Assembly: GCF_039649665.1 (NCBI RefSeq)
Contig: NZ_JBDJAW010000016.1
Location: 62,001 to 126,000 of the forward strand
Direction: 5' to 3'
Length of the DNA: 64,000 bases
DNA from: Microbispora sp. ZYX-F-249
Lineage (GTDB): Bacteria > Actinomycetota > Actinomycetes > Streptosporangiales > Streptosporangiaceae
Made by a program: the position numbers and the translations under genes. This document shows, one piece after another, positions 1-64,000 of this stretch (positions within the stretch are counted from its first letter, which is position 1; the number at the start of each line of letters is the position of its first letter). The notes below the pieces were generated by a model, which worked only from the letters and a program-made list of their open reading frames with translations, was not told the origin of the DNA and made no database searches.

Positions 1-806
1 CGGCGTGCCGGGCGGAGCTGGCCGAGCTGTCCGGTCTGCCGCCGCTGCTGGCCCGCGTGTCGGCCGAGGACATCGAGCGCGCCGCCGCGCCGCCGCGCGC
101 CGTGCTCGACGGCGTTGTCGCGGGTGTTTCCAAGGGTGTGTCCGGGGGTGCGGTCGCGGCGGCGGCTTCGCCCGCCCGCCGCAAGCGCCCGTTCCGCGTG
201 CTGCTGGCGCTCGCCGCGTCCGTCGTCGTCGCGGCGGTGGGCGGCACGGCGTGGTTGTCGGCGGCGCAGGACGCGTCGGACGGGGCGGCGTCGGTCGCCG
301 CGGCGCCGGCCACGCAGAGCGCCGTGGACGGGGCCGCCGACTCGGCGGCCACCGGCCAGGCGCCCGCGACGGAGCAGGACGTGCCGCAGGAGCAGCGTCT
401 CTTCGACCTGCAGGAGCCGGCCGCGTCGTCGCCGGGCCCCGGGCGGTCGCCGAACGCCGTGGCGAAGAAGGTGGAGGACCCGCCCGCGGAGGCCACCGTC
501 ACGGCGCAACCCGAGGCGCGCGGGCGCATAGGCGACGCGCGCATCGCCGTACGGCTCGTCCCGCACGACGGCGGGACGCAGGTCGTCGCCAGGGTCGCGG
601 GAGTCCCCGCGGGCACGGTCTGCACCTTGCGCGTGGTCGCGAAGGACGGCACGGTCTCGGCCCTCGGCAGCTGGACCGTGGGAGCGGGCGAGTACCGCGG
701 GCAGAAGATGGTCCTCGAAGGCTCGACGGCGTTGCGGCCGGGCCAGATCGACCGCGTGGAGCTCGCCGACTCGGGCGGCCGCGTCCTGGTGACCGCGACG
801 CTGTGA
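1..806 (+). CDS. Anti-sigma factor, membrane anchored (5' end missing)
   Basis: The reading frame enters from outside the window and ends at the TGA at 804-806. The first visible residues (CRAELAELSGLPPLLARV) look like the end of a zf-HC2 anti-sigma zinc finger, where the Cys closes the HxxxCxxC site. A Lys/Arg-rich stretch and one membrane helix follow (about positions 195-260), then a low-complexity Ala/Pro/Glu linker and a C-terminal domain that would lie outside the cell. By family knowledge such proteins hold an ECF sigma factor at the membrane; the sigma gene would be expected just upstream, outside the window. The outer domain is not recognised. Confidence 0.75.
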   Translation, partial: ACRAELAELSGLPPLLARVSAEDIERAAAPPRAVLDGVVAGVSKGVSGGAVAAAASPARRKRPFRVLLALAASVVVAAVGGTAWLSAAQDASDGAASVAAAPATQSAVDGAADSAATGQAPATEQDVPQEQRLFDLQEPAASSPGPGRSPNAVAKKVEDPPAEATVTAQPEARGRIGDARIAVRLVPHDGGTQVVARVAGVPAGTVCTLRVVAKDGTVSALGSWTVGAGEYRGQKMVLEGSTALRPGQIDRVELADSGGRVLVTATL

Positions 807-846
807 CCTTCCCGTGATCCGGTACGGGAATCAGCCTTACCGGGCG

Positions 847-852
847 TACGGT
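847..852 (+). promoter_or_regulatory. -10 box for the thioredoxin gene
   Basis: TACGGT lies 8 nt before the GTG at 861, the spacing of a leaderless transcript. This favours GTG 861 over the TTG at 852. No clear -35 was found. Confidence 0.45.
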
Positions 853-860
853 TGCACACC

Positions 861-1310
861 GTGATGGCAGGTGTCTCGACCCTCGTGGCCACGCTCGTCC
901 TGGGCGTGGTCATCGGACTGGTCCTGAGACGGCGTGACGGGAGGATGCGGGCCGTGGAACACGCCCCGGTGACGAGCGCGGATCTCGGTGCCGACCTCGG
1001 CGAGCGCGCCACGCTGGTGCAGTTCTCGACCGCGTTCTGCCAGCCGTGCCGGGCGACCCGCCGGATTCTGGGCGAGGTGGCCGCCATGGTGCCCGGCGTC
1101 CGGCACGTGGAGATCGACGCGGAGTCGCGCCTCGACCTGGTCAGGCGCTTCGAGGTGCTGCGCACCCCCACCGTGCTCGTCCTCGACGACGCGGGAAACG
1201 TCGTGAAGAGGGCGTCCGGCCAGCCGCGCAAGGCCGACGTGATCGTCGCCCTCGGTGCGGCCGTGGACGGCGCGTCTCATGGGCCGTCTCATCCATCGGA
1301 CAAGGTGTGA
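861..1310 (+). CDS. Membrane-anchored thioredoxin-family protein
   Basis: About 149 residues. One N-terminal membrane helix is followed by a thioredoxin fold with the active site FCQPC and the cis-Pro segment LRTPTVLVLD. The CxxC pair is intact, so a thiol-disulfide exchange role outside or at the membrane is likely. It sits directly before the sulfur operon (leader peptide, DUF4395, sulfurtransferase, DUF1416). Thioredoxin-like genes are common in that position, which suggests it reduces the sulfurtransferase system or a partner. GTG 861 is chosen because a -10 box ends 8 nt upstream; ATG 864 is an alternative. Confidence 0.8.
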   Translation: MMAGVSTLVATLVLGVVIGLVLRRRDGRMRAVEHAPVTSADLGADLGERATLVQFSTAFCQPCRATRRILGEVAAMVPGVRHVEIDAESRLDLVRRFEVLRTPTVLVLDDAGNVVKRASGQPRKADVIVALGAAVDGASHGPSHPSDKV

Positions 1311-1335
1311 CAGATGCCGAGACGGAAGGTACTGT
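1307..1335 (+). promoter_or_regulatory. Promoter of the Cys leader peptide and sulfur operon
   Basis: A -35 box GTGACA (1307-1312), a 17-nt spacer and a -10 box TACTGT (1330-1335) form a good vegetative promoter. The start site predicted about 7 nt downstream falls on the ATG at 1343, so the leader peptide would be translated from a leaderless transcript. The -35 box overlaps the stop codon of the thioredoxin gene. Confidence 0.65.
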
Positions 1336-1342
1336 CATGACC

Positions 1343-1426
1343 ATGACTCCCACGACAGAGCTGCTCACGAAGCGGCGCGCGGTGGACTTCTGCCGCGTCG
1401 CGACCTCGCTCTGTCGCATGGCCTGA
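1343..1426 (+). CDS. Cysteine-containing leader peptide (attenuator uORF)
   Basis: A 27-codon ORF beginning at ATG 1343 (or 29 codons from ATG 1337, which would lie upstream of the predicted transcript start). It ends in the pattern RRAVDFCRVATSLCRMA. This resembles the short leader peptides found before sulfur and cysteine genes in actinobacteria, where ribosome stalling at Cys codons reports cysteine shortage. It lies 57 nt before the DUF4395 gene. The gap contains a GCGGC/GCCGC hairpin (1438-1452), and TCCTG (1434-1438) can pair with CAGGA (1468-1472) over the next Shine-Dalgarno. The regulatory role is inferred from family resemblance and position. Confidence 0.75.
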   Translation: MTPTTELLTKRRAVDFCRVATSLCRMA

Positions 1427-1483
1427 GGGTGATTCCTGCGGCTTCGTGCCGCGTTCCAAGAATCCTTCAGGAGCATCCCCACG
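1427..1483 (+). promoter_or_regulatory. Putative attenuator between leader peptide and DUF4395 gene
   Basis: Hairpin GCGGC-TTCGT-GCCGC (1438-1452) is nested inside a possible 5-bp pairing of TCCTG (1434-1438) with CAGGA (1468-1472), which overlaps the AGGAG ribosome site of the next gene. There is no U-tract, so translational control is more likely than transcription termination. The fold is inferred, not calculated. Confidence 0.4.
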
Positions 1484-1894
1484 ATGCAGATCGACCCTCG
1501 TGGCCCGCGTTTCGGCGCGGCCGTGACCACCCTGGTCCTCGCGGCCGTACTGGTCACGCAGAATCCCTGGCTCCTCGCCGCGCAGGCGATCGTCTTCGCG
1601 CTCGGCGCGACTGACGCGTCGCCGTACGGGCTGGTCTTCCGCCGGTTCGTACGTCCGAGGCTGGGGCCCCCGGCCGAGACGGAGGACGCGGCGCCGCCGC
1701 GGTTCGCGCAGGCCGTCGGACTGGGGTTCGCGGTGGTGGGACTGATCGGATTCGCGGCGGGGATCACCCCCCTGGCCTTGGGTGCGACAGCAGCGGCACT
1801 GCTGGCCGCCTTCCTCAACGCAGCGTTCGGCTTCTGCCTGGGCTGCGAAACGTACCTGCTCATTCGCCGTCTACAACCTGGGAGAATCCAATGA
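1484..1894 (+). CDS. DUF4395 membrane protein
   Basis: 136 residues with several hydrophobic helices and the family signature FGFCLGCE near the C-terminus, so two conserved Cys face the sulfurtransferase partner encoded next. DUF4395 proteins are regularly found beside rhodanese or thioredoxin genes in actinobacteria. Their biochemical role is not established; help in sulfur transfer or thiol chemistry at the membrane is inferred. The stop codon overlaps the start of the sulfurtransferase gene (ATGA), indicating translational coupling. A Shine-Dalgarno AGGAG lies at 1469-1473. Confidence 0.85.
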   Translation: MQIDPRGPRFGAAVTTLVLAAVLVTQNPWLLAAQAIVFALGATDASPYGLVFRRFVRPRLGPPAETEDAAPPRFAQAVGLGFAVVGLIGFAAGITPLALGATAAALLAAFLNAAFGFCLGCETYLLIRRLQPGRIQ

Positions 1895-2730
1895 GCCGCT
1901 CCGCCGTTCTGGTGGACGCCGACTGGGTCGAGGCCAACCTCGACACGCCGGGTGTCGTGCTCGTCGAGGTCGACGAGGACACCAGCGCCTACGACAAGGG
2001 TCACATCCGCGGTGCCGTGAAGATCGACTGGAAGACCGACCTGCAGGACCCGGTCCGCCGCGACTTCGTCGACAAGGCCGGTTTCGAGGCCCTGCTGTCG
2101 GCCAAGGGCATCGCCAACGACGACACGGTCGTCCTCTACGGCGGCAACAACAACTGGTTCGCCGCTTACGCCTACTGGTACTTCAAGGTCTACGGCCACG
2201 ACAACGTCAAGCTGCTCGACGGCGGACGCAAGAAGTGGGAGCTGGAGTCCCGCGAGCTGGTCGAGGACGTCGTCGCGCGGCCGGCCACGCAGTACGCGGC
2301 CAAGGAGCCGAACAACGACATCCGCGCCTTCCGTGACGACGTCGTCGCCGCGATCGGCAAGCTGAACCTGGTCGACGTGCGCTCGCCCGACGAGTTCACC
2401 GGCAAGCTGCTCGCCCCGGCCCACGTTCCGCAGGAGGCGGCGCAGCGCGGCGGCCACGTGCCCACCGCCCGCAACATCCCGTGGTCCAAGGCGGCCAACG
2501 ACGACGGCACCTTCCGCTCCGACGACGAGCTCCGCGAGCTCTACTCCGGCGCCGGCGTGGACCTCTCCAAGGACACCATCGCCTACTGCCGCATCGGCGA
2601 GCGCTCCGCGCACACGTGGTTCGTGCTGCACGAGCTGCTCGACCAGCCCAACGTCAAGAACTACGACGGTTCGTGGACCGAGTACGGCTCGCTCGTGGGC
2701 GTGCCGATCGAGCTGGGGGAGGCCCGCTGA
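1891..2730 (+). CDS. sseA: Thiosulfate/3-mercaptopyruvate sulfurtransferase (two-domain rhodanese)
   Basis: 279 residues with two rhodanese domains. The N-terminal one is inactive, as is usual, and the C-terminal one carries the active-site loop CRIGERSAHTWF, with the catalytic Cys at about residue 233. This loop is typical of the actinobacterial CysA/SseA group. The enzyme moves a sulfane sulfur from thiosulfate or mercaptopyruvate to a thiophilic acceptor in the cytoplasm. It is coupled by overlapping start and stop codons to DUF4395 upstream and DUF1416 downstream, and the whole operon appears to be governed by the Cys leader peptide. Confidence 0.93.
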   Translation: MSRSAVLVDADWVEANLDTPGVVLVEVDEDTSAYDKGHIRGAVKIDWKTDLQDPVRRDFVDKAGFEALLSAKGIANDDTVVLYGGNNNWFAAYAYWYFKVYGHDNVKLLDGGRKKWELESRELVEDVVARPATQYAAKEPNNDIRAFRDDVVAAIGKLNLVDVRSPDEFTGKLLAPAHVPQEAAQRGGHVPTARNIPWSKAANDDGTFRSDDELRELYSGAGVDLSKDTIAYCRIGERSAHTWFVLHELLDQPNVKNYDGSWTEYGSLVGVPIELGEAR

Positions 2731-3029
2731 TGACCATCCAGGGTTGCGCTGCTCCTGAGCAGACCGTCGCGCTGCCGGCCGGCATCGACCTGTCCAACCA
2801 GGCCGTGATCCAGGGCGTCGTCTCCGGCGCCGGCTCGGCGTACGCCCGCCTGCTGGACCACAGCGGCGAGTTCACCGGCGAGGTCGTCGTCTCCGACGAG
2901 GGCATCTTCCGTTTCTTCGCGGCTCCCGGCCAGTGGACCGTCCGCATCATCGCCGGCGGCGGCGTCACCAAGGACGTCCCCGTCGAGGCCAAGCTCGGCG
3001 AGGTCGCCCAGCTCTCGGTCACCGTCTGA
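2730..3029 (+). CDS. DUF1416 family protein
   Basis: 99 residues starting at the ATG that overlaps the sulfurtransferase stop (TGATG). Sequence GCAAPEQ near the start and a beta-rich body (VIQGVVSGAGSAYARLLD, then FRFFAAPGQWTVRI) match the DUF1416 family, which nearly always follows the actinobacterial sulfurtransferase gene. It looks like a small immunoglobulin or transthyretin-like fold with one conserved Cys near the N-terminus. Its function is unknown; a sulfur-accepting or sulfurtransferase-binding role is inferred from the invariant neighbourhood. Confidence 0.88.
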   Translation: MTIQGCAAPEQTVALPAGIDLSNQAVIQGVVSGAGSAYARLLDHSGEFTGEVVVSDEGIFRFFAAPGQWTVRIIAGGGVTKDVPVEAKLGEVAQLSVTV

Positions 3030-3043
3030 TCCACCGCTTCGAA

Positions 3044-3081
3044 AGAGGGCCGATGCGTTCCCGCGAACGCACCGGCCCTCT
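3044..3081 (+). terminator. Hairpin terminator after DUF1416
   Basis: AGAGGGCCG (3044-3052) pairs with CGGCCCTCT (3073-3081); inside it GCGTTC can pair with GAACGC. There is no long T-tract, as is common in GC-rich actinobacteria. Confidence 0.65.
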
Positions 3082-3099
3082 GCGTCCGCGCCTGCCGAT

Positions 3100-3222
3100 G
3101 TGGTTCCGGTGAGGCTCGATCCCGAGTTGCGCTCCGCCTTGATCACAAGGGCCAAGCGCGATCAAACCAGCGCCAGCGAGGTCATCCGCCGAGCACTGCG
3201 CGCATGGCTTCACGTGGCCTGA
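3100..3222 (+). CDS. Small ribbon-helix-helix protein (40 aa)
   Basis: Starting from GTG 3100, the product is VPVRLDPELRSALITRAKRD followed by QTSASEVIRRALRAWL, a clear RHH/CopG-type pattern: a short strand (VPVRLD), then helix A and helix B with the SASEVIRRAL motif. These proteins bind DNA as dimers and are often antitoxins, but no toxin ORF follows. The frame is much shorter than most neighbours and may be a remnant or an orphan regulator. The start is uncertain because no strong Shine-Dalgarno is visible. Confidence 0.55.
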   Translation: MVPVRLDPELRSALITRAKRDQTSASEVIRRALRAWLHVA

Positions 3223-3325
3223 CGCGTCAAGGCCGCCAGGAGGAGCGGGTGGATCGCGGAAATGCGCTCTCGGGTGGCGATGGGGCCATCGGGCGCAACG
3301 CGAGGTAGTTGGAGGTGTGACCCGA

Positions 3326-3331
3326 TAGCAT
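3326..3331 (+). promoter_or_regulatory. -10 box for the polytopic membrane protein
   Basis: TAGCAT ends 7 nt before GTG 3339, the leaderless spacing. The ATG at 3330 lies inside the box and is therefore unlikely to be the start. Confidence 0.4.
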
Positions 3332-3338
3332 GCGGCAG

Positions 3339-4661
3339 GTGTCCGGAACGTCCGCACTTGCCGCCCCTCGCCAGGATGCCGCGCCGCGCCGGGCCTCCTG
3401 GACGCTGTCGCCGTACGCGCTGCCGCTGAACGCACTGCGGATCCTCGCGAAGTGCGCCCTCCCGCTGATCCTCTGGTTCTCGGCCGGACGGCTCGTGCGC
3501 TGGGCGCTGCTCCTGCTGGCCGCCACCATCTCGCACGGCTCGTGGTATCAGGCCCGGCTGGTCCTGGTGATGTTCCTCTTCACGCTCGTCGTGATGACGT
3601 CGCTCGCCACGACCGTGGGCATGCTGTACGTCATCCGCGAGGCGCTGCTGGAGACGCAGGCCCGGCGCGCGGGCGGCGAGGCCAAGGAGAGCCTGCTCAA
3701 CGCGCTCAACCGGACCGCGCTCGTCTTCGCCGGCATCTACACGACCTGGGGGTTCGTCGCCGACGACGCTCGCGAGTTCGCCAACATCGACCTGATGAGA
3801 CAGCCGGACCGCATCTTCATCGAAGCGGGCACCGGTCAGGACAGCGGGGTGATGGCCGGCCTCGTCAGCCTGGACCCGAAGGTCTCCCTGGGGACGATGA
3901 TCGTCGCCTACGTGGTCAAGTGGTACTTCGGCCGCCGCCACGAGGCGGGGGAGGGCCGCTTCTCCGGCATGCTCGCCACGTTCGGGGAGCTCGCGTTCGC
4001 GTTCTACGGGCTCAACGCGGTCGCCGCCGCCGTGGGGGCGCGCTCCGACTGGATCGGCAACCGGTCCGCCATCGCCGCCTGGCATGACTTCACGGCCAAC
4101 GCCGAGGAGAGCGTCCCTGGGTGGAAGCCGGTCTCGGAGTGGCTGGGCGGCGTCTGGCCGTACGTCATCGACGCCCTCGCCATCCCGCTCACGTGGCTGA
4201 CGGTCGGCATTCTGGTCTACGGCGCCTATGCGGAGGACACGCGGACCACGATCAGGGGGACGCACCTGGAGCAGGCGGCGGCCCACCTGGAGCGCACCCA
4301 CAACTGGACGCGTCTCGCCCTCGCGAAGCTGAGCGCCGGCTGGACCGCTCGCTGGATCCCGCTGCTCAACTCCCTGCGCCTGACGGTGCGCGGGGGCGCC
4401 CCGCTGTTCGGGCTGTTCGCCCTGTGCTACGTCGGACTGCACATCGGCGGCGACTATCTCACCAGGGCGGGCCGCTATCTCACCGTGAGCGAGGAGCCGT
4501 ACCTGTGGTTCGTGACCGGTGAGCCGATCGGCTACGTGACGGACCTGCTCGTGACCCTGGTGACCATGTGCCTGATCGCCGCCACGTTCGACATCGCGGC
4601 GACCCGCCACCGGCTCACCGGCGGAACCGCAGAACCTGGTCCTCCCGCTCCGTCGAGCTGA
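3339..4661 (+). CDS. Polytopic membrane protein of unknown function
   Basis: About 440 residues with six or more hydrophobic segments spread over the length (for example ALPLILWFSAGRL, VLVMFLFTLVVMTSLATTVG, YVIDALAIPLTWLTVGILV, GLFALCYVGLHIGG and LLVTLVTMCLIAATFDIAA). Charged stretches between them suggest large loops; one is HLERTHNWTRLALAKLSAGW. I do not recognise the family. Its last 47 bp overlap the 3' end of the convergent minus-strand gene that closes a three-gene operon. The cluster of membrane and ATPase genes that follows makes a shared role possible but unproven. Confidence 0.8.
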   Translation: MSGTSALAAPRQDAAPRRASWTLSPYALPLNALRILAKCALPLILWFSAGRLVRWALLLLAATISHGSWYQARLVLVMFLFTLVVMTSLATTVGMLYVIREALLETQARRAGGEAKESLLNALNRTALVFAGIYTTWGFVADDAREFANIDLMRQPDRIFIEAGTGQDSGVMAGLVSLDPKVSLGTMIVAYVVKWYFGRRHEAGEGRFSGMLATFGELAFAFYGLNAVAAAVGARSDWIGNRSAIAAWHDFTANAEESVPGWKPVSEWLGGVWPYVIDALAIPLTWLTVGILVYGAYAEDTRTTIRGTHLEQAAAHLERTHNWTRLALAKLSAGWTARWIPLLNSLRLTVRGGAPLFGLFALCYVGLHIGGDYLTRAGRYLTVSEEPYLWFVTGEPIGYVTDLLVTLVTMCLIAATFDIAATRHRLTGGTAEPGPPAPSS

Positions 4662-5517
4662 AGGCGGCATCGACGAAGTCCTTGGCCGACTGGTCGGGGA
4701 CGTCCCGGTAGCTGCTCGGCCGCAGGAGGACCTCGGCCTCGTCCGCCACGGACCGCGGGACCACGCCCATCAGCTCCAACCGGTACGGCGTGCCGACCTT
4801 GTTCTCCTTCACGTCGGGGGGCGTCTCGTCGTTCACCGGTTCCGCCTGCCAGGTGCGGCCGGCCCGGTCGGTGAACGTGATCTTCGGGGCGCCGTGACGG
4901 ATCGCGCCCTCGTCGTCGAGGGCGGTGCGCGTCGCCACGATCTTCAACCACTGACGGTCGGACCGCTCCGGCTGGCCCGTGGGATCCTTGATCTTCTCGA
5001 CGGTCACCCGCCACGACACGTGCTGCCAGACACCCGCCTGGCCCGGCCCGACGACGTGCACGACGTCGCTGGGTCTGCCGTACTCGTACACGCCGTAGCC
5101 GAACCAGGTCGGCATCCCGACGGCCAGCACGACGGACAACGCCGTCCCTGCGATCAGGAGGCCCGTCCGCTTCGGGCGTGCCGGAGGCGTCTCGGCGACG
5201 GCGGGAGGAGGCACCACCGGCTCGGTCGCGAGAGCCGCGGGCGGTGGCTGGCGGTTCGTGCGCAGCGCGGGGAAAGGCTGCGTCGAGCGGTCCTCCCCTT
5301 CTGCCTCGCCCTCGGGCTCCGGCGGCGGCCAGACCCGCACGTCCCCCGGCGACGCCAGCGTGCCCGGAATGGGCACGGACGGAGGCGCCGTGGGCACGGG
5401 ACGCGGCAGCGCCCCGGCGTAGGTGATGTCGGCGGGCTGCTCGGCCGGGGGAGCGAACCAGTCCCGGCCGTCCCGGCCGTTTCTCGGCGGGGTTCCCCCC
5501 ATGGGCGTCTCGGTCAT
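4615..5517 (-). CDS. Single-pass membrane protein, Pro-rich N-terminus, outer domain unknown
   Basis: 300 residues. About 120 residues rich in Pro, Gly and Glu lie in the cytoplasm, then one membrane helix (LLIAGTALSVVLAVGMPTWF), then about 150 residues outside. The outer part has a beta-sandwich look (HVSWRVTVEKI, KITFTDRAGRTWQAE). It is the last gene of a minus-strand operon and overlaps the preceding gene by four bases (ATGA). The layout, with a Pro-rich tail plus helix and outer domain, recurs in its operon partners. No known family is recognised. Confidence 0.8.
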   Translation of the reverse strand: MTETPMGGTPPRNGRDGRDWFAPPAEQPADITYAGALPRPVPTAPPSVPIPGTLASPGDVRVWPPPEPEGEAEGEDRSTQPFPALRTNRQPPPAALATEPVVPPPAVAETPPARPKRTGLLIAGTALSVVLAVGMPTWFGYGVYEYGRPSDVVHVVGPGQAGVWQHVSWRVTVEKIKDPTGQPERSDRQWLKIVATRTALDDEGAIRHGAPKITFTDRAGRTWQAEPVNDETPPDVKENKVGTPYRLELMGVVPRSVADEAEVLLRPSSYRDVPDQSAKDFVDAAFSSTEREDQVLRFRR

Positions 5518-6191
5518 CGGCTCTTGCTCACCAGTGAGTGGTACTCCTCCGCCTGTGAGATCAGGCGGGCGGCCGAGTCATCGGACAGCCCGAGATCCAC
5601 CTGGGCCTCGGGGGCGAAGGTGTCGACCACGATCGCGGAGTTGGGCGGGACGAAGACCAGGGCGGCGCCGGGCAGCGCGTCCTTGGGCACCTCGAAGACC
5701 AGGAGACCGCTGACCCAGAAACCCGGCTGGATCCATCTGTTGAAGAGCGTGAGAGAGTCGGCCACCTTGTCGGTGGGACGGTAGCGGCGGCCGTCCTCGG
5801 TCAGCAGGAACGGCGGGCCCAGCGTGCTCAGCCGCATCGGCTCGCGGGTGGTGGTGGCGGAGACGTCCACCAGGAGGAAGAGGTTGCTCGTCTCCACCTT
5901 GGTCACCTTGTTGCTGTAGTCCGTGGTGTCCACGGCGCGGGCGGCCGTCACCGACTGGACCTTCACGGTGAAGCGCTTGGCCTCCACGACCTCGCCGATC
6001 CGGCCCTTGTAGGTGATGAACGACAAGCGATCCTCGAAGGACATCGAGTGGTTCTGCTGCACGTAGACGGCCGCCGCCGCGAGCGCGATCCCCGCCACCG
6101 CGGCCGCGATCCGGCGCCCGGCGCCACGCCGGGGGGGCCGGGCGGCCACGGAATGACGGGCGGCACGGCTGTCCGCCCGGGTGAGTGTCAT
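5514..6191 (-). CDS. Membrane-anchored extracytoplasmic protein, DUF4352-like
   Basis: 225 residues with a basic N-terminus, one helix (IAAAVAGIALAAAAVYV) and a beta-rich outer domain. Segments such as NLFLLVDVSATTTREPMRL and FVPPNSAIVVDTFAPE are similar in style to DUF4352/telomeric-repeat-binding-like immunoglobulin folds, where a hydrophobic strand describes values kept relative to other proteins. The homology is suggested only. It overlaps genes on both sides of the operon, so the three are very likely made together. Confidence 0.78.
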   Translation of the reverse strand: MTLTRADSRAARHSVAARPPRRGAGRRIAAAVAGIALAAAAVYVQQNHSMSFEDRLSFITYKGRIGEVVEAKRFTVKVQSVTAARAVDTTDYSNKVTKVETSNLFLLVDVSATTTREPMRLSTLGPPFLLTEDGRRYRPTDKVADSLTLFNRWIQPGFWVSGLLVFEVPKDALPGAALVFVPPNSAIVVDTFAPEAQVDLGLSDDSAARLISQAEEYHSLVSKSR

Positions 6192-6847
6192 CAGCCGGTC
6201 TCCTTCCGTACGGGAAGGGTGATCTGCGAGGTGACCTTCGGCACGAACGGGCCGTCGTCCTCCCAGTCGCCGACGAGCTGCCAGTAATGGGTCTGGTCGC
6301 GCGAGCCGATCTTCTCGTACGCGAACGACCCCAGGTCGAGGCTGATCTCCGGGGGCGCGGTCGCGGTGGGCTCGAGTTCGTACTTCACCACGACGGTGGT
6401 GGTGATCCCGGGCTGGAGCTGCTTGCTTTCGATGCCGCGGCTCAGCACGGAGACCAGGGGGCCGTACTTGGTCTTGATCTCCGGGCGGGTCCGCAGGAGA
6501 GAACCGGCGAAGCCGGTCACCGGCAGGATCTTGTCACCGGGTTGGCGGATGATGCCGACCGACGCGGTCTCCTTGCCCATGTTGGTGACCTTGATGACGA
6601 GCTCCAGGTAGCGCTTCGCGGTGCCGAAGTCGCCCTTCTCGGTGGTGTCGATCGCTTTGATGAACTCCGTGTGGAACTGCCCCTGGTCGATCGTGTCTCC
6701 GGGCGAGACCGCGGGCGGGGGCTTCTTCGGGGCCTCGGTGAAGCCGCCGAACGCGGCGGTGACGCCGATGCCCACCACGGCCAGCGCGGAGGCGACCGGG
6801 ACGAGGACCGGGCGTCGTCGGCGGGCGCCATTGGGGGATGACGTCAT
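6191..6847 (-). CDS. Membrane-anchored extracytoplasmic protein, DUF4352-like
   Basis: 218 residues from ATG at 6847; a longer start at 6871 is possible but less likely. A positively charged N-terminus (SPNGARRRRP) precedes one helix (VLVPVASALAVVGIGVTAAF), a Pro-rich linker and an outer beta-rich domain. In that domain RYLELVIKVTNMGKETASV is the classic DUF4352-like strand pattern. It is the first gene of the three-gene minus-strand operon. The start of the divergent degenerate-ATPase gene is about 145 bp away, so a shared control region is possible. Confidence 0.8.
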   Translation of the reverse strand: MTSSPNGARRRRPVLVPVASALAVVGIGVTAAFGGFTEAPKKPPPAVSPGDTIDQGQFHTEFIKAIDTTEKGDFGTAKRYLELVIKVTNMGKETASVGIIRQPGDKILPVTGFAGSLLRTRPEIKTKYGPLVSVLSRGIESKQLQPGITTTVVVKYELEPTATAPPEISLDLGSFAYEKIGSRDQTHYWQLVGDWEDDGPFVPKVTSQITLPVRKETG

Positions 6848-6992
6848 GGCAGTCGATCGTAGTACGACCACACTTGCCCCATTGGTCGCATTGGTTCCGT
6901 CCCCTGGGCGGAAATGCGTCCGAATGGCGAGAAGCCCGCGCTGACAGGGCTTCCAGCTCCTACGCTGTGACCGAGGCGGACATGGAGGGCCC

Positions 6993-8927
6993 GTGGGCGA
7001 CCCGCACCCCGAGCATGCCCAGTTGCAGGCGGACCGGATCTACCTGGGCTGGCAGTACGCACTGCTGTACCCGGATCCCGGGCCGCCCCCGAAGCGACCG
7101 GCCAGGGAGGACGTCACCGAGCCTCCGGTGGACACCGAGTGGGTCCACCGGGAGCGGCTGCAGAAGGACCTGCTCAACCGTCCGGTCAAGATTTTCCGTA
7201 CGTTCATGGCCGTGGTGGCCGCGGGGATCCTGATCCTCGGCGTGACCGGGCTGCTCACCTGGTCGTTCGTGATGCTCGGCCTGGTCGCCGCGGGAGGCGT
7301 GGCCGCCATCTGCACCTACGCCATCCGGCAGGGCGACCGTACGGTCAACGAGCGGCTCGACGAGCGCCGCCGCAAGGCGCTGCGCGAGCAGGAGCGCCGC
7401 CAGCGGGAGATCGTCACGGCGCAGGAGGAGCACGCCGCGAAATACCGCGACTGGGCCGAGAAGAAGAGCCGCTTCGACCGGCAGATCAACTGGTACGCCG
7501 TGGCGGTGCCCGACGAGATCGACCGCGTGGACGTGGCCGGGGGCACGCTGACCGGCTGGTCGGCGCTGGTGACGCTGATCGGCGCGACGCGCCTCTACAG
7601 CGGCGGGCACCTGACCGTGCTCGACCTGTCGGAGGGCGCGATCGCCAAGGACCTCATCGAGCTGGCGCGCCGGGGCGGGGACGACCCGCTCGTCTGGGTG
7701 CTCCCGGTGGACCTGCCCCGGCTCGACCTGGGCTCGACGCTCAAGCCCGAGGCGTTCGCCGACGTGCTCGCCCACGTGGTGAGCGTCAGCGAGGAGACCA
7801 GCAGGGACATCGGCTTCGACAACGCGATCCTGGAGCGCGTGCTGGAGGTCCTGGGCGAGAACGCCACGATCAGCCAGGTCACCGCCGCCCTGCGGGCCCT
7901 CGCGCAGGTGGGCGACCCGCGCGACGACATGAAGTGCGGCCTGCTCACGGCGTCGCAGCTCGAACGCATCGGCACGTTGTTCGGCCGGGGCGTGGCCGAC
8001 CGGGTGGTCATCGAGCGGGCCTGGGCGCTGGAGTCCCAGCTGCGCAAGCTGGAGACGCTGGGCTCGGAGGCCGTACGGCTGCCGCCCGCGCGGCTGCGGG
8101 TCGTCAGCATGGACCGGCAGGCGGGGGTCTTCGGCAACCGGGTGCTCGGGACGTACGTCGCGACCGCGCTCACCCACATCCTGCGCCAGTCGCCGGCCAG
8201 CGAGCGGCCCTGGTATCACACGATCATCGTGGCGGGCGCGGACAAGCTGCGCGGCGACGTGCTCGACCGGCTCATGGACGCCTGTGAGACCTCGCGCACC
8301 GGACTCGTGCTGACCTACCGCAGCCTCACCCCGACCGTACGGGAGCGGCTCGGCCGGGGGCACGCGGCGGTCGCGTTCATGCGCCTGGGCAACGCCGAGG
8401 ACGCCCGCGTGGCGAGCGAGCACGTCGGCACCGAGCACCGCCTGGAGCTCGCCCAGCTCACCGAGACGTTCAGCTCCGCGGTCAACGGCCCGAGCGGCTT
8501 CTACACCTCCACCGTCGGCGAGAGCCGTACGGAGGGGGAGGAGAAGGGCGAGGGCGACCTGCGGGAGGACATCACCGAGTCGACCGAGTGGGGGCGGCGC
8601 GCGCCCACGGTCGCGGACGGGGTCCTGCAGCGGTCGCGGGAGTTCCTGGTCGAGCCGCACCAGCTCCAGCAGCTCCCCACGACCTCCGTGATCATCACCT
8701 ACTCGACGGCCGAAGGACGCCAGGTGCGCCTCGCGGACGCGAATCCGGCGATACTCACCTTTCCCAAGACGACGCTGGGGGAGTTCGAGGAGATGCGGCG
8801 GGCGGCCCTGGCACCCGCGGAGCCCGAGCCGGAGCCCGAGCCGGAGCCGGAGGAGCCCACGCTGCCCGACGTACCCCCCAACCTGGGCCCGCCGCCGCCC
8901 CGCCTCGACTGGCGCAAGCGGTCATGA
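6993..8927 (+). CDS. Membrane protein with degenerate FtsK/HerA-type P-loop domain
   Basis: 644 residues from GTG 6993, with GGAGG 5-8 nt upstream. Two helices (about residues 70-110) are followed by a charged, probably coiled segment (112-160). A RecA-like domain then begins VDVAGGTLTGWSALVTLIG. This has the shape of a Walker A loop, but the invariant GKS/T is GWS (residues 188-190). A Walker-B-like strand HLTVLDLS and a later IIVAGADKLRGDVLDRLMDA segment resemble the C-terminal half of TraD/TraG or FtsK ATPases. It therefore looks like a pseudo-ATPase. The tail is a Glu-Pro repeat followed by PPPPRLDWRKRS. The gene for an intact HerA-type ATPase follows 315 bp downstream. Confidence 0.8.
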   Translation: MGDPHPEHAQLQADRIYLGWQYALLYPDPGPPPKRPAREDVTEPPVDTEWVHRERLQKDLLNRPVKIFRTFMAVVAAGILILGVTGLLTWSFVMLGLVAAGGVAAICTYAIRQGDRTVNERLDERRRKALREQERRQREIVTAQEEHAAKYRDWAEKKSRFDRQINWYAVAVPDEIDRVDVAGGTLTGWSALVTLIGATRLYSGGHLTVLDLSEGAIAKDLIELARRGGDDPLVWVLPVDLPRLDLGSTLKPEAFADVLAHVVSVSEETSRDIGFDNAILERVLEVLGENATISQVTAALRALAQVGDPRDDMKCGLLTASQLERIGTLFGRGVADRVVIERAWALESQLRKLETLGSEAVRLPPARLRVVSMDRQAGVFGNRVLGTYVATALTHILRQSPASERPWYHTIIVAGADKLRGDVLDRLMDACETSRTGLVLTYRSLTPTVRERLGRGHAAVAFMRLGNAEDARVASEHVGTEHRLELAQLTETFSSAVNGPSGFYTSTVGESRTEGEEKGEGDLREDITESTEWGRRAPTVADGVLQRSREFLVEPHQLQQLPTTSVIITYSTAEGRQVRLADANPAILTFPKTTLGEFEEMRRAALAPAEPEPEPEPEPEEPTLPDVPPNLGPPPPRLDWRKRS

Positions 8928-9115
8928 GCGTGCTCAGGTGCGCTGCCCGACGTACCCCGCTGTGTCTTCCCACCGGTCGGTCCCCCGCCGCCGCCCCGCC
9001 TCGACTGGCGCAAGCGGTCATGAGCGTGCTCAGGTGCGCTGCCCGACGTACCCCGCTGTGTCTTCCCACCGGTCGGTCCCCCGCCGCCCCGCCTCGCCCG
9101 GCGCAAGCGGCAATG
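8861..9115 (+). repeat. Three tandem units (81, 96 and about 78+ bp) over the 3' end of the pseudo-ATPase gene
   Basis: Each unit starts GCTGCCCGACGTACCCC (8861, 8942, 9038) and contains CCCCGCCTCG, then a version of GGCGCAAGCGG and a TGA. Units 1 and 2 share the exact block coding for RLDWRKRS plus the stop. Unit 1 lacks 15 bp that units 2 and 3 share. Unit 3 has lost one CCG and has diverged at its end. Only unit 1 is translated. The pattern points to recent duplication of the gene's terminal codons rather than a CRISPR array. Confidence 0.85.
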
Positions 9116-9242
9116 ACCGCCGCCCAAACGCCACATGCGGCCATGACACCGTCCGTTGCCGGTAAGAGCATCGTCAACACGGCTGTGCGCAGGTGATCGT
9201 TGATGGAGTCTCTCCCCTGTTCGTCGTCAATCGAGGGGTCTC

Positions 9243-12200
9243 ATGCACGCGTTCCCCCTGAGCGGGCCGTGGTACCGGATCCAGGCCATCACGGCGCCGT
9301 CGCGTAGTTCGTCCGCGGAGTGGGACTTCGTCACGGTGCTCCCCGCGGTCCTGTCCGCCGCGCAGCGCAACCGGCCGTTCGTCATCGGCTGGCTGTCGCG
9401 GGGTTCGGGTGCGCCGCTGGAGCTCATCACCAACGCGGGGCCGCTCACACCGCCCAAGCCGCCGCGGCGCGCGGCGACGGCGCCCGAACCGCCCGTCACC
9501 GGTCCGCAGCCGCTGCTGTTCCCCGGCGGCGCGCGTGGCGTGGAGATCGGCGACGAGTGGCTGGCCGACCTCGCCGACCTCGTCTGGACGCCGTGCCCGG
9601 GCCGGCAGGCGCCGCCGCTCTACGGCAGGCGCGAGCCGGAGCCCGACGAGACCAAGCGGCCCACGTTGTTCGAGTCGACGCTGGTCACGCTCATGTCCCG
9701 GCCGTTCGCGTGGGTGGTGGTCGCCGAGCCGACCGACCTGCTCGACGCCGAGGTGGCGCATCTGCGCACCCAGCTCAACGTGCTGCGCCAGTACGGCGAC
9801 GCCTCGGAGCGGTCGCGGTTTGACGCCGAGCGGGCCGAGCGCAGGATGCAGGAGCTGGACGCCTTCCGCGAGGCCGGGCTGTGGAACGTCCGGGTGCTCG
9901 CCGGTGCGGCCGGCCCCGACGAACTGCGCCAGATCGCGCCGGTGCTGGTCGGTTCCGTGGAGATGAGCCACCACCCCTACCGGCTGCGCAGCGCGATGTC
10001 GCTGCCCGCCCTGAGCGGCGACGGCACCTGTGAGTCGGTCTACGGCTTCGGCGAGGCGCTGACCGTCGACCTCCAGGATTCGGCCGACGGCGCGGCGGCG
10101 CCGTTCGCGGCGACGGCGGGGGCCCTCGCCGCGCTCGCCGGGCTGCCGCGCCGCGAGGTGCCGGGCGTCCGGGTGCTCGACGCGGGCTTCTTCGACGTGA
10201 CCAGCGAGGCCGAGGTCGAGGGCTCGGCGGAGACCGTCGACCTCGGCGCGATCGTCGACGGGCAGGACCGCGCCGTCGGAACGTTCCGGGTGCCGCTCGC
10301 CACGCTGAACCGCCACGCCTTCGTCACCGGCGCCACCGGCTCGGGCAAGTCGCAGACCGTACGTCACCTGCTGGAGCAGCTCACCAAGGCGGGCATCCCG
10401 TGGCTGGCCATCGAGCCGGCCAAGTCGGAGTACGCCGCGATGGCCGGCCGGGTCGAGCACCTCGCGCCGCTGACCGTCATCAACCCCTCGGCGCCCGACA
10501 ACGTGCCGATCAGCGTCAATCCGCTCGCGCCCGAGCCCGGCTACCCGGTGCAGGCCCACATCGACATGGTCAGGGCGCTGTTCATGGCGGCCTTCGACGC
10601 CGAGGAGCCGTTCCCGCAGATCATGTCGCTGGCGCTGCAGCGCGTCTATGAGGCCAACGGCTGGGACGTGGTCACCGGCGGCGGCATCCCGGGGGCGGCC
10701 GTGCAGCCGGCCGTGCCGACCCTGGAGCAGCTCCAGCAGCACGCGCTGGAGGTCATCCAGGAGATCGGGTACGGCAACGAGGTCCAGGCCGACGTCGAGG
10801 GATTCATCAGCCTGCGCCTGCGAAGCCTGCGGGTGGGCAGCGCGGGCCGGTTCTTCGAGGGCGGCCACCCCGCGGACATCGGCGGCCTGCTCCAGCGCAA
10901 CGTCGTGCTCGCCATCGAGGACGTGGCCAACGACGAGGACAAGGCGTTCCTCATGGGCACGCTGATCATCCGCATCGTCGAGCACCTGCGGATGCGCGCC
11001 CGCTCCGAACCGCGGGGCGAGGACGGCGCGGGCGGCCTGCGGCACGTCATCGTCATCGAGGAGGCCCACCGGCTGCTGCGCGACCGGGGCTCCCAGCGGG
11101 CCTCCACCCACGCGGTCGAGCTGCTGGCGGGGATGCTCGCCGAGATCAGGGCGTATGGCGAGGGCATCATCGTGGCCGAGCAGATCCCGACGAAGCTCGT
11201 CTCCGACGTGGTGAAGAACACGGCGCTGAAGGTGGTGCACCGGCTCCCGGCCGAGGACGACCGTGCGCTCGTCGGCGCGGCGATGAACCTCAGCGAGGAC
11301 CAGTCGCGCCAGGTGGTGTCGCTCCAGCCGGGCTTCGCCGCGGTGTTCGCCGACGGCATGGACCGCCCGCTGCGCGTCCGGGTGCCGCTGGGCGAGGACC
11401 GCGAGCGCGAGACGCTCGGCCCGGTGCCGCCGATCTGCGGGCGCCGTTCGGCCGCCTGCGGGCGCGAATGCCGTACGGGGAAGGCCTGCACGCTGGTCGA
11501 GCTGCGCGAGGCCGACCTGCTCGCGGTGGCTCCGGAGTGGGCGTGGCTGCGGATCTGGACCGACACGGTCGTCCTGGCGTTCGTGACGAACCGGTCGCTG
11601 CCCGGCGTGCCGCGCGTGCTCGCCGACATCTGGGCCGAGCTGCCGGCCAAGCGGCGCGAGTGCCTGCTGGCCACGCTGGTCGAGCGGTCGGTCTCGCGCC
11701 GCGCCTGGTCGCTGCGCACGTGGTTCGACCCCGCGCTGCTCACCGAGAAGGCCGCCGAGGTCGCCGCCGGACTGCTGGCGGCCGGCCAGGCGGACGGCGC
11801 GGAGGGCGACCCGCCGATGCGGGCGGGCGACCGGCCGGGCGCGGCCTGGGTCATCCCGCAGGTCCGCTGGCTGCACGAGGTGGACCGGTTGTTCCCGTTC
11901 GGCCATCCCGCGCCCAACCTGCGCAGTCCCGCCCCGGCGATGGAGTATCCGCTGTTCGGCACCGATCCCGCCGGCCGGCCGTACCCGCACCAGGGGGTCA
12001 ACGGCGCCGAGCCGGCCGAGGGCGGGGTCGCGGTCGGCGTGCGCACCGAGCTGCTCGGCCACCGCGCGAAGGCGCTGCGCCACCATCCGCTGTCGATGGA
12101 GGTGGACCGCAACCGCGCGCTGGCCTGGCGGGTGATCCTGGGCGACGACGAGCACGAGGGCATCCAGCGTGACGTGACGACGGTCGCCATCGGGGTCGAG

Positions 12201-12332
12201 CCGCGCGAGCGGGTCAAGTACGTGGCCCAGACGATGAGCGCGGGCTGGCTGGAAACCGTGCTGTCCTGGCCGCGCCGCTTCGTCCTGCCATTCGACGGCG
12301 ACACCCCCGCCGAGCTCACCTTCGGGGCGTGA
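9243..12332 (+). CDS. HerA/VirB4-type ATPase (DUF87-like) with a four-Cys cluster
   Basis: 1029 residues. The first 330 residues are unfamiliar. The ATPase core has a perfect Walker A, VTGATGSGKSQT (GATGSGKS at residues 363-370), preceded by NRHAFV. A Walker B, HVIVIEEAHRLL (601-612), is of the HerA/VirB4/TraB type, and GIIVAEQIPTKL (641-652) is the usual sensor region. A Cys cluster (C732, C739, C743, C749) follows and could bind zinc. The C-terminal 280 residues are not recognised. Such ATPases pump or translocate DNA or protein. The upstream partner has a membrane anchor but a broken P-loop, so the two may form one complex. The start is supported by GAGGGG 6 nt upstream. Confidence 0.85.
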   Translation: MHAFPLSGPWYRIQAITAPSRSSSAEWDFVTVLPAVLSAAQRNRPFVIGWLSRGSGAPLELITNAGPLTPPKPPRRAATAPEPPVTGPQPLLFPGGARGVEIGDEWLADLADLVWTPCPGRQAPPLYGRREPEPDETKRPTLFESTLVTLMSRPFAWVVVAEPTDLLDAEVAHLRTQLNVLRQYGDASERSRFDAERAERRMQELDAFREAGLWNVRVLAGAAGPDELRQIAPVLVGSVEMSHHPYRLRSAMSLPALSGDGTCESVYGFGEALTVDLQDSADGAAAPFAATAGALAALAGLPRREVPGVRVLDAGFFDVTSEAEVEGSAETVDLGAIVDGQDRAVGTFRVPLATLNRHAFVTGATGSGKSQTVRHLLEQLTKAGIPWLAIEPAKSEYAAMAGRVEHLAPLTVINPSAPDNVPISVNPLAPEPGYPVQAHIDMVRALFMAAFDAEEPFPQIMSLALQRVYEANGWDVVTGGGIPGAAVQPAVPTLEQLQQHALEVIQEIGYGNEVQADVEGFISLRLRSLRVGSAGRFFEGGHPADIGGLLQRNVVLAIEDVANDEDKAFLMGTLIIRIVEHLRMRARSEPRGEDGAGGLRHVIVIEEAHRLLRDRGSQRASTHAVELLAGMLAEIRAYGEGIIVAEQIPTKLVSDVVKNTALKVVHRLPAEDDRALVGAAMNLSEDQSRQVVSLQPGFAAVFADGMDRPLRVRVPLGEDRERETLGPVPPICGRRSAACGRECRTGKACTLVELREADLLAVAPEWAWLRIWTDTVVLAFVTNRSLPGVPRVLADIWAELPAKRRECLLATLVERSVSRRAWSLRTWFDPALLTEKAAEVAAGLLAAGQADGAEGDPPMRAGDRPGAAWVIPQVRWLHEVDRLFPFGHPAPNLRSPAPAMEYPLFGTDPAGRPYPHQGVNGAEPAEGGVAVGVRTELLGHRAKALRHHPLSMEVDRNRALAWRVILGDDEHEGIQRDVTTVAIGVEPRERVKYVAQTMSAGWLETVLSWPRRFVLPFDGDTPAELTFGA

Positions 12333-12478
12333 TCTTGTAGTTTGTCGCACCTACGGTCCCTGACCTGGGCCCGAGCACTTCGGGATCATGCACAAACTCC
12401 GGCCGCACCCGCCCTGCCTGGGCGAAAGCCGTACGTGATCTTGCAGATCCGCGGAATCGCCCGCCTCGGGAGGGGCAT

Positions 12479-12484
12479 TAGGAT
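12479..12484 (+). promoter_or_regulatory. -10 box for murT
   Basis: TAGGAT ends 6 nt before ATG 12491; leaderless spacing. No good -35 box is seen. Confidence 0.5.
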
Positions 12485-12490
12485 CGCGGC

Positions 12491-13765
12491 ATGAGTCAGC
12501 TTCCGTTGCGGGCGCAGCTCGCCAGCGCCCTGGGCCGCACGGCCGCGACGCTGTCCAGGGCCACCGGGCGTGGCGACGGCTCGGTGATCGGCGGCAGGGT
12601 CGGCCTCATGCTGGAGCCCGACCTGCTGCGCAAGCTCGCGGCCGACCGCAAGCTCGTCCTGGTCAGCGCCACGAACGGCAAGACCACGACGACGCGTCTG
12701 ATCACCTCGGCGCTGCAGGAGCTCGGCGATGTGGCGACGAACGCCTTCGGGGCCAACATGCCCGCCGGGCACGTGTCGGCCCTCGCCTCCAACAAGGACG
12801 CGCCGTACGGCGTGCTGGAGGTCGACGAGAAGTACCTCCCCGAGGTCCTCGACACGACAGAGGCCGGCATCGTCTGCCTCATGAACCTCAGCCGCGACCA
12901 GATGGACCGGGCCGCGGAGATCTGGCTGCTGGCTCAGAAGTGGCGCCGCGCGCTCGCCGGCAGGCCCACCCACGTGATCGCCAACTGCGACGACCCGCTG
13001 GTGACCTGGGGCGCCTCCACGGCCGCTCAGGTCACGTGGGTGGCCGCGGGGCAGCGCTGGCGGGAGGACTCCTGGTGCTGCCCCGAGTGCGGCGGCCCGC
13101 TCGACCGCGCCGGGTTCGGCAACGGCGGTCAGGGCCTCACCCCGGCCCAGATGGCCGACACGAACTGGGCGTGCCGTGAGTGCACCTTCCGGCGGCCTCA
13201 GCCGAACTGGGTGCTCGACGGGGAGTACGTGACCGACCCGCGCGGCCAGCACTGGCGCCTGGACCTTCAGCTCCCCGGCCAGGCCAACCGGGCGAACGCC
13301 GCCGTCGCGCTGGCGGTCGCCGAGACGCTCGGCCTCGATCCCGCCCGGGCGCTGCCCCGGCTGCGTACGGTCGCCTCGGTGGCCGGGCGTTACACCACCG
13401 TCGAGCGGGACGGCCGGTCGCTGCGGCTGCTGCTGGCCAAGAACCCGGCCGGCTGGCTGGAGGCGTTCGACGTCGCCGATCCGGCGCTGCCGATCATCCT
13501 GTCGGTCAACGCCCAGGGGCCGGACGGCCGCGACACCTCCTGGCTGTGGGACGTCGACTACCGCATCCTGCGCGGCAGGCCCGTCCTCGTCACCGGCGAG
13601 CGCCGCCTCGACCTCGCGCTGCGGCTGGCCGTGGCCGGGGTCCCCTTCCAGCTCTGCGACTCGTTCGAGCGGGCGGTGGCGGCGCTGGCGCCCGGCAAGA
13701 TCGACGTGATCGCCAACTACACCGCGTTCCAGCAGATCCGAGCGGAGTTCGGCCGTGCAGTCTGA
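12491..13765 (+). CDS. murT: Lipid II isoglutaminyl synthase, synthase subunit MurT
   Basis: 424 residues. A Mur-ligase ATP-binding loop (SATNGKTTTTRL) is followed by the Mur core (LEVDEKYLPE, NLSRDQMDR). A zinc ribbon made of WCCPECGGPL and ACRECTF (about residues 197-235) is inserted in the domain, as in other MurT proteins, and a DUF1727 C-terminal domain follows. Together with GatD it amidates the alpha-carboxyl of D-Glu in lipid II, using glutamine as the nitrogen source, at the inner face of the membrane. The gene overlaps gatD by 11 bp. Confidence 0.95.
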   Translation: MSQLPLRAQLASALGRTAATLSRATGRGDGSVIGGRVGLMLEPDLLRKLAADRKLVLVSATNGKTTTTRLITSALQELGDVATNAFGANMPAGHVSALASNKDAPYGVLEVDEKYLPEVLDTTEAGIVCLMNLSRDQMDRAAEIWLLAQKWRRALAGRPTHVIANCDDPLVTWGASTAAQVTWVAAGQRWREDSWCCPECGGPLDRAGFGNGGQGLTPAQMADTNWACRECTFRRPQPNWVLDGEYVTDPRGQHWRLDLQLPGQANRANAAVALAVAETLGLDPARALPRLRTVASVAGRYTTVERDGRSLRLLLAKNPAGWLEAFDVADPALPIILSVNAQGPDGRDTSWLWDVDYRILRGRPVLVTGERRLDLALRLAVAGVPFQLCDSFERAVAALAPGKIDVIANYTAFQQIRAEFGRAV

Positions 13766-14462
13766 ATTGTCCATCGTCTGGATCTATCCCGACCTGCTCA
13801 GCACGTACGGGGACCAGGGCAACGTCCTGGTGCTGGAGCAGCGGGCCCGGGCCCGGGGCTTCCAAACCAGGACCATCCACGTGCGCTCGTCCGACCCCGT
13901 GCCACAGCAGGGCGACGTCTATCTGATCGGCGGCGGCGAGGACCGGCCGCAGATCCTCGGGGCCGAACGGCTGCGCCGGGACGGCGGCCTGCACGCCGCG
14001 ATCCAGCGCGGTGCGGCCCTGCTGGCGGTCTGCGCCGGCTACCAGATCATGGGCACGGTGTTCGGCGGCGAGGAGGGCCAGCCGGTGCCCGGCCTCGGGC
14101 TGCTGGACATCAGCTCGGGGCGCGGCGAACGGCGCGCCGTCGGCGAGCTGGCCGCGGAGGTCGACCCCGCGCTGGGGCTGCCCACGCTGACGGGGTTCGA
14201 GAACCACATGGGTGTGACGAGGATCGGCCCCGGCGTGCGCCCGCTGTCGCGGACGATCGTCGGCACCGGAAACGGCGACGGCACGGAGGGCTGCTACGCG
14301 GGCCGCGTCATCGGCACCTACCTGCACGGCCCGGCGCTCGCCCGCAACCCCGCGCTGGCCGACCTGCTGCTGAGCTGGGTCACCGGACCGCTGCCGCCGA
14401 TCGACGACAGCTGGTATCAGGCGCTGCGCGACGAACGCCTGCGCGCGGTGCTGCCGAGCTGA
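13755..14462 (+). CDS. gatD: Lipid II isoglutaminyl synthase, glutaminase subunit GatD
   Basis: 235 residues of the CobB/CobQ-like class I glutamine amidotransferase fold. The nucleophile lies in LLAVCAGYQIMG, with the catalytic His in GTYLHGPALARNP. It supplies ammonia to MurT. The start overlaps the end of murT by 11 bp, consistent with coupled synthesis of the two subunits. The stop codon lies inside a hairpin shared with the convergent DsrE-like gene. Confidence 0.95.
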   Translation: MQSELSIVWIYPDLLSTYGDQGNVLVLEQRARARGFQTRTIHVRSSDPVPQQGDVYLIGGGEDRPQILGAERLRRDGGLHAAIQRGAALLAVCAGYQIMGTVFGGEEGQPVPGLGLLDISSGRGERRAVGELAAEVDPALGLPTLTGFENHMGVTRIGPGVRPLSRTIVGTGNGDGTEGCYAGRVIGTYLHGPALARNPALADLLLSWVTGPLPPIDDSWYQALRDERLRAVLPS

Positions 14463-14486
14463 CCGGCCGGTGACTGCGGCCGGTCA
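14460..14486. terminator. Bidirectional hairpin holding both stop codons
   Basis: TGACCGGCCG (14460-14469) pairs perfectly with CGGCCGGTCA (14477-14486) around a 7-nt loop. The first arm begins with the gatD stop TGA, and the last three bases are the complement of the DsrE-like gene's stop. One inverted repeat ends both convergent genes. Confidence 0.75.
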
Positions 14487-14846
14487 GTAGATCAGCGCCT
14501 GCACGCCCTCGCCCAGGGCCTCCTCGACGAACGTGGAGGCCCCGGCGATGCGTACGCCGTCGATCACGTCGTCCACGGTGATGCCCCTGCGGGCGGCGCA
14601 CTGGGTGCACAGCGTGACCCTGCCGGCCGCGAGCACGGCGTCGAGCATGTCCTCCAGCGGGGCGGCCTCGGCCAGGGTGAACTCCTTGGCCCGTCCCGGC
14701 AGCGCGAACCACGAGGACTCGCCGGTCAGCCACAGCGAGACCGGGACTCCGCTCGCCAGCGCGGCCGCCGCGACCGTGAACGCCTGGTTGCAGCGCTCCG
14801 GGGCGTCCGCCCCGGCCGTCACCTTGATCACCAGTGATCGCGCCAT
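14484..14846 (-). CDS. DsrE/DsrF-like sulfur-relay family protein
   Basis: 120 residues with the DsrE fold pattern. It opens SLVIKVTAGADAPERCNQAF, followed by ASGVPVSLWLTGESSW. The segment VTLCTQCAARRG contains two Cys in a CxxC arrangement at the place where active DsrE-type proteins keep their sulfur-carrying Cys. A role in sulfur handling or as a small thiol sensor is possible, but members with known function are distant. GGGAGGGG lies about 8 nt before the ATG. It is convergent with murT-gatD; no functional link to them is visible. Confidence 0.8.
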   Translation of the reverse strand: MARSLVIKVTAGADAPERCNQAFTVAAAALASGVPVSLWLTGESSWFALPGRAKEFTLAEAAPLEDMLDAVLAAGRVTLCTQCAARRGITVDDVIDGVRIAGASTFVEEALGEGVQALIY

Positions 14847-15029
14847 TTTCGTGCCCCTCCCGCCGATCTTTGCGATGAACCACTTTGGACACCGCTCCGT
14901 CGGGCAGGTCCCGGCGGTCGCGGCACTGAGAGCCTAGTCCGCCGGGGCCGGCGCCGCGCTGCCGCCTGCCGTGCAGGTTGGGCAATCCGTACATGCCGCG
15001 CATGGTGCGAGGGCCCGTTCGCACGGCTC

Positions 15030-15035
15030 TAAGCT
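15030..15035 (+). promoter_or_regulatory. -10 box for the nitrobindin-like gene
   Basis: TAAGCT ends 7 nt before ATG 15043, the leaderless spacing. Confidence 0.5.
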
Positions 15036-15042
15036 CGTCTCC

Positions 15043-15534
15043 ATGGACGTACATCCCGACCTCGAGCCGATCGCCTTCCTCCTGGGCCGCTGGGAGGGGG
15101 CCGGGGTGATCGGCTATCCCACCATGGAGAGCGCCAACTTCGGCCAGGAGATCGTCTTCGGGCACAACGGGAAGCCGTTCCTGACCTACCAGAGCCGCAC
15201 GTGGCTGCTCGACGCGGAGGGCGCCAAGGTCCGGCCCCTGTCCACCGAGACGGGGTTCTGGCGGATCCAGCCCGAGCGTCAGATCGAGGTGTGCCTCGCG
15301 CACCCGACCGGCATCGTCGAGATCTACGTGGGAGAGGTCGTCTTCCACAAGATCGAGCTGCGTACGGACGTGGTGGCGCGGACCACGACGGCCAAGGAGT
15401 ACAACGCGGGCCACCGGCTCTACGGCCTGGTCAACGGCAACCTCATGTACGCCTACGACATGTCGGCGATGGGGCACCCGCTGCAGTCGCACGCCTCGGC
15501 GGAGCTCAAGCGGGTCGGCGACTTCGAAGAGTAG
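15043..15534 (+). CDS. Nitrobindin-like heme-binding beta-barrel protein (DUF1794/THAP4 family)
   Basis: 163 residues. The N-terminal motif LLGRWEGAGVIGYPTM is the GxWxGxGxxxYP signature of nitrobindins, and QSHASAELKRV near the C-terminus carries the His expected to ligate heme. Relatives bind ferric heme in a ten-stranded barrel and isomerise peroxynitrite to nitrate. The length matches the family. The ATG at 15043 is preceded by a -10 box at leaderless spacing. The Fur-family regulator gene is about 400 bp downstream, with a small minus-strand unit between them. Confidence 0.88.
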   Translation: MDVHPDLEPIAFLLGRWEGAGVIGYPTMESANFGQEIVFGHNGKPFLTYQSRTWLLDAEGAKVRPLSTETGFWRIQPERQIEVCLAHPTGIVEIYVGEVVFHKIELRTDVVARTTTAKEYNAGHRLYGLVNGNLMYAYDMSAMGHPLQSHASAELKRVGDFEE

Positions 15535-15550
15535 GACTCCGACGAGCAAG

Positions 15551-15652
15551 GGAAAAAGAAAGAACCCCGGGCGCGCTCCGCCTCCTGACGAGGCGGGCCG
15601 GCTGGACCATGGCCGGGGACGGAAGTCCGCGGCCGCCGGCTGCCCGGGGTTC
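15551..15652 (-). terminator. Terminator of the small minus-strand unit
   Basis: GAACCCCGGGC (15562-15572) pairs with GCCCGGGGTTC (15642-15652), with about 69 nt of GC-rich, self-complementary sequence between. On the minus strand the stem is followed by a U-rich run (complement of 15551-15561). This is one of the few U-tract terminators in the window. Confidence 0.65.
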
Positions 15653-15719
15653 CGGTGACTGTCGAGGATTCGCCGGGACGTCGTACGACATCCAGACGGA
15701 AGGTCCAGATGGACGAGTC

Positions 15720-15761
15720 CTAGCGGACAGCCACCTCGCTAGCCCAAGAATGATCAACCAT
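15720..15761 (-). CDS. 13-codon leader-like ORF
   Basis: ATG at 15761 encodes MVDHSWASEVAVR and stops at TAG 15720-15722. A strong Shine-Dalgarno (GGGAGGTG, complement of 15771-15778) sits about 10 nt upstream, and a promoter lies at 15793-15822. Behind it the transcript has a near-perfect palindrome (15676-15693), a GTCCA/TGGAC hairpin and the terminator. This looks like a short regulatory transcript with a translated peptide, or the leader of a lost gene. No family is recognised. Confidence 0.5.
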   Translation of the reverse strand: MVDHSWASEVAVR

Positions 15762-15792
15762 TGTTTGGACCACCTCCCTTCTGCGTGCCTTC

Positions 15793-15822
15793 ACGCTATG
15801 CGAGCGGCGCGGGCGCGGGCAA
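15793..15822 (-). promoter_or_regulatory. Promoter of the small minus-strand unit
   Basis: On the minus strand: -35 TTGCCC (15822-15817), 18-nt spacer, -10 TAGCGT (15798-15793). Transcription would begin near 15786 and run through the tiny ORF to the terminator at about 15551, giving an RNA of roughly 235 nt. Confidence 0.5.
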
Positions 15823-15928
15823 ACGATTAATCCGGCGAACTTGCCTGTCCTCCTGTGACGGCTGGGCAGACGCATCGGGCGCGGCGGGGGAGCGCTCCGA
15901 TGTAGGGCGCGTTTCGCCGGCTACGACC

Positions 15929-15934
15929 TAAACT
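15929..15934 (+). promoter_or_regulatory. -10 box for the Fur-family gene
   Basis: TAAACT ends 7 nt before ATG 15942; leaderless spacing. Confidence 0.55.
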
Positions 15935-15941
15935 CTGGGGC

Positions 15942-16355
15942 ATGGCCGAGACTTGGCACGAGGAGCTGCGGGCGCGCGGCTACCGGATCACCCCCCAGCG
16001 TCAGCTCGTGCTGGAAGCGGTCACCGAACTCGGGCACGCCACACCCGAGGACATCTGTTCGCGCGTGCAGCGGACGGCGAGGGGCGTCAACATCTCGACC
16101 GTCTACCGGACCCTGGAGCTGCTGGAGGAGCTCGGGCTGGTCACGCACACGCATCTCGGGCACGGCGCCCCCACCTATCACCTCGCCTCCGAGGCCGACC
16201 ACGTCCACCTCGTCTGCCGGGGCTGCGGCGAGGTGACCGAGGTCGCTCCCGGCATGGTGGACGGCCTCGTCTCCGCCCTCGACACCGAACTCGGTTTCGC
16301 CACCGACGTCCGTCATCTCACCATCTTCGGTAATTGTCGCAAATGCCGTCTTTGA
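15942..16355 (+). CDS. Fur-family metalloregulator
   Basis: 137 residues. A winged-helix domain (RITPQRQLVLEAV, then VNISTVYRTLELLEELGLV) is followed by a metal-binding dimerisation domain. The latter has the His-rich segment DHVHLVCRGCGEV and a C-terminal CRKC, giving the two CxxC pairs of a structural zinc site. The sequence alone does not separate Fur, Zur, PerR and the Ni-sensing Nur. The short length and single HVHLVC segment fit several of them. It lies between a heme-binding nitrobindin gene and the stress cassette, so iron or redox sensing is a reasonable guess. Confidence 0.9.
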   Translation: MAETWHEELRARGYRITPQRQLVLEAVTELGHATPEDICSRVQRTARGVNISTVYRTLELLEELGLVTHTHLGHGAPTYHLASEADHVHLVCRGCGEVTEVAPGMVDGLVSALDTELGFATDVRHLTIFGNCRKCRL

Positions 16356-16439
16356 CGGTTATGGCCCGCTTTCGGAGCGTTGTCCTGATACCGGTAGCGT
16401 GACGAGTGGAGCAGCACGCCGATCCGTCAGGAGATGAGG

Positions 16440-17276
16440 GTGACCGTTCCCGCGGAGGCCGCCAAGCGGCGCATAGTGGATCTTTTCATGTCCAGCGAGG
16501 AGCGGCTGCTCCGGCGGTGGACCCAACTGTCCGGAGCGTCCCCGGACGAACTCCGTGACCTCTACCAGGCGTTGCGCATCGCGCTCGCCGGCGAGGAAGG
16601 AGACTTCGCCGACGTCCGCGGGCTGCTCGCCGAGCTCTCCCGCGCCCGTGTCCGCCAGGGGCACACGCCCTCCGACACCGCGCGGCTGGTGTTCTCGCTC
16701 AAGGAGGCGTTGTACGAGGCGGTCGAGGACGACGGAGGCCCGGAGGCGCTGCGCGGCTTCGTGTGGTTCTCCCGGCTCGTCGACGATCTCGGTCTGTACA
16801 CCTTCGAGACCTACTCGGCCGCCCGCGACAAGATCATGCTGGACCAGGCCGAGCAGCTGCTCGAACTGTCGACGCCGGTGGTGAAGCTGTGGGAGGGCAT
16901 CGTCGCCGTGCCGCTCGTCGGCACGCTCGACTCGGCCCGCACCCAGGTCGTGATGGAGAAGCTGCTGCAGACCCTGGTCGACACGGGTTCGGAGCACGCG
17001 GTAATCGACATCACCGGCGTGCCGGCCGTCGACACACAGGTCGCCCAGCACCTGCTCAAGACCGTCGTCGCGGCCCGCCTGATGGGCGCGGAGTGCGTGA
17101 TCTCCGGCATCCGCCCGCAGATCGCGCACACGATCGTCACGCTGGGCATCGAGTTCGGCGACATCGTCACCAAGGCCTCGCTGGCCGACGCGTTGTCGTA
17201 CGCGCTGAAGCGGAGTGGCGTGGAGATCACGGGTGCCGCGCGGACGCGGGTCGCGGTCAGGGCGGAGCGCGCCTGA
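16440..17276 (+). CDS. RsbR-type stressosome protein (RsbRD N-terminal domain plus STAS)
   Basis: 278 residues from GTG 16440, placed 6 nt after AGGAG (16429-16433); the ATG at 16434 touches the Shine-Dalgarno and is unlikely. Residues 1-120 form an all-helical RsbRD-like sensor (SSEERLLRRWTQLSG). Residues 150-265 are a STAS domain with IDITGVPAVDTQVAQHLL and ISGIRPQIAHTIVTLGI, which hold the Thr residues phosphorylated in RsbR proteins. It would build the stressosome with the RsbS encoded next and bind the RsbT kinase. The stop overlaps the rsbS start. A possible -10 box TAGCGT is at 16395-16400. Confidence 0.9.
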   Translation: MTVPAEAAKRRIVDLFMSSEERLLRRWTQLSGASPDELRDLYQALRIALAGEEGDFADVRGLLAELSRARVRQGHTPSDTARLVFSLKEALYEAVEDDGGPEALRGFVWFSRLVDDLGLYTFETYSAARDKIMLDQAEQLLELSTPVVKLWEGIVAVPLVGTLDSARTQVVMEKLLQTLVDTGSEHAVIDITGVPAVDTQVAQHLLKTVVAARLMGAECVISGIRPQIAHTIVTLGIEFGDIVTKASLADALSYALKRSGVEITGAARTRVAVRAERA

Positions 17277-17641
17277 TGGAACGTGTGCCGATTCTCAAGC
17301 TCGGCGACATCCTGATCGTCTCGATCCAGATCGACCTGGACGACCAGAGCGTGCTGGCCCTGCAGGAGGACCTGGCGGACATGGTGGTCGCCTCGGGAGC
17401 GAGAGGGGTCATCATCGACATCACGGCCGTGGAGATCGTCGACTCGTTCATCGGCCGGATGCTGTCCACGATCGCCGCGATGACCCGCATGCTCGACGCC
17501 GAGACCGTCGTGGTCGGCATGCGTCCCGCGGTGGCGATCACACTCGTCGAGCTCGGCCTGTCGCTGGGCGGGGTGCGCACGGCGCTCAACCTGGAAAAGG
17601 GCGTCGCCATGCTGGAACACGTCAGGGGCGCCGCCGGGTGA
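17276..17641 (+). CDS. rsbS: RsbS, STAS-domain stressosome scaffold
   Basis: 121 residues, a single STAS domain. VIIDITAVEIVDSFIGRML contains the Asp-Ser pair whose Ser is phosphorylated by RsbT in Bacillus, releasing the kinase. VVGMRPAVAITLVELGL is the second conserved helix. ATG 17276 overlaps the RsbR-type stop (TGATG), and its own stop overlaps the rsbT start (GTGA), so the three proteins are translationally coupled in the same R-S-T order as in Bacillus. Confidence 0.95.
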   Translation: MERVPILKLGDILIVSIQIDLDDQSVLALQEDLADMVVASGARGVIIDITAVEIVDSFIGRMLSTIAAMTRMLDAETVVVGMRPAVAITLVELGLSLGGVRTALNLEKGVAMLEHVRGAAG

Positions 17642-18039
17642 ACGGGCCACGGGAACTGCCCATCACCACCAACGGCGACGTAGTGCTCATACGTCAGCAG
17701 GTCAGAAGCCTCGCGGCCGAGATCGGGCTCTCCCTGGTCGATCAGACGAAGGTCGTGACCGCCGCCAGCGAGCTGGCCAGGAACGCCCTCGTCCACGCCG
17801 GAGGCGGCCGGGTGCTCATCGAGGTCCTGCGAGGCGGGCGGCGGGCCGGGCTACGGCTCGTCTTCAGCGACGAGGGACCGGGCATCCCGGACGTCGACCA
17901 GGCGCTGACCGAGGGCTGGAGCACCGCCGGGGGTCTGGGGCTCGGGCTCAGCGGATCACGGCGGCTCGTCGACGAGTTCGACCTCGTCTCCGCCCCCGGC
18001 GAGGGCACCCGCGTGACGGTGACCAAATGGGCCCGGTGA
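17638..18039 (+). CDS. rsbT: RsbT, serine/threonine switch kinase
   Basis: 133 residues of the GHKL ATPase fold with the N-box VVTAASELARNALVHAGGG, the G1 box SDEGPGIPD and the G2 region GGLGLGLSGSRRLVDEF. RsbT phosphorylates the STAS proteins RsbR and RsbS, then leaves the stressosome and activates an RsbU phosphatase. A receiver-PP2C protein encoded at the end of this cassette is the obvious target. It begins at a GTG overlapping the rsbS stop. Confidence 0.95.
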   Translation: MNGPRELPITTNGDVVLIRQQVRSLAAEIGLSLVDQTKVVTAASELARNALVHAGGGRVLIEVLRGGRRAGLRLVFSDEGPGIPDVDQALTEGWSTAGGLGLGLSGSRRLVDEFDLVSAPGEGTRVTVTKWAR

Positions 18040-18046
18040 CGCGGCG

Positions 18047-19042
18047 ATGACACACCGGCACGAAGACATCTGGATCCGCACCGACGATCCGAGTGTGATC
18101 GGCGCGGTGCGCAGGGCGGCCGTCGCGCTGGCCACGGCCGCGGGGTTCGACCAGAACCGCACCGGCCAGGTCGCCGTGGCGGTGACCGAGGCGGTCTCGA
18201 ACCTGGTCAAGCACGCGGTGGAGGGCGCCGTTCTGGTCCGCCCTCATCCGGAGCGGCCGGGCGCGGTCGAGCTCGTGGCCGTCGACAAGGGCCCGGGGAT
18301 CGCCGACCTCGCCCGCGCCCTGCGCGACGGCTACTCCACCTCGGGCACGCTCGGCATCGGCCTCGGCGCGATCGCCCGCATGGCCACGGGCTGGGACGTC
18401 CACTCCATGCCCGGCAGGGGGACCGTGCTGGTCCTGCACTTCACCCGGGACGGCCTGCACGGTCCGCCGCTGCGGGTGAGCGGGCTGCGCCGCGCGATCG
18501 GCGAGGAGAGCGTCTGCGGCGACTCCTTCGCCTTCGCCGACGCGGGCGACGCGATCAGCGTGCTCGTCTGCGACGGGCTCGGCCACGGCGGCGCCGCCGC
18601 GCACGCCTCCCGCGAGGCCGTACGGATCTTCATGGAGGATCCGCACGCCCCTCCGGCCGCCGCGCTCGAACGCCTGCACCGGGGGCTGGGCCACACCCGG
18701 GGCGGTGCGGTCGCGGTGGTGCGGGTCGGCCGTGAGAACGTCACGTTCGCCGGGCTGGGCAACGTCTCGGGCTGGATCGCCCACGCCGAAGGGCGGCAGG
18801 GGATGCTCTCGCTGCCCGGGATCGCCGGGCACAAGGGCAGGCACCCCCGGCAGTACGAGTACGCGCTGCCGCCGCACGCCACGGTGGTGCTGCACACCGA
18901 CGGCCTCACCGACCGCTGGGATCCGGCCTCCTTCCCGGGTTTGTTCGCCCATTCCCCGGCCGTGGTGGGCGCGACCCTGCTGCGCGACGCGGGCAGCCGC
19001 AGGGACGACGCCTGCGTCGTCACCGTGAAACAGGGGCAGTGA
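18047..19042 (+). CDS. RsbT-like ATPase fused to an RsbX-type PP2C phosphatase
   Basis: 331 residues. The N-terminal 140 residues form a GHKL kinase-type domain (AVAVTEAVSNLVKHA, AVDKGPGIADLARAL, GTLGIGLGAIARMA). The C-terminal 190 residues are a SpoIIE/RsbX-like phosphatase (GEESVCGDSFAFADAGDAIS, VLVCDGLGHGGAAAHASREA, LHTDGLTDRWDP) with the metal-binding Asp residues in place. In Bacillus, RsbX removes phosphate from RsbR and RsbS and resets the stressosome; this protein probably does so here. It starts 7 bp after rsbT. Confidence 0.88.
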   Translation: MTHRHEDIWIRTDDPSVIGAVRRAAVALATAAGFDQNRTGQVAVAVTEAVSNLVKHAVEGAVLVRPHPERPGAVELVAVDKGPGIADLARALRDGYSTSGTLGIGLGAIARMATGWDVHSMPGRGTVLVLHFTRDGLHGPPLRVSGLRRAIGEESVCGDSFAFADAGDAISVLVCDGLGHGGAAAHASREAVRIFMEDPHAPPAAALERLHRGLGHTRGGAVAVVRVGRENVTFAGLGNVSGWIAHAEGRQGMLSLPGIAGHKGRHPRQYEYALPPHATVVLHTDGLTDRWDPASFPGLFAHSPAVVGATLLRDAGSRRDDACVVTVKQGQ

Positions 19043-20760
19043 TGGGCGAGGTGCTCACTCGGGCGGAGATCTGCAGGGAGCAGGACGTCTTCGCCGTACG
19101 GCAGCTGGGCCGCCAGATCGCCGAGCTGGTGGGACTGGAATCACAGGACCAGATCCGGGTGGCGACCGCGCTCAGCGAGATCGGCCGCGAGGCGCTGGCG
19201 TACGGCGCGCAGAGCGACGTCGTCTTCGACCTGCGCGATGATCGCCTGGTCATCAGGGTGAACTACCACGACGACGTCGACGTGCGGCCGGGCGAGGGCC
19301 TGAAGCTGGCCGGCCGCTTGGTCGACCAGGTCGCGCTCTCCACCGAGGACAGGTGCGTCACGCTGGTGAAGCGGGTGCCCGAGCACGCCGGGCAGGGGGT
19401 GGCCGGACAGCGGGCCCGGTCGCTCGACGGCATCCGCGAGGAGCTGGCCCGCCGGTCGCCGCCCAGCACGGCGATGGACGTGCTGCGCGAGCAGAACAGG
19501 GAGCTGGCCGGCACCCTGGAGGAGGTGCTGCGGCTCAACGCGGAGCTGACCGAGACCAACCAGGGCGTGCTGGCGCTGTACAACCAGCTGTCGGCCGAGC
19601 TGGAGGAGACCAACCGCGGCGTCGTGGCGTTGTACGCCGAGCTCGACGAGAAGTCGTCCCAGCTCCGCCAGGCGGCCGAGGCCAGGCAGCGGTTCTGGGC
19701 CAGCGTGAGCCACGAGCTGCGGCTGCCGCTGACCTCGATCATCGGCCTGGTGAGGCTGCTGCTCGGCTCGGGCGCGGAACCGCTCACCGGGGAGCAGGAG
19801 CACCAGATCACCCTCATCGGCAGTTCGGCGGAGACGCTGCTGGCGCTGGTGGGTGAGCTGCTCGACCTGGCCAAGGCCGAGTCCGGACGGCTGGACCCGC
19901 AGCCGTCGATGGTGGACGTGGTCGCCCTGGCCGAGCGGCTGCGCATGACGCTCCACCCCGCCGGGCGGGCCGAGGGGGTCGAGCTGTCGGTCGACGTGTC
20001 GGACGAGGTCGGCGAGTTGTTCGTCGACGAGACCATGCTGACCACGATCCTGCGCAACCTGCTGTCGAACGCGCTGAAGTTCACCGAGTATGGAGAGGTC
20101 CGGCTGACGGTCGTCGTGGACTGCGCGACCGCGGAGGCGGTCTTCACCGTCACCGACACCGGCGTCGGCATCCCCCCCGAGCACCTGGAACGCGTCTTCG
20201 AGGAGTTCTTCCAGGTGCCCGGGTCGCTGCAGCTCAGAGCGAAGGGCACCGGTCTCGGCCTGCCGTACGCCCGCAGGCTCGCGGAGGCGATCGGCGGCAC
20301 GCTGGAGCTGGACAGCAGGGTGGGCGAGGGCACCACGGCCACGTTGCGGGTGCCGCACCGGATGACCACTCCGGAGGTGGGCCGGGCGCTCGTGGCCGAC
20401 GACGACGAGGGGTTCCGCGCCCTGGCTCGGCGCATGCTCTTCGGGTTCGCGGCCGCGGTGGACGAGGCCGCCGACGGGGTAGAGGCACTCGGCATGATGC
20501 GCGAGAGTCCGCCGGACGTGGCCTTGATCGACCTGCTCATGCCGCGCCTGGACGGTACGGCGCTGCTGCACGAGATGACCGAGGACGAGACCCTGCGGGA
20601 CATCCCCGCGGTCGTCGTGTCCGTGGCGTCGGAGCATTCGGTGGCCGACCGTCCGGTGCTGCCGAAGCACGGACTGCGCAGGGACCAGCTGCTGGAGGCG
20701 ATCCGGGAGGCCGTGCGCGACAAACAGGTGCACACGCGGGGGAGCGTGGCCCATGATTGA
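19039..20760 (+). CDS. Hybrid sensor histidine kinase with N-terminal RsbT-like domain
   Basis: 573 residues from GTG 19039 (overlapping the upstream stop) or ATG 19042. Domains in order are: an RsbT-like GHKL fold (10-125), a long coiled coil (150-225, LREQNRELAGTLEEVLRLNA and repeats of it), HisKA with FWASVSHELRLPLTSI, HATPase_c (NLLSNALKFTEYG, DTGVGIPPEHLERVFEEFF, GTGLGLPYARRLAEAIGG), and a receiver domain with ALIDLLMPRLDG. It lacks membrane helices, so it senses an internal state, perhaps through the stressosome. It is coupled by 8 bp of overlap to the receiver-phosphatase gene. Confidence 0.9.
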   Translation: MMGEVLTRAEICREQDVFAVRQLGRQIAELVGLESQDQIRVATALSEIGREALAYGAQSDVVFDLRDDRLVIRVNYHDDVDVRPGEGLKLAGRLVDQVALSTEDRCVTLVKRVPEHAGQGVAGQRARSLDGIREELARRSPPSTAMDVLREQNRELAGTLEEVLRLNAELTETNQGVLALYNQLSAELEETNRGVVALYAELDEKSSQLRQAAEARQRFWASVSHELRLPLTSIIGLVRLLLGSGAEPLTGEQEHQITLIGSSAETLLALVGELLDLAKAESGRLDPQPSMVDVVALAERLRMTLHPAGRAEGVELSVDVSDEVGELFVDETMLTTILRNLLSNALKFTEYGEVRLTVVVDCATAEAVFTVTDTGVGIPPEHLERVFEEFFQVPGSLQLRAKGTGLGLPYARRLAEAIGGTLELDSRVGEGTTATLRVPHRMTTPEVGRALVADDDEGFRALARRMLFGFAAAVDEAADGVEALGMMRESPPDVALIDLLMPRLDGTALLHEMTEDETLRDIPAVVVSVASEHSVADRPVLPKHGLRRDQLLEAIREAVRDKQVHTRGSVAHD

Positions 20761-22327
20761 CGCCGCGGCGACGGTGCTGGTCGTCGACGACGTCCCCACC
20801 AAGCGGTACATCCTGGCGAGCTGGCTGCGCCGCGCCGGGCACCGGGTCGTCGAGGCGGGCGGCGGCGAGGAGGCGCTGGCCGTCGTCGACGCGCTCAGGC
20901 CCGATCTCGTCGTCCTCGACGTACGGATGCCCGACCTGAGCGGCATCGAGGTGTGCGAGAAGATCAAGGCGAACCCGCGGACCGCCTCGATCCCGGTGAT
21001 CCAGGTCTCCGGTAACGCCATCACCCCGGCCGACCGTGCCGAAGGGCTGGAGCGCGGCGCCGACGCGTACCTGTCGGAGCCCATCCAGCCCGACGAGTTC
21101 ACCGCGACGGTCCGGGCGACCCTGCGGTACTACCGGGCGCGGCAGCGGGCCGAGCGGATGGCGGAGCGGCTGAGCGAGCTGGCCGAGATCACGCTGGCGA
21201 TGAACGAGGCGGAGGACTTCGAACGGCTGCTGGCGGTGGCCGCCGAGGGCTGCTCCCGGCTGCTGGAGCGATACTCGCGGGTGCTGGCGGTCCCGCCCGG
21301 CGGGCGGCTGCGCAGGTTCGCGGCCCGGCCGGGCGAGCCCGCGGCCCCCAGGCCGGTCCACCCCGACACCCTGGAGCGGCTGAGCACGATCTCGATCGGC
21401 GAGTCCGCGGGCGTGCGGATCTTCGAGATCGACAACGAGACCTGGGCCCGCGTCGTCCCCGACAGCGACGTGGTCGCGCGGGTGTCGGGCGTGCTATGCC
21501 GTACGAAGACGGGCCGGTCGCCGGTCTTCCTGGGCGTGGAGACGGGCTCGCCGCTCGGCGGCGAGGAGCTGAGCCTGCTGCGGCAGCTCGGCCAGGCGCT
21601 GGCGCTGGCGGTCGACGCCGCCCGCGCGTACGCGGAGGAGCACACGATCTCGCTCACGTTGCAGCGCAGCCTGCTGCCGGCCGAGATCCCCCGGACCCCC
21701 GGCCTGCTGGTCAGCGTGCGTTACCGGCCCGCGGTGGACAACGTGGAAGTGGGCGGCGACTTCTACGAGGTGCTGTCCCTCGGCGATCGGGTGCTGGTCG
21801 CGCTCGGCGACGTGCAGGGCCACTCGCTGCAGGCCGCCACCGTGATGGCGGAGCTCCGCAACGCGCTGCGGGCGTCGGTGATCGACGCCGTCGACCCGGC
21901 CCGGTCGATGGCCCTGCTCAACGCGGTCCTGCGGCGTTATCACCCCGGTATGACGGCGACCGTCTGCCTGATGCTGATCGACCCCGCGACGGGGGAGACC
22001 GAGATCGTCAACGCCGGGCACATCCCGCCGCTGCTGGCCGGTAAGGGGGCGGTCTATCACAGGTTCGGCAACCTGCTGCTCGGCGTGGCCGACGAGCAGT
22101 ATCGGGTGGACCGGGTCCGGCTGCCCGAGGACGCCACCGTTCTGCTGTTCACCGACGGGCTGATCGAGGATCGCGACAAACTGCTGGACGAGAGCCTGGA
22201 GGTCGCCCGTCAGCAGGCCGAGGGCGTGGGCGACGACCTGGAGGCCTTCTGCGACCGGCTGATCGCCACCTTCGGCGCCCGGGAGGACGACGTGGCGCTG
22301 GTCGCCCTCCGTCGCGTGCCGTTCTGA
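20753..22327 (+). CDS. Response regulator with PP2C (RsbU/SpoIIE) phosphatase output
   Basis: 524 residues. The receiver domain (VLVVDDVPTKR, LVVLDVRMPDLSG, IQVSGNA) is followed by a helical linker (YYRARQRAERMAERLSELA), a GAF-like middle region and a SpoIIE-type PP2C domain (LQRSLLPAEIP, VGGDFYEVLSLGDRVLVALGDVQG, NAGHIPPLLAG, LLFTDGLIEDR). The set matches an RsbU-like phosphatase that dephosphorylates an anti-anti-sigma factor. Here it may be switched by the adjacent hybrid kinase, by RsbT, or by both. No sigma-B gene lies in this window. Confidence 0.93.
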   Translation: MIDAAATVLVVDDVPTKRYILASWLRRAGHRVVEAGGGEEALAVVDALRPDLVVLDVRMPDLSGIEVCEKIKANPRTASIPVIQVSGNAITPADRAEGLERGADAYLSEPIQPDEFTATVRATLRYYRARQRAERMAERLSELAEITLAMNEAEDFERLLAVAAEGCSRLLERYSRVLAVPPGGRLRRFAARPGEPAAPRPVHPDTLERLSTISIGESAGVRIFEIDNETWARVVPDSDVVARVSGVLCRTKTGRSPVFLGVETGSPLGGEELSLLRQLGQALALAVDAARAYAEEHTISLTLQRSLLPAEIPRTPGLLVSVRYRPAVDNVEVGGDFYEVLSLGDRVLVALGDVQGHSLQAATVMAELRNALRASVIDAVDPARSMALLNAVLRRYHPGMTATVCLMLIDPATGETEIVNAGHIPPLLAGKGAVYHRFGNLLLGVADEQYRVDRVRLPEDATVLLFTDGLIEDRDKLLDESLEVARQQAEGVGDDLEAFCDRLIATFGAREDDVALVALRRVPF

Positions 22328-22379
22328 CGGTCGTCCACAGGGAGGCCGGGCGTCGCCACGACGGCGGCGGTGGACCGAA

Positions 22380-22385
22380 TAGCCT
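22380..22385 (+). promoter_or_regulatory. -10 box for ygfZ
   Basis: TAGCCT ends 7 nt before ATG 22393; leaderless spacing. Confidence 0.5.
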
Positions 22386-22392
22386 TGGACGC

Positions 22393-23460
22393 ATGCGGAG
22401 CCCATTGCTTGACACACACGGCGCGGTGGCCGCGCAGGCGCCGGACGAGACCGTCGCGGCCCACTACGGTGACCCCTTCGCCGAGCAGCGGGCGCTGGCC
22501 GGCGGGCGCGCGCTGGTCGACCGGAGCAACCGCGAGGTCGTGCGGATCAGCGGACCCGACCGGCTGAGCTGGCTCAACGACCTCAGCTCGCAGAGGCTCG
22601 ACACGCTCCCGCCGGACACGCCCACCCAGACGCTGCTGCTCGACCCGCAGGGCCGCGTCGAGCACCATCTCACGCTCGTGGACGACGGCGAGGCCGTGTG
22701 GGCCCACGTGGAGCCCGGCACCTCGGCCGAGCTGGTGGCCTTCCTGGAGAAGATGCGGTTCATGCTGCGGGTCGAGATCGCCGACGTCACCGCGGACTAC
22801 GCGGTGGTCTCGGTCGCCCCGCCCGGGCCGGCCGGGAGCACCGCCGCGACCGGCGTGACCGTGGAGGGCGCCGTCGCGATGGGCGGCGACGCGCTCGTGC
22901 CGCGTGAGCGGCTGGGCGGCCTCCCGGACGAGCTGGGCCTGCGGCCCGCCGGCCTGTGGGCCTACGAGGCGCTGCGCATCGCCGCGTACGTTCCCCGGCT
23001 CGGGTTCGAGACCGACCACAAGACGATCCCCCACGAGGTCGGGTGGATCGAGGCGGCCGTCCATCTGAGCAAGGGCTGCTACCGGGGGCAGGAGACGGTC
23101 GCCCGGGTCCACAACCTCGGCCATCCGCCCCGCCGCCTGGTCTTCCTGCATCTCGACGGCAGCGTGGACGAGCTGCCTCCGCACGGCGCCCCGGTGACCC
23201 TCGGCGTCGGCACGCCGATCGAGGCCGAGCCGGAGGCCGCCGTTGAGGGCTCCGCCGAGCCCGGCCAGATCGGCTTCGTGGGCTCGTCGGCCCGCCACTT
23301 CGAGCTGGGCCCGATCGCCCTCGCGGTCGTGAAGCGGACGGTCCCGGTGGACATCGACCTGCTGGCCGGCGGCGTCGCCGCGAGCCAGGAGGTCGTGGTG
23401 CCGCCGGACGCCGGGCGGAACGTGAAGATCGACCCCGCCCTGCGCCGGCGCATCCGATAG
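22393..23460 (+). CDS. ygfZ: YgfZ-type folate-binding protein (GcvT fold)
   Basis: 355 residues with the GcvT-like folate-binding fold and the diagnostic motif KGCYRGQETVARVHNLG (about residue 225), whose Cys is conserved in YgfZ/IBA57. These proteins use folate to help assemble or repair [4Fe-4S] clusters in certain enzymes. The C-terminal beta-barrel domain (RRLVFLHLDGSVDELPP) is present, so it looks complete. A -10 box at leaderless spacing supports ATG 22393. Confidence 0.9.
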   Translation: MRSPLLDTHGAVAAQAPDETVAAHYGDPFAEQRALAGGRALVDRSNREVVRISGPDRLSWLNDLSSQRLDTLPPDTPTQTLLLDPQGRVEHHLTLVDDGEAVWAHVEPGTSAELVAFLEKMRFMLRVEIADVTADYAVVSVAPPGPAGSTAATGVTVEGAVAMGGDALVPRERLGGLPDELGLRPAGLWAYEALRIAAYVPRLGFETDHKTIPHEVGWIEAAVHLSKGCYRGQETVARVHNLGHPPRRLVFLHLDGSVDELPPHGAPVTLGVGTPIEAEPEAAVEGSAEPGQIGFVGSSARHFELGPIALAVVKRTVPVDIDLLAGGVAASQEVVVPPDAGRNVKIDPALRRRIR

Positions 23461-23467
23461 CCCTCAC

Positions 23468-23986
23468 CTAACGGCGGGCCCACCACGGCCGGGTGCAGAG
23501 CGCGGCGAGCACGGCGCCCGCCGCGTTCAGGATCACGTCGTCCACGGAGCTCACCCGGCCGAGCCGCAGGCCGAACTGCAGGAGTTCGACGGCGAGCGAC
23601 GCGGTGGCCGCGACGGCGGCCACCGCCGCGAGCGAGGCGAAGCGCGCGGAGCGGACCGGAAGCATGCCGCCGAGCGCGGAGAAGACCAGGAGGTTGCCGC
23701 CGATCTGCACGACGGCCGCTCCGGGTGACAGCACCGCGAGCTGACCCGCCAGGTCCACCAGGGGGACGACGTGCACCCCCGATTCGGTCCCCGGCGTGAG
23801 GATCATCCAGATCCAGGGGGTGGTTCCGGCCACCATGACCACGTCCGCTGCGGCCGTACGGCGGGGAGCGGGATGACTCCGGCGGACGCGGTGACGGGTG
23901 AGGAGCAGGACGGCGACGACGGCCACGGGAACGGCGCAGACGGCCGCGACGACGACGTGTCCCCACGTGCCCCACGCCTGTTGCAT
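23468..23986 (-). CDS. VanZ-like membrane protein
   Basis: 172 residues, four to five hydrophobic helices. The C-terminal signature AVELLQFGLRLGRVSSVDDVILN is the VanZ motif (E, Q, R, D in the helix ends). VanZ relatives give low-level glycopeptide tolerance in Enterococcus, but most actinobacterial members have no assigned role. It ends convergent to ygfZ with only 7 bp between. Confidence 0.85.
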   Translation of the reverse strand: MQQAWGTWGHVVVAAVCAVPVAVVAVLLLTRHRVRRSHPAPRRTAAADVVMVAGTTPWIWMILTPGTESGVHVVPLVDLAGQLAVLSPGAAVVQIGGNLLVFSALGGMLPVRSARFASLAAVAAVAATASLAVELLQFGLRLGRVSSVDDVILNAAGAVLAALCTRPWWARR

Positions 23987-24025
23987 CCGATCATGATGCC
24001 AGGGCCGAGGGCCGCGTGCCCGGCG

Positions 24026-24451
24026 TCAGACGTCCACGACGAGGGTGATCGGGCCGTCGTTGGTGAGGGTCACCTTCATGTCGGCGCCGAAGACGCCCGT
24101 CTCCACCCGCGCGCCGAGTTCCCGCAGCTCGGCCACCACGGCCTCGACCAGAGGCTCGGCCACCGGACCGGGCGCGGCGGCCTGCCAGGTGGGCCTGCGG
24201 CCCCTGCGGGCGTCGCCGTACAACGTGAACTGGCTGATCACCAGCAGCGGCGCGCCGATGTCGGAGCAGGACTTCTCGCCGTGCAGGATCCGCAGCCCCC
24301 ACAGCTTCGCGGCGAGCCTGGCCGCCTCGGCCCGGCCGTCGGTGTGGGTGACGCCCACGAGCACGAGCAGGCCGGGCTCGTCGATCGCGCCGACGACCCG
24401 TCCCTCCACCACAACGGACGCGGAGCTGACCCGCTGAACGACCGCACGCAT
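24026..24451 (-). CDS. dtd: D-aminoacyl-tRNA deacylase
   Basis: 141 residues, typical DTD length. Motifs [15 protein letters not shown] (catalytic Thr) and [12 protein letters not shown] (cross-subunit Gly-cis-Pro loop) are intact. The enzyme removes D-amino acids and Gly mischarged to tRNA in the cytoplasm. It starts at [17 protein letters not shown]. It is divergent from the asparaginase gene, with 45 bp between starts, so the two promoters overlap or abut. Confidence 0.95.
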
Positions 24452-24483
24452 GGCCCCGAATTCTGCCATGTCCGGGGGCTTCG

Positions 24484-24489
24484 TAGACT
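24484..24489 (+). promoter_or_regulatory. -10 box for the asparaginase gene
   Basis: TAGACT ends 7 nt before ATG 24497; leaderless spacing. On the other strand CAGAAT lies 8 nt before the dtd ATG. Confidence 0.5.
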
Positions 24490-24496
24490 GCCCGTC

Positions 24497-25438
24497 ATGG
24501 CGGAGATGCTCGTCGAGGTGGTCCGGTCGGGGTTCGTCGAGTCGGTGCACCGGGCCCGCGTACACGTGATCGGGGCGGACGGCGCGCCGGCCCTGGTGTG
24601 CGGCGACACGTCGAGCCTCGCGTCGCCGCGCTCGGCCATGAAGCCCCTGCAGGCGCTCGCGATGGTCCGGGCCGGCCTGCCGCTCGAGAACGAGCTGCTC
24701 GCGCTCGCCGCCGCGAGCCACAGCGGCGAGCCCTTCCACATCGACGGCGTACGGAAGATCCTGGCGGGCGCGGGTCTGGACGAGACGTTCCTGCGCTGCC
24801 CCGAGGACCTGCCCCTGGACGAGCAGGCGCGCCGTCAGGTGCTGCGGGAGCACGGCGACGCCCGCCGGATCCTCATGAACTGCTCGGGCAAGCACGCGGC
24901 GATGCTCGCCACCTGTGTGGTCAACGGCTGGCCGGTCGACGACTACCGCCACCCCGGCCACCCGCTGCAGCGGGCCATCCGCGCCACGGTCGAGGAGTTC
25001 ACCGGGGAGCGGGTCGCGGCGACCGGCGTGGACGGCTGCGGCGCGCCGCTGTTCTTCGTCTCGATGGCGGGGGTGGCGCGCGCGTTCCGCGGCCTCACGC
25101 TCGCCCCCGCCGGTACTCCGGAGCGGCGCGTCGCCGACGCCATGCGCGCGCATCCCGAGTGGACGAGCGGCACGACCCGGGCGGAGAACCTGCTGATGCG
25201 GGCCGTCCCCGGGCTGCTGGTGAAATCGGGCGCGGAGGCGTTCGACGCCTTCGCCGACGCCGAGGGCCGCGCCGGCGCCGTGAAGATCGTGGACGGCGGC
25301 GGCCGCGCCCGCGTGCCGGTGACGGTCGCCGCGCTGCGCGCCGCCGGAATCGACGCCCCGGAGCTGGCCGGCCTCGCGACCGCCCCGCTGTTCGGCGGCG
25401 GGGTCCCGGTCGGCGAGGTGCGGGTCCGTCCCGCCTGA
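24497..25438 (+). CDS. Asparaginase, RrAII/thermolabile family (PF06089 type)
   Basis: 313 residues. Motifs [22 protein letters not shown] and [10 protein letters not shown] mark the rhizobial-type asparaginase family rather than the EcA-I/II fold. [12 protein letters not shown] and [12 protein letters not shown] complete the domain. It should hydrolyse L-asparagine to aspartate and ammonia in the cytoplasm, as no signal peptide is present. The next gene is convergent, 14 bp away. Confidence 0.88.
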
Positions 25439-25452
25439 CGGCTGCCCGGGAT

Positions 25453-27060
25453 CTACAGGGAACGGAACTGGCGGGAGGTCGAGATCGCCCCGGAGGTGGT
25501 CATGACGAACGTCCGCATCGAGTCGGCGAACCTGGACAGGTCCCACTCGGCCGGGCCCTGGTACCAGTACAGGTGGTCGGTCTGCCGTCCGTTGCCGTTG
25601 AACGAGCCGACCACCCGCGCCCACCGGTCCACGCTGTCGAAGATCACCGCGTACGGCAGGTAGCGGGAGAACAGTTCCACGCGCTGGCCGGCGGGCACGT
25701 CGTCGACGTTCGCCCCGGCGAGGTACTCCCGGAACCCGAGCGTGTGCGCCAGGGCCGCGGCGCCCTGCGCCGTCTTGGCCGGCATGTACTGGGCGCCGAA
25801 GGCCAGCGCGGCCCCCGCGATGATCAGGGCGAGCCCCAGCAGGCCGTACGCCGTGAGCCAGGCGAGCAGGACGGTGGCGGCCACTCCGAGCGCGACGACG
25901 GCCAGGCCGAGGGTCGTCCAGCGGGACCGGGTGGAGTCGGGCCGCCGTGCGAACCAGCCCTGCGCCACGACGTCCTGGTACAACGCGTCGCGCACCGTCG
26001 CCAGACGGGTGGCGAACGACCCGTGCAGTTCGGACAGCAGCACCCGGTCGCGGCCGTCGAAGATCGCGTCGTAGAGGGCACGCTCGTACGGCAGCAGGTC
26101 GCCGATCCTGGCGCCGGGCAGCTTGACCAGGCACCAGTCCGGGGTGTCGTAGGTCTGCCGCGGCTGTTCGTCGATCCGCAGGTAGTTGCGCACGGCGAGG
26201 TCCACGATCGTCGCGGTCACGTCGACCACGTCGGCCTGTTCGTCGAACAGCGTGCCGATCTGCCCGGGGCGCACGCCGTCCGGCGGGCTGAAGTGCCCGT
26301 TGCGGTGGCCGCTGACCGGGGCGGACTCGCTGCCGACCACGCGGGCGTCGCGGCCCCGCGTCCAGTACAGCAGCCCCACGCCGCCCAGCAGCAGCACCAG
26401 CAGCGCCGCCAGACTGCCGCCGGTCACCGCGTTCAGCGTGAACGCGGTGGACAGTTCGAACCTGCGCTCGAGGATCGGCCGGGCCCCCGTCGCGCCCTTG
26501 GGGTAGCCGACGACGACCGTCAGCGTCTGGCCCTCCCCGAGGCCCTGCTGCTCGAAGGTGGAGGTGGCGCCGGTCTCCTCGACCGAGGCGCCGGTGCAGG
26601 CGATGGCCGCGCTGAGCTCACCGGCGAAGCACGACAGGTTCTGCACCCGGCCGGGTCCGGTCACGGTGACGACGGCCTCCTGCACGGGGCCGGACACCGC
26701 GAACCAGCGCAGTTCCTCGCCCGACGCCGTGGGCGTCACGGCGCCGGCCACGTCGTACTCCACCGTGCCCTTGAACGTCAGGGTCTTCCCGTCGTACGAG
26801 CCGCCCTTGACGTTCGTGATGCGGTAGACGCGGTCGTGGCCGTCGTCGTACCGGGTCCGGGTGAGCGGCGTGCGCCGCACCGTCTCGCCGGCGGGGGTGA
26901 TCGTCTCCTTCACATGGAGCACGCCGTTCGAGCGGAGCTCCAACGTCACCTCGTCCTTGGCGACGGGTGCGGAGGCGGCCGAGGCCACGGCGTGCGCGGG
27001 GGATGCGGCGAGGACGGCGAGCAGTGCCGCCAGCCCGAGCCGGCGCGCGAGATCCACCAT
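25453..27060 (-). CDS. DUF2207 membrane protein with signal peptide
   Basis: 535 residues from the ATG at 27060, which follows TAGGGT by 8 nt. A cleavable-looking signal ([19 protein letters not shown]) leads into an outer beta-rich DUF2207 domain ([19 protein letters not shown]). A helix follows ([18 protein letters not shown]), then a cytoplasmic helical region ([20 protein letters not shown]), two more helices, and a C-terminal domain with [21 protein letters not shown]. The family is widespread and of unknown function, thought to act in the cell envelope. A longer start nine bases upstream is possible. Confidence 0.88.
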
Positions 27061-27068
27061 GAGCCGCA

Positions 27069-27074
27069 ACCCTA
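27069..27074 (-). promoter_or_regulatory. -10 box for the DUF2207 gene
   Basis: On the minus strand, TAGGGT ends 8 nt before ATG 27060. Confidence 0.45.
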
Positions 27075-27157
27075 TCGGTCCCGTTACTCCAACAGTGATC
27101 CGATATGGGTCACCGGACCGGTCAGGAATCGAGAAGCGCGGCGGACACCGCCGCCCG

Positions 27158-27163
27158 TAGCGT
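27158..27163 (+). promoter_or_regulatory. -10 box for the VOC gene
   Basis: TAGCGT ends 7 nt before ATG 27171; leaderless spacing. Confidence 0.5.
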
Positions 27164-27170
27164 CGTGGGC

Positions 27171-27587
27171 ATGGAACTCACCCTTCACTACTGCTACATC
27201 ACCGTCGACGACGGCGACGCCGCGCTCGCCTTCTACCGGGACGTGCTCGGCCTCGAGCTGCGGGGCGACGTCGGGTACGCGGGCGCGCGCTGGCTGACCA
27301 TGGGCCCGCCGTCGCAGCCCGACGTCAACATCGTCCTGGAGACCGTCAACGCCGACCCGGGCGCCTCCCCGGAGGACCTCGAGGCGCTGAGCCGGCTGCT
27401 CGCGAAGGGCATGCTGCGCGCCGTCGTCTTCGCCACCCCCGACTGCGACGCCACCTTCGAGAAGATCAGCGCGTCCGGCGCCGAGGTCCTGCAGGAGCCG
27501 GTCGACCAGCCGTACGGCGTCCGCGACTGCGCCTTCCGCGACCCGGCGGGCAACATGATCCGCTTCCAGCAGCTCGGCAAGGGCTGA
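27171..27587 (+). CDS. VOC-family (glyoxalase/bleomycin resistance-like) protein
   Basis: 138 residues with the paired beta-alpha-beta modules of the VOC fold (LHYCYITVDDGDAALAFYRDV and YGVRDCAFRDPAGNMIRFQQL). Metal ligands are plausible at the His near the N-terminus and the Glu/Gln at the strand ends. The substrate cannot be told from sequence; many such genes are single and uncharacterised. Confidence 0.85.
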   Translation: MELTLHYCYITVDDGDAALAFYRDVLGLELRGDVGYAGARWLTMGPPSQPDVNIVLETVNADPGASPEDLEALSRLLAKGMLRAVVFATPDCDATFEKISASGAEVLQEPVDQPYGVRDCAFRDPAGNMIRFQQLGKG

Positions 27588-27623
27588 CGCGACGCGCCCC
27601 TTCGGGGGCGTCGGCCGGATCGG

Positions 27624-27629
27624 TAGGGT
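27624..27629 (+). promoter_or_regulatory. -10 box for corA
   Basis: TAGGGT ends 8 nt before ATG 27638. Confidence 0.45.
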
Positions 27630-27637
27630 AGCCGTCC

Positions 27638-28609
27638 ATGGGACACACCCGGCTTTACCGGAACGGGAATCTGGAGGCCGAGGGCTTTCCGGTCGCCGAC
27701 GTCTCCGAGCATGTCAAGGACCCGTCGGCCGTGGTGTGGTTCGACATGTGCGCCCCCACCGAGGAGGAGCTGCAGTCCATCAGCGAGGAGCTGGGGCTGC
27801 ACGCCCTCGCGGTGGAGGACGCGCTGCAGCACCGGCAACGGCCCAAGCTCGACGTCTACGACAGCCACATGTTCCTGAGCGTCTACGCCGCGGCCTTCGA
27901 CGCCGAGTCGGGCCGGGTGCGGGTCGCGCCCGCGGCCGCCTTCGTCACGAAGAACGCGCTGGTCACCGTACGCCAGACGGACGACTTCTCCGCCGAGCAG
28001 GTGATCCGGCGCTGGGACGAGGGGGCGGACCTGGCCCGGCACGGCGTGGCGTTCCTCCTGCACGGCCTGCTCGACTACGTGGTGGACAGCCACTTCGAGA
28101 CCGTCGAGGCCATGGACGAGCAGGTGGAGGACCTGGAGGAGACGGTGTTCGGCGACCGGCCGGTCGGCCCGGAGGACCAGCGGCGCACGTTCGAGCTGCG
28201 CAAGAGCCTGGTGACGCTGCGGCGCATCGTGATGCCCATGCGGGAGGCCGTGAACTCCCTGGTGCGGCGCAACGGCCTGATCGGCGACGGTGAGATGGCG
28301 CCGTACTTCCAGGACGTGTACGACCAGGTGCTGCGGGCCACGGAGTGGACGGACTCGCTGCGCGACCTGGTCAGCAACATCCGCGAGACGCATCTGACCA
28401 TGCAGAGCAACCGGATGAACCTCATCATGAAGCGGGTGACGAGCTGGGCCGCGATCATCGCGGTGCCCACGCTGATCACCGGCTTCTACGGCCAGAACAT
28501 CCCGTTTCCCGGCTTTGGGCACCCGTGGGGCTTCTGGGCGTCCAGCGCGCTGATCGTCGCCGCCTCGGCCGCGCTCTACCGGGTGTTCCGGGCCCGCGAC
28601 TGGCTCTGA
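27638..28609 (+). CDS. corA: CorA-family divalent metal transporter
   Basis: 323 residues. A cytoplasmic alpha/beta domain and the long helix (HLTMQSNRMNLIMKRVTSW) are followed by two C-terminal membrane helices. At the pore entrance, where CorA has GMN, the sequence reads GFYGQNIPFPGF, so Met is replaced by Gln. This variant occurs in actinobacterial CorA-like proteins and could alter selectivity. Mg2+ or Co2+/Ni2+ uptake is inferred. It ends 7 bp from the convergent DUF2516 gene. Confidence 0.87.
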   Translation: MGHTRLYRNGNLEAEGFPVADVSEHVKDPSAVVWFDMCAPTEEELQSISEELGLHALAVEDALQHRQRPKLDVYDSHMFLSVYAAAFDAESGRVRVAPAAAFVTKNALVTVRQTDDFSAEQVIRRWDEGADLARHGVAFLLHGLLDYVVDSHFETVEAMDEQVEDLEETVFGDRPVGPEDQRRTFELRKSLVTLRRIVMPMREAVNSLVRRNGLIGDGEMAPYFQDVYDQVLRATEWTDSLRDLVSNIRETHLTMQSNRMNLIMKRVTSWAAIIAVPTLITGFYGQNIPFPGFGHPWGFWASSALIVAASAALYRVFRARDWL

Positions 28610-28616
28610 GCCCGGG

Positions 28617-28976
28617 TCACCAGGGACCGTACGGCCCCTGATTGCCGCCGCCGCGGTAGCCGTTGACCGCGGGCTTCACGTCGGCGAGGTAGATGCCCGC
28701 CGCGATGACGGCGGCGATCGTGAAGATGTTGGGCAGCCCCATCCCCATGCCCATGTAGTTGATCGCGCCGGCGAAGGTGAACAGCGTCGCGAGACCGAGG
28801 ATGATCAGCCAGAGCGGCTTGGTCTGCTTGCCGGCCGCGGGGAAGGCGCGTGAGGGGATCCGCAGGGCGTGCACCAGCGCCCAGCCGGACAAAACGAAGG
28901 CCCCGACGGAAAGCAGCCAGAAGATGATGTCGAGGATGCCGTACAGCCCGAACAATGGACTCTCCCACACGGTCAC
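28617..28976 (-). CDS. DUF2516 membrane protein
   Basis: About 119 residues with three helices (LYGILDIIFWLLSVGAFVL, LWLIILGLATLFTFAGAINY, IFTIAAVIAAGIYLADVKP) and a Gly-rich tail. DUF2516 genes lie beside hbhA and an XRE regulator in mycobacteria (Rv0476-Rv0475-Rv0474), and the same order is seen here. The function is unknown. The start is uncertain: GTG at 28976, GTG at 28970 or an upstream ATG at 29015 are all in frame. Confidence 0.75.
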   Translation of the reverse strand: MTVWESPLFGLYGILDIIFWLLSVGAFVLSGWALVHALRIPSRAFPAAGKQTKPLWLIILGLATLFTFAGAINYMGMGMGLPNIFTIAAVIAAGIYLADVKPAVNGYRGGGNQGPYGPW

Positions 28977-29075
28977 GGTCGCTGACGCCCCCAGACTAAT
29001 GGGCGGTGCCGACACATGGCGCGGGCGCCGGAGGCCGGTTGCCGGGAACGTCCCACCCGCGGGCGGAACAGACGA

Positions 29076-29113
29076 CGGCGGCCCGCCTCCCCGTGCGGGA
29101 AGGCGGGCCGCCG
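29076..29113 (-). terminator. Terminator of hbhA-like gene
   Basis: CGGCGGCCCGCCT (29076-29088) pairs with AGGCGGGCCGCCG (29101-29113) in a strong 13-bp stem just after the minus-strand stop. Confidence 0.75.
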
Positions 29114-29138
29114 CGGTGTCACACGCGCGGGCCGCGGA

Positions 29139-29507
29139 TCAGCTCTGGGCCGCGGTGGTGGTGCGGGTGCGGCCGGTCGAGGGCCGCTTGGCGGTGGTCT
29201 CGGCGGCGATCGCCGGCTCGGCGGTCTCCGAGACCTCCGTCAGCTCCAGCGCGGCCTCGCCGCTCACGCGGCTGACGACCTTGCGGCCACGGGTGGCCAG
29301 GTCGTCGTACAGCCGGGTGACGCGGGCGGCGGCGGCGTCGGCGTACCCCTTGGCCTTCTCCGGGAGGTCCTTGGCGACGGCCTCGGCCCTGTCCTGCACG
29401 GTGCTGGCGTAGGCGCGGGCCTTCTCCACGGCGAAGTCCCCGGCGCCGGTGAGCGCGTAGAACGGCTTGGACTCCGTGATCTTCTTGGCCTGGGTCGTGA
29501 TGGTCAT
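29139..29507 (-). CDS. HbhA-like heparin-binding hemagglutinin homolog
   Basis: 122 residues. The body is almost all helix (FAVEKARAYASTVQDRAEAV, LPEKAKGYADAAAARVTRL), as in mycobacterial HbhA, and the C-terminus carries Lys/Arg/Thr-rich residues (AKRPSTGRTRTTTAAQS) instead of the long Lys-Ala-Pro tail. The adjacent XRE regulator and DUF2516 genes reproduce the mycobacterial neighbourhood, which supports the call. Adhesin activity should not be assumed; a role in membrane or lipid-body coating is also reported in the family. Confidence 0.75.
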   Translation of the reverse strand: MTITTQAKKITESKPFYALTGAGDFAVEKARAYASTVQDRAEAVAKDLPEKAKGYADAAAARVTRLYDDLATRGRKVVSRVSGEAALELTEVSETAEPAIAAETTAKRPSTGRTRTTTAAQS

Positions 29508-29510
29508 GGG

Positions 29511-29945
29511 CTATCCTTCCCTCGAATCCGGTGCAATGCCGTCGCGCGGGGGAACCGGGTCGTCCCCGAGATGCTCAGCCGATTGCGGCGGCTGGGCGGT
29601 GTCGGCCCGGTTCTCCTTGCGGAACGATTCATAGATATCGATCAGCACCTGGCGTTGCCGCCCGGTGAGTGTGACGTCGGCCCGGATCGCGGCCAGCACG
29701 TCACTGTGCGGCTCGCGGTCCTCGATGAGGCCGGCCTGTACGTAGAGCGCCTGGGCGGAGATCTGCAGACCCTTCGCGATCTGGTTGAGAATCTCCGCGC
29801 TCGGCTTGCGCAGGCCCCGTTCCACCTGGCTCAGGTAAGGGTTGGACACACCGGCCTGCGCGGCGAGCTGGCGAAGCGAGATCTTCGCCTGCTGCCGCTG
29901 CTGGCGGATGTACTCACCGAGCGAGGTGACCTTGGGCAGTTCCAT
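29511..29945 (-). CDS. XRE-family transcriptional regulator
   Basis: 144 residues. An N-terminal Cro/C1 helix-turn-helix (LRQLAAQAGVSNPYLSQVERG) is followed by helices and a disordered acidic tail. It is the ortholog of Rv0474 by context, being the gene before hbhA with only 3 bp between, so the two form an operon. A perfect TTGCAATTGCAA palindrome at 29970-29981 overlaps its -35 region and may be its own operator. Confidence 0.88.
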   Translation of the reverse strand: MELPKVTSLGEYIRQQRQQAKISLRQLAAQAGVSNPYLSQVERGLRKPSAEILNQIAKGLQISAQALYVQAGLIEDREPHSDVLAAIRADVTLTGRQRQVLIDIYESFRKENRADTAQPPQSAEHLGDDPVPPRDGIAPDSREG

Positions 29946-29952
29946 GCCCCCA

Positions 29953-29981
29953 GTCTGCCTCGCACTGCTTGCAATTGCAAA
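29953..29981 (-). promoter_or_regulatory. Promoter and palindromic operator of the XRE-hbhA operon
   Basis: On the minus strand: -35 TTGCAA (29981-29976), 17-nt spacer, -10 CAGACT (29958-29953), then 7 nt to the ATG. The -35 box is half of the 12-bp palindrome TTGCAATTGCAA (29970-29981), so repressor binding there would block the promoter. Confidence 0.55.
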
Positions 29982-30029
29982 CTGAGCGGCTAACGCCAGC
30001 TAGCGCCCATGGTTCGGCAAGGAAACGCT

Positions 30030-30944
30030 TCAGCCGGGAAGCAGCCAGAGCAGCGGGGCGCTGGTGGCGAGCACCACCGATCCCGCCAGGATCAGGAAGC
30101 GGTGGGTGATCGGGAGTGCCACCTCGGGCCGTACGAGCCGGTCGACCCGGGCCATCACGCTCGACGGCGCGGACGCGCCGAGCGCGCCCTGCGGCGTGGG
30201 CAGCGCGGCCGAGGTGCCGAAGCGCAGCAGGGCGGTGGCCAGCCTGCGCGGGCAGCACCGCTGCCGGGCGCGGTCGTCGGCGGCCATCTCGACCAGCAGC
30301 TCGACCGACTCCTGCGCGTCGCCGACCAGCTTCGACCAGGGCAGCGCGCGGCGCAGCGCGGCGAACGGCAGCAGCACCAGGTCGTGGCGTTCACGCACGT
30401 GGGCGGCCTCGTGCGCCAGCACGGCCTCCAGCTCCGCGGACGACAGCAGGTGCAGCGTGCCGTCGCTGATGACGACCTGCGACTTCAGCCCGGGCAGGCA
30501 GTAGGCGGCGGCGCCGGGGAAGTCGACCACCCGCACCCCGGGCACGGCCGGCTCGTCCCGGGCGACCAGCGCGAGCAGCAACCGGTGGCGGCGGCGGGCC
30601 CGCAGCGTCTGCGCCCCGGCCGCGAGCGGCAGGGCGATCAGCACGGCGAGCAGCGACAGGCCGGCGACCAGCGCGGCCAGCCGGAGGTAGTCGTGCGGCG
30701 TCCGCACGCCGAACTCCACGCTCAGCAGGAACTCCCCGAGCCCGTGGACGACGCCCTTGCGGTAGGGGTCGAGCGCGAAGGCGAGCAGGGCGCCGGTGGA
30801 GGCGAGCCCCCAGGTCAGCCCCAGTGACTGCCACAACAGGATCGCCGTGCGCGGGGCGCGCCAGGTCCAGCGCGCGAAGGTCAGCCGCCACGCGGCGACC
30901 GCGCAGATCATGGCGAGCGCCGCTAAGACCGCCGCCGCGATCAC
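30030..30944 (-). CDS. M56-family membrane metallopeptidase (BlaR1-like core)
   Basis: 304 residues with helices at both ends and the zinc site VLAHEAAHVRERHD (HExxH) in the cytoplasmic loop. It lacks the penicillin-binding sensor domain of BlaR1. It overlaps the BlaI-like gene by four bases (GTGA). In related pairs the peptidase cleaves or inactivates BlaI when the cell envelope is disturbed. Cleavage of BlaI here is inferred from that pairing. Confidence 0.88.
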   Translation of the reverse strand: MIAAAVLAALAMICAVAAWRLTFARWTWRAPRTAILLWQSLGLTWGLASTGALLAFALDPYRKGVVHGLGEFLLSVEFGVRTPHDYLRLAALVAGLSLLAVLIALPLAAGAQTLRARRRHRLLLALVARDEPAVPGVRVVDFPGAAAYCLPGLKSQVVISDGTLHLLSSAELEAVLAHEAAHVRERHDLVLLPFAALRRALPWSKLVGDAQESVELLVEMAADDRARQRCCPRRLATALLRFGTSAALPTPQGALGASAPSSVMARVDRLVRPEVALPITHRFLILAGSVVLATSAPLLWLLPG

Positions 30945-31297
30945 TCTTCCTCCAGCTCCGTGAGGGCTTTCAGCAGGATCTCGGCTTCCGATCCGGAGAC
31001 GGCGCGGGCGAAGCGGGTCAGCGCCGCGTCACGGTCGCCGGTCATGTCGAGGGCTTCGAGCATCAGCTCGGCGACGTACGCGTCACGGCTCGCGGCGGGC
31101 TGGTAGCGCCACGCGCGGCCGTCGCGGGTGCGGGTGAGGAAGCCCTTGCGGGCCAGCCGGTCGAGCACGGTCATCACGGTCGTCGGCGCGAGGTCGCGGT
31201 CCTCGATGAGGCGTCCCACCTCGCGTGCGGTGAGCGGGGCGTTCTCCGCCCAGAGGATGTCCATGATGCTGCGTTCGAGCTCTCCCAGTCCCTTCAC
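30941..31297 (-). CDS. BlaI/MecI-family repressor
   Basis: 118 residues from GTG 31297. A winged helix (LERSIMDILWAENAPLTAREV, TTVMTVLDRLARKGFL) is followed by the dimerisation helices (LMLEALDMTGDRDAALTRFA). TAGGCT ends 7 nt before this start, so it is leaderless. The promoter is covered by two tandem CTAC-N5-GTAG sites. It most likely represses its own operon and may affect the divergent macrodomain gene. Confidence 0.9.
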   Translation of the reverse strand: MKGLGELERSIMDILWAENAPLTAREVGRLIEDRDLAPTTVMTVLDRLARKGFLTRTRDGRAWRYQPAASRDAYVAELMLEALDMTGDRDAALTRFARAVSGSEAEILLKALTELEEE

Positions 31298-31304
31298 GTC
31301 TTTA

Positions 31305-31335
31305 AGCCTACTCGGGGTAGTACTACGTCCCGTAG
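31305..31335. promoter_or_regulatory. BlaI-type double operator and -10 box
   Basis: CTACTCGGGGTAG (31308-31320) and CTACGTCCCGTAG (31323-31335) are two CTAC-N5-GTAG inverted repeats separated by 2 bp. The minus-strand -10 box TAGGCT (31310-31305) touches the first site. GTAGTACTAC, a perfect 10-bp palindrome, bridges the two. Spacing and sequence resemble BlaI boxes (TACTA...TAGTA). Confidence 0.6.
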
Positions 31336-31348
31336 AGAGGGGAGAGGC

Positions 31349-31867
31349 ATGAAAATCGTTCTGGTCGAGGGAGACATCACCGAGCAGCGGGTGGACGCGA
31401 TCGTCAACGCCGCCAACTCGTCCCTGATGGGCGGCGGAGGGGTGGACGGCGCCATCCACCGGCGCGGCGGCCCCGAGATTCTGGAGGAGTGCCGGGCGCT
31501 GCGCGCGTCCCGGTACGGCAGGGGACTGCCGACCGGTCAGGCCGTCGCGACCACCGCCGGCCGCCTGCCCGCGCGGTGGGTGATCCACACGGTCGGGCCC
31601 GTCCACTCGCGGAGCGAGGACCGATCCCATCTGCTCGCCTCCTGCTATCGGGAGTCGCTCGTCGTCGCCGACACGCTGGGCGCCGGCACGGTGGCGTTCC
31701 CCGCGATCTCCACGGGGATCTACCGGTGGCCGGTCGAGGACGCCGCCCGCATCGCGATCACCGCGGTGCGGCAGGCAGCCCCCGCCGTGGTGGAAGAGGT
31801 GCGCTTCGTGCTGTTCAGTACCGCAGCCTATGCGGTGTTCGAGACGGCCCTACAGGACATCGGATAA
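31349..31867 (+). CDS. Macrodomain protein (O-acetyl-ADP-ribose deacetylase-like)
   Basis: 172 residues, the YmdB/MacroD length. The ligand-binding loops are VNAANSSLMGGGGVDGAIHRRGG and PAISTGIYRWPVEDAA. The NAANS and GGGGVDGAI motifs include the residues used to hydrolyse O-acetyl-ADP-ribose or ADP-ribosyl-Glu. The divergent BlaI box lies just upstream, so its expression may be linked to the BlaI regulon. The start has GGAGAGG 2 nt upstream, which is tight. Confidence 0.92.
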   Translation: MKIVLVEGDITEQRVDAIVNAANSSLMGGGGVDGAIHRRGGPEILEECRALRASRYGRGLPTGQAVATTAGRLPARWVIHTVGPVHSRSEDRSHLLASCYRESLVVADTLGAGTVAFPAISTGIYRWPVEDAARIAITAVRQAAPAVVEEVRFVLFSTAAYAVFETALQDIG

Positions 31868-31884
31868 GCATTGGGCCAAAACTT

Positions 31885-32409
31885 TCACAGCCACTTGAGC
31901 ATGTAGATCTCGTCGCGGTCGTCGCCGGGGGCCACCCGGATCGAGCGGGGCACCCGGCCGACCTCCCGGTAACCCACGCTCGCGTAGAAGCGGTCGACCC
32001 CGGTGCCGCCGCGGCAGGTGAGCTGCAACGCCTCCAGGCCGAGCGACCTGGCGGCGTCGTCGGCGGCGAGCAGCAGCGCCCTGCCGTACCCCCTGCCCTG
32101 GTGCTTGGGGTGGACCATGACCCGCAGCAGCCAGCGCCAGTGCGCCCGCAGGCCCGAGCCGTTGTCGCCCAGGATGAGCCAGGCGCCCACGCCGTCGTCG
32201 TCGAATCCGGCGAGGAGGCTGTCGGGGGCCTGCGGCCCGCCGGCGGAGCGGGTGCGGGCGAACGCCTTCTCCGCGGTCGGCCTGATGTCGTCCGGCGTCA
32301 CGGGAGGCACGAAGCCCACCGCGCCGTCCGCGTTGGTCACCTCCGCCCAGCAGCTCAGGAGCTCCTCGAAGAGCTCGGGGGTCATCTCCGGGTCGAGGAC
32401 GAAGCGCAT
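31885..32409 (-). CDS. GNAT-family N-acetyltransferase
   Basis: 174 residues. The acetyl-CoA loop is LLRVMVHPKHQGRGYGRALL (Q/RxxGxG/A) with the typical C-terminal DRFYASVGYREVGR. The substrate is unknown. ATG 32409 is preceded by TAACGT at leaderless spacing. Confidence 0.88.
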   Translation of the reverse strand: MRFVLDPEMTPELFEELLSCWAEVTNADGAVGFVPPVTPDDIRPTAEKAFARTRSAGGPQAPDSLLAGFDDDGVGAWLILGDNGSGLRAHWRWLLRVMVHPKHQGRGYGRALLLAADDAARSLGLEALQLTCRGGTGVDRFYASVGYREVGRVPRSIRVAPGDDRDEIYMLKWL

Positions 32410-32416
32410 GGCCGGG

Positions 32417-32422
32417 ACGTTA
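32417..32422 (-). promoter_or_regulatory. -10 box for the GNAT gene
   Basis: On the minus strand, TAACGT ends 7 nt before ATG 32409. Confidence 0.5.
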
Positions 32423-32437
32423 TCAACCCGCCCGTCG

Positions 32438-33247
32438 TCAGCCGCGGGGGGAGAGGCTGCTCCAGGGCAGGGTGAGCTCACCGAGCCTCCAGCGGCCGGG
32501 GCCGCCGGTCGGCGGCGTCGCCTCCACCGGCCAGTCCCGCGCCAGCAGCTCGGCCGTCCTCATCCAGCGCTGCCGGGTGCCGTACGCGCCGAAGGAGGCG
32601 CAGGTGGCCCAGGCGCGGTCCCAGTCCGTCAGGAACGCGTGGATCCGCTCGCCGGGCACGTTGCGGTGGATCAGCGTCTTGGGCAGGCGCTCGGCCAGGT
32701 CGGAGGGGCGTTCGAAGCCGGTGAAGCGGGCCGCGAAGGTGAGCGTGCGCGGTCCCTCGGCGCCGAGCGCCACCCAGGTCGCCCGGTGGCCGACCTCCGA
32801 GCAGGTGCCCTCGACGAGCACGCCCGAGGGATGCAGACCGGCCCGCAGCAGATCCCAGTGCTCCCACGCCTCGGCCTCGCCGTACTGTCGCAGCACGTTG
32901 AAGGCGCGCACGATCATCGGCGGGCGGGGCACCGGCAGCTCGAACCCGCCCCTGACGAACGTCAGCCCCTCCCGCTCGTACGGCTTGGCCGCCGCGACCC
33001 GCTCGGCGGCGATCTCCACGCCCACCACCTCGACGGTGGGGCAGACCCGGCGCAGCCGTGTGAACAGCTCGGTCGTCGTGGTGTGGGACGCGCCGTAGCC
33101 GAGGTCCACCACCAGCGGCGCCGTCCCCGCGCGGGCCGAGCGCAGCAGCGGGCCGTACACGGCGGCGATCCAGCGGTCGCAGCGGCGCAGCCGGTTGTGC
33201 CCGGTGGTGCCCCGCGTGACCGTCCCGACGGGCCGGACCGGTCTCAT
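32438..33247 (-). CDS. Class I SAM-dependent methyltransferase-like protein
   Basis: 269 residues. [18 protein letters not shown] is a SAM-binding motif I, with [13 protein letters not shown] as motif II. The protein matches, by context, a family conserved near mshA in actinobacteria, downstream of the SDR gene. The substrate is not known. It starts 10 bp after the SDR stop, so both belong to one minus-strand unit. Confidence 0.82.
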
Positions 33248-33257
33248 GTCCCCGCGC

Positions 33258-34055
33258 TCATGTCCCCGAAGCGACCCTGTGGACCTTGTGCTGGGCGGCC
33301 TGCGCGCGCGGCCGGACGACCAGCCTGTCGATGTTCACGTGCGACGGGCGGGTCACCGCGAAGGCGATCACGTCGGCGACGTCGTCCGCGCTCAGGGGAT
33401 CGGGGACGCCCTCGTAGACCTTGGCGGCACGCTCGGCGTCGCCCCGGAAGCGGGTCAGGGCGAACTCCTCGGTCATCACCATGCCCGGCGCGATCTCGAC
33501 GACCCGCACCGGGTCGCCGCACAGCTCCAGGCGGAGGGTCTCGGTCATCGAGGTCTGCGCGTGCTTGGCCGCGCAGTAGCCCCCGCCCCCCTCGTACGAC
33601 ACCAGCCCGGCCGTCGAGGTGAGCATCACCAGCACGCCGTCCCCCGACTCGACGAGCTTCGGCAGCAGGGCCCTGGTCATCCGCAGGGAGCCGAGCACGT
33701 TCACCTCGTACATCCGCTGCCAGTCGTCCACCCGGCCGCCGGCCACCGGTTCGAGGCCGAACGCGCCGCCCGCGTTGTTCACCAGGACGTCACAGCGCTC
33801 CAGCGAGGCGGCCAGCGCGTCCACCGACGCCTGGTCGGTCACGTCCAGCGTCACCGGGCGCACACCGGGCACGTCGGCCGCCAGCTTGTCGAGCCGGTCC
33901 CGCCGCCGCGCCGCCGCCACGACCCGGTATCCCTCCGCGGCGAGCCGGCGGGCCGTCGCCTCGCCGATGCCGCTGCTGGCCCCGGTCACGACCGCGGTCC
34001 TGACCGCGGGTTCGGCCGCCGCGGGATTGGTCGCCGCGGGATTGGTCATCGTCAC
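33258..34055 (-). CDS. Short-chain dehydrogenase/reductase
   Basis: 265 residues. A Rossmann motif [10 protein letters not shown], the NNAG segment and a catalytic YCAAKHA (Tyr-x3-Lys) show a complete classical SDR. The N-terminal NPAATNPAA is encoded by an imperfect 15-bp direct repeat at about 34017-34048. It is divergent from mshA, as in Mycobacterium (Rv0484c and Rv0486). The cofactor and substrate are not evident. Start GTG 34055 has AAGGA 7 nt upstream; ATG 34049 is an alternative. Confidence 0.87.
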
Positions 34056-34178
34056 GCTTCCGTCCTTCCACGCTGCTCCGATGGGCAGCCGACATCCTCT
34101 CAGGACCCCCGGTGCTCACCTATGTCGGGGAATCCAGTGATGATTTTGATGGTTATAACCCTTTCGGAGGTGGTTCGG

Positions 34179-35462
34179 GTGTCGGTGTTACGGCGTCGGG
34201 TCAACCGCGTCGCGACCATCAGCGTGCACACGTCCCCGTTGGACCAGCCGGGTACCGGGGACGCGGGCGGCATGAACGTCTACATCCTCGAGGTCGCCAA
34301 ACGTCTCGCGGCGCTGGGCATCGAGGTGGAGATCTTCACCCGGCGCACCGCCCGTGACCTGCCTCCGGTCGCCGAGCTGAGCCCGGGGGTGCTCGTGCGC
34401 CACGTCACGGCCGGGCCGTACGAGGAGCTCGACCGCGCCGACCTGCCGGGGCAGCTGTGCGGCTTCCTGTCCGGCGTGCTGCGCACCGAGGCGATGTACG
34501 ACCCCGGCCGGTACGACGTGATCCACTCGCACTACTGGCTGTCGGGCCAGGTGGGCTGGCTGGCCAAGGAACGCTGGGGAGTGCCGCTCGTGCACACCAT
34601 GCACACCATGGCCAAGGTGAAGAACCTCCTGCTCGCCGAGGGCGACAAGCCCGAGCCGGCGATGCGCGTGCTCGGCGAGGAGCAGGTCGTGGAGGTCGCC
34701 GACCGCCTCGTCGCCAACACCGAGGCCGAGGCCGAGGAGCTGATCAGCCTCTACGGGGCGCCGCGCGAACGGGTGGCGGTCGTCAACCCCGGTGTGAACC
34801 TCGCCGTCTTCCAGCCGGCGTCCAAGGGCGCCGCCCGCCGTCGCCTCGGACTGCCGCAGGACGCCCACGTGCTGCTGTTCGTCGGCCGCATCCAGCCGCT
34901 CAAGGCCCCCGACGTGCTGCTCAAGGCCGCCGCCCGGATGCTCGTGGAGAATCCCTCGCTGCGGTCGCGGCTCGTCGTGGCCTGCGTGGGCGGGCCCAGC
35001 GGCAACGGCCTCGCGCGTCCCTCCCTGCTCAACGACCTCGCCGCCGAGTTGGGCATCGCCGACGTCGTACGGCTCGCGCCGCCCGCGCCGCAGCGGGAGC
35101 TGGCCGACTGGTACCGGGCCGCCGACGTGACCGTGGTGCCGTCGTACAACGAGTCGTTCGGCCTGGTCGCGCTGGAGTCGCAGGCGTGCGGCACGCCGGT
35201 CGTCGCGGCCGCGGTCGGCGGCCTGCGCACGGCCGTCAAGGACGGCGTGTCCGGCGTGCTGGTGGAGGGGCACGACCCGCACGACTGGGCCCGCGAGCTC
35301 GCCCTGCTCGCCGGGCGGCCCGAGCGGCTCGCCGGGCTCGCCGCGGGCGCCGTGGGGCACGCGACGGCCTTCGGCTGGTCGGCGACCGCCGCCCGGCTGG
35401 CCGAGGTGTACGCGGGCGCCATGGCCCAGCTCCACCAGACCCCCATCGCGGTCAACTCGTAG
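34179..35462 (+). CDS. mshA: D-inositol-3-phosphate glycosyltransferase (mycothiol synthesis)
   Basis: 427 residues, a GT-B (GT4) enzyme. The donor/acceptor loop [11 protein letters not shown] near the start is the MshA signature. [32 protein letters not shown] and [20 protein letters not shown] (the E-x7-E motif) complete it. It joins GlcNAc to inositol-phosphate, the first step to mycothiol. GTG 34179 sits 8 nt after GGAGG; a start at GTG 34170 is less likely. Its stop codon is part of the -10 box of the next gene. Confidence 0.95.
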
Positions 35463-35465
35463 GGT
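35460..35465 (+). promoter_or_regulatory. -10 box of ybjN inside the mshA stop codon
   Basis: TAGGGT includes the mshA stop TAG (35460-35462) and ends 7 nt before ATG 35473. Confidence 0.5.
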
Positions 35466-35472
35466 GGTCGGT

Positions 35473-35958
35473 ATGAGACCGGATCTGGAAGCCGTCATCG
35501 CGTCGGCGCTGGAGTCCGCGGAGCTGTCCTACGAGCGGCCGAAGCCGGGCGCGTTCCTGGTCAAGCTGCCGGGCCAGCACAAGCTCGCCACCCTGACCTG
35601 GCTCGTCGTCGGCGACCAGGCGCTCAACATCGAGGCGTTCTTCTGCCGGCAGCCCGACGAGAACCACGCCGAGTTCTACCGCTGGCTGCTGCACAAGAAC
35701 GGCTCGATGTACGGCGTCCACTTCGCCGTCGACGCGACGGGCGACGTGCACCTGGTGGGCCGGCTGCCGCTGGACGCCGTCACCGAGGAGGAGATCGACC
35801 GGGTCCTCGGCTGCGTGCTCACCTACTCGGACGAGTCGTTCGACCGCGCACTCGAACTGGGCTTCGCGACGTCCATCAGGCGCGAGTGGAAGTGGCGGGT
35901 CAAGCGCGGCGAGTCGCTGGCCAACCTCCGGGCGTTCGCACGGGTGGTCGAGTCCTGA
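35473..35958 (+). CDS. YbjN-domain protein (Rv0487 family)
   Basis: 161 residues of the YbjN/type III secretion chaperone-like fold (KLATLTWLVVGDQALNIEAFF, YGVHFAVDATGDVHLVGRLPL). It is fixed between mshA and gpmA in actinobacteria, as in Mycobacterium. The function is unknown; related YbjN proteins affect stress and motility in other bacteria. Confidence 0.87.
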   Translation: MRPDLEAVIASALESAELSYERPKPGAFLVKLPGQHKLATLTWLVVGDQALNIEAFFCRQPDENHAEFYRWLLHKNGSMYGVHFAVDATGDVHLVGRLPLDAVTEEEIDRVLGCVLTYSDESFDRALELGFATSIRREWKWRVKRGESLANLRAFARVVES

Positions 35959-35984
35959 CCAACGGGACGTCCGCCGTACGCCGA

Positions 35985-35990
35985 TAGGAT
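35985..35990 (+). promoter_or_regulatory. -10 box for gpmA
   Basis: TAGGAT ends 7 nt before ATG 35998; leaderless spacing. Confidence 0.55.
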
Positions 35991-35997
35991 TGGCGGT

Positions 35998-36741
35998 ATG
36001 GCGACTTTGGTGCTGCTGCGGCACGGCGAGAGCGAATGGAATGTCAAAGGCCTGTTCACCGGCTGGGTGGACGTCACCCTCTCGCCGACCGGCGAGGAGG
36101 AGGCGCGGCGCGGCGGGGAGCTGCTCCTGGAGGCCGGGATCCGGCCCGACGTGGTGCACACCTCGGTGCTCACCCGGGCCATCAGGACCGCGAACATCGC
36201 GCTTGAGGCGGCCGACCTGCTGTGGCTCCCGGTCAAGCGCTCCTGGCGGCTGAACGAGCGCCACTACGGCGCGCTCCAGGGCAAGGACAAGGCGCAGACC
36301 CGCGCCGAGTTCGGCGACGAGCAGTTCATGCTGTGGCGCCGGTCGTACGACGTGCCGCCGCCGCCGATCGCCGACGACGACGAGTACTCCCAGGTCGGCG
36401 ACGGCCGCTACTCCCTGCTGCCCTCCGAGCTGGTGCCGCGCACCGAGTGCCTCAAGGACGTCGTCGGGCGCATGCTGCCGTACTGGTACGACGAGATCGT
36501 CCCGGACCTGGCCGCGGGCCGCACGGTGCTGGTGGTGGCGCACGGCAACTCGCTGCGCGCGCTGGTCAAGCACCTGGAGGGCATCAGCGACGAGGACATC
36601 GCGGGCCTGAACATCCCCACCGGCATCCCGCTGCGCTACGAGCTGGACGCCGACTTCCGCCCGGTCGGCAAGGGCGAGTACCTCGACCCGGAGGCCGCCA
36701 AGGCCGCCATCGAGGCCGTCGCCAACCAGGGCAAGAAGTAA
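35998..36741 (+). CDS. gpmA: 2,3-bisphosphoglycerate-dependent phosphoglycerate mutase
   Basis: 247 residues. [18 protein letters not shown] holds the phosphorylated His, ERHYGALQG the catalytic Glu, and [17 protein letters not shown] the second His. It interconverts 3- and 2-phosphoglycerate in glycolysis in the cytoplasm. A strong terminator hairpin follows. Confidence 0.97.
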
Positions 36742-36760
36742 CCCTCACGTCTGTCACGAA

Positions 36761-36788
36761 GGCCGCGCTCCTCGCGAGGGGCGCGGCC
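36761..36788 (+). terminator. Terminator of gpmA
   Basis: GGCCGCGC (36761-36768) pairs with GCGCGGCC (36781-36788); the loop itself can close with CTC/GAG. Confidence 0.65.
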
Positions 36789-36936
36789 GCGTCTTGACTG
36801 AGGAGCGCGCGGGAGCGAAGCGACCAAGCGCGACGAGGGAAGCGCCCATCGCGCGCCTCCGGCACGACCCCACGGGCTGTGAGCGCCCCGAGCGCCGCGC
36901 CGCAGGCGCGGCGGACGTGCACGGGGGAGCGCGGCC

Positions 36937-38367
36937 TTACTTGTGGACGACCGGCTTCTTCGCCGTGCCGGGGAACACCTGGACCAGGAGCTCCACCGCG
37001 CCGTCCGGGGCGTCGATCACCTGGGTCACGAGCTCGCGGCCGCGCAGGTGGACCCGGACCCGGTACGACCCCGGGCCGCGCGTGGTGAGCCCCTTCAGCC
37101 TCGTTCCGTCGCCGTCCACCAGCTCCAGGGAACCGGTCGGGCTCTCGTAGCCCACCTCGACCACCTCCTCCCAGCCCCTGGTCTCCAGCGGCGGGCGCCG
37201 CGTGTAGGACTCGACGGTCACACACGCGTGGCCGGCCTCGTCGGCCGCCCAGATGGCCAGCGTGCCCCGGCCGCTTCCCACCAGCTCCTCGACCAGGTCC
37301 GGGGGGTCGCCCTCGTAGCCCTCCTCCCAGCCGTCGATGGTCCAGAACTCCGTCCACAGCGTGGCCCGGCGCTGTCGTACCGGCCGGATCTTCGGCCGGT
37401 GCCGGGGATGCGCCGCGCAGGCCCGCTCCTTCTGCGCGACGTACGCGTCCTCTTCCGCCTGCTGACGGCCGGCCTCCGCCTGCTGCGCGCGGGTCACGGC
37501 CGGGCACAGGCCCGCGAGCATGTTCGCCAGGGACGCCTGGGGCGCCTCCTGGACCGCCCGAGCGTGGATGTCTCCTCCGTGCCGGGTCGCCAGCGCGCAC
37601 AGGTGGCGCCCCTGGGCCAGGACGTCCTGGTCGGAGACCTCGTCCCACCCCTCCACACCGGATTCGTACGGGCGGTCGTAGCCGCGGACCGCGCAGAGGA
37701 AGCGTTTGTCCGTCTCGCTCAACCCTTTGACCGTGCCGTCGCCGAATCCGGCGCAGTCGAGCTCCCGCTTGGTGCTCACCCTGCCGGGCGAGGCCGACGC
37801 CGCGGGGACGAGGACGACCGCGGTCACCACCAGAACGGCGGCGGTCGTACGGGCGAGCGGGCCGCGCCGCACGTACGGGCGCCGGGGAGCGCGTACGGCG
37901 AGCAGGACGAGGATCGGCGGAAGGAAGTCGTAGAGCCTCCACGCGAACTGCCGGGACAGCAGCTCGGGCGGCCCCCAGATCTCCGTGCACGCGGGGCCGA
38001 GCGCCGCATCCAGCGCGGGGAGCAGGAAGTCGGGGAGGTTGAGGACGAGCAGGACGAGGGCCACCCAACGGCCGATGATTCCGCCCAGTCCGGCTCGCCC
38101 GCTTCGCAGGCTCAGACACCAGCCCGCGAAACCGAGGACGATCAGCGGTGCACCGCCGTACGAGAAGAGGGGAAGGGCCTTGATGAGATATGCCCAGGGG
38201 GAAATCTGGTCGTAGATGTCCCACCCGAGGCAGGAGCCCGAGGACATCGTCACGTAGCTCCGGCTGCCGTCGTCGCCGGACAGGAGCGACACGACCCGGG
38301 AATAGAGGGCGGGAGCCACCGCGGTCAGCGCCGCCGCCGCCCAGAGCACCCGTGATCGTTTCGGCAC
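36937..38367 (-). CDS. Membrane protein of unknown function with large C-terminal domain
   Basis: 476 residues from GTG 38367, which follows TAGGCT by 8 nt. Five or so helices lie in the first 210 residues. A soluble region follows that includes a helical segment with regular Cys (FLCAVRGYD, HLCALATRHGG, LAGLCPAV, reminiscent of DUF732) and an Ala/Glu-rich coil (QQAEAGRQQAEEDAYVAQKE). A beta-rich C-terminal part then runs to GTLAIWAADEAGHACV. No family is assigned. It lies opposite the conserved core genes, between gpmA and phoU, where mycobacteria have no equivalent gene. Confidence 0.82.
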   Translation of the reverse strand: MPKRSRVLWAAAALTAVAPALYSRVVSLLSGDDGSRSYVTMSSGSCLGWDIYDQISPWAYLIKALPLFSYGGAPLIVLGFAGWCLSLRSGRAGLGGIIGRWVALVLLVLNLPDFLLPALDAALGPACTEIWGPPELLSRQFAWRLYDFLPPILVLLAVRAPRRPYVRRGPLARTTAAVLVVTAVVLVPAASASPGRVSTKRELDCAGFGDGTVKGLSETDKRFLCAVRGYDRPYESGVEGWDEVSDQDVLAQGRHLCALATRHGGDIHARAVQEAPQASLANMLAGLCPAVTRAQQAEAGRQQAEEDAYVAQKERACAAHPRHRPKIRPVRQRRATLWTEFWTIDGWEEGYEGDPPDLVEELVGSGRGTLAIWAADEAGHACVTVESYTRRPPLETRGWEEVVEVGYESPTGSLELVDGDGTRLKGLTTRGPGSYRVRVHLRGRELVTQVIDAPDGAVELLVQVFPGTAKKPVVHK

Positions 38368-38375
38368 GAGAGCGA

Positions 38376-38381
38376 AGCCTA
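38376..38381 (-). promoter_or_regulatory. -10 box for the unknown membrane protein
   Basis: On the minus strand, TAGGCT ends 8 nt before GTG 38367. Confidence 0.45.
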
Positions 38382-38429
38382 CGCGGCACGTGCGACAGAC
38401 GACCCGCAGTCCGGCGATGGGCGGGCACG

Positions 38430-38464
38430 CGAAAGCCCCGGCCCCCCGAGGACCGGGGCTTTCG
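38430..38464. terminator. Bidirectional terminator between phoU and the unknown membrane protein gene
   Basis: CGAAAGCCCCGG and CCGGGGCTTTCG are perfect complements around an 11-nt loop, with A/T runs at the base of the stem on both sides. Confidence 0.8.
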
Positions 38465-38484
38465 CGCCCCCCGTCGCCGCCGCG

Positions 38485-39144
38485 TCAGCCGGCGAGGGCG
38501 TCCGCGTCGCGCGTACCGGTGACGAGGTACACGACGTCGCGCGCGACGCGTACGGCGTGGTCGGCGTACCGCTCGTAGTAGCGGCCCGCCAGCGTGATGT
38601 CGATGGCGGCCTCGATGCCGTGCTCCCAGTCCTTGGAGAGCAGGACGCGGAACAGCCGCCGGTGGCGGCGGTCCATCGCGTCGTCGTCCTCCTCCAGCTC
38701 CTTGGCGAGGTCGATGTCGCGGGAGGCGATGCAGCTGCCCGCCTTGGTGATCAGGTTCTCGGCGATGGCGCCCATCTCGACGAACGTGTCGCGCAGCTCG
38801 GCGGGGATGGCGGACTCGGGGTGACGCATCCGGGCGAGCTTGGCGATGTGCTCGGCGAGGTCGCCCATGCGCTCCAGGTCGGCGGCCATCCGCAGCGCGG
38901 TGATGACGGTACGCAGGTCGACCGCCACCGGCTGCTGCGTGGCCATCAGCTCGAAGATCGAGGCCTCGAGCTCCTGGTGCAGCCGGTCGACCTCGTTGTC
39001 CTGGGAGATGACGCTCTCCGCCAGCTGCAGGTCGGCGTCGAGCAGGGCGGTCGTCCCCCTCGACATGGCCGAGCGCACCAGGCGGGTCATCTCCACCAGG
39101 CGGTCGGTCAGGGCCGCAAGATCTTCGTGATAGGCGTCGCGCAT
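38485..39144 (-). CDS. phoU: PhoU, phosphate signalling regulator
   Basis: 219 residues, two repeats of a three-helix PhoU domain with the E/DxxxD motifs (ADLERMGDLAEHIAKLAR and GRYYERYADHAVRVARD). It damps signalling through the senX3/regX3 (PhoR/PhoP) pair when phosphate is ample and is divergent from senX3. ATG 39144 follows TAGCGT by 7 nt. A PHO-box-like array overlaps its -35 region, so it is likely induced by RegX3/PhoP. Confidence 0.95.
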   Translation of the reverse strand: MRDAYHEDLAALTDRLVEMTRLVRSAMSRGTTALLDADLQLAESVISQDNEVDRLHQELEASIFELMATQQPVAVDLRTVITALRMAADLERMGDLAEHIAKLARMRHPESAIPAELRDTFVEMGAIAENLITKAGSCIASRDIDLAKELEEDDDAMDRRHRRLFRVLLSKDWEHGIEAAIDITLAGRYYERYADHAVRVARDVVYLVTGTRDADALAG

Positions 39145-39151
39145 GGCCGCC

Positions 39152-39196
39152 ACGCTACGCGCGGGCCGATGAACGAATTCCGACCGCCGGATGAAC
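39152..39196 (-). promoter_or_regulatory. phoU promoter with PHO-box-like direct repeats
   Basis: On the minus strand three 11-bp units read GTTCATC (39196-39190), GGTCGGA, GTTCATC (39174-39168). The two outer copies are exactly 22 bp apart, as in PHO boxes (consensus GTTCACC every 11 bp). The -10 TAGCGT (39157-39152) lies 10 bp after the last unit and 7 nt before the ATG. RegX3/PhoP control is inferred. Confidence 0.6.
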
Positions 39197-39255
39197 TTTT
39201 CCGGAAACAGGGAGTCCGGCCAGGTCGGGCAGGTGGACCAACCGGAAATGCCGCC

Positions 39256-39261
39256 TAGGCT
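39256..39261 (+). promoter_or_regulatory. -10 box for senX3
   Basis: TAGGCT ends 7 nt before GTG 39269; leaderless spacing. Confidence 0.5.
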
Positions 39262-39268
39262 GCTGAAT

Positions 39269-40438
39269 GTGAACGAGTTGCTGGCGAGCTTGGCGGCGAT
39301 GGGCGGATTCGTCGCCGGCTCTTTCGTCATGCTCGCGATCCGGCGGCAGACGGACAAGCCGCGCGTCCAGGAGCCGGTGGACGACGGCCTGCCTCCGGGG
39401 GTGGCGTCGGTGCTCGCCGTGCTGCCCTCCTCGGCGGTCGTGCTCGACCGCGAGGACCGGGTCCTGCGCGCCAGTTCGGCCGCCCGCGCCTTCGGCCTCG
39501 TACGCGGGGAGTCCCTCATGGCCGCCGAACTGCTCGCGCTGGCCAGGAAGGTCCGCAGGGACGGCGAGATCCGCGAGAGCGAGATAGAGACGGCTGGCCG
39601 CAAGTTCGGGCAGGAGTCCACGTCGTTCGCGGTGCGGGTGGCCCCGCTGGGCTCGCACGGGCAGGTGCTCGTGCTCGCCGAGGACCAGACCGAGCGGCAG
39701 CGTGTCGAAGCGGTGCGCAGGGACTTCGTCGCGAACGTCAGCCACGAGCTCAAGACGCCGGTCGGCGCGCTGAGCCTGCTCGCCGAGACCGTGCAGGACG
39801 CGGCCGACGACCCCGAGGCCGTGAAGCGGTTCGCCGGCCGCATGCAGCACGAGGCGGCCCGCCTGACCTACCTGGTGCAGGACCTGATCACGCTGTCGCG
39901 GATCCAGGGCGGCGAGCCCATACCCGCGCCCGAACAGGTGCCCGTGGACGAGACCGTCCACGAGGCCATCGACCGGTGCAACACGAAGGCCTCGGCCAAG
40001 GACATCACGCTCGTCGCGGGCGGCACCGAGGGCCTCAAGGTCTGGGGCGACGAGGAACTGCTCGTCACCGCGCTGCGCAACCTCATCGACAACGCCGTCG
40101 CCTACAGCCCCGAGCACACCCGCGTCGTCATCAGCGCCAGGCCGGCCGGGAACGCCGTCGAGGTGAGCGTGAGCGACCAGGGCATCGGCATCCCGGAGAG
40201 CGCGCAGGAGCGCATCTTCGAGCGGTTCTTCCGTGTGGACGCCGCCCGGTCGCGGGCCACCGGCGGCACCGGCCTCGGCCTCGCGATAGTCAAGCACGTG
40301 GCGGTCGCGCACGGCGGCGAGGTCACGGTGTGGAGCAAGGAAGGCTCCGGCTCGACCTTCACTCTTCGCCTTCCCGCGTTCGGCGGTCAGGCGGTCCCCG
40401 TACCAAGCACGACCATCCCCCAGGAGGCCGCTAAGTGA
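39269..40438 (+). CDS. senX3: Phosphate sensor histidine kinase SenX3/PhoR
   Basis: 389 residues from GTG 39269. One N-terminal helix (LAAMGGFVAGSFVMLAI) is followed by a PAS-like domain (55-135), HisKA with FVANVSHELKTPVGALS, and HATPase_c (NLIDNAVAYSPEHTR, DQGIGIPESAQERIFERFF, GGTGLGLAIVKHV). The form is typical of actinobacterial SenX3/PhoR. It is coupled to regX3 by a GTGA overlap. An upstream ATG at 39191 lies before the predicted transcript start. Confidence 0.93.
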   Translation: MNELLASLAAMGGFVAGSFVMLAIRRQTDKPRVQEPVDDGLPPGVASVLAVLPSSAVVLDREDRVLRASSAARAFGLVRGESLMAAELLALARKVRRDGEIRESEIETAGRKFGQESTSFAVRVAPLGSHGQVLVLAEDQTERQRVEAVRRDFVANVSHELKTPVGALSLLAETVQDAADDPEAVKRFAGRMQHEAARLTYLVQDLITLSRIQGGEPIPAPEQVPVDETVHEAIDRCNTKASAKDITLVAGGTEGLKVWGDEELLVTALRNLIDNAVAYSPEHTRVVISARPAGNAVEVSVSDQGIGIPESAQERIFERFFRVDAARSRATGGTGLGLAIVKHVAVAHGGEVTVWSKEGSGSTFTLRLPAFGGQAVPVPSTTIPQEAAK

Positions 40439-41124
40439 CTCGGGTACTCGTCGTCGAGGACGAGGAGTCGTTCTCGGACGCCTTGTCGTACATGCTCAGG
40501 AAAGAGGGGTACGAGGTCGCGGTCGCGACCAGCGGCCCCGAGGCCCTGGACGCGTTCGACCGCAACGGCGCCGACCTCGTCCTGCTCGACCTGATGCTCC
40601 CGGGCCTGCCCGGAACGGAGGTGTGCCGCTCGCTGCGGCAGCGTTCCAAGGTGCCCGTGATCATGCTGACCGCGAAGGACAGCGAGATCGACAAGGTCGT
40701 CGGCCTTGAGCTGGGCGCGGACGACTACGTGACCAAGCCGTTCTCGTCCCGCGAGCTGGTGGCGCGCATCCGCGCGGTGCTGCGCAGGCAGGGCGACGTG
40801 GAAGAGGTGGAGTCGGCCGTCCTGACCGGGGGACCGGTGCGCATGGACGTCGACCGGCACATCGTGGCCGTGCGCGGCCGGCAGGTGCAGCTCCCGCTGA
40901 AGGAGTTCGAGCTGCTCGAGGTGCTGCTGCGCAACGCCGGCCGGGTGCTGACCCGAGGGCAGCTCATCGACCGGGTCTGGGGCGCCGACTACGTGGGCGA
41001 CACCAAGACGCTGGACGTGCACGTGAAGCGGCTGCGGGCCAAGGTCGAGGCCGACCCGTCCAACCCCCGCTGCATCCTCACCGTGCGCGGCCTGGGCTAC
41101 AAGTTCGACCCCGCCGACGAGTGA
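40435..41124 (+). CDS. regX3: Phosphate response regulator RegX3/PhoP (OmpR family)
   Basis: 229 residues. The receiver has VLVVEDEESFSDALSYML, the phospho-accepting Asp in LVLLDLMLPGLPG and the LTAKDSEID loop. The OmpR-type winged helix has PLKEFELLEVLLRNAGRVLT and KTLDVHVKRLRAKVE. It controls phosphate-starvation genes with SenX3. A strong terminator follows. Confidence 0.96.
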   Translation: MTRVLVVEDEESFSDALSYMLRKEGYEVAVATSGPEALDAFDRNGADLVLLDLMLPGLPGTEVCRSLRQRSKVPVIMLTAKDSEIDKVVGLELGADDYVTKPFSSRELVARIRAVLRRQGDVEEVESAVLTGGPVRMDVDRHIVAVRGRQVQLPLKEFELLEVLLRNAGRVLTRGQLIDRVWGADYVGDTKTLDVHVKRLRAKVEADPSNPRCILTVRGLGYKFDPADE

Positions 41125-41150
41125 GTCCCGTACGGGCCCTCTTCACGTCT

Positions 41151-41185
41151 CAGGAGCCCCTGTCCGTCCGGGACAGGGGCTCCTG
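41151..41185 (+). terminator. Terminator of senX3-regX3
   Basis: CAGGAGCCCCTGTCC (41151-41165) and GGACAGGGGCTCCTG (41171-41185) form a perfect 15-bp stem with a 5-nt loop. Confidence 0.85.
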
Positions 41186-41202
41186 TGCGTCTTGAGGGAC
41201 CG

Positions 41203-41850
41203 CTACTCGGCGCCCGGGGCGGGCGACTCGGTGGACTCCGGGAGCGCGGTGTCCGACGGCGCCGGGCTGCCCGTGGCGAGGGGCGAGGCGGTGGGTGCCG
41301 CCGTGGGCGCGGCCGTCGGCGCGGGCGGCAGCGTCGCGAACTCGCGGCTGCGGGCGACGACCGGCACGTCGAGCGCGACGTCGCCTGCGTTCTTGAACTG
41401 GAGCGTGAGCTTGATGCTCTCCCCGCCGCGCAGCGCCGTCTTCAGACCCTCGACCGTGACCCCGGGGGTCTTGGCGAGCGTGCCCGGCTGGAGGTCGATC
41501 GGGCTCTGCACCTTGACCGAGGTCGCCTTCTGCTCCTCGGGGACGATGCTGGTGAGCTGGTCGGCGGTCCCCGTGCTGTTCAGGAGAGTCAGGTAGAGCG
41601 GCGCCGACCCCCCGGCGGCGAGCTGCTGGCCGGAGTCCGGCCCCAGGATGAACGCCTGCGGGATCATGACGCCGTTCTTGCCGTAGGCCTTGCCGGCGCC
41701 GTCGCCGTCATAGAGGACGCCTGCCTCGTTCGGGGCGTACGGCACGTTGGTGTTGGCGTCGAAACCGGCGCCACACGCGGCCAGTGCAGGGATGGCGGCG
41801 GCGAGGAGCGCGGCAATGGCGATCGCCCTGCGACGGCTGCTGCTGGTCAC
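41203..41850 (-). CDS. Lipoprotein, copper-chaperone-like (PCuAC-type fold uncertain)
   Basis: 215 residues from GTG 41850 with AGGAG about 10 nt upstream. A signal with lipobox (ALLAAAIPALAACGAG; Cys 26) targets it to the outer face of the membrane. The mature part (VPYAPNEAGVLYD, SAPLYLTLLNSTGTADQLTSI, LTLQFKNAGDVALDVPVVAR) looks like a DUF461/PCuAC-type beta-sandwich, but the H-M copper-binding pattern is not obvious. The tail is low-complexity Pro/Ala/Thr. A similar lipoprotein gene lies near carD in other actinobacteria. Confidence 0.82.
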   Translation of the reverse strand: MTSSSRRRAIAIAALLAAAIPALAACGAGFDANTNVPYAPNEAGVLYDGDGAGKAYGKNGVMIPQAFILGPDSGQQLAAGGSAPLYLTLLNSTGTADQLTSIVPEEQKATSVKVQSPIDLQPGTLAKTPGVTVEGLKTALRGGESIKLTLQFKNAGDVALDVPVVARSREFATLPPAPTAAPTAAPTASPLATGSPAPSDTALPESTESPAPGAE

Positions 41851-42107
41851 GGTTCGAGGTCTCCTTGGTACGCACGTGTATGGGCAGCAATCACCTTATC
41901 CGCGCCGGTCACCGGTCCGGCGTCGGCTCCCGGTCCATACGTCGCAGCAGTGCAGGTCATCCGGTATGTCCTATATGCCGATTCACAGAGTGGATGGCTT
42001 GTCAAGCCCCAAAACGAGGCTTTGACCTGCAGTTATGTTTCTTTCACTGTTCCGGGAGGCGGTAACCGCGTGGTACCCTGGAGTACAGCGGAAGGGGTAC
42101 TCGTCAC
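41851..42107. other. AT-richer intergenic region before carD
   Basis: Holds the divergent starts of the lipoprotein and carD. AAGCC (42004-42008) can pair with GGCTT (about 42018-42022), and GCGGTAACCGC (42058-42068) is a perfect palindrome just before a possible -10 box TACCCT (42074-42079). The ribosome site GGAAGGGG lies about 11 nt before ATG 42108. No further gene is seen. Confidence 0.4.
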
Positions 42108-42590
42108 ATGACTTTCCAGGTCGGCGACACTGTCGTCTACCCCCACCATGGGGCTGCTCGGATCGAGGCCATCACGACCCGAACCATCAAGGGTGAGGAA
42201 AAGACCTACCTGGTGCTGAAGGTCGACAAGGGCGACCTGACCGTACAGGTACCAGCGGAAAATGCCGAGCTCGTCGGTGTGCGCGACGTCGTCGGCCAGG
42301 AAGGACTCGAGCGGGTGTTCGACGTCCTGCGCATGCCGCACACGGAGGAGCCCACCAACTGGTCCCGCCGCTACAAGGCCAACCTTGAGAAGCTGGCGTC
42401 GGGGGACGTCAACAAGGTGGCCGAGGTGGTGCGCGACCTGTGGCGGCGCGACAAGGAGCGCGGCCTGTCCGCCGGTGAGAAGCGCATGCTCGCCAAGGCC
42501 CGCCAGATCCTCGTCAGCGAGCTCGCGCTCGCGGAGAAGACCAACGAGGACAAGGCGGAGGCCCTGCTCGACGAGGTGCTGAACTCCTGA
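42108..42590 (+). CDS. carD: CarD-family RNA polymerase-binding regulator
   Basis: 160 residues. An N-terminal RNAP-interacting Tudor-like domain ([39 protein letters not shown]) is followed by a helical C-terminal domain ([31 protein letters not shown]). The Trp that props open the upstream edge of the bubble is expected in the helical domain. It stabilises the open complex at rRNA and other promoters and is essential in mycobacteria. Confidence 0.96.
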
Positions 42591-42607
42591 ACATCACATC
42601 GCCAAGG

Positions 42608-43066
42608 GTGGGCATCGGGGTCGATGTCCACCCTTTCGCGTCCGGTAGGGAGCTCCACCTCGCCGGACTGTTCTGGCCGGGCGAGACCGGGCTGGCCGGG
42701 CATTCCGACGGTGACGCGGCGGCGCACGCCTGCTGCGACGCGCTGCTGTCGGCCGCCGGCCTCGGAGACGTGGGGGCGCTCTTCGGCACCTCCGACCCGC
42801 GCTGGGCGGGCGCCGCGGGCGTGACCCTCCTGGAGGAGGCTGCCCGCCAGGTGCGGGCGGCCGGATTCGAGATCGGCAACCTGGCCGTCCAGATCATCGG
42901 GAACCGCCCGAAGGTCGCGCCCCGCCGTGCGGAGGCGGAGAAGGCCCTCGGAGCCGCCGCAGGGGCGCCGGTGAGCGTCAGCGCGACCACGACCGACGGC
43001 CTCGGGCTCACGGGGCGCGGCGAGGGCGTGGCGGCCATCGCGACCGCTCTGATACTCCCGGCGTGA
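42608..43066 (+). CDS. ispF: 2-C-methyl-D-erythritol 2,4-cyclodiphosphate synthase
   Basis: 152 residues. [15 protein letters not shown] supplies the metal-binding Asp and His, [19 protein letters not shown] the second site, and [14 protein letters not shown] the C-terminal signature. It is the fifth step of the MEP isoprenoid pathway. It begins at GTG 42608, 17 bp after carD. ispD, which usually stands between carD and ispF, is absent. The start region lacks a convincing Shine-Dalgarno. Confidence 0.94.
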
Positions 43067-43127
43067 ATGTCCCGTTCCAAGCGGACATGCCAACCTGAAT
43101 GAGACCAGGAGCGTCTCACTAACACGT

Positions 43128-43183
43128 GGGCGGCGGCTCGAACCAAGGCGCGGAATCGAGCCGCCGCCCTCTTTTTTCTTTCT
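43128..43183 (+). terminator. Terminator after ispF
   Basis: GGGCGGCGGCTCGA (43128-43141) pairs with TCGAGCCGCCGCCC (43156-43169), followed by a T-rich run. This is a classic intrinsic terminator. Confidence 0.85.
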
Positions 43184-43258
43184 TGGGACGCATATTTCCC
43201 TTCCATGGGGTATCCCACAGTCCGAGGATGAAAGGGTCACCCTCATCGGGAGGTCGAT

Positions 43259-43528
43259 ATGACAATCGAGTCCATTCTCGGCGCCATCGTCATCGGTGCG
43301 GTCATCGGCGCTCTGGGCCGCCTGTTCCTGCCGGGCCGGCAGCCGATCGGCTGGCTGCTCACGATCGTCGTCGGTATCGTCGCGGCGCTCATCGGTACGG
43401 CGATCGCCCAGGTCATGGGTGTGGCCACGACGGATGGCATCGACTGGATCGAACTGGTCATGCAGGTCGTACTGGCCGTCGTGGGTGTCGGCATCGTCGC
43501 CGGCCTCAAGCGAGGGACGCGAGTGTAA
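43259..43528 (+). CDS. GlsB/YeaQ/YmgE-family stress membrane protein
   Basis: 89 residues, three hydrophobic helices with Gly-rich turns (ILGAIVIGAVIGALGRLFLPG, GWLLTIVVGIVAALIGTAIA, VLAVVGVGIVAGLKRG). This is the transglycosylase-associated (Transgly_assoc) family, often induced by stress and of unknown mechanism. GGGAGG lies about 7 nt before ATG 43259. Confidence 0.88.
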   Translation: MTIESILGAIVIGAVIGALGRLFLPGRQPIGWLLTIVVGIVAALIGTAIAQVMGVATTDGIDWIELVMQVVLAVVGVGIVAGLKRGTRV

Positions 43529-43826
43529 GGCACCCGCTCGGTAGGGCGGCCCCCGCCCTCACCCCGTAGCGCGCGCAGGCCCGTCCGGCTCCCCAGCCGG
43601 GCGGGCCTTCGCGCTGTACGGGGCCCGGCTCCGGCGGACCCGTCCCCTCGGACGACCATGTATCCACCGCGGCTCCCTGCTTGCGGCCCCCGGCTCCTGC
43701 CCATGGCGCGAGCGGCGAGGGCGCACTCGCGGACGCCGCCTGCGATCGCGTGGGGGATACCCCGAAGGACCGCACGTCCAGCGGACGGAACTTCGGGTGT
43801 CTGTCAGTCGGTGTGTGCGGGGCCGT
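43529..43826. other. Intergenic stretch with terminator only
   Basis: Apart from the hairpin at 43577-43608, I see no gene or repeat. Short frames on both strands show no motif and no ribosome site. Confidence 0.5.
43577..43608 (+). terminator. Terminator of the GlsB-like gene
   Basis: AGGCCCGTCCGGCT (43577-43590) and AGCCGGGCGGGCCT (43595-43608) form a 14-bp stem with one G-T pair and a 4-nt loop. Confidence 0.75.
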
Positions 43827-45347
43827 TCAGCCGGGCGGGCGTGGCGTGCTGCGCATCCGGCCGGAGGGAGGCGCGAGCGGAACGCCGCCGTCAGCGGCTT
43901 CCTCCGCGGCGTCCGGTTCGCCGCACTCCGCGGTCTGCGGCTCGCGTTTCCCGCTCACCTCGTCCGGGTCGGCGCTGTCCTGGGCATGGGCGGGATCGGG
44001 CACGTCCCGGATCTGGCGGAGCGGCTGGGTGTCGACGCCCGACTCGTCCTCGGGCCGATCCGGCTCGCTGCCGGCGGGCTTTTCCGGCTGCGGCCGGGGG
44101 TGCACGAGGACGTCGCCGGTGTGCGGCCGTACGAGGTCGCCCCAGCGCACCGGGCGGTTGCGGCGGGGCTGCGGCGCCGGGCGGTCATCCGTTCCGGCGA
44201 CCGTTCCGGTGTCCGGCATGGGTGCGGCGGGCGTCTCGGCGGGCTCCGCGTCGCGAGCGCGCTCGTCTGCCGCCGTCTCGTCTGCCGCCGTCTCGGCCGT
44301 CGGTTCGGCCACGGTCTCGGCGTCTGCCTCCGGCTCGGGCCGCGGGGCCTGCTCGGTCACGGGCGGGGTGCCGGGCGCCGCCGTCGGAGGTACGACCGGC
44401 AGGGCCTCGGCCTCGTCCGGCGCCTGGTCCGTCGTCTCCCGTTCGGCCGCGGGGGCGGTCTCGCCGGTCACCTCGTGCGGCGGCCGTACGCCGTCCTCGT
44501 CGGGGCCGGGGGCCGTGGTCTCGTCCTCGGCCTGCGGAGGGGTGACGGGCAACGGCGGGGCGTACTCGGGAGGCGCGACGGTCTCCGAAACCGGGCTGAC
44601 CGGCAGCGGGGGGACGTAGTCGGGAGGCGCCACGGCCTCGGGGACCGGCTGCAGGGGCGCCGCCGCGTGCTCCTGCGTGAGGGTGTGCTCCTGGGCGACG
44701 GCGTGCTCCTGGACGACGGCGTGCCCCTGGGCGACGGCGTGCTCGGGGGCCGGCCGCTCCCGCACGGCCACCGGATAGGGGGCGGTGGCGGCGGCACGGG
44801 GCTCCCGCTCGCCGTCGAAGGGCACCAGGTCGTCGTCGGTGTCGTCGTCGGTGTCGCCGTCCAGGTCGATCCGGTTGGTGCGCACGTGCTTCAGCAGGAG
44901 CAGCAGCAGCCACAACCCGACGGCGAGCATCACCCAGGGCAGCAGCGCGACGACGAGAGCGGTGACGTCGGGATCGAAGGAGGCGCCGACTGCGGTCGCG
45001 GCGTTCGCGGCGGCGGCCGACACCAGGAGCAGGATCAGGACGAATCCCGCCTGCAGCCGGACCAGGAACCGCGCGGCCCGCAGCAACGGCACGCTGACCA
45101 GGGCGACGACCAGCAGGACGTCGAACGCCGCGGGATATAGGTAGGCGAGCCGGGGCTCGGCCCGCCCGGAGACGGCCAGAGCCCGCAGGTCGTCGAAGGA
45201 CAGCGCGCAGGCCACCCCGGCGAGCACCGCGAGAGCGGCGCCCGCGAGGCCGATGGCCAGACGCCGCAGCATCAGCGGGATTCCGGAGGGGGTGGTTCGG
45301 GACGGGCGGGAGGCCGTGCCTGCCGCGCCGGGGGGAGTCACGTCCAT
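43827..45347 (-). CDS. DUF2637-like membrane protein with long repetitive tail
   Basis: 506 residues. The first 170 residues hold about four helices (AIGLAGAALAVLAGVACALS, AFDVLLVVALVSVPLL, VRLQAGFVLILLLVSAAA, LVVALLPWVMLAVGLWLLLLL), the DUF2637/SpdB-like pattern seen in actinobacterial plasmid-transfer and phage genes. The rest is disordered, Pro/Glu/Ala-rich, and built of repeats: a six-residue His-Ala unit encoded by four 18-bp copies (44667-44738), two copies of an APP-Y-PPLPV block, and ETAADETAADE. TAGGCT lies 9 nt before the ATG. Its presence in the core region is unexpected. Confidence 0.75.
   Translation of the reverse strand: MDVTPPGAAGTASRPSRTTPSGIPLMLRRLAIGLAGAALAVLAGVACALSFDDLRALAVSGRAEPRLAYLYPAAFDVLLVVALVSVPLLRAARFLVRLQAGFVLILLLVSAAAANAATAVGASFDPDVTALVVALLPWVMLAVGLWLLLLLLKHVRTNRIDLDGDTDDDTDDDLVPFDGEREPRAAATAPYPVAVRERPAPEHAVAQGHAVVQEHAVAQEHTLTQEHAAAPLQPVPEAVAPPDYVPPLPVSPVSETVAPPEYAPPLPVTPPQAEDETTAPGPDEDGVRPPHEVTGETAPAAERETTDQAPDEAEALPVVPPTAAPGTPPVTEQAPRPEPEADAETVAEPTAETAADETAADERARDAEPAETPAAPMPDTGTVAGTDDRPAPQPRRNRPVRWGDLVRPHTGDVLVHPRPQPEKPAGSEPDRPEDESGVDTQPLRQIRDVPDPAHAQDSADPDEVSGKREPQTAECGEPDAAEEAADGGVPLAPPSGRMRSTPRPPG
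44667..44738 (-). repeat. Four 18-bp tandem repeats inside the DUF2637-like gene
   Basis: Plus-strand unit GTGCTCCTGGGCGACGGC, with small changes, at 44667, 44685, 44703 and 44721. It encodes His-x-Val/Leu-x-Gln-Glu/Gly-type hexapeptides. Copy-number change by slippage is likely among strains. Confidence 0.8.
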
Positions 45348-45756
45348 GGCGTTTCGAGCCTACAGAATCGGAGTGACGATTGATCGCACCTGCGTGATCA
45401 CCCGTTTCGTGTCGGGATCGGGGGACTGGGGTGGACTCCTCCGGCCCGGCATCGCCGGGCGTGCGGGCCTCGCGGGGGCCCCGCCCGGAACGCGCCGTGG
45501 CATCCGTGTGACACACTCGGCGTCTCCCGCCGGGCGCCCCGGGGCTGCGGCGTGCGGTCCGGTGACGGTGCGTGTCGGCCAGGACCCGTGCCGGACGTGC
45601 GACGGTCACACCGACGGCCGTACGGGATCGTTACGGATTTTGTTTCCGGTTATATCGGGACTTATGTGCAAGAAGTTTCCATGATCGCCCACACCATGCC
45701 GTTCACAGGCGCCCAAGTAGCCCTGTGCCATGCCGTCAGGCGTTAGCCTTGCCTTC
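45348..45756. other. Intergenic region before cysS with AT-rich island
   Basis: Mostly GC-rich and featureless. At 45630-45685 there is an AT-rich island containing TTATAT, with ATG 45664 7-8 nt downstream; the frame from 45664 to 45684 encodes MCKKFP. A second frame (45681-45746, 21 codons) ends in the cysS -10 box. Neither can be called a gene. Confidence 0.35.
45744..45749 (+). promoter_or_regulatory. -10 box for cysS
   Basis: TAGCCT ends 7 nt before GTG 45757; leaderless spacing. This rejects the in-frame ATG at 45730 as the start. Confidence 0.6.
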
Positions 45757-47151
45757 GTGAGCCTGCACCTCTACGACACCAGCACGCGTACGGTCCGTGA
45801 ATTCGTACCGGTCGAGCCCGGCCGGGTCTCGATGTATCTGTGTGGTGCGACCGTTCAGGCTCCGCCGCACATCGGGCACATCAGGTCCGGAGTCAACTTC
45901 GACGTTCTCCGCCGATGGCTGCTGCGGCAGGGCTACGACGTGACCTTCTGCCGCAACGTCACGGACCTCGACGACAAGATCATCAGGGTGGCCGCCGAGG
46001 AAGGCGTGCCCTGGTTCGTCGTGTCCGAGCGCAACCAGCGCGCCTTCACCTGGGCGTACGACCAGCTCGGCTGCCTGCCGCCGACCGTCGAGCCCCGTGC
46101 CATGGGACATGTGCCCGAGATGGTCGAGCTGATGCGGCGGCTGATCGACAAGGGGCACGCGTACGCGTCGGGCGGCGACGTCTACTTCGACGTGGTCTCC
46201 TACGCCGACCGGTACGGCAAGCTCTCCAACCAGAAGCTGGAGAACATGCGGGCGGCCGCGGACACCGACACCGACTCGCTCAAGCGCGACCCGCGCGACT
46301 TCGCGCTGTGGAAGGGCGCCAAGCCCGGCGAGCCCACGTGGCCGACGCCGTGGGGCAAGGGCCGTCCGGGCTGGCACCTGGAGTGCTCGGCCATGGCGAC
46401 CAAGTACCTCGGCGGCACCTTCGACATCCACGGCGGCGGCGTCGACCTGATCTTCCCGCACCATGAGAACGAGATCGCCCAGTCGCAGGCGGCGGGCGAC
46501 GGCTTCGCGCGCTACTGGCTGCACAACGGCATGCTCAAGCTCGGCGGCGAGAAGATGAGCAAGTCGCTCGGCAACTCGCTGCTGATCCCCGACATGCTCC
46601 GCAAGGTGCGCGCGGTCGAGCTCCGCTACTACCTGGTCGCGGCGCACTACCGTTCGGCGATCGACTACTCCGACGAGGCGCTCCAGGAGGCGGCGGCCGG
46701 ATACCGCCGGATCGAGGGGTTCGTCACACGGGCCGCCGAGGTGATCCACGACGTGGACGCGGCCGCGCCGCTGCCCCAGGCGTTCGTGGACGCCATGGAC
46801 GACGACCTGAACGTCTCGCAGGCGCTCGCCGTGATCCACGAGGTCGTCCGCGAGGGCAACGTCGCGCTGGCCCAGGGCAACAAGGAGCAGGTCGCCCGGC
46901 TGCTCGCCGAGACGCAGAACATGCTCGACGTGCTCGGACTCGATCCCCGGTCGGAGCAGTGGCGGTCGACCGGCGACTCGGGGCTGCGGGAGGTCGTGGA
47001 CGCGCTGGTGGCCGTGGCGCTGGAGCAGCGGCAGGCCGCGCGTGCCCGCAAGGACTACGCGGCGGCCGACGCGATCCGCGACCAGCTCGCGGCGGCCGGA
47101 ATCGTGGTCGAGGACACCCCGCAGGGCCCGCGGTGGGAGCTGGCACAGTAG
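45757..47151 (+). CDS. cysS: Cysteinyl-tRNA synthetase
   Basis: 464 residues from GTG 45757 (product begins [16 protein letters not shown]). The HIGH motif is [10 protein letters not shown] and the KMSKS motif is [11 protein letters not shown]. Zinc ligands include the Cys in YLCGATV and in [10 protein letters not shown], with [13 protein letters not shown] as the third site. It is class I, the usual bacterial length, in the carD-ispF-cysS-rlmB order. The C-terminal helical domain is complete. Confidence 0.96.
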
Positions 47152-47160
47152 GCGTGGCTC

Positions 47161-47166
47161 TACGCT
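47161..47166 (+). promoter_or_regulatory. -10 box for rlmB
   Basis: TACGCT ends 7 nt before ATG 47174; leaderless spacing. Confidence 0.5.
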
Positions 47167-47173
47167 AGAGACC

Positions 47174-48133
47174 ATGGCGGGAAGGGCTTCAGGGAAGCCG
47201 TCGAAGAAGCAGGGGCCGACCAAGGGCACGGGCGGCAAGGTCAGGCGCTCCCTGGAAGGCAAGGGAGCGACGCCGCCCGCGCACATGCGGCACTGGTACA
47301 AGGACAAGGCGCGCGCCGAGCGGATCGAGCGCGAGTCGCGGGGCGGTGGGAGTTCGGCCTCCCGCGCGCCGAGCCGTACGCGCCGGGAGGACGCCCCCGA
47401 GGTCATCGGCGGCCGCAACCCCGTGGTCGAGGCGCTGCGTGCCGGCGTCCCCGCCAGCGCCCTGTACGTGGCGCAGCGGGTCGACAACGACGACCGGGTC
47501 CGCGAGGCCATCAAGATCGCGGCTGACCGTGGCATCGCGCTGCTCGAGGTCAGCCGGGACAAGCTCGACCGGCTGACCGAGAGCACGGTCCACCAGGGCA
47601 TCGGCCTGCAGATCCCGGCGTACGACTACGCGCACCCGGAGCAGCTCGTCGAGCGGGCCAGGGACGCGGCCGAGGTGCCGCTGATCGTCGCCCTGGACGG
47701 CGTGACCGACCCGCGCAACCTCGGCGCCATCGCGCGCTCGGCGACCGCCTTCGGCGCGCACGGGCTGCTCGTGCCGTCCCGCCGCTCGGCGGGCGTCACC
47801 GCCGGCGCCTGGAAGACCTCGGCCGGCACCCTCGCGACCCTCCCCGTCGCCCGCGCGTCGAACCTCACGCAGACCCTTCAGGCGTACCGGGAGGAGGGCC
47901 TGTTCGTAGTCGGCCTCGACGGCTCCGCCACGGTCGACATCGCGGACGTCGAGCTCGCGACCGAGCCGCTCGTCGTGGTCGTCGGTTCGGAGGGCAAGGG
48001 CCTGTCCCGCCTGGTCAGGGAGGCGTGTGACCAGATCGCGCGCATCCCCATGAACGCCGCCGCCGAGTCGCTGAACGCCGGTGTGGCCGCGGGGATCGCC
48101 CTCTACGAGGTCGCCCGCCATCGCCGCCGGTGA
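47174..48133 (+). CDS. rlmB: 23S rRNA (guanosine-2'-O-)-methyltransferase RlmB
   Basis: 319 residues. The N-terminal 70 residues are basic and disordered (GKPSKKQGPTKGTGGKVRR). An L30e-like substrate-binding domain (VIGGRNPVVEALRAG) is followed by a SpoU knot with its three motifs: NLGAIARSATAFGA, VVVGSEGKGLS and PMNAAAESLNAGVAAGI. It makes Gm2251-type modification of 23S rRNA. It starts 22 bp after cysS but has its own -10 box. Confidence 0.93.
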   Translation: MAGRASGKPSKKQGPTKGTGGKVRRSLEGKGATPPAHMRHWYKDKARAERIERESRGGGSSASRAPSRTRREDAPEVIGGRNPVVEALRAGVPASALYVAQRVDNDDRVREAIKIAADRGIALLEVSRDKLDRLTESTVHQGIGLQIPAYDYAHPEQLVERARDAAEVPLIVALDGVTDPRNLGAIARSATAFGAHGLLVPSRRSAGVTAGAWKTSAGTLATLPVARASNLTQTLQAYREEGLFVVGLDGSATVDIADVELATEPLVVVVGSEGKGLSRLVREACDQIARIPMNAAAESLNAGVAAGIALYEVARHRRR

Positions 48134-48184
48134 TTTCACCGTGACGGTAGGGCCCTCGGCCCATTAAACTTGTCTGGGTAGCAG

Positions 48185-48257
48185 GCCGCCTTAGCTCAAT
48201 CGGCAGAGCATCTGTCTTGTAAACAGAAGGTCTGGGGTTCGATTCCCCAAGGCGGCT
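48185..48257 (+). tRNA. tRNA-Thr (anticodon TGT)
   Basis: 73-nt cloverleaf. Acceptor GCCGCCT/AGGCGGC, D-arm GCTC...GAGC, anticodon stem TCTGT/ACAGA with loop CTTGTAA (anticodon TGT), and T-arm TGGGG-TTCGATT-CCCCA. CCA is not encoded. The truncated integrase gene begins 60 bp beyond it, so the 3' end of this tRNA was probably the attachment site. Confidence 0.97.
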
Positions 48258-48316
48258 CTTGTACGACAGGCCCCTGATCAGCGCTCTCGCGGTCAGGGGC
48301 CTTGTGCTTTCGCGGC

Positions 48317-48868
48317 TCATCCGGTCTCTTCCGCGTCGTTGGGAGCCACCCTGGGAGCCACCCGCTTCCGTTGCCCCAGCAGAGCGCCGGAAATGGATTC
48401 CGTCGCCGCCCGCCGGTCGCCTTCCATAAGGTGGCCGTAGAAGTCTTTGGTGATCGCGACGCTGGCGTGCCCGAGGACTTCGGAGACCACGTGCAACGGG
48501 GTCCCCTGGGCGAGCATGATCGAGGCCCCGGAGTGGCGGAGCTCGTGCGGGTGCCAGTGACCCGGGCCTGCGCTCTTGGTCAGGCGCGAGAAGACGTGAG
48601 AGAAGTTGTCCGGATCGGACGGACGCCCCGACGAGGTAGGGAAGATCAGGCCGTGTTCCAGCCATGCGTCGCCGGCCTTCAACCGTGCGGCGTTGTGCTT
48701 GGCCCGGTGCGCCTTGAGCGCGTCGACCAGTTCGGAGGTCAGCGCCAGCGTCCGGCGTGACTTCGGAGTCGTGACCTCGCTGATCACGATCTTCGTCCTG
48801 GTCTCGGCGTTCGCGTCCCGGTTCTTGAGCCGCTTCACGGCATCGACGATCCAGGGTTCGTTCCTCAC
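48317..48868 (-). pseudogene. Tyrosine recombinase/integrase, C-terminal part only
   Basis: 183 residues. The remaining catalytic parts are TPKSRRTLAL, HPHELRHSGASIML (HxLRH), EVLGHASVAITKDFYGH and the Tyr nucleophile in DFYGH. Codons before GTG 48868 run into a stop (TGA) two codons upstream, so the DNA-binding arm, core-binding domain and first catalytic Arg are missing. Actinobacterial integrases are usually about 380 residues. Its 3' end points at tRNA-Thr, the standard orientation for an integrated element. It is almost certainly inactive. Confidence 0.88.
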
Positions 48869-48940
48869 CCTGGCTCACGGGGGAGCGTGGCTGGTGACAG
48901 AGCCGGAGCCATCGAGGGCCATGCATCGACGGGTCTTCCG

Positions 48941-49666
48941 TCAGGCTTGATAAAGATTGATGCGGTTCCCGCTTGGATCTGCCACGCATGAGGAACGCGG
49001 CTTCCACGGCTTATCCGCTGGTGGGCAGACCTCGATGGCCCCGGCATCAACAGCTCGGCGGTGCGCGGCGTCCACGTCATCCACGAGCAGACCGAATTGG
49101 GACACTCCGGTTGGACCATCGTGCTTGCCATGCTCGTTGAGTTCGTGTGCGACAGTCAGCAGGAAGAAGTCCTCACTCGGCCAGGCACCGAACTGAAACG
49201 ATGAGATTTCCTCATTGAACACGGCGTCAAACGCAGCCCGATAGAACGAGATCGACCCGGCGAGGTCTGCGACGTTGATGGTCACCTGGACGATGCGGGG
49301 GGTCTTCAGATCAGGCATAGCCACTCCATGTTCGATGTAGTGATTCACAATGTGGACCATGCGGGAAAGAACCTGGACACGATCCACCAGTCGCTCTCGA
49401 TGTGAATGCAGCACGGTGCGCAGTGCCTCACCGTCTTGGTCGTCCATCACGACGCGTACGGCGTCGATTGGCACATCGACGCGCCGCAGCGCACAGATCA
49501 GCCTGGCTTGCCGGACCTGCTCAGGGCGGTAGCGACGATAACCAGTGACCGGATCGACAACCGCCGGCCGCAGCAAGCCGAGTTCGTCGTAGTGCCGTAA
49601 AGCATGGATCGACAGGCCGCTGACCAAGGCGAAAACACCGATGCTCAAGAGATCGTCGCTGCTCAC
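48941..49666 (-). CDS. MerR-family regulator fused to a VOC domain
   Basis: 241 residues from GTG 49666. Residues 8-105 are a MerR HTH with coiled helix (IGVFALVSGLSIHALRHYDE, GYRRYRPEQVRQARL). Residues 122-241 are a VOC (glyoxalase) domain (IVQVTINVADLAGSISFYRAA, CVADPSGNRINLYQA). Such fusions sense or bind a ligand, often antibiotic-like. The target is unknown and there is no neighbouring transporter. Base composition is lower in GC than the core genes. Confidence 0.85.
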   Translation of the reverse strand: MSSDDLLSIGVFALVSGLSIHALRHYDELGLLRPAVVDPVTGYRRYRPEQVRQARLICALRRVDVPIDAVRVVMDDQDGEALRTVLHSHRERLVDRVQVLSRMVHIVNHYIEHGVAMPDLKTPRIVQVTINVADLAGSISFYRAAFDAVFNEEISSFQFGAWPSEDFFLLTVAHELNEHGKHDGPTGVSQFGLLVDDVDAAHRRAVDAGAIEVCPPADKPWKPRSSCVADPSGNRINLYQA

Positions 49667-49763
49667 CCAGACAGCATCCAGTCTCGGGCTACCCGAGAGT
49701 CAAGCGGGCATGGCTCCAACGCGGCTGTGCCATCAGCGTGCCATCAGGCGCGGTTGACCAGGG

Positions 49764-50036
49764 TCAGTCACGATCACTGGCGGACTGCCTGTCGCCCACG
49801 TGGAAGCCGTAGCCCTCGGTGATCAGACCGATTCGCAAGCAGGGAATTCCGGAGCTGTCTGGGGAGCCACTTGGGAGCCACCCGGATGGACGATCACGAA
49901 CTGCTGTGCTGGAGACGATGCTCTCGATGGTGCTCAGCCAGAGGGCGCGGTCTGTTGCCTGGAAGTAATGGCCGCAGCCGAGACATTGCCAGCCCTCTTC
50001 GGTGGCGTCCTCCCACACGACACATCCGCCGAGCAT
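49764..50036 (-). CDS. Small protein with CxxC knuckle (hypothetical)
   Basis: About 90 residues. Near the start, EEGWQCLGCGHYFQ resembles the zinc-knuckle openings of small proteins carried by actinobacterial integrative elements. The rest (LWLSTIESIVSSTAVRDRPS) has no clear motif. No Shine-Dalgarno is evident, and the frame could be chance. A 12-bp direct repeat flanks this segment (49764-49775 and 50164-50175). Confidence 0.35.
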   Translation of the reverse strand: MLGGCVVWEDATEEGWQCLGCGHYFQATDRALWLSTIESIVSSTAVRDRPSGWLPSGSPDSSGIPCLRIGLITEGYGFHVGDRQSASDRD

Positions 50037-50175
50037 CAGGCCTTGCCCCTCCGCCCGGCCCGCTGACGCTTTGCGGTGGGGCGACGGCGTACGAGGTGAT
50101 CAGGGACGGGTGCTCTTGTTGCCGGCTCAAAGGTGACGGCTCACAGAAGCACTACCAGGTATTTCAGTCACGATC
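49764..50175. repeat. 12-bp direct repeat, 400 bp apart
   Basis: TCAGTCACGATC occurs at 49764-49775 and 50164-50175 with different flanks. It might be a target-site duplication of a lost insertion, or coincidence. Confidence 0.35.
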
Positions 50176-50191
50176 GAACCAGAGATCAATA

Positions 50192-51199
50192 ATGTGTCCC
50201 ATGCGAGGCCGAATCGGGAGAAGTCGCAAGGCGGGCGTTGCGAGGCTGCGCCACCATGCGGACTTGGTCGCACCATTCCAGGGTGCGGAACTGGTGAGTG
50301 CGGCGACGGGTCCCGAGGGAGAGCTAGTCGTCGTGTGGGCGTCGCGGGAGAACGCCGATGCGCTGACCGCACGTACTGTCGAATCGGATGGGGTCTCTTT
50401 TCCCGATTCACGTACGGCCGCGTCCGTCTCGGTGCATGTCGCAACGTACAGTCCCCACCTGGTGACGATGGTGCCCATCGTCGGGCGGTCACTCGCGCAC
50501 AGCCATGTCCAGCCGCTGCCGGACGGGGGTGTGCTCCTGGTGGGCGCGCGGTGCCGTTGGCGTAACGGGGCTGCCGAGTCCAACGCCGCCGTCTACGATG
50601 CCGACGGGGAGCTCCAGCGAGAGGGTGTGCTGGGAGACGGAATCGCCGACGTGCAGACGACGCCTTCCGGCGAGATATGGGTGAGCTACTTCGACGAAGG
50701 CGTGTACGGCAACTTCGGATGGGGAGAGGCGGACAGCCCTGAACCTATCGGCTCCCCCGGACTGATCCGCTTTCGATCTGACCTGGAGATCGCGTGGCGT
50801 TATCCGTATGACGGCGACTTCGGCGCGATCTCGGACTGCTACGCCTTGAATGTGGCGGGGGAGGATGCCTGGGCCTACTACTACACCGACTTCCCCATCG
50901 TGCGGATCCGAGCGGCCGCGGTCACCGGCTGGTCCACGGAGGTGCGCGGCGCTCATGCGCTTGTAGTCGCCGATGACCGAGTCGTTCTCGTCGGCGGCTA
51001 TGGCGAGGACCGGCGTCGGCTGGTCGCCGGGAGCATTCAAGGAGAGGCCTTTTCGGTGGATCGTCCCGCACGGCTGGTGATGCCCAACGGGCGTCCGGTG
51101 CCCAGGACGGCGACTGTGCTGGGCCGAGGCAGTGAGCTTCATGTCGTCGTGGGGCAGAGCTGGCTGAAGCTGGGTTTGGAAGATCTCGCTACACGATGA
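50192..51199 (+). CDS. Hypothetical protein, beta-propeller-like repeats
   Basis: 335 residues from ATG 50192 (or 333 from ATG 50201). The sequence is beta-rich with repeated blade-like segments (GVLLVGARCRW, SNAAVYDADGELQRE, GEIWVSYFDEGVYGNFGWG, LIRFRSDLEIAWRY). No membrane helix or signal is present. Some relatives are annotated only as hypothetical in actinobacteria. It lies in the element scar and may be cargo. The upstream frame is open farther but shows no credible start. Confidence 0.65.
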   Translation: MCPMRGRIGRSRKAGVARLRHHADLVAPFQGAELVSAATGPEGELVVVWASRENADALTARTVESDGVSFPDSRTAASVSVHVATYSPHLVTMVPIVGRSLAHSHVQPLPDGGVLLVGARCRWRNGAAESNAAVYDADGELQREGVLGDGIADVQTTPSGEIWVSYFDEGVYGNFGWGEADSPEPIGSPGLIRFRSDLEIAWRYPYDGDFGAISDCYALNVAGEDAWAYYYTDFPIVRIRAAAVTGWSTEVRGAHALVVADDRVVLVGGYGEDRRRLVAGSIQGEAFSVDRPARLVMPNGRPVPRTATVLGRGSELHVVVGQSWLKLGLEDLATR

Positions 51200-51317
51200 G
51201 CGACCGGTCGAACCGGCTTGGCAACGGCCCGGTGGGCTGTTCCCGAGTCTCGGAAACCGCAGGATGCGCATCGTGACCCAAGGGCGAACGCCCAGCGGGT
51301 CTTGGGCGCCACCGGGT

Positions 51318-51323
51318 TAGGTT
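51318..51323 (+). promoter_or_regulatory. -10 box for the GNAT gene
   Basis: TAGGTT ends 6 nt before GTG 51330. Confidence 0.4.
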
Positions 51324-51329
51324 GGTCGG

Positions 51330-51869
51330 GTGGCGACCTATGAGGATCTACCGGCGGAGTTGGTGACCGAGCGGCTGCGGTTGCGGCGGTGGGCACCGTC
51401 GGATGCCGGGGAGTACCGCGGGTTATGGCTGGAGCGGGATCCACGAGTGCCGCCGGCACGGCGCATCGACGCCGAGGGACGCCCGACGACCGAAGACCTG
51501 CGCCGCCGGCTCCTCGACAATCCGTTGATGGCGCATCAGGGGCTCGGGTTGCTGCCGATCGAGCTGCGAGACACCGGTGAGTTCATCGGGTACTGCGGAC
51601 TGACTGTCGGCCAGGCGTCTTTCGACGAACCCGAGATCGCGTACGAGCTGGCGCAACGGTTCCACGGCCATGGTTACGCGACAGAAGCCGCCCGTACGGT
51701 CCTCGAAGCCGCCAGGCGAACAGGACGCCGACGTCTCTGGGCGACCGTACGGGAGTGGAACGCACCCTCGTTCCGCGTCCTCGAGAAGCTCGATTTCCAC
51801 CGAAGCGATCGCATCACCGAGGACGCCGAACACGGCAACACGATCTGGATGACGCGCGTACTCGATTGA
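51330..51869 (+). CDS. GNAT-family N-acetyltransferase (RimJ/RimL type)
   Basis: 179 residues. LVTERLRLRRWAPSDAGEYR opens the RimJ-like fold. The acetyl-CoA loop is LAQRFHGHGYATEAARTVLE, and NAPSFRVLEKLDFHRSD is the conserved last helix. The substrate may be a ribosomal protein N-terminus or a small molecule. It appears intact beside degenerate sequence. Confidence 0.88.
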   Translation: MATYEDLPAELVTERLRLRRWAPSDAGEYRGLWLERDPRVPPARRIDAEGRPTTEDLRRRLLDNPLMAHQGLGLLPIELRDTGEFIGYCGLTVGQASFDEPEIAYELAQRFHGHGYATEAARTVLEAARRTGRRRLWATVREWNAPSFRVLEKLDFHRSDRITEDAEHGNTIWMTRVLD

Positions 51870-51929
51870 GGTCGGTCGAAGCCTCTCGCGAACCGGTGGG
51901 TGCACGTGCGCAGAGATCACTAAGGTCTC

Positions 51930-52016
51930 GCTGCAATCACTCGCGAGACACGCGGTGAACTCCGCGACCGGAATGCCGACCTTCCCTGCGAGCTGTACGA
52001 GCTGCTCATTGGGGAA
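51930..52016 (-). pseudogene. C-terminal fragment of a DsbA/thioredoxin-like oxidoreductase
   Basis: About 29 codons reading FPNEQLVQLAGKVGIPVAEF, then TACLASD. This corresponds to the last helices of actinobacterial DsbA-like proteins (LAxxVG...FxACxxS). The rest of the domain, with CxxC, is missing. Confidence 0.45.
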
Positions 52017-52364
52017 ACCGCCCTTCCTGTTGGATTGGTGGGGGTGCTTCCCACCCGAACCGGGCTTCGAGACGTACACGGATCAGAACGGGCATCGGGT
52101 CGAGGTCATCCCCGCGATCATGCGGCAGGTAGGACAGGCAGCCGACCCTATGCGCGTCATCGCGGCGCACGACACGCAGGCGCGTGGGCTGATTCGCGAG
52201 CTGCTCCGCGGCCTCGACCGAGGATGGACCGTCGAGGAGGAGAAGGCGCTGAGGTCAGAGCCCCTCAACTGTCGGGAGGGCTCTCGCGGAAGGGCCCGCG
52301 ACAGCGGCGGCCTTTCGGCGATGCCGAGCGCCGTCGGTTGCGGCCTTTTGACTGCTCACACGGG

Positions 52365-52405
52365 AGGCGCCCGGCGATCACGCGGGGGACGGCCGCCGGG
52401 CGCCT
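52365..52405 (-). terminator. Terminator of arsI
   Basis: AGGCGCCCGGCG (52365-52376) and CGCCGGGCGCCT (52394-52405) form a perfect 12-bp stem just after the minus-strand stop codon. Confidence 0.75.
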
Positions 52406-52411
52406 TCCCGT

Positions 52412-52867
52412 CTAGCAGCAGGACTTGCTCGCGCTCGCCGTCTCTTCCGCCTCGTCGTCCGTGGTGCAGCAGACGGAGTCGTTCTGCTTGGTGAGGGTGT
52501 CGGCGTCCGCCTTCACCACGTACACCTCCCAGGGCTCGCCGCCGGGGCCGTGCACCCACACCTTGTCCTGCAGCGCGTAGCAGCAGGTGGTGTCGTTCTC
52601 CTCGAAGGTCGCGAGGCCGGCCTCCTTCAGGCGTTCGGTCGCGGCGGTGACCTGGGCGCTGTCGTCGACCTCGACGCCGAGGTGATCCATCCGGGTCGGC
52701 TCGCCCTCCTCGCCCTCGAGGAGGACGAGCTTGAGCGGGGGCTCGGCGATGGCGAAGTTGGCGTAGCCGGGCCGCCGCTTGGCCGGCTCGACACCGAACA
52801 GCTTGGAGTAGAAGGCGATCGAACCTTCCAGGTCGGCGACGCGCAGGGCGAGCTGGACACGGGACAT
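52412..52867 (-). CDS. arsI: ArsI/CadI-family metal- or arsenic-responsive VOC protein
   Basis: 151 residues. The VOC domain opens MSRVQLALRVADLEGSIAFY. The diagnostic ArsI/CadI elements are the Cys pair in DTTCCYALQDKVWVHGP and a Cys-rich tail (SVCCTTDDE...SKSCC). ArsI cleaves the C-As bond of trivalent methylarsenicals using Fe(II); CadI is induced by cadmium. The two cannot be separated here, although the adjacent ArsR supports metal or metalloid control. It is divergent from arsR, with a shared inverted-repeat operator. Confidence 0.85.
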   Translation of the reverse strand: MSRVQLALRVADLEGSIAFYSKLFGVEPAKRRPGYANFAIAEPPLKLVLLEGEEGEPTRMDHLGVEVDDSAQVTAATERLKEAGLATFEENDTTCCYALQDKVWVHGPGGEPWEVYVVKADADTLTKQNDSVCCTTDDEAEETASASKSCC

Positions 52868-52927
52868 GGGCACTCCTTGGGCCGGAAGCGGCGGGGTGGC
52901 CGTGGCCGTACCCACTGCTTCGATGAA

Positions 52928-52987
52928 CTTCTAATCAACGTGTAGCCGTAGTTTGTGTCCGTGTCTAGATCTGTGTCAAATTAGAAG
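52928..52987. promoter_or_regulatory. Inverted repeats between arsI and arsR
   Basis: CTTCTAAT (52928-52935) and ATTAGAAG (52980-52987) are exact inverted repeats with 44 bp between, inside a more AT-rich segment. Each arm lies beside the start of one divergent gene, the right arm ending 1 nt before ATG 52989. Likely ArsR sites. Confidence 0.5.
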
Positions 52988-52988
52988 C

Positions 52989-53357
52989 ATGTCGAAGCAA
53001 GTGCTGCCGATCGTCGACGCGGCGTGCTGTGCACCGCTGGCGTGCGAGCCCCTGTCGGAGAGCGATGCCGCCGAACTGGCGCCGCTGTTCAAGGCGATCG
53101 CCGACCCGGTACGACTGCGTCTGCTGTCCCTGATCGCCTGTCATGAGGGCGGTGAGACCTGCGTGTGCGACCTGACGACGGCTTTCGACCTGACCCCGCC
53201 GACCATCAGCCACCATCTCAAGGTGCTCAAGCAGGCCGGGCTCATCGATTCCGAACGCCGGGGCACGTGGGTGTACTACTGGGTCGAGCCCGCCGTTCTG
53301 GCCCGTATGTCGGCCCTGCTCGGCCCGGCGGCACCCGCACTCGCCGGTACGGCGTGA
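52989..53357 (+). CDS. arsR: ArsR-family metalloregulator
   Basis: 122 residues. The winged helix has CVCDLTTAFDLTPPTISHHL, with the CVCDL trivalent-metal site on the recognition helix, as in ArsR. ADPVRLRLLSLIACHEGGE precedes it. An extra N-terminal cluster (DAACCAPLACEPL) adds three Cys, as in CmtR/CadC-like and Streptomyces ArsR variants, so arsenite, Cd or Pb could be the signal. It represses arsI and itself by analogy. Confidence 0.92.
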   Translation: MSKQVLPIVDAACCAPLACEPLSESDAAELAPLFKAIADPVRLRLLSLIACHEGGETCVCDLTTAFDLTPPTISHHLKVLKQAGLIDSERRGTWVYYWVEPAVLARMSALLGPAAPALAGTA

Positions 53358-53393
53358 CCATGCGGCGGCTGCCGGCGTGACGGCAGCCCGCGC

Positions 53394-54809
53394 TCAACTG
53401 TCGAGGGCCAGCGTGGCGAGGTGGCGGGCGATACCGGCGGTGTCGGTGTCCTGCACGTTGCTGAGCACGACGACCTGGATGTCGTCATCGGGCAGGTACA
53501 TGTTGCTCGCCGTGTAGCCCATGAAAAGACCCGGGTGGTACCTGAGCCGGTGCCCCTGGAGCCGGTCGACGAGCCAGCCGAAGGCGTACGCGGTCGACGG
53601 CAGGTCGAGGCAGCCGGTGGAGGGGCACGGCGCCTGTGGCGTGAACGCCTGCTTGACGGTGGCGGGTGGTGCGACCCGGTAGGAGCCGAACGCCCGGTCC
53701 CAGCGGGCGATGTCGTCGACGGTGGAGTAGATGCCGGTCGCGGCGAACAGCTCGGAGCCGTTGAGCACCGGGGCCGGTGAACCGAGCGTGAAGTAACCCT
53801 TCGCGTATCCCTCGGGCGGATATCCCCTGCTGTAACCGGTGTTCCGGAGGTTCAGCGGGCCGGTGATCAGCTCCTGCAGCACGGCGCCGTACGGCTTGTG
53901 CGTCACCGCCTGGATGATCGCGCCGGCCACGACGTAGCCGGAGTTGGTGTACTTCCAGCTGGTGCCGGGCTCGAAGTCCAGTGGCAGATTCACGAACTTC
54001 TGGATGAGTTGCCGGGTCGTGGTCGGCCGCGTGACATCGGCGAGGTAGCTGGGCAGTTTCTCGACGTTGGGAATGCCCGAGGTGTGTGTGAGCGACTCGC
54101 GGATCGTGATGGGCCGCCACGCTGCCGGGCAGGCCTTGATGTATGCCGGGACGAGATACGGGCAGACCCGGCTGTCCAGGCCGCGCCGTCTGAGTTTCCC
54201 CTGGTCGCGCAGTTTGAGCATGATCATCGAGGTGAACTGCTTGGTGATCGACATGACCCGGTAGACCGTGTCCGGCCGGTTGGGGATGTGCTTGTCCTCG
54301 TCGGCCTCGCCGGCGGCGAAGCGCGCCAGCACCTCTCCGCGCCGCATCACCAGCACCGAGCCGGTGAACTTGTCGTCCGCGGCCAGATCCCGCAGGTACT
54401 CCTGCATCTTCGCGCCGGGGGAGTCATCCGGCGTCGCCGAGGACGAATCCGCGTTCTGCGCGGGCCGGCTTGTGATGTCCGACAGGTTGTCCTGATTATT
54501 GTAGGAATTCGCGACCGCGTCCGTCTTCTGCCAGTTGTACGGCAGAGCCCGCGAATCCGTGTCGCCTTTCTGTACCGGCGTGACGGCGAGCGTGACGTCG
54601 CGGAGCAGGTTCTGGCGCTGCCGCTCGCGCTCCGACTGCCGCTGCTTGTCTCGGTGACGCTTATGGGCTGCCGGGTGGTCGCCGTCCGGGCTGGTCGGCG
54701 CGGCACCGGTGGCGGATTCGGCGATGGCGGGAGTGCCCAAGGGTACGGCTGCGCCGGTGAGGGCGGAGAACATCGCAACGAACCCGACAACATTACGACA
54801 CTTGGCCAT
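53394..54809 (-). CDS. Serine hydrolase, class C beta-lactamase/EstB type
   Basis: 471 residues from ATG 54809 (GGGGAG 4-5 nt upstream). A secretion signal (VVGFVAMFSALTGAAVPL) is followed by about 100 low-complexity residues rich in His, Arg and Gln (AAHKRHRDKQRQSERERQRQ). The hydrolase has SxxK in RVMSITKQFTSM, YxN in WKYTNSGYVV and HxG in RYHPGLFMG. It could be a beta-lactamase, a D-amino-acid peptidase or an esterase. The N-terminal part has a lower GC content than its neighbours. Confidence 0.88.
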   Translation of the reverse strand: MAKCRNVVGFVAMFSALTGAAVPLGTPAIAESATGAAPTSPDGDHPAAHKRHRDKQRQSERERQRQNLLRDVTLAVTPVQKGDTDSRALPYNWQKTDAVANSYNNQDNLSDITSRPAQNADSSSATPDDSPGAKMQEYLRDLAADDKFTGSVLVMRRGEVLARFAAGEADEDKHIPNRPDTVYRVMSITKQFTSMIMLKLRDQGKLRRRGLDSRVCPYLVPAYIKACPAAWRPITIRESLTHTSGIPNVEKLPSYLADVTRPTTTRQLIQKFVNLPLDFEPGTSWKYTNSGYVVAGAIIQAVTHKPYGAVLQELITGPLNLRNTGYSRGYPPEGYAKGYFTLGSPAPVLNGSELFAATGIYSTVDDIARWDRAFGSYRVAPPATVKQAFTPQAPCPSTGCLDLPSTAYAFGWLVDRLQGHRLRYHPGLFMGYTASNMYLPDDDIQVVVLSNVQDTDTAGIARHLATLALDS

Positions 54810-55021
54810 CTTCTCCCCATTGAACGTATAGTTGTCCAGCATTCCGGCGTTTCCCGGGAACGCCATGCGGGCCATTCTTCTTGTGCGTGCTTTCCGTTCG
54901 GCAGAGCCACAAGCGGTGTCGACTTCTTTTTCCTTCCTGCAGAGGTAAGGGGTACCTTGACGGGTGGACTCCGGTTCGTGCAGGGCGAGCGCCGACGTCC
55001 GGCGGCTTAAGGGGGATCGAC

Positions 55022-55867
55022 ATGCCCGACGGGTGGCAGTGGGACAGGACCCTGTTCCAGGGATGCGCGGCCTTCTACGAGCGCGGCAGGCTTCCGTACG
55101 CTCCGGGCTTCGCGGAAAAACTGGCCGCGGTCCTCGGCTTGGACGGCAGGGGACGGCTCCTCGACGTCGGGTGCGGACCGGGCACCGTGATCCTCGCCCT
55201 CGCGGGGTTCTTCACCGAGGTGGTCGGCATCGACCCGGACGAGGACATGCTGGCCGAGGCGGGGCGGCAGGCCGAGCGTCGCGGGGTGACCAACGCGCGC
55301 TGGGTGGCTGCCCGCGCCGAGGACCTGCCGGCCGGTCTGGGGACGTTCCGGGCCGTTCTGTTCGCTCAGTCCTTCCACTGGACGGATCGGGATCGCGTCG
55401 CCGCGACAGTGCTGGACATGCTGGAGCCGGGAGGCGCGTTCGTCCACATGAGCGATCTGAAGAAGCCGCCCGCCGAACCGGCGCCACTGCCGCTGCCCGC
55501 TCCTCCGTACGCGCGGATCGGCGACCTGGTGCGCGCATACCTCGGCCCGGTACGCCGAGCGGGGCAGGGAACGCTCGCCGACGGCACGCCGGACCGGGAG
55601 GACCTCGTCCTGGCGCGGGCGGGGTTCGAGAACGTCGAACGACACGTCGTGCCGGCCGGGCACGTGGTCGACCGCACCGCGGACGACGTCGTCGCGTGGG
55701 TGTTCTCCCGATCCGACTCCGCCCCGCACCTGTTCGGCGACAGGGTGAGGGACTTCGAGCAAGACCTGCGCGCGATGCTGCGGCAGGCGTCACCCGGCGA
55801 CCGCTTCGCCGAGCGCCTTCCCGCGACCGAGATCATGATCTGGCGCAAGCCGCACGGTGAGCGGTGA
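55022..55867 (+). CDS. Class I SAM-dependent methyltransferase
   Basis: 281 residues from ATG 55022, with GGGG(GA) about 7 nt upstream. Motif I is RLLDVGCGPGTVILALA, motif II VVGIDPDEDM, motif III FRAVLFAQSFHWTDR. A small-molecule methyltransferase (UbiE/Coq5 style) of unknown substrate. It is convergent with a second methyltransferase gene that is not closely similar. Confidence 0.9.
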   Translation: MPDGWQWDRTLFQGCAAFYERGRLPYAPGFAEKLAAVLGLDGRGRLLDVGCGPGTVILALAGFFTEVVGIDPDEDMLAEAGRQAERRGVTNARWVAARAEDLPAGLGTFRAVLFAQSFHWTDRDRVAATVLDMLEPGGAFVHMSDLKKPPAEPAPLPLPAPPYARIGDLVRAYLGPVRRAGQGTLADGTPDREDLVLARAGFENVERHVVPAGHVVDRTADDVVAWVFSRSDSAPHLFGDRVRDFEQDLRAMLRQASPGDRFAERLPATEIMIWRKPHGER

Positions 55868-55895
55868 CGGCGACGTCACAAGGGGCCGATCCCGG

Positions 55896-56546
55896 TCAGA
55901 CGACGTCCGCCGGTCTCCGGACGAGGAGAAAGCCGCGCTGGAGCTTCTCGTGCTCGTCGGGCTCGCGCAGCAGGCGGGCGTCCTCGGCGAAGCCGGCCCG
56001 GCCCAGCGACTCGGCGACGTGCTCCAGGGACCGCCAGTAGCAGTCGAGCGAGATCGACTGACCGAACGCCTCCGTGCGACGTTCGTGGGCGTCGCCGACC
56101 TGGAACACGAGCAGCGCACGGCCGCCCGGCACCAGGACCCGGTGAAACTCGGCGAACACCTGCGGCAGGTGCTCTCGCGGGATGTGGATGATCGAATACA
56201 TGGCCAGGATGCCGCCGAGGGTCCGGTCCGGCAGGTCCAGCGCCGTCATGGATCCCTCGTCGAACCGCAGCCCGGGATGCTGCCGCCGCGCCAGCGCGAC
56301 CATCTGGGACGACAGATCGATCCCGAACGCGGACAGCCCCAGGTCACGCAGACGCGCCGTCACGTGCCCGGTGCCGCAGCCGATGTCGGCGACCGGCTCG
56401 GCGGACGGCACCAGCTCCGCGAACGCCCCGAGCATCGCTCGTTCGACGGGCTTGGCCGCCAGCTCGTCGTGGAAGCGTCCCGCGTAGGCCGCGGCCACGG
56501 CGTCGTACGACGCTCGCGTGGAGAGCAGGAAGCCCGGCTCGGTCAC
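55896..56546 (-). CDS. Class I SAM-dependent methyltransferase
   Basis: 216 residues from GTG 56546. Motif I is VADIGCGTGHVTARL, motif II FGIDLSSQMVALARR, with GGILAMYSIIHIP after it. Also of the methyltransf_11/25 type. The substrate is unknown. Two unrelated methyltransferase genes face each other here, which is common in regions with secondary-metabolism remnants. Confidence 0.9.
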   Translation of the reverse strand: MTEPGFLLSTRASYDAVAAAYAGRFHDELAAKPVERAMLGAFAELVPSAEPVADIGCGTGHVTARLRDLGLSAFGIDLSSQMVALARRQHPGLRFDEGSMTALDLPDRTLGGILAMYSIIHIPREHLPQVFAEFHRVLVPGGRALLVFQVGDAHERRTEAFGQSISLDCYWRSLEHVAESLGRAGFAEDARLLREPDEHEKLQRGFLLVRRPADVV

Positions 56547-56696
56547 GACAGGTCACCTCATCCACTCGCTGCCAGGTAGCCGCCGCGCTCCGGGTGGTGG
56601 ACCGGCGCCGACGACCTCAACCGATGCCACCGCCGGTCCCGGCGTCGGGTGGCGGCAGACCAGGCGCGGGGCGCGTGAGACCGCGCTGCGCGGAAC

Positions 56697-56723
56697 CCCG
56701 GCGAATCGGAAAGCCGCCGGGGC
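56697..56723 (-). terminator. Terminator of the DUF1707 gene
   Basis: CCCCGGCG (56697-56704) pairs with CGCCGGGG (56716-56723) in an 8-bp stem with an 11-nt loop, just after the minus-strand stop. Confidence 0.6.
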
Positions 56724-56730
56724 GGGGCGC

Positions 56731-57336
56731 TCAGTGGTCGCGCCGGCGCCGGACCTTGCCGGCCACTCCGCCGAACAACGCCAGGCCCTTGATCACGATG
56801 ACCGGTGCGGACGGGTCGACGGTCGGGCTGTTGGCCACGTCGAAGCCGCCGAAGATGCCGACGCCCTTGCAGCGCACCTCGGCCCCCTCGGGCAGGATGA
56901 GCTCGGCCCCGCCGAAGACCGCGTTGATCGTGATCTCGACCTCCTTCGCCTCGAACTCGGCTTCCGTCAGGTCGAACCGTACGCCGCCGAAGACGGCCAG
57001 CGCCTTGGTCTGGCGCCGCACCCGCCAGCGGCCCCTGCGGTCGGCGCCGCCGAAGATGGCGATGACGTTGTCCGGATCGGTGTTCGCGCCCGGTGCGTAG
57101 GACACCGGGCTCGCGGCCGGACGCTGCCGCTCGACCTGCAGGTCCTGGGTGAGGACGTCGAGCTCCCCGACCGTCTTGGCCTGGTAGAGGGTGTCGAGGC
57201 GCTCGGAGTACTCCTCGTGGCTCAGCTGACCGGTGCTCAGGGCTTCACCGAGTAAGGCGGCGACCTGCTCCCTGTTGCTGTCGGAAGCGCGCAGGTGAGA
57301 CGTCGGGGAGTCGCGGCGCTGAGGGGCGTTTTCCAT
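56731..57336 (-). CDS. DUF1707/SHOCT-like membrane-associated protein with LiaF-like C-terminus
   Basis: About 201 residues from ATG 57336. N-terminal DUF1707 helices (LRASDSNREQVAALLGEALS, LSHEEYSERLDTLYQAKT) are followed by a beta-helix-like LiaF/DUF2154 domain with repeated IFGGADRRG, AVFGGVRFDL and AVFGGAELILP segments. LiaF-type proteins tune envelope-stress kinases; the role here is inferred. An upstream start at 57357 is possible. Confidence 0.88.
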   Translation of the reverse strand: MENAPQRRDSPTSHLRASDSNREQVAALLGEALSTGQLSHEEYSERLDTLYQAKTVGELDVLTQDLQVERQRPAASPVSYAPGANTDPDNVIAIFGGADRRGRWRVRRQTKALAVFGGVRFDLTEAEFEAKEVEITINAVFGGAELILPEGAEVRCKGVGIFGGFDVANSPTVDPSAPVIVIKGLALFGGVAGKVRRRRDH

Positions 57337-57568
57337 GTTGGTCACGATAGTTCTCATTCGACCCGACAGGGAGCGTCCCTCTCGGAAACGGGAGCGTCAA
57401 CGACCGGTTCGCCTTCGGCCGCCCGCCGTTTGACGGGTTCCGTCGTCGGCAGGCCCAGGCGGGCGCCACTCAGGTCCAGTAGTGAACGCCGGTGATTCCG
57501 CCGATTACCGGGCCGGGCAGGGCGGGTGACACTGTGCCTCCCCGACATTCGTCCCACGGAGGTAACCC

Positions 57569-59086
57569 GTGCGCGTACCCGTCCGGTCCCCCCGGCGGCG
57601 GATCACCGCCGCGGCGCTGGGGGCGGCGCTCGCCGCCGTCCTCCTCGGCGCCCCACCGGCCGCCCAGGCCGCGGCGGCGAACCCTGTCGTCAGCGTCCCG
57701 GCCGCCGGCGACCACGGCTTCCCGTTCCTCGCCGCGGCGGAGGATCTCGGCTCGTTCGGTTTCACCGAAAGCGAGTACTTCATCGAGGGCACCGCCACCT
57801 CCTACGCCAAGTCCGGCGTCTGGACCTCGGACGGCCGGTGGAACGTCCGGGCCTCCGGCCGCGCCGCGTACAAGACCCGGCTCCTGGTCCGCCGGCCTGC
57901 CGACCCGGCGAGGTTCAACGGCACGGTCGTGGTCGAGTGGCTCAACGTGAGCGGCCAGATCGAACTGTCCCCGGACTACTGGTTCGAGCGCGACGAACTG
58001 CTGCGCAAGGGCTACGCGTGGGTCGGCGTCTCGGCGCAGGAGGTCGGCGTCAACGGCGGCCTCGGCGAGATACGCGGTCTCAAGGGCTGGGACCCGGCTC
58101 GGTACGGCAGCCTCGTCCACCCCGGTGACGCCTACGCGTACGACATCTTCTCCCAGGCCGGGCAGGCGCTGCGTACGCCGGACGGGCCGGACCCGCTCGG
58201 CGGCCTGCACGTCACGACGCTGCTCGCCGACGGCGAGTCGCAGTCGGCCGGCTTCATGACGACGTACGTCAACGCCGTCCAGCCGGTGTCGAAGGTGTAC
58301 GACGGCTTCCTGATCCACAGCAACGGTGCGGTCGGCTCTCCGATCAGCGGCCAACTGCTCGACGTGTTGACGATGCCGAACCCGAGCAGGATCCGTACGG
58401 ACCTGCCGGTGCCGACGTTCGTCGTGCTCACCGAGACCGACGTCCCGACGGCGTTCGCCGCCCGGCAACCGGACACCGACCGGATCGTGCACTGGGAACT
58501 GGCCGGTACGGCGCACGGCGACCAGTGGGCGTACGACCTCGGCGACCCGACGGTGCGGAAGTCGGCGGGCTCCGCCGCCCCGCGGGCCGACTGCGCCGCA
58601 GGGTCGGCTCCGTTCAACGACGGGCCCGGTCACTACTCCATGAACGCGGCGCTGCGTCACCTGGCCGCCTGGGCGCGGGGCGGGCCCCGGCCGCCGAGCG
58701 GGGCGGCACTGCACCCCGATCTGCGCGACCCGAGCACGGGCCTGGCCGTGGGCGGCATCCGGCTCCCCGACGTGGCGGTGCCGACGCGCACGCTCACGGG
58801 AGAGCGCGACACCAGCGGCAGCGGCGTCTTCTGCGGCCTCTACGGCGCCCGCGATCCGTGGAACGGCGACGCCGACTCGTGGGACCGGCACAACGCGGGC
58901 GATCCGTCCGACCCGTTCCTGCCGCGTACGGCCGAGCCGGTGCTCGACCGGCTCTACCCGACGCACGCCGGCTACGTGAGCAGGGTGCGGGCGGCCGCGC
59001 AGGCGTCGGTGAACGCCGGATATCTCCTGCCGGAGGACGCGACCGCGATCGTCACCGCCGCGGAGAACTCCGGCATCGGCGGCTGA
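57569..59086 (+). CDS. Secreted alpha/beta hydrolase-domain protein
   Basis: 505 residues. A signal peptide (ITAAALGAALAAVLLGAPPAAQA) precedes an alpha/beta-hydrolase-like body (WLNVSGQIELSPDYWF, HVTTLLADGESQSAGFMTT with the nucleophile Ser in GESQS, and HWELAGTAHGDQW carrying the His). This is the PF20091-type alpha/beta hydrolase domain seen in actinobacteria. The substrate is unknown; an extracellular esterase is the likely role. A terminator follows. Confidence 0.83.
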   Translation: MRVPVRSPRRRITAAALGAALAAVLLGAPPAAQAAAANPVVSVPAAGDHGFPFLAAAEDLGSFGFTESEYFIEGTATSYAKSGVWTSDGRWNVRASGRAAYKTRLLVRRPADPARFNGTVVVEWLNVSGQIELSPDYWFERDELLRKGYAWVGVSAQEVGVNGGLGEIRGLKGWDPARYGSLVHPGDAYAYDIFSQAGQALRTPDGPDPLGGLHVTTLLADGESQSAGFMTTYVNAVQPVSKVYDGFLIHSNGAVGSPISGQLLDVLTMPNPSRIRTDLPVPTFVVLTETDVPTAFAARQPDTDRIVHWELAGTAHGDQWAYDLGDPTVRKSAGSAAPRADCAAGSAPFNDGPGHYSMNAALRHLAAWARGGPRPPSGAALHPDLRDPSTGLAVGGIRLPDVAVPTRTLTGERDTSGSGVFCGLYGARDPWNGDADSWDRHNAGDPSDPFLPRTAEPVLDRLYPTHAGYVSRVRAAAQASVNAGYLLPEDATAIVTAAENSGIGG

Positions 59087-59113
59087 CCCGGCCATCGGGG
59101 TGTTCTCGACGGC

Positions 59114-59147
59114 AAAGGCCCCTTCCCGCGCCAGGGAAGGGGCCTTT
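59114..59147 (+). terminator. Terminator of the secreted hydrolase gene
   Basis: AAAGGCCCCTTCCC (59114-59127) and GGGAAGGGGCCTTT (59134-59147) are perfect complements with a 6-nt loop and an A/T-rich base. Confidence 0.85.
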
Positions 59148-59180
59148 CGCCGGGCGGATGCGCGCTTCCGCCGAGACCCC

Positions 59181-59270
59181 TTATGCGACGGCGGCGTGCG
59201 TCCAGAGGCCGTCGATCGCCTGCTCCGCCGCCGGGAGGCTCTTGCCGGCGAGCGGAATCAGCTCGGTCAT
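59181..59270 (-). pseudogene. 29-codon frame, possibly the end of a lost gene
   Basis: MTELIPLAGKSLPAAEQAID continuing to GLWTHAAVA. It has an amphipathic, protein-like pattern but no ribosome site, and it ends where an enzyme C-terminus might. It cannot be assigned. Confidence 0.25.
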
Positions 59271-59306
59271 CGAGGGTGCGACTGGCACGACATCGCCAAA
59301 TCTGGA

Positions 59307-59345
59307 AGTACGTACTAATCTACGTTCTTACTATGAAGGACGTAG
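59307..59345 (+). promoter_or_regulatory. MarR operator pair
   Basis: AGTACGTACT (59307-59316) is a perfect 10-bp palindrome. CTACGTTCTT (59320-59329) and AAGGACGTAG (59336-59345) form a 9/10 inverted repeat that covers ATG 59333. Autoregulation by the MarR protein is likely. Confidence 0.6.
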
Positions 59346-59890
59346 ATAATTATCAGCCCGATTCTGACGGCTTCCTCTACGACCCTCGGGCCAGGGCGGC
59401 GATGGCGGGGTTCGCCGGCGACGACGGAGATCTGCGCGCCTTCGAGGCGAGCGCGGCGGTCCGGACCGCCTGTCACGCCGTCGAGCGCCTGCGTGCCCAC
59501 GGATCAGAGGGCCGAGGGGTCAGCGCGGGGGCTCTCGACCTGCTGATCCGGCTCGCCGGGAGCGACCGGGGGATCAGCATCGGCGAGCTCGCCCGGGCCG
59601 CCGGGGTGAGCTCCCGCAACGTCACCGGACTGGTCGACACGCTGGAACGCGACGGGCTGGCCCGCCGGGTTCCCGACCCGGGGGACCGGCGTTCGGTCCT
59701 CGCCGAGATCACCCCGGCCGGCCGTGACTGGGTCGAGGCGTTTCGCAAGCCGTCGCAGCTGGCCATGAAGGCGCTGTTCCAGGGGTTCGCGCCCGAGGAG
59801 CTGGCCGTGCTCCGCGATCTGTGCCTGCGTCTGGCCGCCAACCAGCAGCGCCTCGCCGCCCACCTCCGTCAGATGGGATCTCCGTCATGA
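59333..59890 (+). CDS. MarR-family transcriptional regulator
   Basis: 185 residues. A winged helix (ISIGELARAAGVSSRNVTGL, VDTLERDGLARRVPDPGDRRS) sits in the typical MarR layout, with helices on both sides for dimerisation. The first codons carry half of its own operator. It is coupled to the SnoaL-like gene by ATGA overlap, so that gene is the likely target. Confidence 0.92.
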   Translation: MKDVDNYQPDSDGFLYDPRARAAMAGFAGDDGDLRAFEASAAVRTACHAVERLRAHGSEGRGVSAGALDLLIRLAGSDRGISIGELARAAGVSSRNVTGLVDTLERDGLARRVPDPGDRRSVLAEITPAGRDWVEAFRKPSQLAMKALFQGFAPEELAVLRDLCLRLAANQQRLAAHLRQMGSPS

Positions 59891-60288
59891 CCATGTCCAC
59901 CCGAGAACAGACACACCGCGCGGTTCGCGGGTATCACGAGGCCCGTTTCCGCGGGGACGTGCCCGCGGCCGCCGCACACCTGGGAGAGCCCTTCCGGTTC
60001 CAGAGTCCCTTCTTCAGCTCCACCGATCGGGAGGGGCATCTGGCGACGTTGCCCGGGTTCGTGTCGATCGTGACCGGGGTCGACCTCATCAGCGAGTTGT
60101 ACGGCGACGCCGAGGCGACGCTGATATACGACGTGCACACCGCGACGCCCGCCGGCACCCAGCGCACCGCCGAGCACTTCCGCCTGGACGACGGCAAGAT
60201 CGTCTCGATCACGCTGGTGTTCGACGCCTCGCCCTGGCAGCCGATGAGGGCCGAGATCGAGCCGCATCCCGCGAGCCCGGAACGGTAG
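59887..60288 (+). CDS. SnoaL-like/NTF2-fold protein
   Basis: 133 residues. The cone-shaped NTF2 fold is suggested by VRGYHEARFRGDVPAAAAHL, FRFQSPFFSSTDREGHLATL and RTAEHFRLDDGKIVSITLVFD. Members act as cyclases, isomerases or binding proteins. The substrate cannot be told. The start overlaps the marR stop. Confidence 0.82.
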   Translation: MTMSTREQTHRAVRGYHEARFRGDVPAAAAHLGEPFRFQSPFFSSTDREGHLATLPGFVSIVTGVDLISELYGDAEATLIYDVHTATPAGTQRTAEHFRLDDGKIVSITLVFDASPWQPMRAEIEPHPASPER

Positions 60289-60363
60289 GGCTTTGCGTGC
60301 CGGGCGACCGGCCGCGGTGAGACCCGCGGGGCCCCGGGCACGAGGACCCCGCGGGAGCGCGAG

Positions 60364-62265
60364 TCAGCCGTTGACCTCCAGGGCCACGCGTACGGCCGAT
60401 TCCAGGGCGCCCTCGATCCAGGAGTGCTTGAGCGAGGTGTGCTCCCCGGCGAAGTGCAGCGGGCCCTCGGGGACGGCGATGGCGGGGTGGATCTCGGTCA
60501 TCTGGCCGGGCGTGAAGACCGCCGCCTCGCCGAAGGCGTAGCGGTTGCGCATCCAGCTCTGGGTCTGGCCCCGGCCGGTGTAGAACTCCGCGACGCGGTC
60601 TCCGTGCACCTCCTGCAGCCCGCGCAGCGCGTAGCCGTACCGCTCCTCGTCGTCCATGGAGTCCCACCGGGTCGCGTCGTCGGCCCACGAGTAGCTGGCC
60701 AGCACGACGCCGCCCTCGCTGCCGGGCACGGGGTGGGAGGGGAAGTAGATGAACCTGTTGGCGTTGTCGCAGACCGAACCGCCGCCCGTCACGTGCGCCG
60801 CCCGCCCGGGCCGGTAGCGGGAGCCGAGCTCGCGCTTCCAGTCCTCCTCGGTGAACTCCCACCAGCGCCTGCGGAACTCCAGTAGCACCTTCGTGGCGGA
60901 GTCGTAGTGCAGCTCCATGATCGATCGGCGCTTGGAGTAGGACATGGCCGGCGCGATCTCGACGTGACGCAGCGCGGAGAACGGGACCGTGATGATCGCC
61001 ACGTCGCCCTCGAACGTCTCCCGCGGAGACTGCCGCGTGAACTCCGACTCGGTGCTGCCCGCCTCGCTGACCGTCGAGATGCGGACGCCCCGCCGCGACG
61101 TCTCGATCCGCACGGCCCTGCGGTCCATCCGGATCTCCTCGCGCAGGCCCGGCTCCAGCGCGTACGGCAGCTCCCGGCTGCCGCCGGCCATCTCCCAGTA
61201 GGTCACGGCCGGGTTGACGAGGCTGCGGGTGAGGAACGTGTGCATGAACGACAGCGGCAGCCGGGAGGTGAGGTTCTCCAGCGTGCCGATGGCGTCGATC
61301 GCCTCGTCGCTCAGCTTCGCGTGCTCCTTGAGGTAGGCGTACATCGAGTAGCCGTCGAAGTCGTGCAGCAGCCGGGCCCAGCCGTCGATCAGATCCGGCA
61401 GCGGCTTGTCGACGCGCTTGTCGCCACTCCGCACCGAGTAGTAGTCCCTCGCCGGGTCGAGTGCCTCGTCGAGGATCTGGGCCGCGGTGCGGCCGTCCTT
61501 GAGGCCGAACGACGCGTTGATCCGGCGAGGGTCCTTGGCATACTCGTCCCGCGGCTGGGTGAGGCCGTTGACGTGGATGAGGGTGTGGTTCATCCGCGCG
61601 GGGGCGGTGAAGGTCCCCTTCGGCGGGCCGGAGCGCCACTCCCGCCCCTGGTAGGAGGTGTAGACGACCGGCGGCACCGGTCCGCTGGGCTTCGCGCCGG
61701 GCGTCACGTCGACGTTGTAGAAGGGCCTGCGCGTGATGCCGAGCTTGTCGATGAGCGCCAGCGTCAGCGGGTGGAAGTCGGGGATCCGCATCGCCCCCGC
61801 CTCGGCGTACTGCCGCCGGTCCGAGAACCCCGTCCGGAAGGTCTTGATCCGGCCGCCGATCCTGTTGCCGTTGGCCTCGATGACGGTGACGTGGTGCCCG
61901 GCCCGCTTCAGCAGCGTCGCGGCCACGAGGCCGGAGATGCCCGCCCCCACGATCAGCACCCTCTTGGGCGTACGGGTCCTGGGCAGGCCCTCGTCGATGA
62001 GCACCTTCAGGTAGCGGTGCTTGAGGTCGTTGCCGTCCCTGTCGACGAGCAGGTGGTCGCGCGCCACCCGAAGACAGGCCTGCCAGCGCTCTCCCGTGTA
62101 CGGCGCGCGCGCCGCCGAGGCGGGGGCCGCGCCCAGGGCCGGACTCATGACCGATCCCACCGCGCCCAGCCCGGCCAGTTTGGCGAATCCCCGACGGTCG
62201 ATTGTGACCACGAACTCCTCCTCCGCGAGACGGTTACGGAGGGTGAGTTTCGATGTCATGGTCAT
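60364..62265 (-). CDS. Flavin monoamine oxidase/L-amino-acid oxidase with Tat-type signal
   Basis: 633 residues. A twin-Arg segment ([20 protein letters not shown]) with a hydrophobic stretch suggests Tat export. The FAD dinucleotide site is [19 protein letters not shown] with [10 protein letters not shown] after it, and [19 protein letters not shown] is the C-terminal FAD-binding motif. Relatives include Streptomyces L-glutamate oxidase and L-lysine oxidase, which deaminate amino acids and release hydrogen peroxide. The substrate here is unknown. The start is one of two in-frame Met (62265 or 62259). Confidence 0.92.
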
Positions 62266-62316
62266 GAAGCGGCACGCGACGCGCCGGGAATGTTCAACTG
62301 GTGTACCAGGCGATGG

Positions 62317-62856
62317 TCAAGACGGGGGTGCCTCGTCCAGCAGGCGCTCCCAGAACACCTCGTCATGCCATGCGCCGTCCAGGTAGATGTGGGAATGGGC
62401 GATGCCCCAGGGGTGGAAGCCGTTGGCACGCAGCACCCGCTGGGAGGCCAGGTTGTCCATCCGCGTGTGCGCCTCGGCGCGGCGCAGCCCGAGCTCCTCG
62501 GCCATCACGGTGAGTATCAGGCCCACCGCCCGGGTCGCGTGCCCCCGGCCGGTGAAGGCCGAGGCGACCCAGTAGCCCAGGAAGCCCTTGCGGAAGGGGC
62601 CGCGCAGGATCGTGCTCACGGTCACCTGGCCGGCGACCTCGTCGCCCGCGAGGACGACCGCAGGCCAGCGCTCGCCCCGGTCGTGCTCGCCGAGCAGGGT
62701 CTCGATGCGCCGGCGCTGCCCGGCCGCCGTGTAGAAGTCGTCCGGCTGGGCCGGTTCCCAGGCGGCGTACGCCCGCCTGTCGCGGGCGCGATGCGCCGCG
62801 AGGACCTCGGCGTCGTCCACCCGGATGAGCCGGATCGTGGTGTCCTGGTCCGCCAT
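62317..62856 (-). CDS. GNAT-family N-acetyltransferase (RimJ-like)
   Basis: 179 residues from ATG 62856 (GAGGAG 8 nt upstream). LGYWVASAFTGRGHATRAVG is the acetyl-CoA loop, and TRMDNLASQRVLRANGFHPWG the last conserved helix. Likely a ribosomal-protein or small-molecule acetyltransferase. Confidence 0.87.
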   Translation of the reverse strand: MADQDTTIRLIRVDDAEVLAAHRARDRRAYAAWEPAQPDDFYTAAGQRRRIETLLGEHDRGERWPAVVLAGDEVAGQVTVSTILRGPFRKGFLGYWVASAFTGRGHATRAVGLILTVMAEELGLRRAEAHTRMDNLASQRVLRANGFHPWGIAHSHIYLDGAWHDEVFWERLLDEAPPS

Positions 62857-63228
62857 GTGGCCGTCTCCTCGGCTGTGTACCGGCATTGACAGGTGCGGAC
62901 GGGCGCGGCTCTAATGATCGGCGTGCCGCGTGGCGCCGATCACGTGAACGCCGTCCCAGGGAGGCGGCGATGGTCCGATCGGTGGCCGGGCCGCACCTTC
63001 CAGAAGGGACCGACGCCGTGAGTACCCACTCCGCACCTCCCGCCTGACGCCGCGCCGCCGGGTGATCGTAACCCCGGCCCAGGCGCCCCCGAGCATCGCG
63101 CCGTCGCGGTGCCGTCGCGGTGCCGTTCCCGGTCCGGTCGTACGGCTGGAAGCGTCGCGCCGGCACCGCACTCCGCTTGCGAAACATCTCGCAGGCCCGC
63201 AGCCCTCACCGTTCCTGGAGTTTTCCGC

Positions 63229-63660
63229 GTGTCTTTCAACCAGTCCGTCATCGACGAGTTCCGCGCCAACGGAGGCAAGGTCGGCGGCCCCTTCGAGGGC
63301 GGCGACCTGCTCCTGCTCACCACGGTCGGCGCGAGGTCGGGACGGGAACACACCGTCCCCCTCGGCTACGTCCGCGACGGCGACGCACTGCTCGTCGTCG
63401 CGTCCGCGGGCGGAGCGCCCCGCAACCCTGCCTGGTATCACAACCTGCTGGCGCACCCGGCCGTACGGGTCGAAGTGGGCGAGGAGGTGTTCGACGCCGT
63501 CGCCGTGCCGGCCGAGGGCGAGCGGCGCGAGCGACTGTTCGAGCATGTCGTCCGCGTCGCGCCCGGGTACGCCGACTACCGGGCCCGTACGGCCCGCGCC
63601 ATCCCGGTCGTGGTGCTCGAACGCCTGACGGTCCCGACAGGTGCGCCGGAAGACCGCTGA
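63229..63660 (+). CDS. F420-dependent nitroreductase-family (Ddn/FDOR-A) protein
   Basis: 143 residues from GTG 63229 with GGAG 8 nt upstream. LTTVGARSGREHTVPLGYVR and PAWYHNLLAHPAVRVEVG are the FDOR-A/Ddn signatures that hold cofactor F420. Members reduce quinones or lipophilic nitro compounds. It is normal in actinobacteria, which make F420. Confidence 0.88.
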   Translation: MSFNQSVIDEFRANGGKVGGPFEGGDLLLLTTVGARSGREHTVPLGYVRDGDALLVVASAGGAPRNPAWYHNLLAHPAVRVEVGEEVFDAVAVPAEGERRERLFEHVVRVAPGYADYRARTARAIPVVVLERLTVPTGAPEDR

Positions 63661-63708
63661 CGGCCCGAGCCGGGCGTCCCGGGCATGCCGGTGCGGCAGC
63701 ATGGCGGG

Positions 63709-64000
63709 GTGGGCAAAGGATCACAGCTGTGGCGTGACCGGAACTTCACCGTCTTCTGGGGATCCCAGACGCTGTCGGTCGCGGGGGACTCGTTCGCGCT
63801 GATCGCCGTCCCGCTGCTCGTGCTGCACGTGACCGGGTCGGTCGCGCAGATGGGCCTGCTGACCGGCGTGGCGAGCGCCGCGTCGGTGGTGGCGGGGGTC
63901 TTCGCCGGGGTCCTGGTCGACCGGCTCGACCGCAGGCTCCTGCTGATCTGGTGCGACGTGGCGAGGATGGCGCTGTACGGGATAGTCCCGGTCGCCTGGG
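63709..64000 (+). CDS. MFS transporter (3' end outside the window)
   Basis: 97 codons are visible. SQLWRDRNFTVFWGSQTLSV starts the family, and two helices (FALIAVPLLVLHVTGSVAQM, LLTGVASAASVVAGVFAGVL) lead into DRLDRRLLLIWCDVARM, which is the MFS loop-2 pattern. Starts at GTG 63709. Confidence 0.85.
   Translation, partial: MGKGSQLWRDRNFTVFWGSQTLSVAGDSFALIAVPLLVLHVTGSVAQMGLLTGVASAASVVAGVFAGVLVDRLDRRLLLIWCDVARMALYGIVPVAW

Follow-up and report, generated by a model that had tools for sequence, protein, structure and literature searches.

A leaderless two-cysteine leader peptide with a near-universal UGU codon probably attenuates translation of a sulfur operon in Microbispora

INTRODUCTION

Can a short reading frame with only two, separated cysteine codons act as a cysteine sensor for the genes behind it? 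The question arises in Microbispora sp. ZYX-F-249, where such a frame lies ahead of sulfur-handling genes within a stretch of 64,000 nucleotides (nt) (contig NZ_JBDJAW010000016.1, positions 62,001 to 126,000), called the window here and used for all coordinates. The prediction of cysteine-coding leader open reading frames (ORFs) that lack terminator hairpins dates from 2005 and, as set out in excerpts of PMC1262725, concerned cys operons of Mycobacterium and Propionibacterium and cbs of Bifidobacterium. Passages of PMC4633059 reported in 2015 that a Cys-rich upstream ORF precedes cysA2 and carries ribosomes in M. smegmatis, and the M. smegmatis leaders were shown to be cysteine-dependent attenuators in 2020, according to portions of PMC9031893 and PMC13236596.

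For the window, the best explanation is cysteine-responsive translational attenuation, as a preliminary description of the locus had proposed, with a leaderless leader, a sequestering helix (stem B), and the second cysteine codon (Cys2) as the sensor; from comparison of sequences, we regard this reading as quite probable. Through the leader, a ribosome would probably detect a lack of cysteine and turn on the operon, seemingly via one constant UGU and not via a run of cysteine codons.

RESULTS

The leader peptide and its relatives

The leader and the genes that follow it are as follows.

1343 to 1426, + strand: leader ORF, MTPTTELLTKRRAVDFCRVATSLCRMA, 27 codons plus TGA (NF042934 and NF042933 scores)
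1391 to 1393, + strand: first cysteine codon (Cys1), TGC (of 82 relatives, 74 have Cys here, 73 of them as TGC)
1412 to 1414, + strand: Cys2 codon, TGT, the proposed sensor codon (TGT in 82 of 82 DUF4395 leaders)
1484 to 1894, + strand: gene for a DUF4395 membrane-type protein (Pfam PF14340, E 6e-46)
1891 to 2730, + strand: gene for a rhodanese-domain protein of the thiosulfate or mercaptopyruvate sulfurtransferase type (Pfam PF00581, two stretches)
2730 to 3029, + strand: DUF1416 gene (Pfam PF07210, E 2.4e-34)

The short ORF with two Cys codons starting at ATG 1343 is read directly from the sequence. Its stop codon (TGA) occupies 1424 to 1426, 57 nt before the DUF4395 start. The ends of the DUF4395, rhodanese, and DUF1416 genes overlap, and their Pfam assignments agree with the earlier statement that the downstream genes handle sulfur. 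The best NCBIfam match of the rhodanese gene is 3-mercaptopyruvate sulfurtransferase, below the cut-off; the DUF1416 gene is one that we take to be of the SseC type.

The peptide matches two curated leader models, one above and one just below its cut-off. Read from ATG 1343, it scores 31.5 bits against NCBIfam NF042934 (putative leader peptide; curated cut-off, 27) and 44.4 bits against NF042933 (Ms5788A Cys-rich; curated cut-off, 45); from an in-frame ATG at 1337, the scores are 31.3 and 44.6 bits, and in the genome search the NF042933 score is 42.9 bits, again below 45. Since the NF042933 cut-off is narrowly missed, the leader is filed as the closest kin of that family and not as a member by NCBI's rule. 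By the sequence match to the general model, NF042934, it is assigned to an established type of cysteine-sensing leader. Matches to NF042934 at E 0.001 or better occur in 89 of the 118 genomes of the class, exceeding the cut-off in 78.

Relatives were collected in two ways. The DUF4395 loci number 110 (30 from one search plus 80 kept of 495 confirmed in another), and a search for the same peptide before these genes, as suggested earlier, found a leader within 330 nt in 91; dropping 9 exact repeats left 82 unique leaders. Among the 19 loci lacking one are 14 of the 16 named Streptomyces (L088, L096, L104, L106, L107, L114, L115, L119, L121, L123, L124, L132, L140, and L146); genomes of one large-genome family (f20), by contrast, hold 4 to 11 leader matches each. 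The family models yielded 54 loci, which came to 48 leaders after removal of one locus without the motif and five repeats; at least two of the 48 (L055 and L163) are also represented among the 82. One further record, from Nonomuraea and lacking an annotated feature at that place, came from a plasmid search.

The same peptide core also precedes genes other than DUF4395: by motif, the genes after the 48 family-model leaders are assigned to DUF4395 (14), rhodanese (6), or sulfite reductase (3), with no assignment for the remaining 25. Among the 82, the peptide is conserved as protein while its codons vary silently: the Arg at position -13 is written with six codons, the Asp at -9 as GAC (50) or GAT (32), and the Val codon at -10 also varies.

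A leaderless start on ATG 1343

The promoter named in the preliminary description, GTGACA-17-TACTGT, is present with both elements and their 17-nt spacing.

1307 to 1312, + strand: -35 element GTGACA (sequence; GTGACA at this place in 54 of the 80 related leaders having a -10 element)
1330 to 1335, + strand: -10 element TACTGT, 7 nt before ATG 1343 (TANNNT spacing in relatives)

The -35 element overlaps the end of a thioredoxin-like ORF (852 to 1310). No promoter emerged from a plain sigma-70 consensus scan, so the assignment rests on conservation and not on consensus. TANNNT lies exactly 7 nt upstream of the leader start in 66 of the 82 related leaders, as opposed to 0 of 82 at 6 to 8 nt upstream of the DUF4395 start, the control. 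For this comparison the leader start was picked without using the -10 element, as the nearest in-frame ATG or GTG at least 18 codons before Cys2. Because of this difference (66/82 versus 0/82), a leaderless transcript starting on or at ATG 1343, as claimed before, is very likely on comparative grounds. The other in-frame ATG, at 1337, is merely 1 nt past the -10 element; that closeness and the conserved 7-nt spacing make ATG 1343 the likely start.

Fixation of TGT at the second cysteine codon

The two cysteines of the window leader stand seven codons apart, with no contiguous Cys run. At the Cys1 place, the relatives without Cys carry Gly, Arg, or Leu instead. At the Cys2 place, all 82 DUF4395 leaders have TGT; the motif by which leaders were found demands a Cys there and leaves its codon free, so that Cys is necessarily present there in all 82, which does not hold for the TGT result. 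Among the 48 distinct family-model leaders, which precede several kinds of genes, Cys2 is TGT in 45. The three exceptions (L060 to L062), with TGC, are Cys-run leaders from two genera of one family. TGT is otherwise rare: the DUF4395 genes of the same 82 loci use TGC 155 times and TGT 16 times, and the 41 mechanical ORFs of the window with at least 200 codons and high GC3 use TGC 142 times and TGT 14 times. No report of a fixed TGT, or of its nearness to an anti-Shine-Dalgarno segment, was found in the portions consulted of the literature on the family, its genes, and UGU or wobble leaders, although it may be in print.

Cys2 also lies within a helix, stem A.

1353 to 1361, + strand: stem A 5' arm, CGACAGAGC, pairing with 1408 to 1416
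1408 to 1416, + strand: stem A 3' arm, GCTCTGTCG, spanning the Cys2 codon (folding and covariation)

Over the alignment, 96.4% of stem A cells are paired, and the covariation score exceeds that of all 500 shuffles (37 distinct rows); the count of pairs changed on both sides was reached by 46 of 500 shuffles. Pairing in stem A was considered as the full reason for TGT and rejected, because TGT is fixed in 82 of 82 leaders and a helix of at least seven Watson-Crick pairs running through its third base forms in 47 of 80. Stem A is absent in some lineages that retain TGT.

An anti-Shine-Dalgarno arm downstream of Cys2

Folding places the following elements between Cys2 and the DUF4395 gene.

1422 to 1429, + strand: anti-Shine-Dalgarno arm CCTGAGGG, overlapping the leader stop codon (folding, alignment, permutation)
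1437 to 1453, + strand: hairpin TGCGGC-TTCGT-GCCGCG between the stem B arms, with no U-run after it (folding)
1464 to 1473, + strand: paired arm CCTTCAGG (1464 to 1471) plus AG; the Shine-Dalgarno sequence CAGGAG is at 1468 to 1473 (folding, alignment)

Stem B joins CCTGAGGG with CCTTCAGG and ATTC with GAAT, and its formation would hide the DUF4395 ribosome site. When the folded RNA extends further into the DUF4395 gene, the GAGGGTGATT stretch pairs with GATCGACCCTC of the gene instead in the best fold. The hairpin expected after the leader ORF was recovered by folding, as GCGGC-TTCGT-GCCGC, and a scan of the leader region for intrinsic terminators found none. A second small hairpin, GCATC/GATGC (1473 to 1487), surrounds the DUF4395 start and includes its ATG; most of 39 relatives retain its GCAT and ATGC. 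A search against Rfam gave a single sub-threshold snoRNA match (15.7 bits versus a cut-off of 38), taken as chance.

Counted from the first base of the Cys2 codon, the arm CCTGAGGG begins 10 nt downstream, which in our model is within reach of a ribosome waiting there. In 49 dissimilar representatives of the 82 leaders, the segment after Cys2 binds its own ribosome-site region with a mean energy of -13.0 kcal/mol, versus -11.2 kcal/mol for mismatched partners, and none of 20,000 permutations was as low as the cognate energy; helices average 5.12 pairs in cognate and 4.50 in mismatched combinations, a difference reached by 1 of 20,000 permutations. Common ancestry among the 49 means that these counts are not strict probabilities. 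The match is strongest when the 22-nt segment starts 0 to 6 nt after the first base of Cys2. In some lineages the partners are re-made in other letters (GCTTCCC/GGGAAGC and GTTTCCC/GGGAAAC), and in three Acrocarpospora loci (L073, L074, and L077) with an earlier stop codon, CCTGAGG still stands at the same distance from Cys2. Seven leaders (L091, L098, L100, L109, L125, L141, and L144), mostly from Streptomycetaceae, have TGT but no clear anti-Shine-Dalgarno segment.

The permutation test across the 49 leaders is stronger than the alignment test of stem B. In a 39-sequence alignment, the cells paired in stem B exceed those in all 500 shuffles and its covariation score was reached by 17 of 500, but its pair-type count is no higher than in shuffles (reached by 500 of 500). 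Helix 1 has 86.1% of cells paired and zero pairs changed on both sides; in helix 2, all four pairs are changed on both sides, with 64.8% of cells paired. The TCCTG/CAGGA pairing favored in the preliminary description is not conserved: all five pairs form in just 9 of the 39 aligned relatives, and 485 of 500 column shuffles scored at least as high on cells paired. On this comparison, CCTGAGGG/CCTTCAGG is the better supported candidate for the sequester.

Attenuation model and ribosome-stall folding

Together, the relatives point to a conserved leaderless promoter, a conserved peptide, a conserved TGT codon, and matched anti-Shine-Dalgarno and Shine-Dalgarno partners. In the mechanism that we propose, the transcript would start on or at ATG 1343, and the 27-codon leader would be translated without a Shine-Dalgarno site. 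With ample cysteinyl-tRNA, the ribosome would pass both Cys codons, end at TGA 1424, and leave; CCTGAGGG (1422 to 1429) would then pair with CCTTCAGG (1464 to 1471), and with the DUF4395 site hidden the operon would be weakly translated. When cysteinyl-tRNA is scarce, the ribosome would wait with UGU 1412 in its A site. The leading edge of a ribosome lies about 13 nt on from the A-site codon. The edge of the waiting ribosome would therefore cover CCU, leaving AGGAG free and allowing translation of DUF4395-rhodanese-DUF1416. Waiting at Cys1 would leave the sequester intact, which points to Cys2 as the sensor. The waiting of the ribosome, the direction in which control acts, and the role of cysteine as signal are inferred.

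A thermodynamic stall model was applied to 77 of the 82 leaders under 12 settings, which vary the 3' cut of the RNA and the ribosome edge. With RNA to 6 nt past the start and the edge 13 nt from the A-site codon, the ribosome site in the window has a predicted accessibility of 0.17 with no ribosome, 0.19 with a ribosome at Cys1, 0.49 at Cys2, and 0.32 at the stop codon; from Cys1 to Cys2, it rises in 47 of the 77 leaders and falls in 4. Rises outnumber falls over the 77 leaders in all 12 settings, including with the RNA cut right after the start codon (35 rise and 15 fall, edge 13) and with 30 nt more RNA (32 rise and 3 fall, edge 13). For the window itself, accessibility falls at Cys2 from 0.31-0.32 to 0.23-0.28 when the RNA is cut right after the start codon and is 0.29 to 0.32 in every state with 15 or 30 nt more RNA. 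The modeled leader set thus agrees in direction, and the window taken by itself is not decisive. Judged by the mean of the 77, in 9 of the 12 settings the site is opened at least as well by a ribosome at the stop codon as by one at Cys2, which suggests that events when the ribosome leaves the stop codon matter.

That stop-codon effect is also what would be expected if the leader merely delivered ribosomes to DUF4395 by coupling or re-initiation and sensed nothing, and the two frames do share a transcript with 57 nt from stop to start. Plain delivery, however, leaves the fixed TGT, the conserved peptide, and the occurrence of the same peptide core before other genes unexplained, and we consider it very improbable. 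Silent codon change under a conserved peptide would fit arrest by the nascent peptide, in which the ligand would be cysteine or some other sulfur or redox signal and the main cue would not be a lack of Cys-tRNA. The conserved residues could, however, merely aid the stall, and Cys2 is fixed on a codon otherwise rare at the same loci, as expected for sensing by decoding; peptide arrest as the main cue seems unlikely.

Transcription attenuation by Rho, in which fast passage of the leader leaves spacer RNA to Rho and waiting ribosomes shield it, would suit the lack of an intrinsic terminator and was proposed for mycobacterial cys leaders in 2005, in a prediction that its authors call rather weak in the relevant part of PMC1262725. 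The window spacer, however, is just 57 nt and folds into hairpins, and an anti-Shine-Dalgarno match across lineages is expected for control of translation start instead, making Rho an improbable agent here. Cysteine-responsive translational attenuation remains the preferred reading.

Relation to polycysteine attenuators

Polycysteine, leaderless short ORFs of Mycobacterium smegmatis were reportedly described by Canestrari et al. in 2020, with ribosomes stalled at Cys codons said to free a hidden ribosome site. The window leader shares with this Ms5788A family a leaderless start, an LTKRRAVD-CRVA core, and sulfur-metabolism-type genes downstream, and differs in having two spaced Cys in place of a contiguous run. 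No sequence difference from the NF042934 leaders was seen; the name of that model (cis_reg_atten) states no amino acid and, apart from attenuation, no mechanism. Like the leaders predicted in 2005, the window has a short ORF with Cys codons before sulfur genes and no terminator hairpin; unlike it, those leaders carry Cys runs near the stop, and Rho, not a hidden ribosome site, was suggested for them, according to excerpts of PMC1262725. The uORFC-8-2 before cysS of Rhodobacterales, an unrelated lineage, is a short Cys-codon ORF for which ribosome-mediated attenuation was proposed, and differs from the window in having tandem Cys codons, mostly UGC, and an intrinsic terminator, as described in part of PMC8632094.

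The location of the anti-Shine-Dalgarno arm also differs from that in Cys-run leaders. In the window it is on the 3' side of Cys2 and overlaps the stop codon. In L048, it is the Cys codons of the run that pair upstream of the ribosome site; in L049, this part is taken by codons before the run, and L059 has no good fit at the likely start. Of the four Cys-run loci tried, L048, L049, and L059 show a start motif of the DUF4395 type behind the leader and L047 does not; for L048 a protein search places a DUF4395 relative just downstream. The partner available to the L048 run is CAGCAACAG, just upstream of the DUF4395 ribosome site, so that the codons chosen for the run may double as an anti-Shine-Dalgarno arm.

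The earlier suggestion that two spaced Cys may mark a different mode gains some support: Cys1 is sometimes lost, Cys2 is nearly always TGT, and the sequester lies just 3' of Cys2. Specialists may be unaware of the fixed UGU and of how close it lies to the anti-Shine-Dalgarno segment. A tRNA-Cys with anticodon GCA reads UGU by wobble. We tentatively suggest, as a reading with a real though limited chance of being right, that the actinobacterial sensor is a single near-universal UGU in a conserved peptide, RRxVDxxRVxxxxC, with the anti-Shine-Dalgarno segment placed under the ribosome waiting there; the wobble-read UGU would be the more starvation-sensitive Cys codon, so that codon choice, and perhaps the peptide, would set sensitivity, and poly-Cys runs would be the elaboration of one lineage. 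Against it stand the three Cys-run leaders with TGC and the dominance of UGC in the Rhodobacterales cysS leaders treated in part of PMC8632094, by which UGU is no general rule of Cys attenuators.

The window leader offers a concrete structural model for a two-Cys attenuator. With it, cysteine-responsive translational attenuation, known from mycobacterial poly-Cys ORFs, would also take in a two-Cys form present in Microbispora and many other actinobacteria. Its fixed UGU makes it possible to test whether the synonymous codons of sensor ORFs are chosen for sensitivity to tRNA charging.

Other leaders in the genome and a neighboring ORF

The NF042934 search gave four likely leaders in the genome of the window, two of them above the cut-off. 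Apart from the window leader, one (L004) precedes a sulfite or nitrite reductase gene. Another (L005, G000:C4:140071-140121) is a leader-like ORF scoring 26.0 bits (cut-off, 27) with TGT as Cys2; the gene behind it encodes a pyruvate/2-oxoacid ferredoxin oxidoreductase (Pfam POR_N and POR) and does not belong to cysteine biosynthesis. L006 lies before a gene that resembles, by eye, a winged-helix regulator. Within the window, the short ORF VPVRLDPELRSALITRAKRDQTSASEVIRRALRAWLHVA (3100 to 3222) has, by eye, the look of a ribbon-helix-helix DNA-binding protein.
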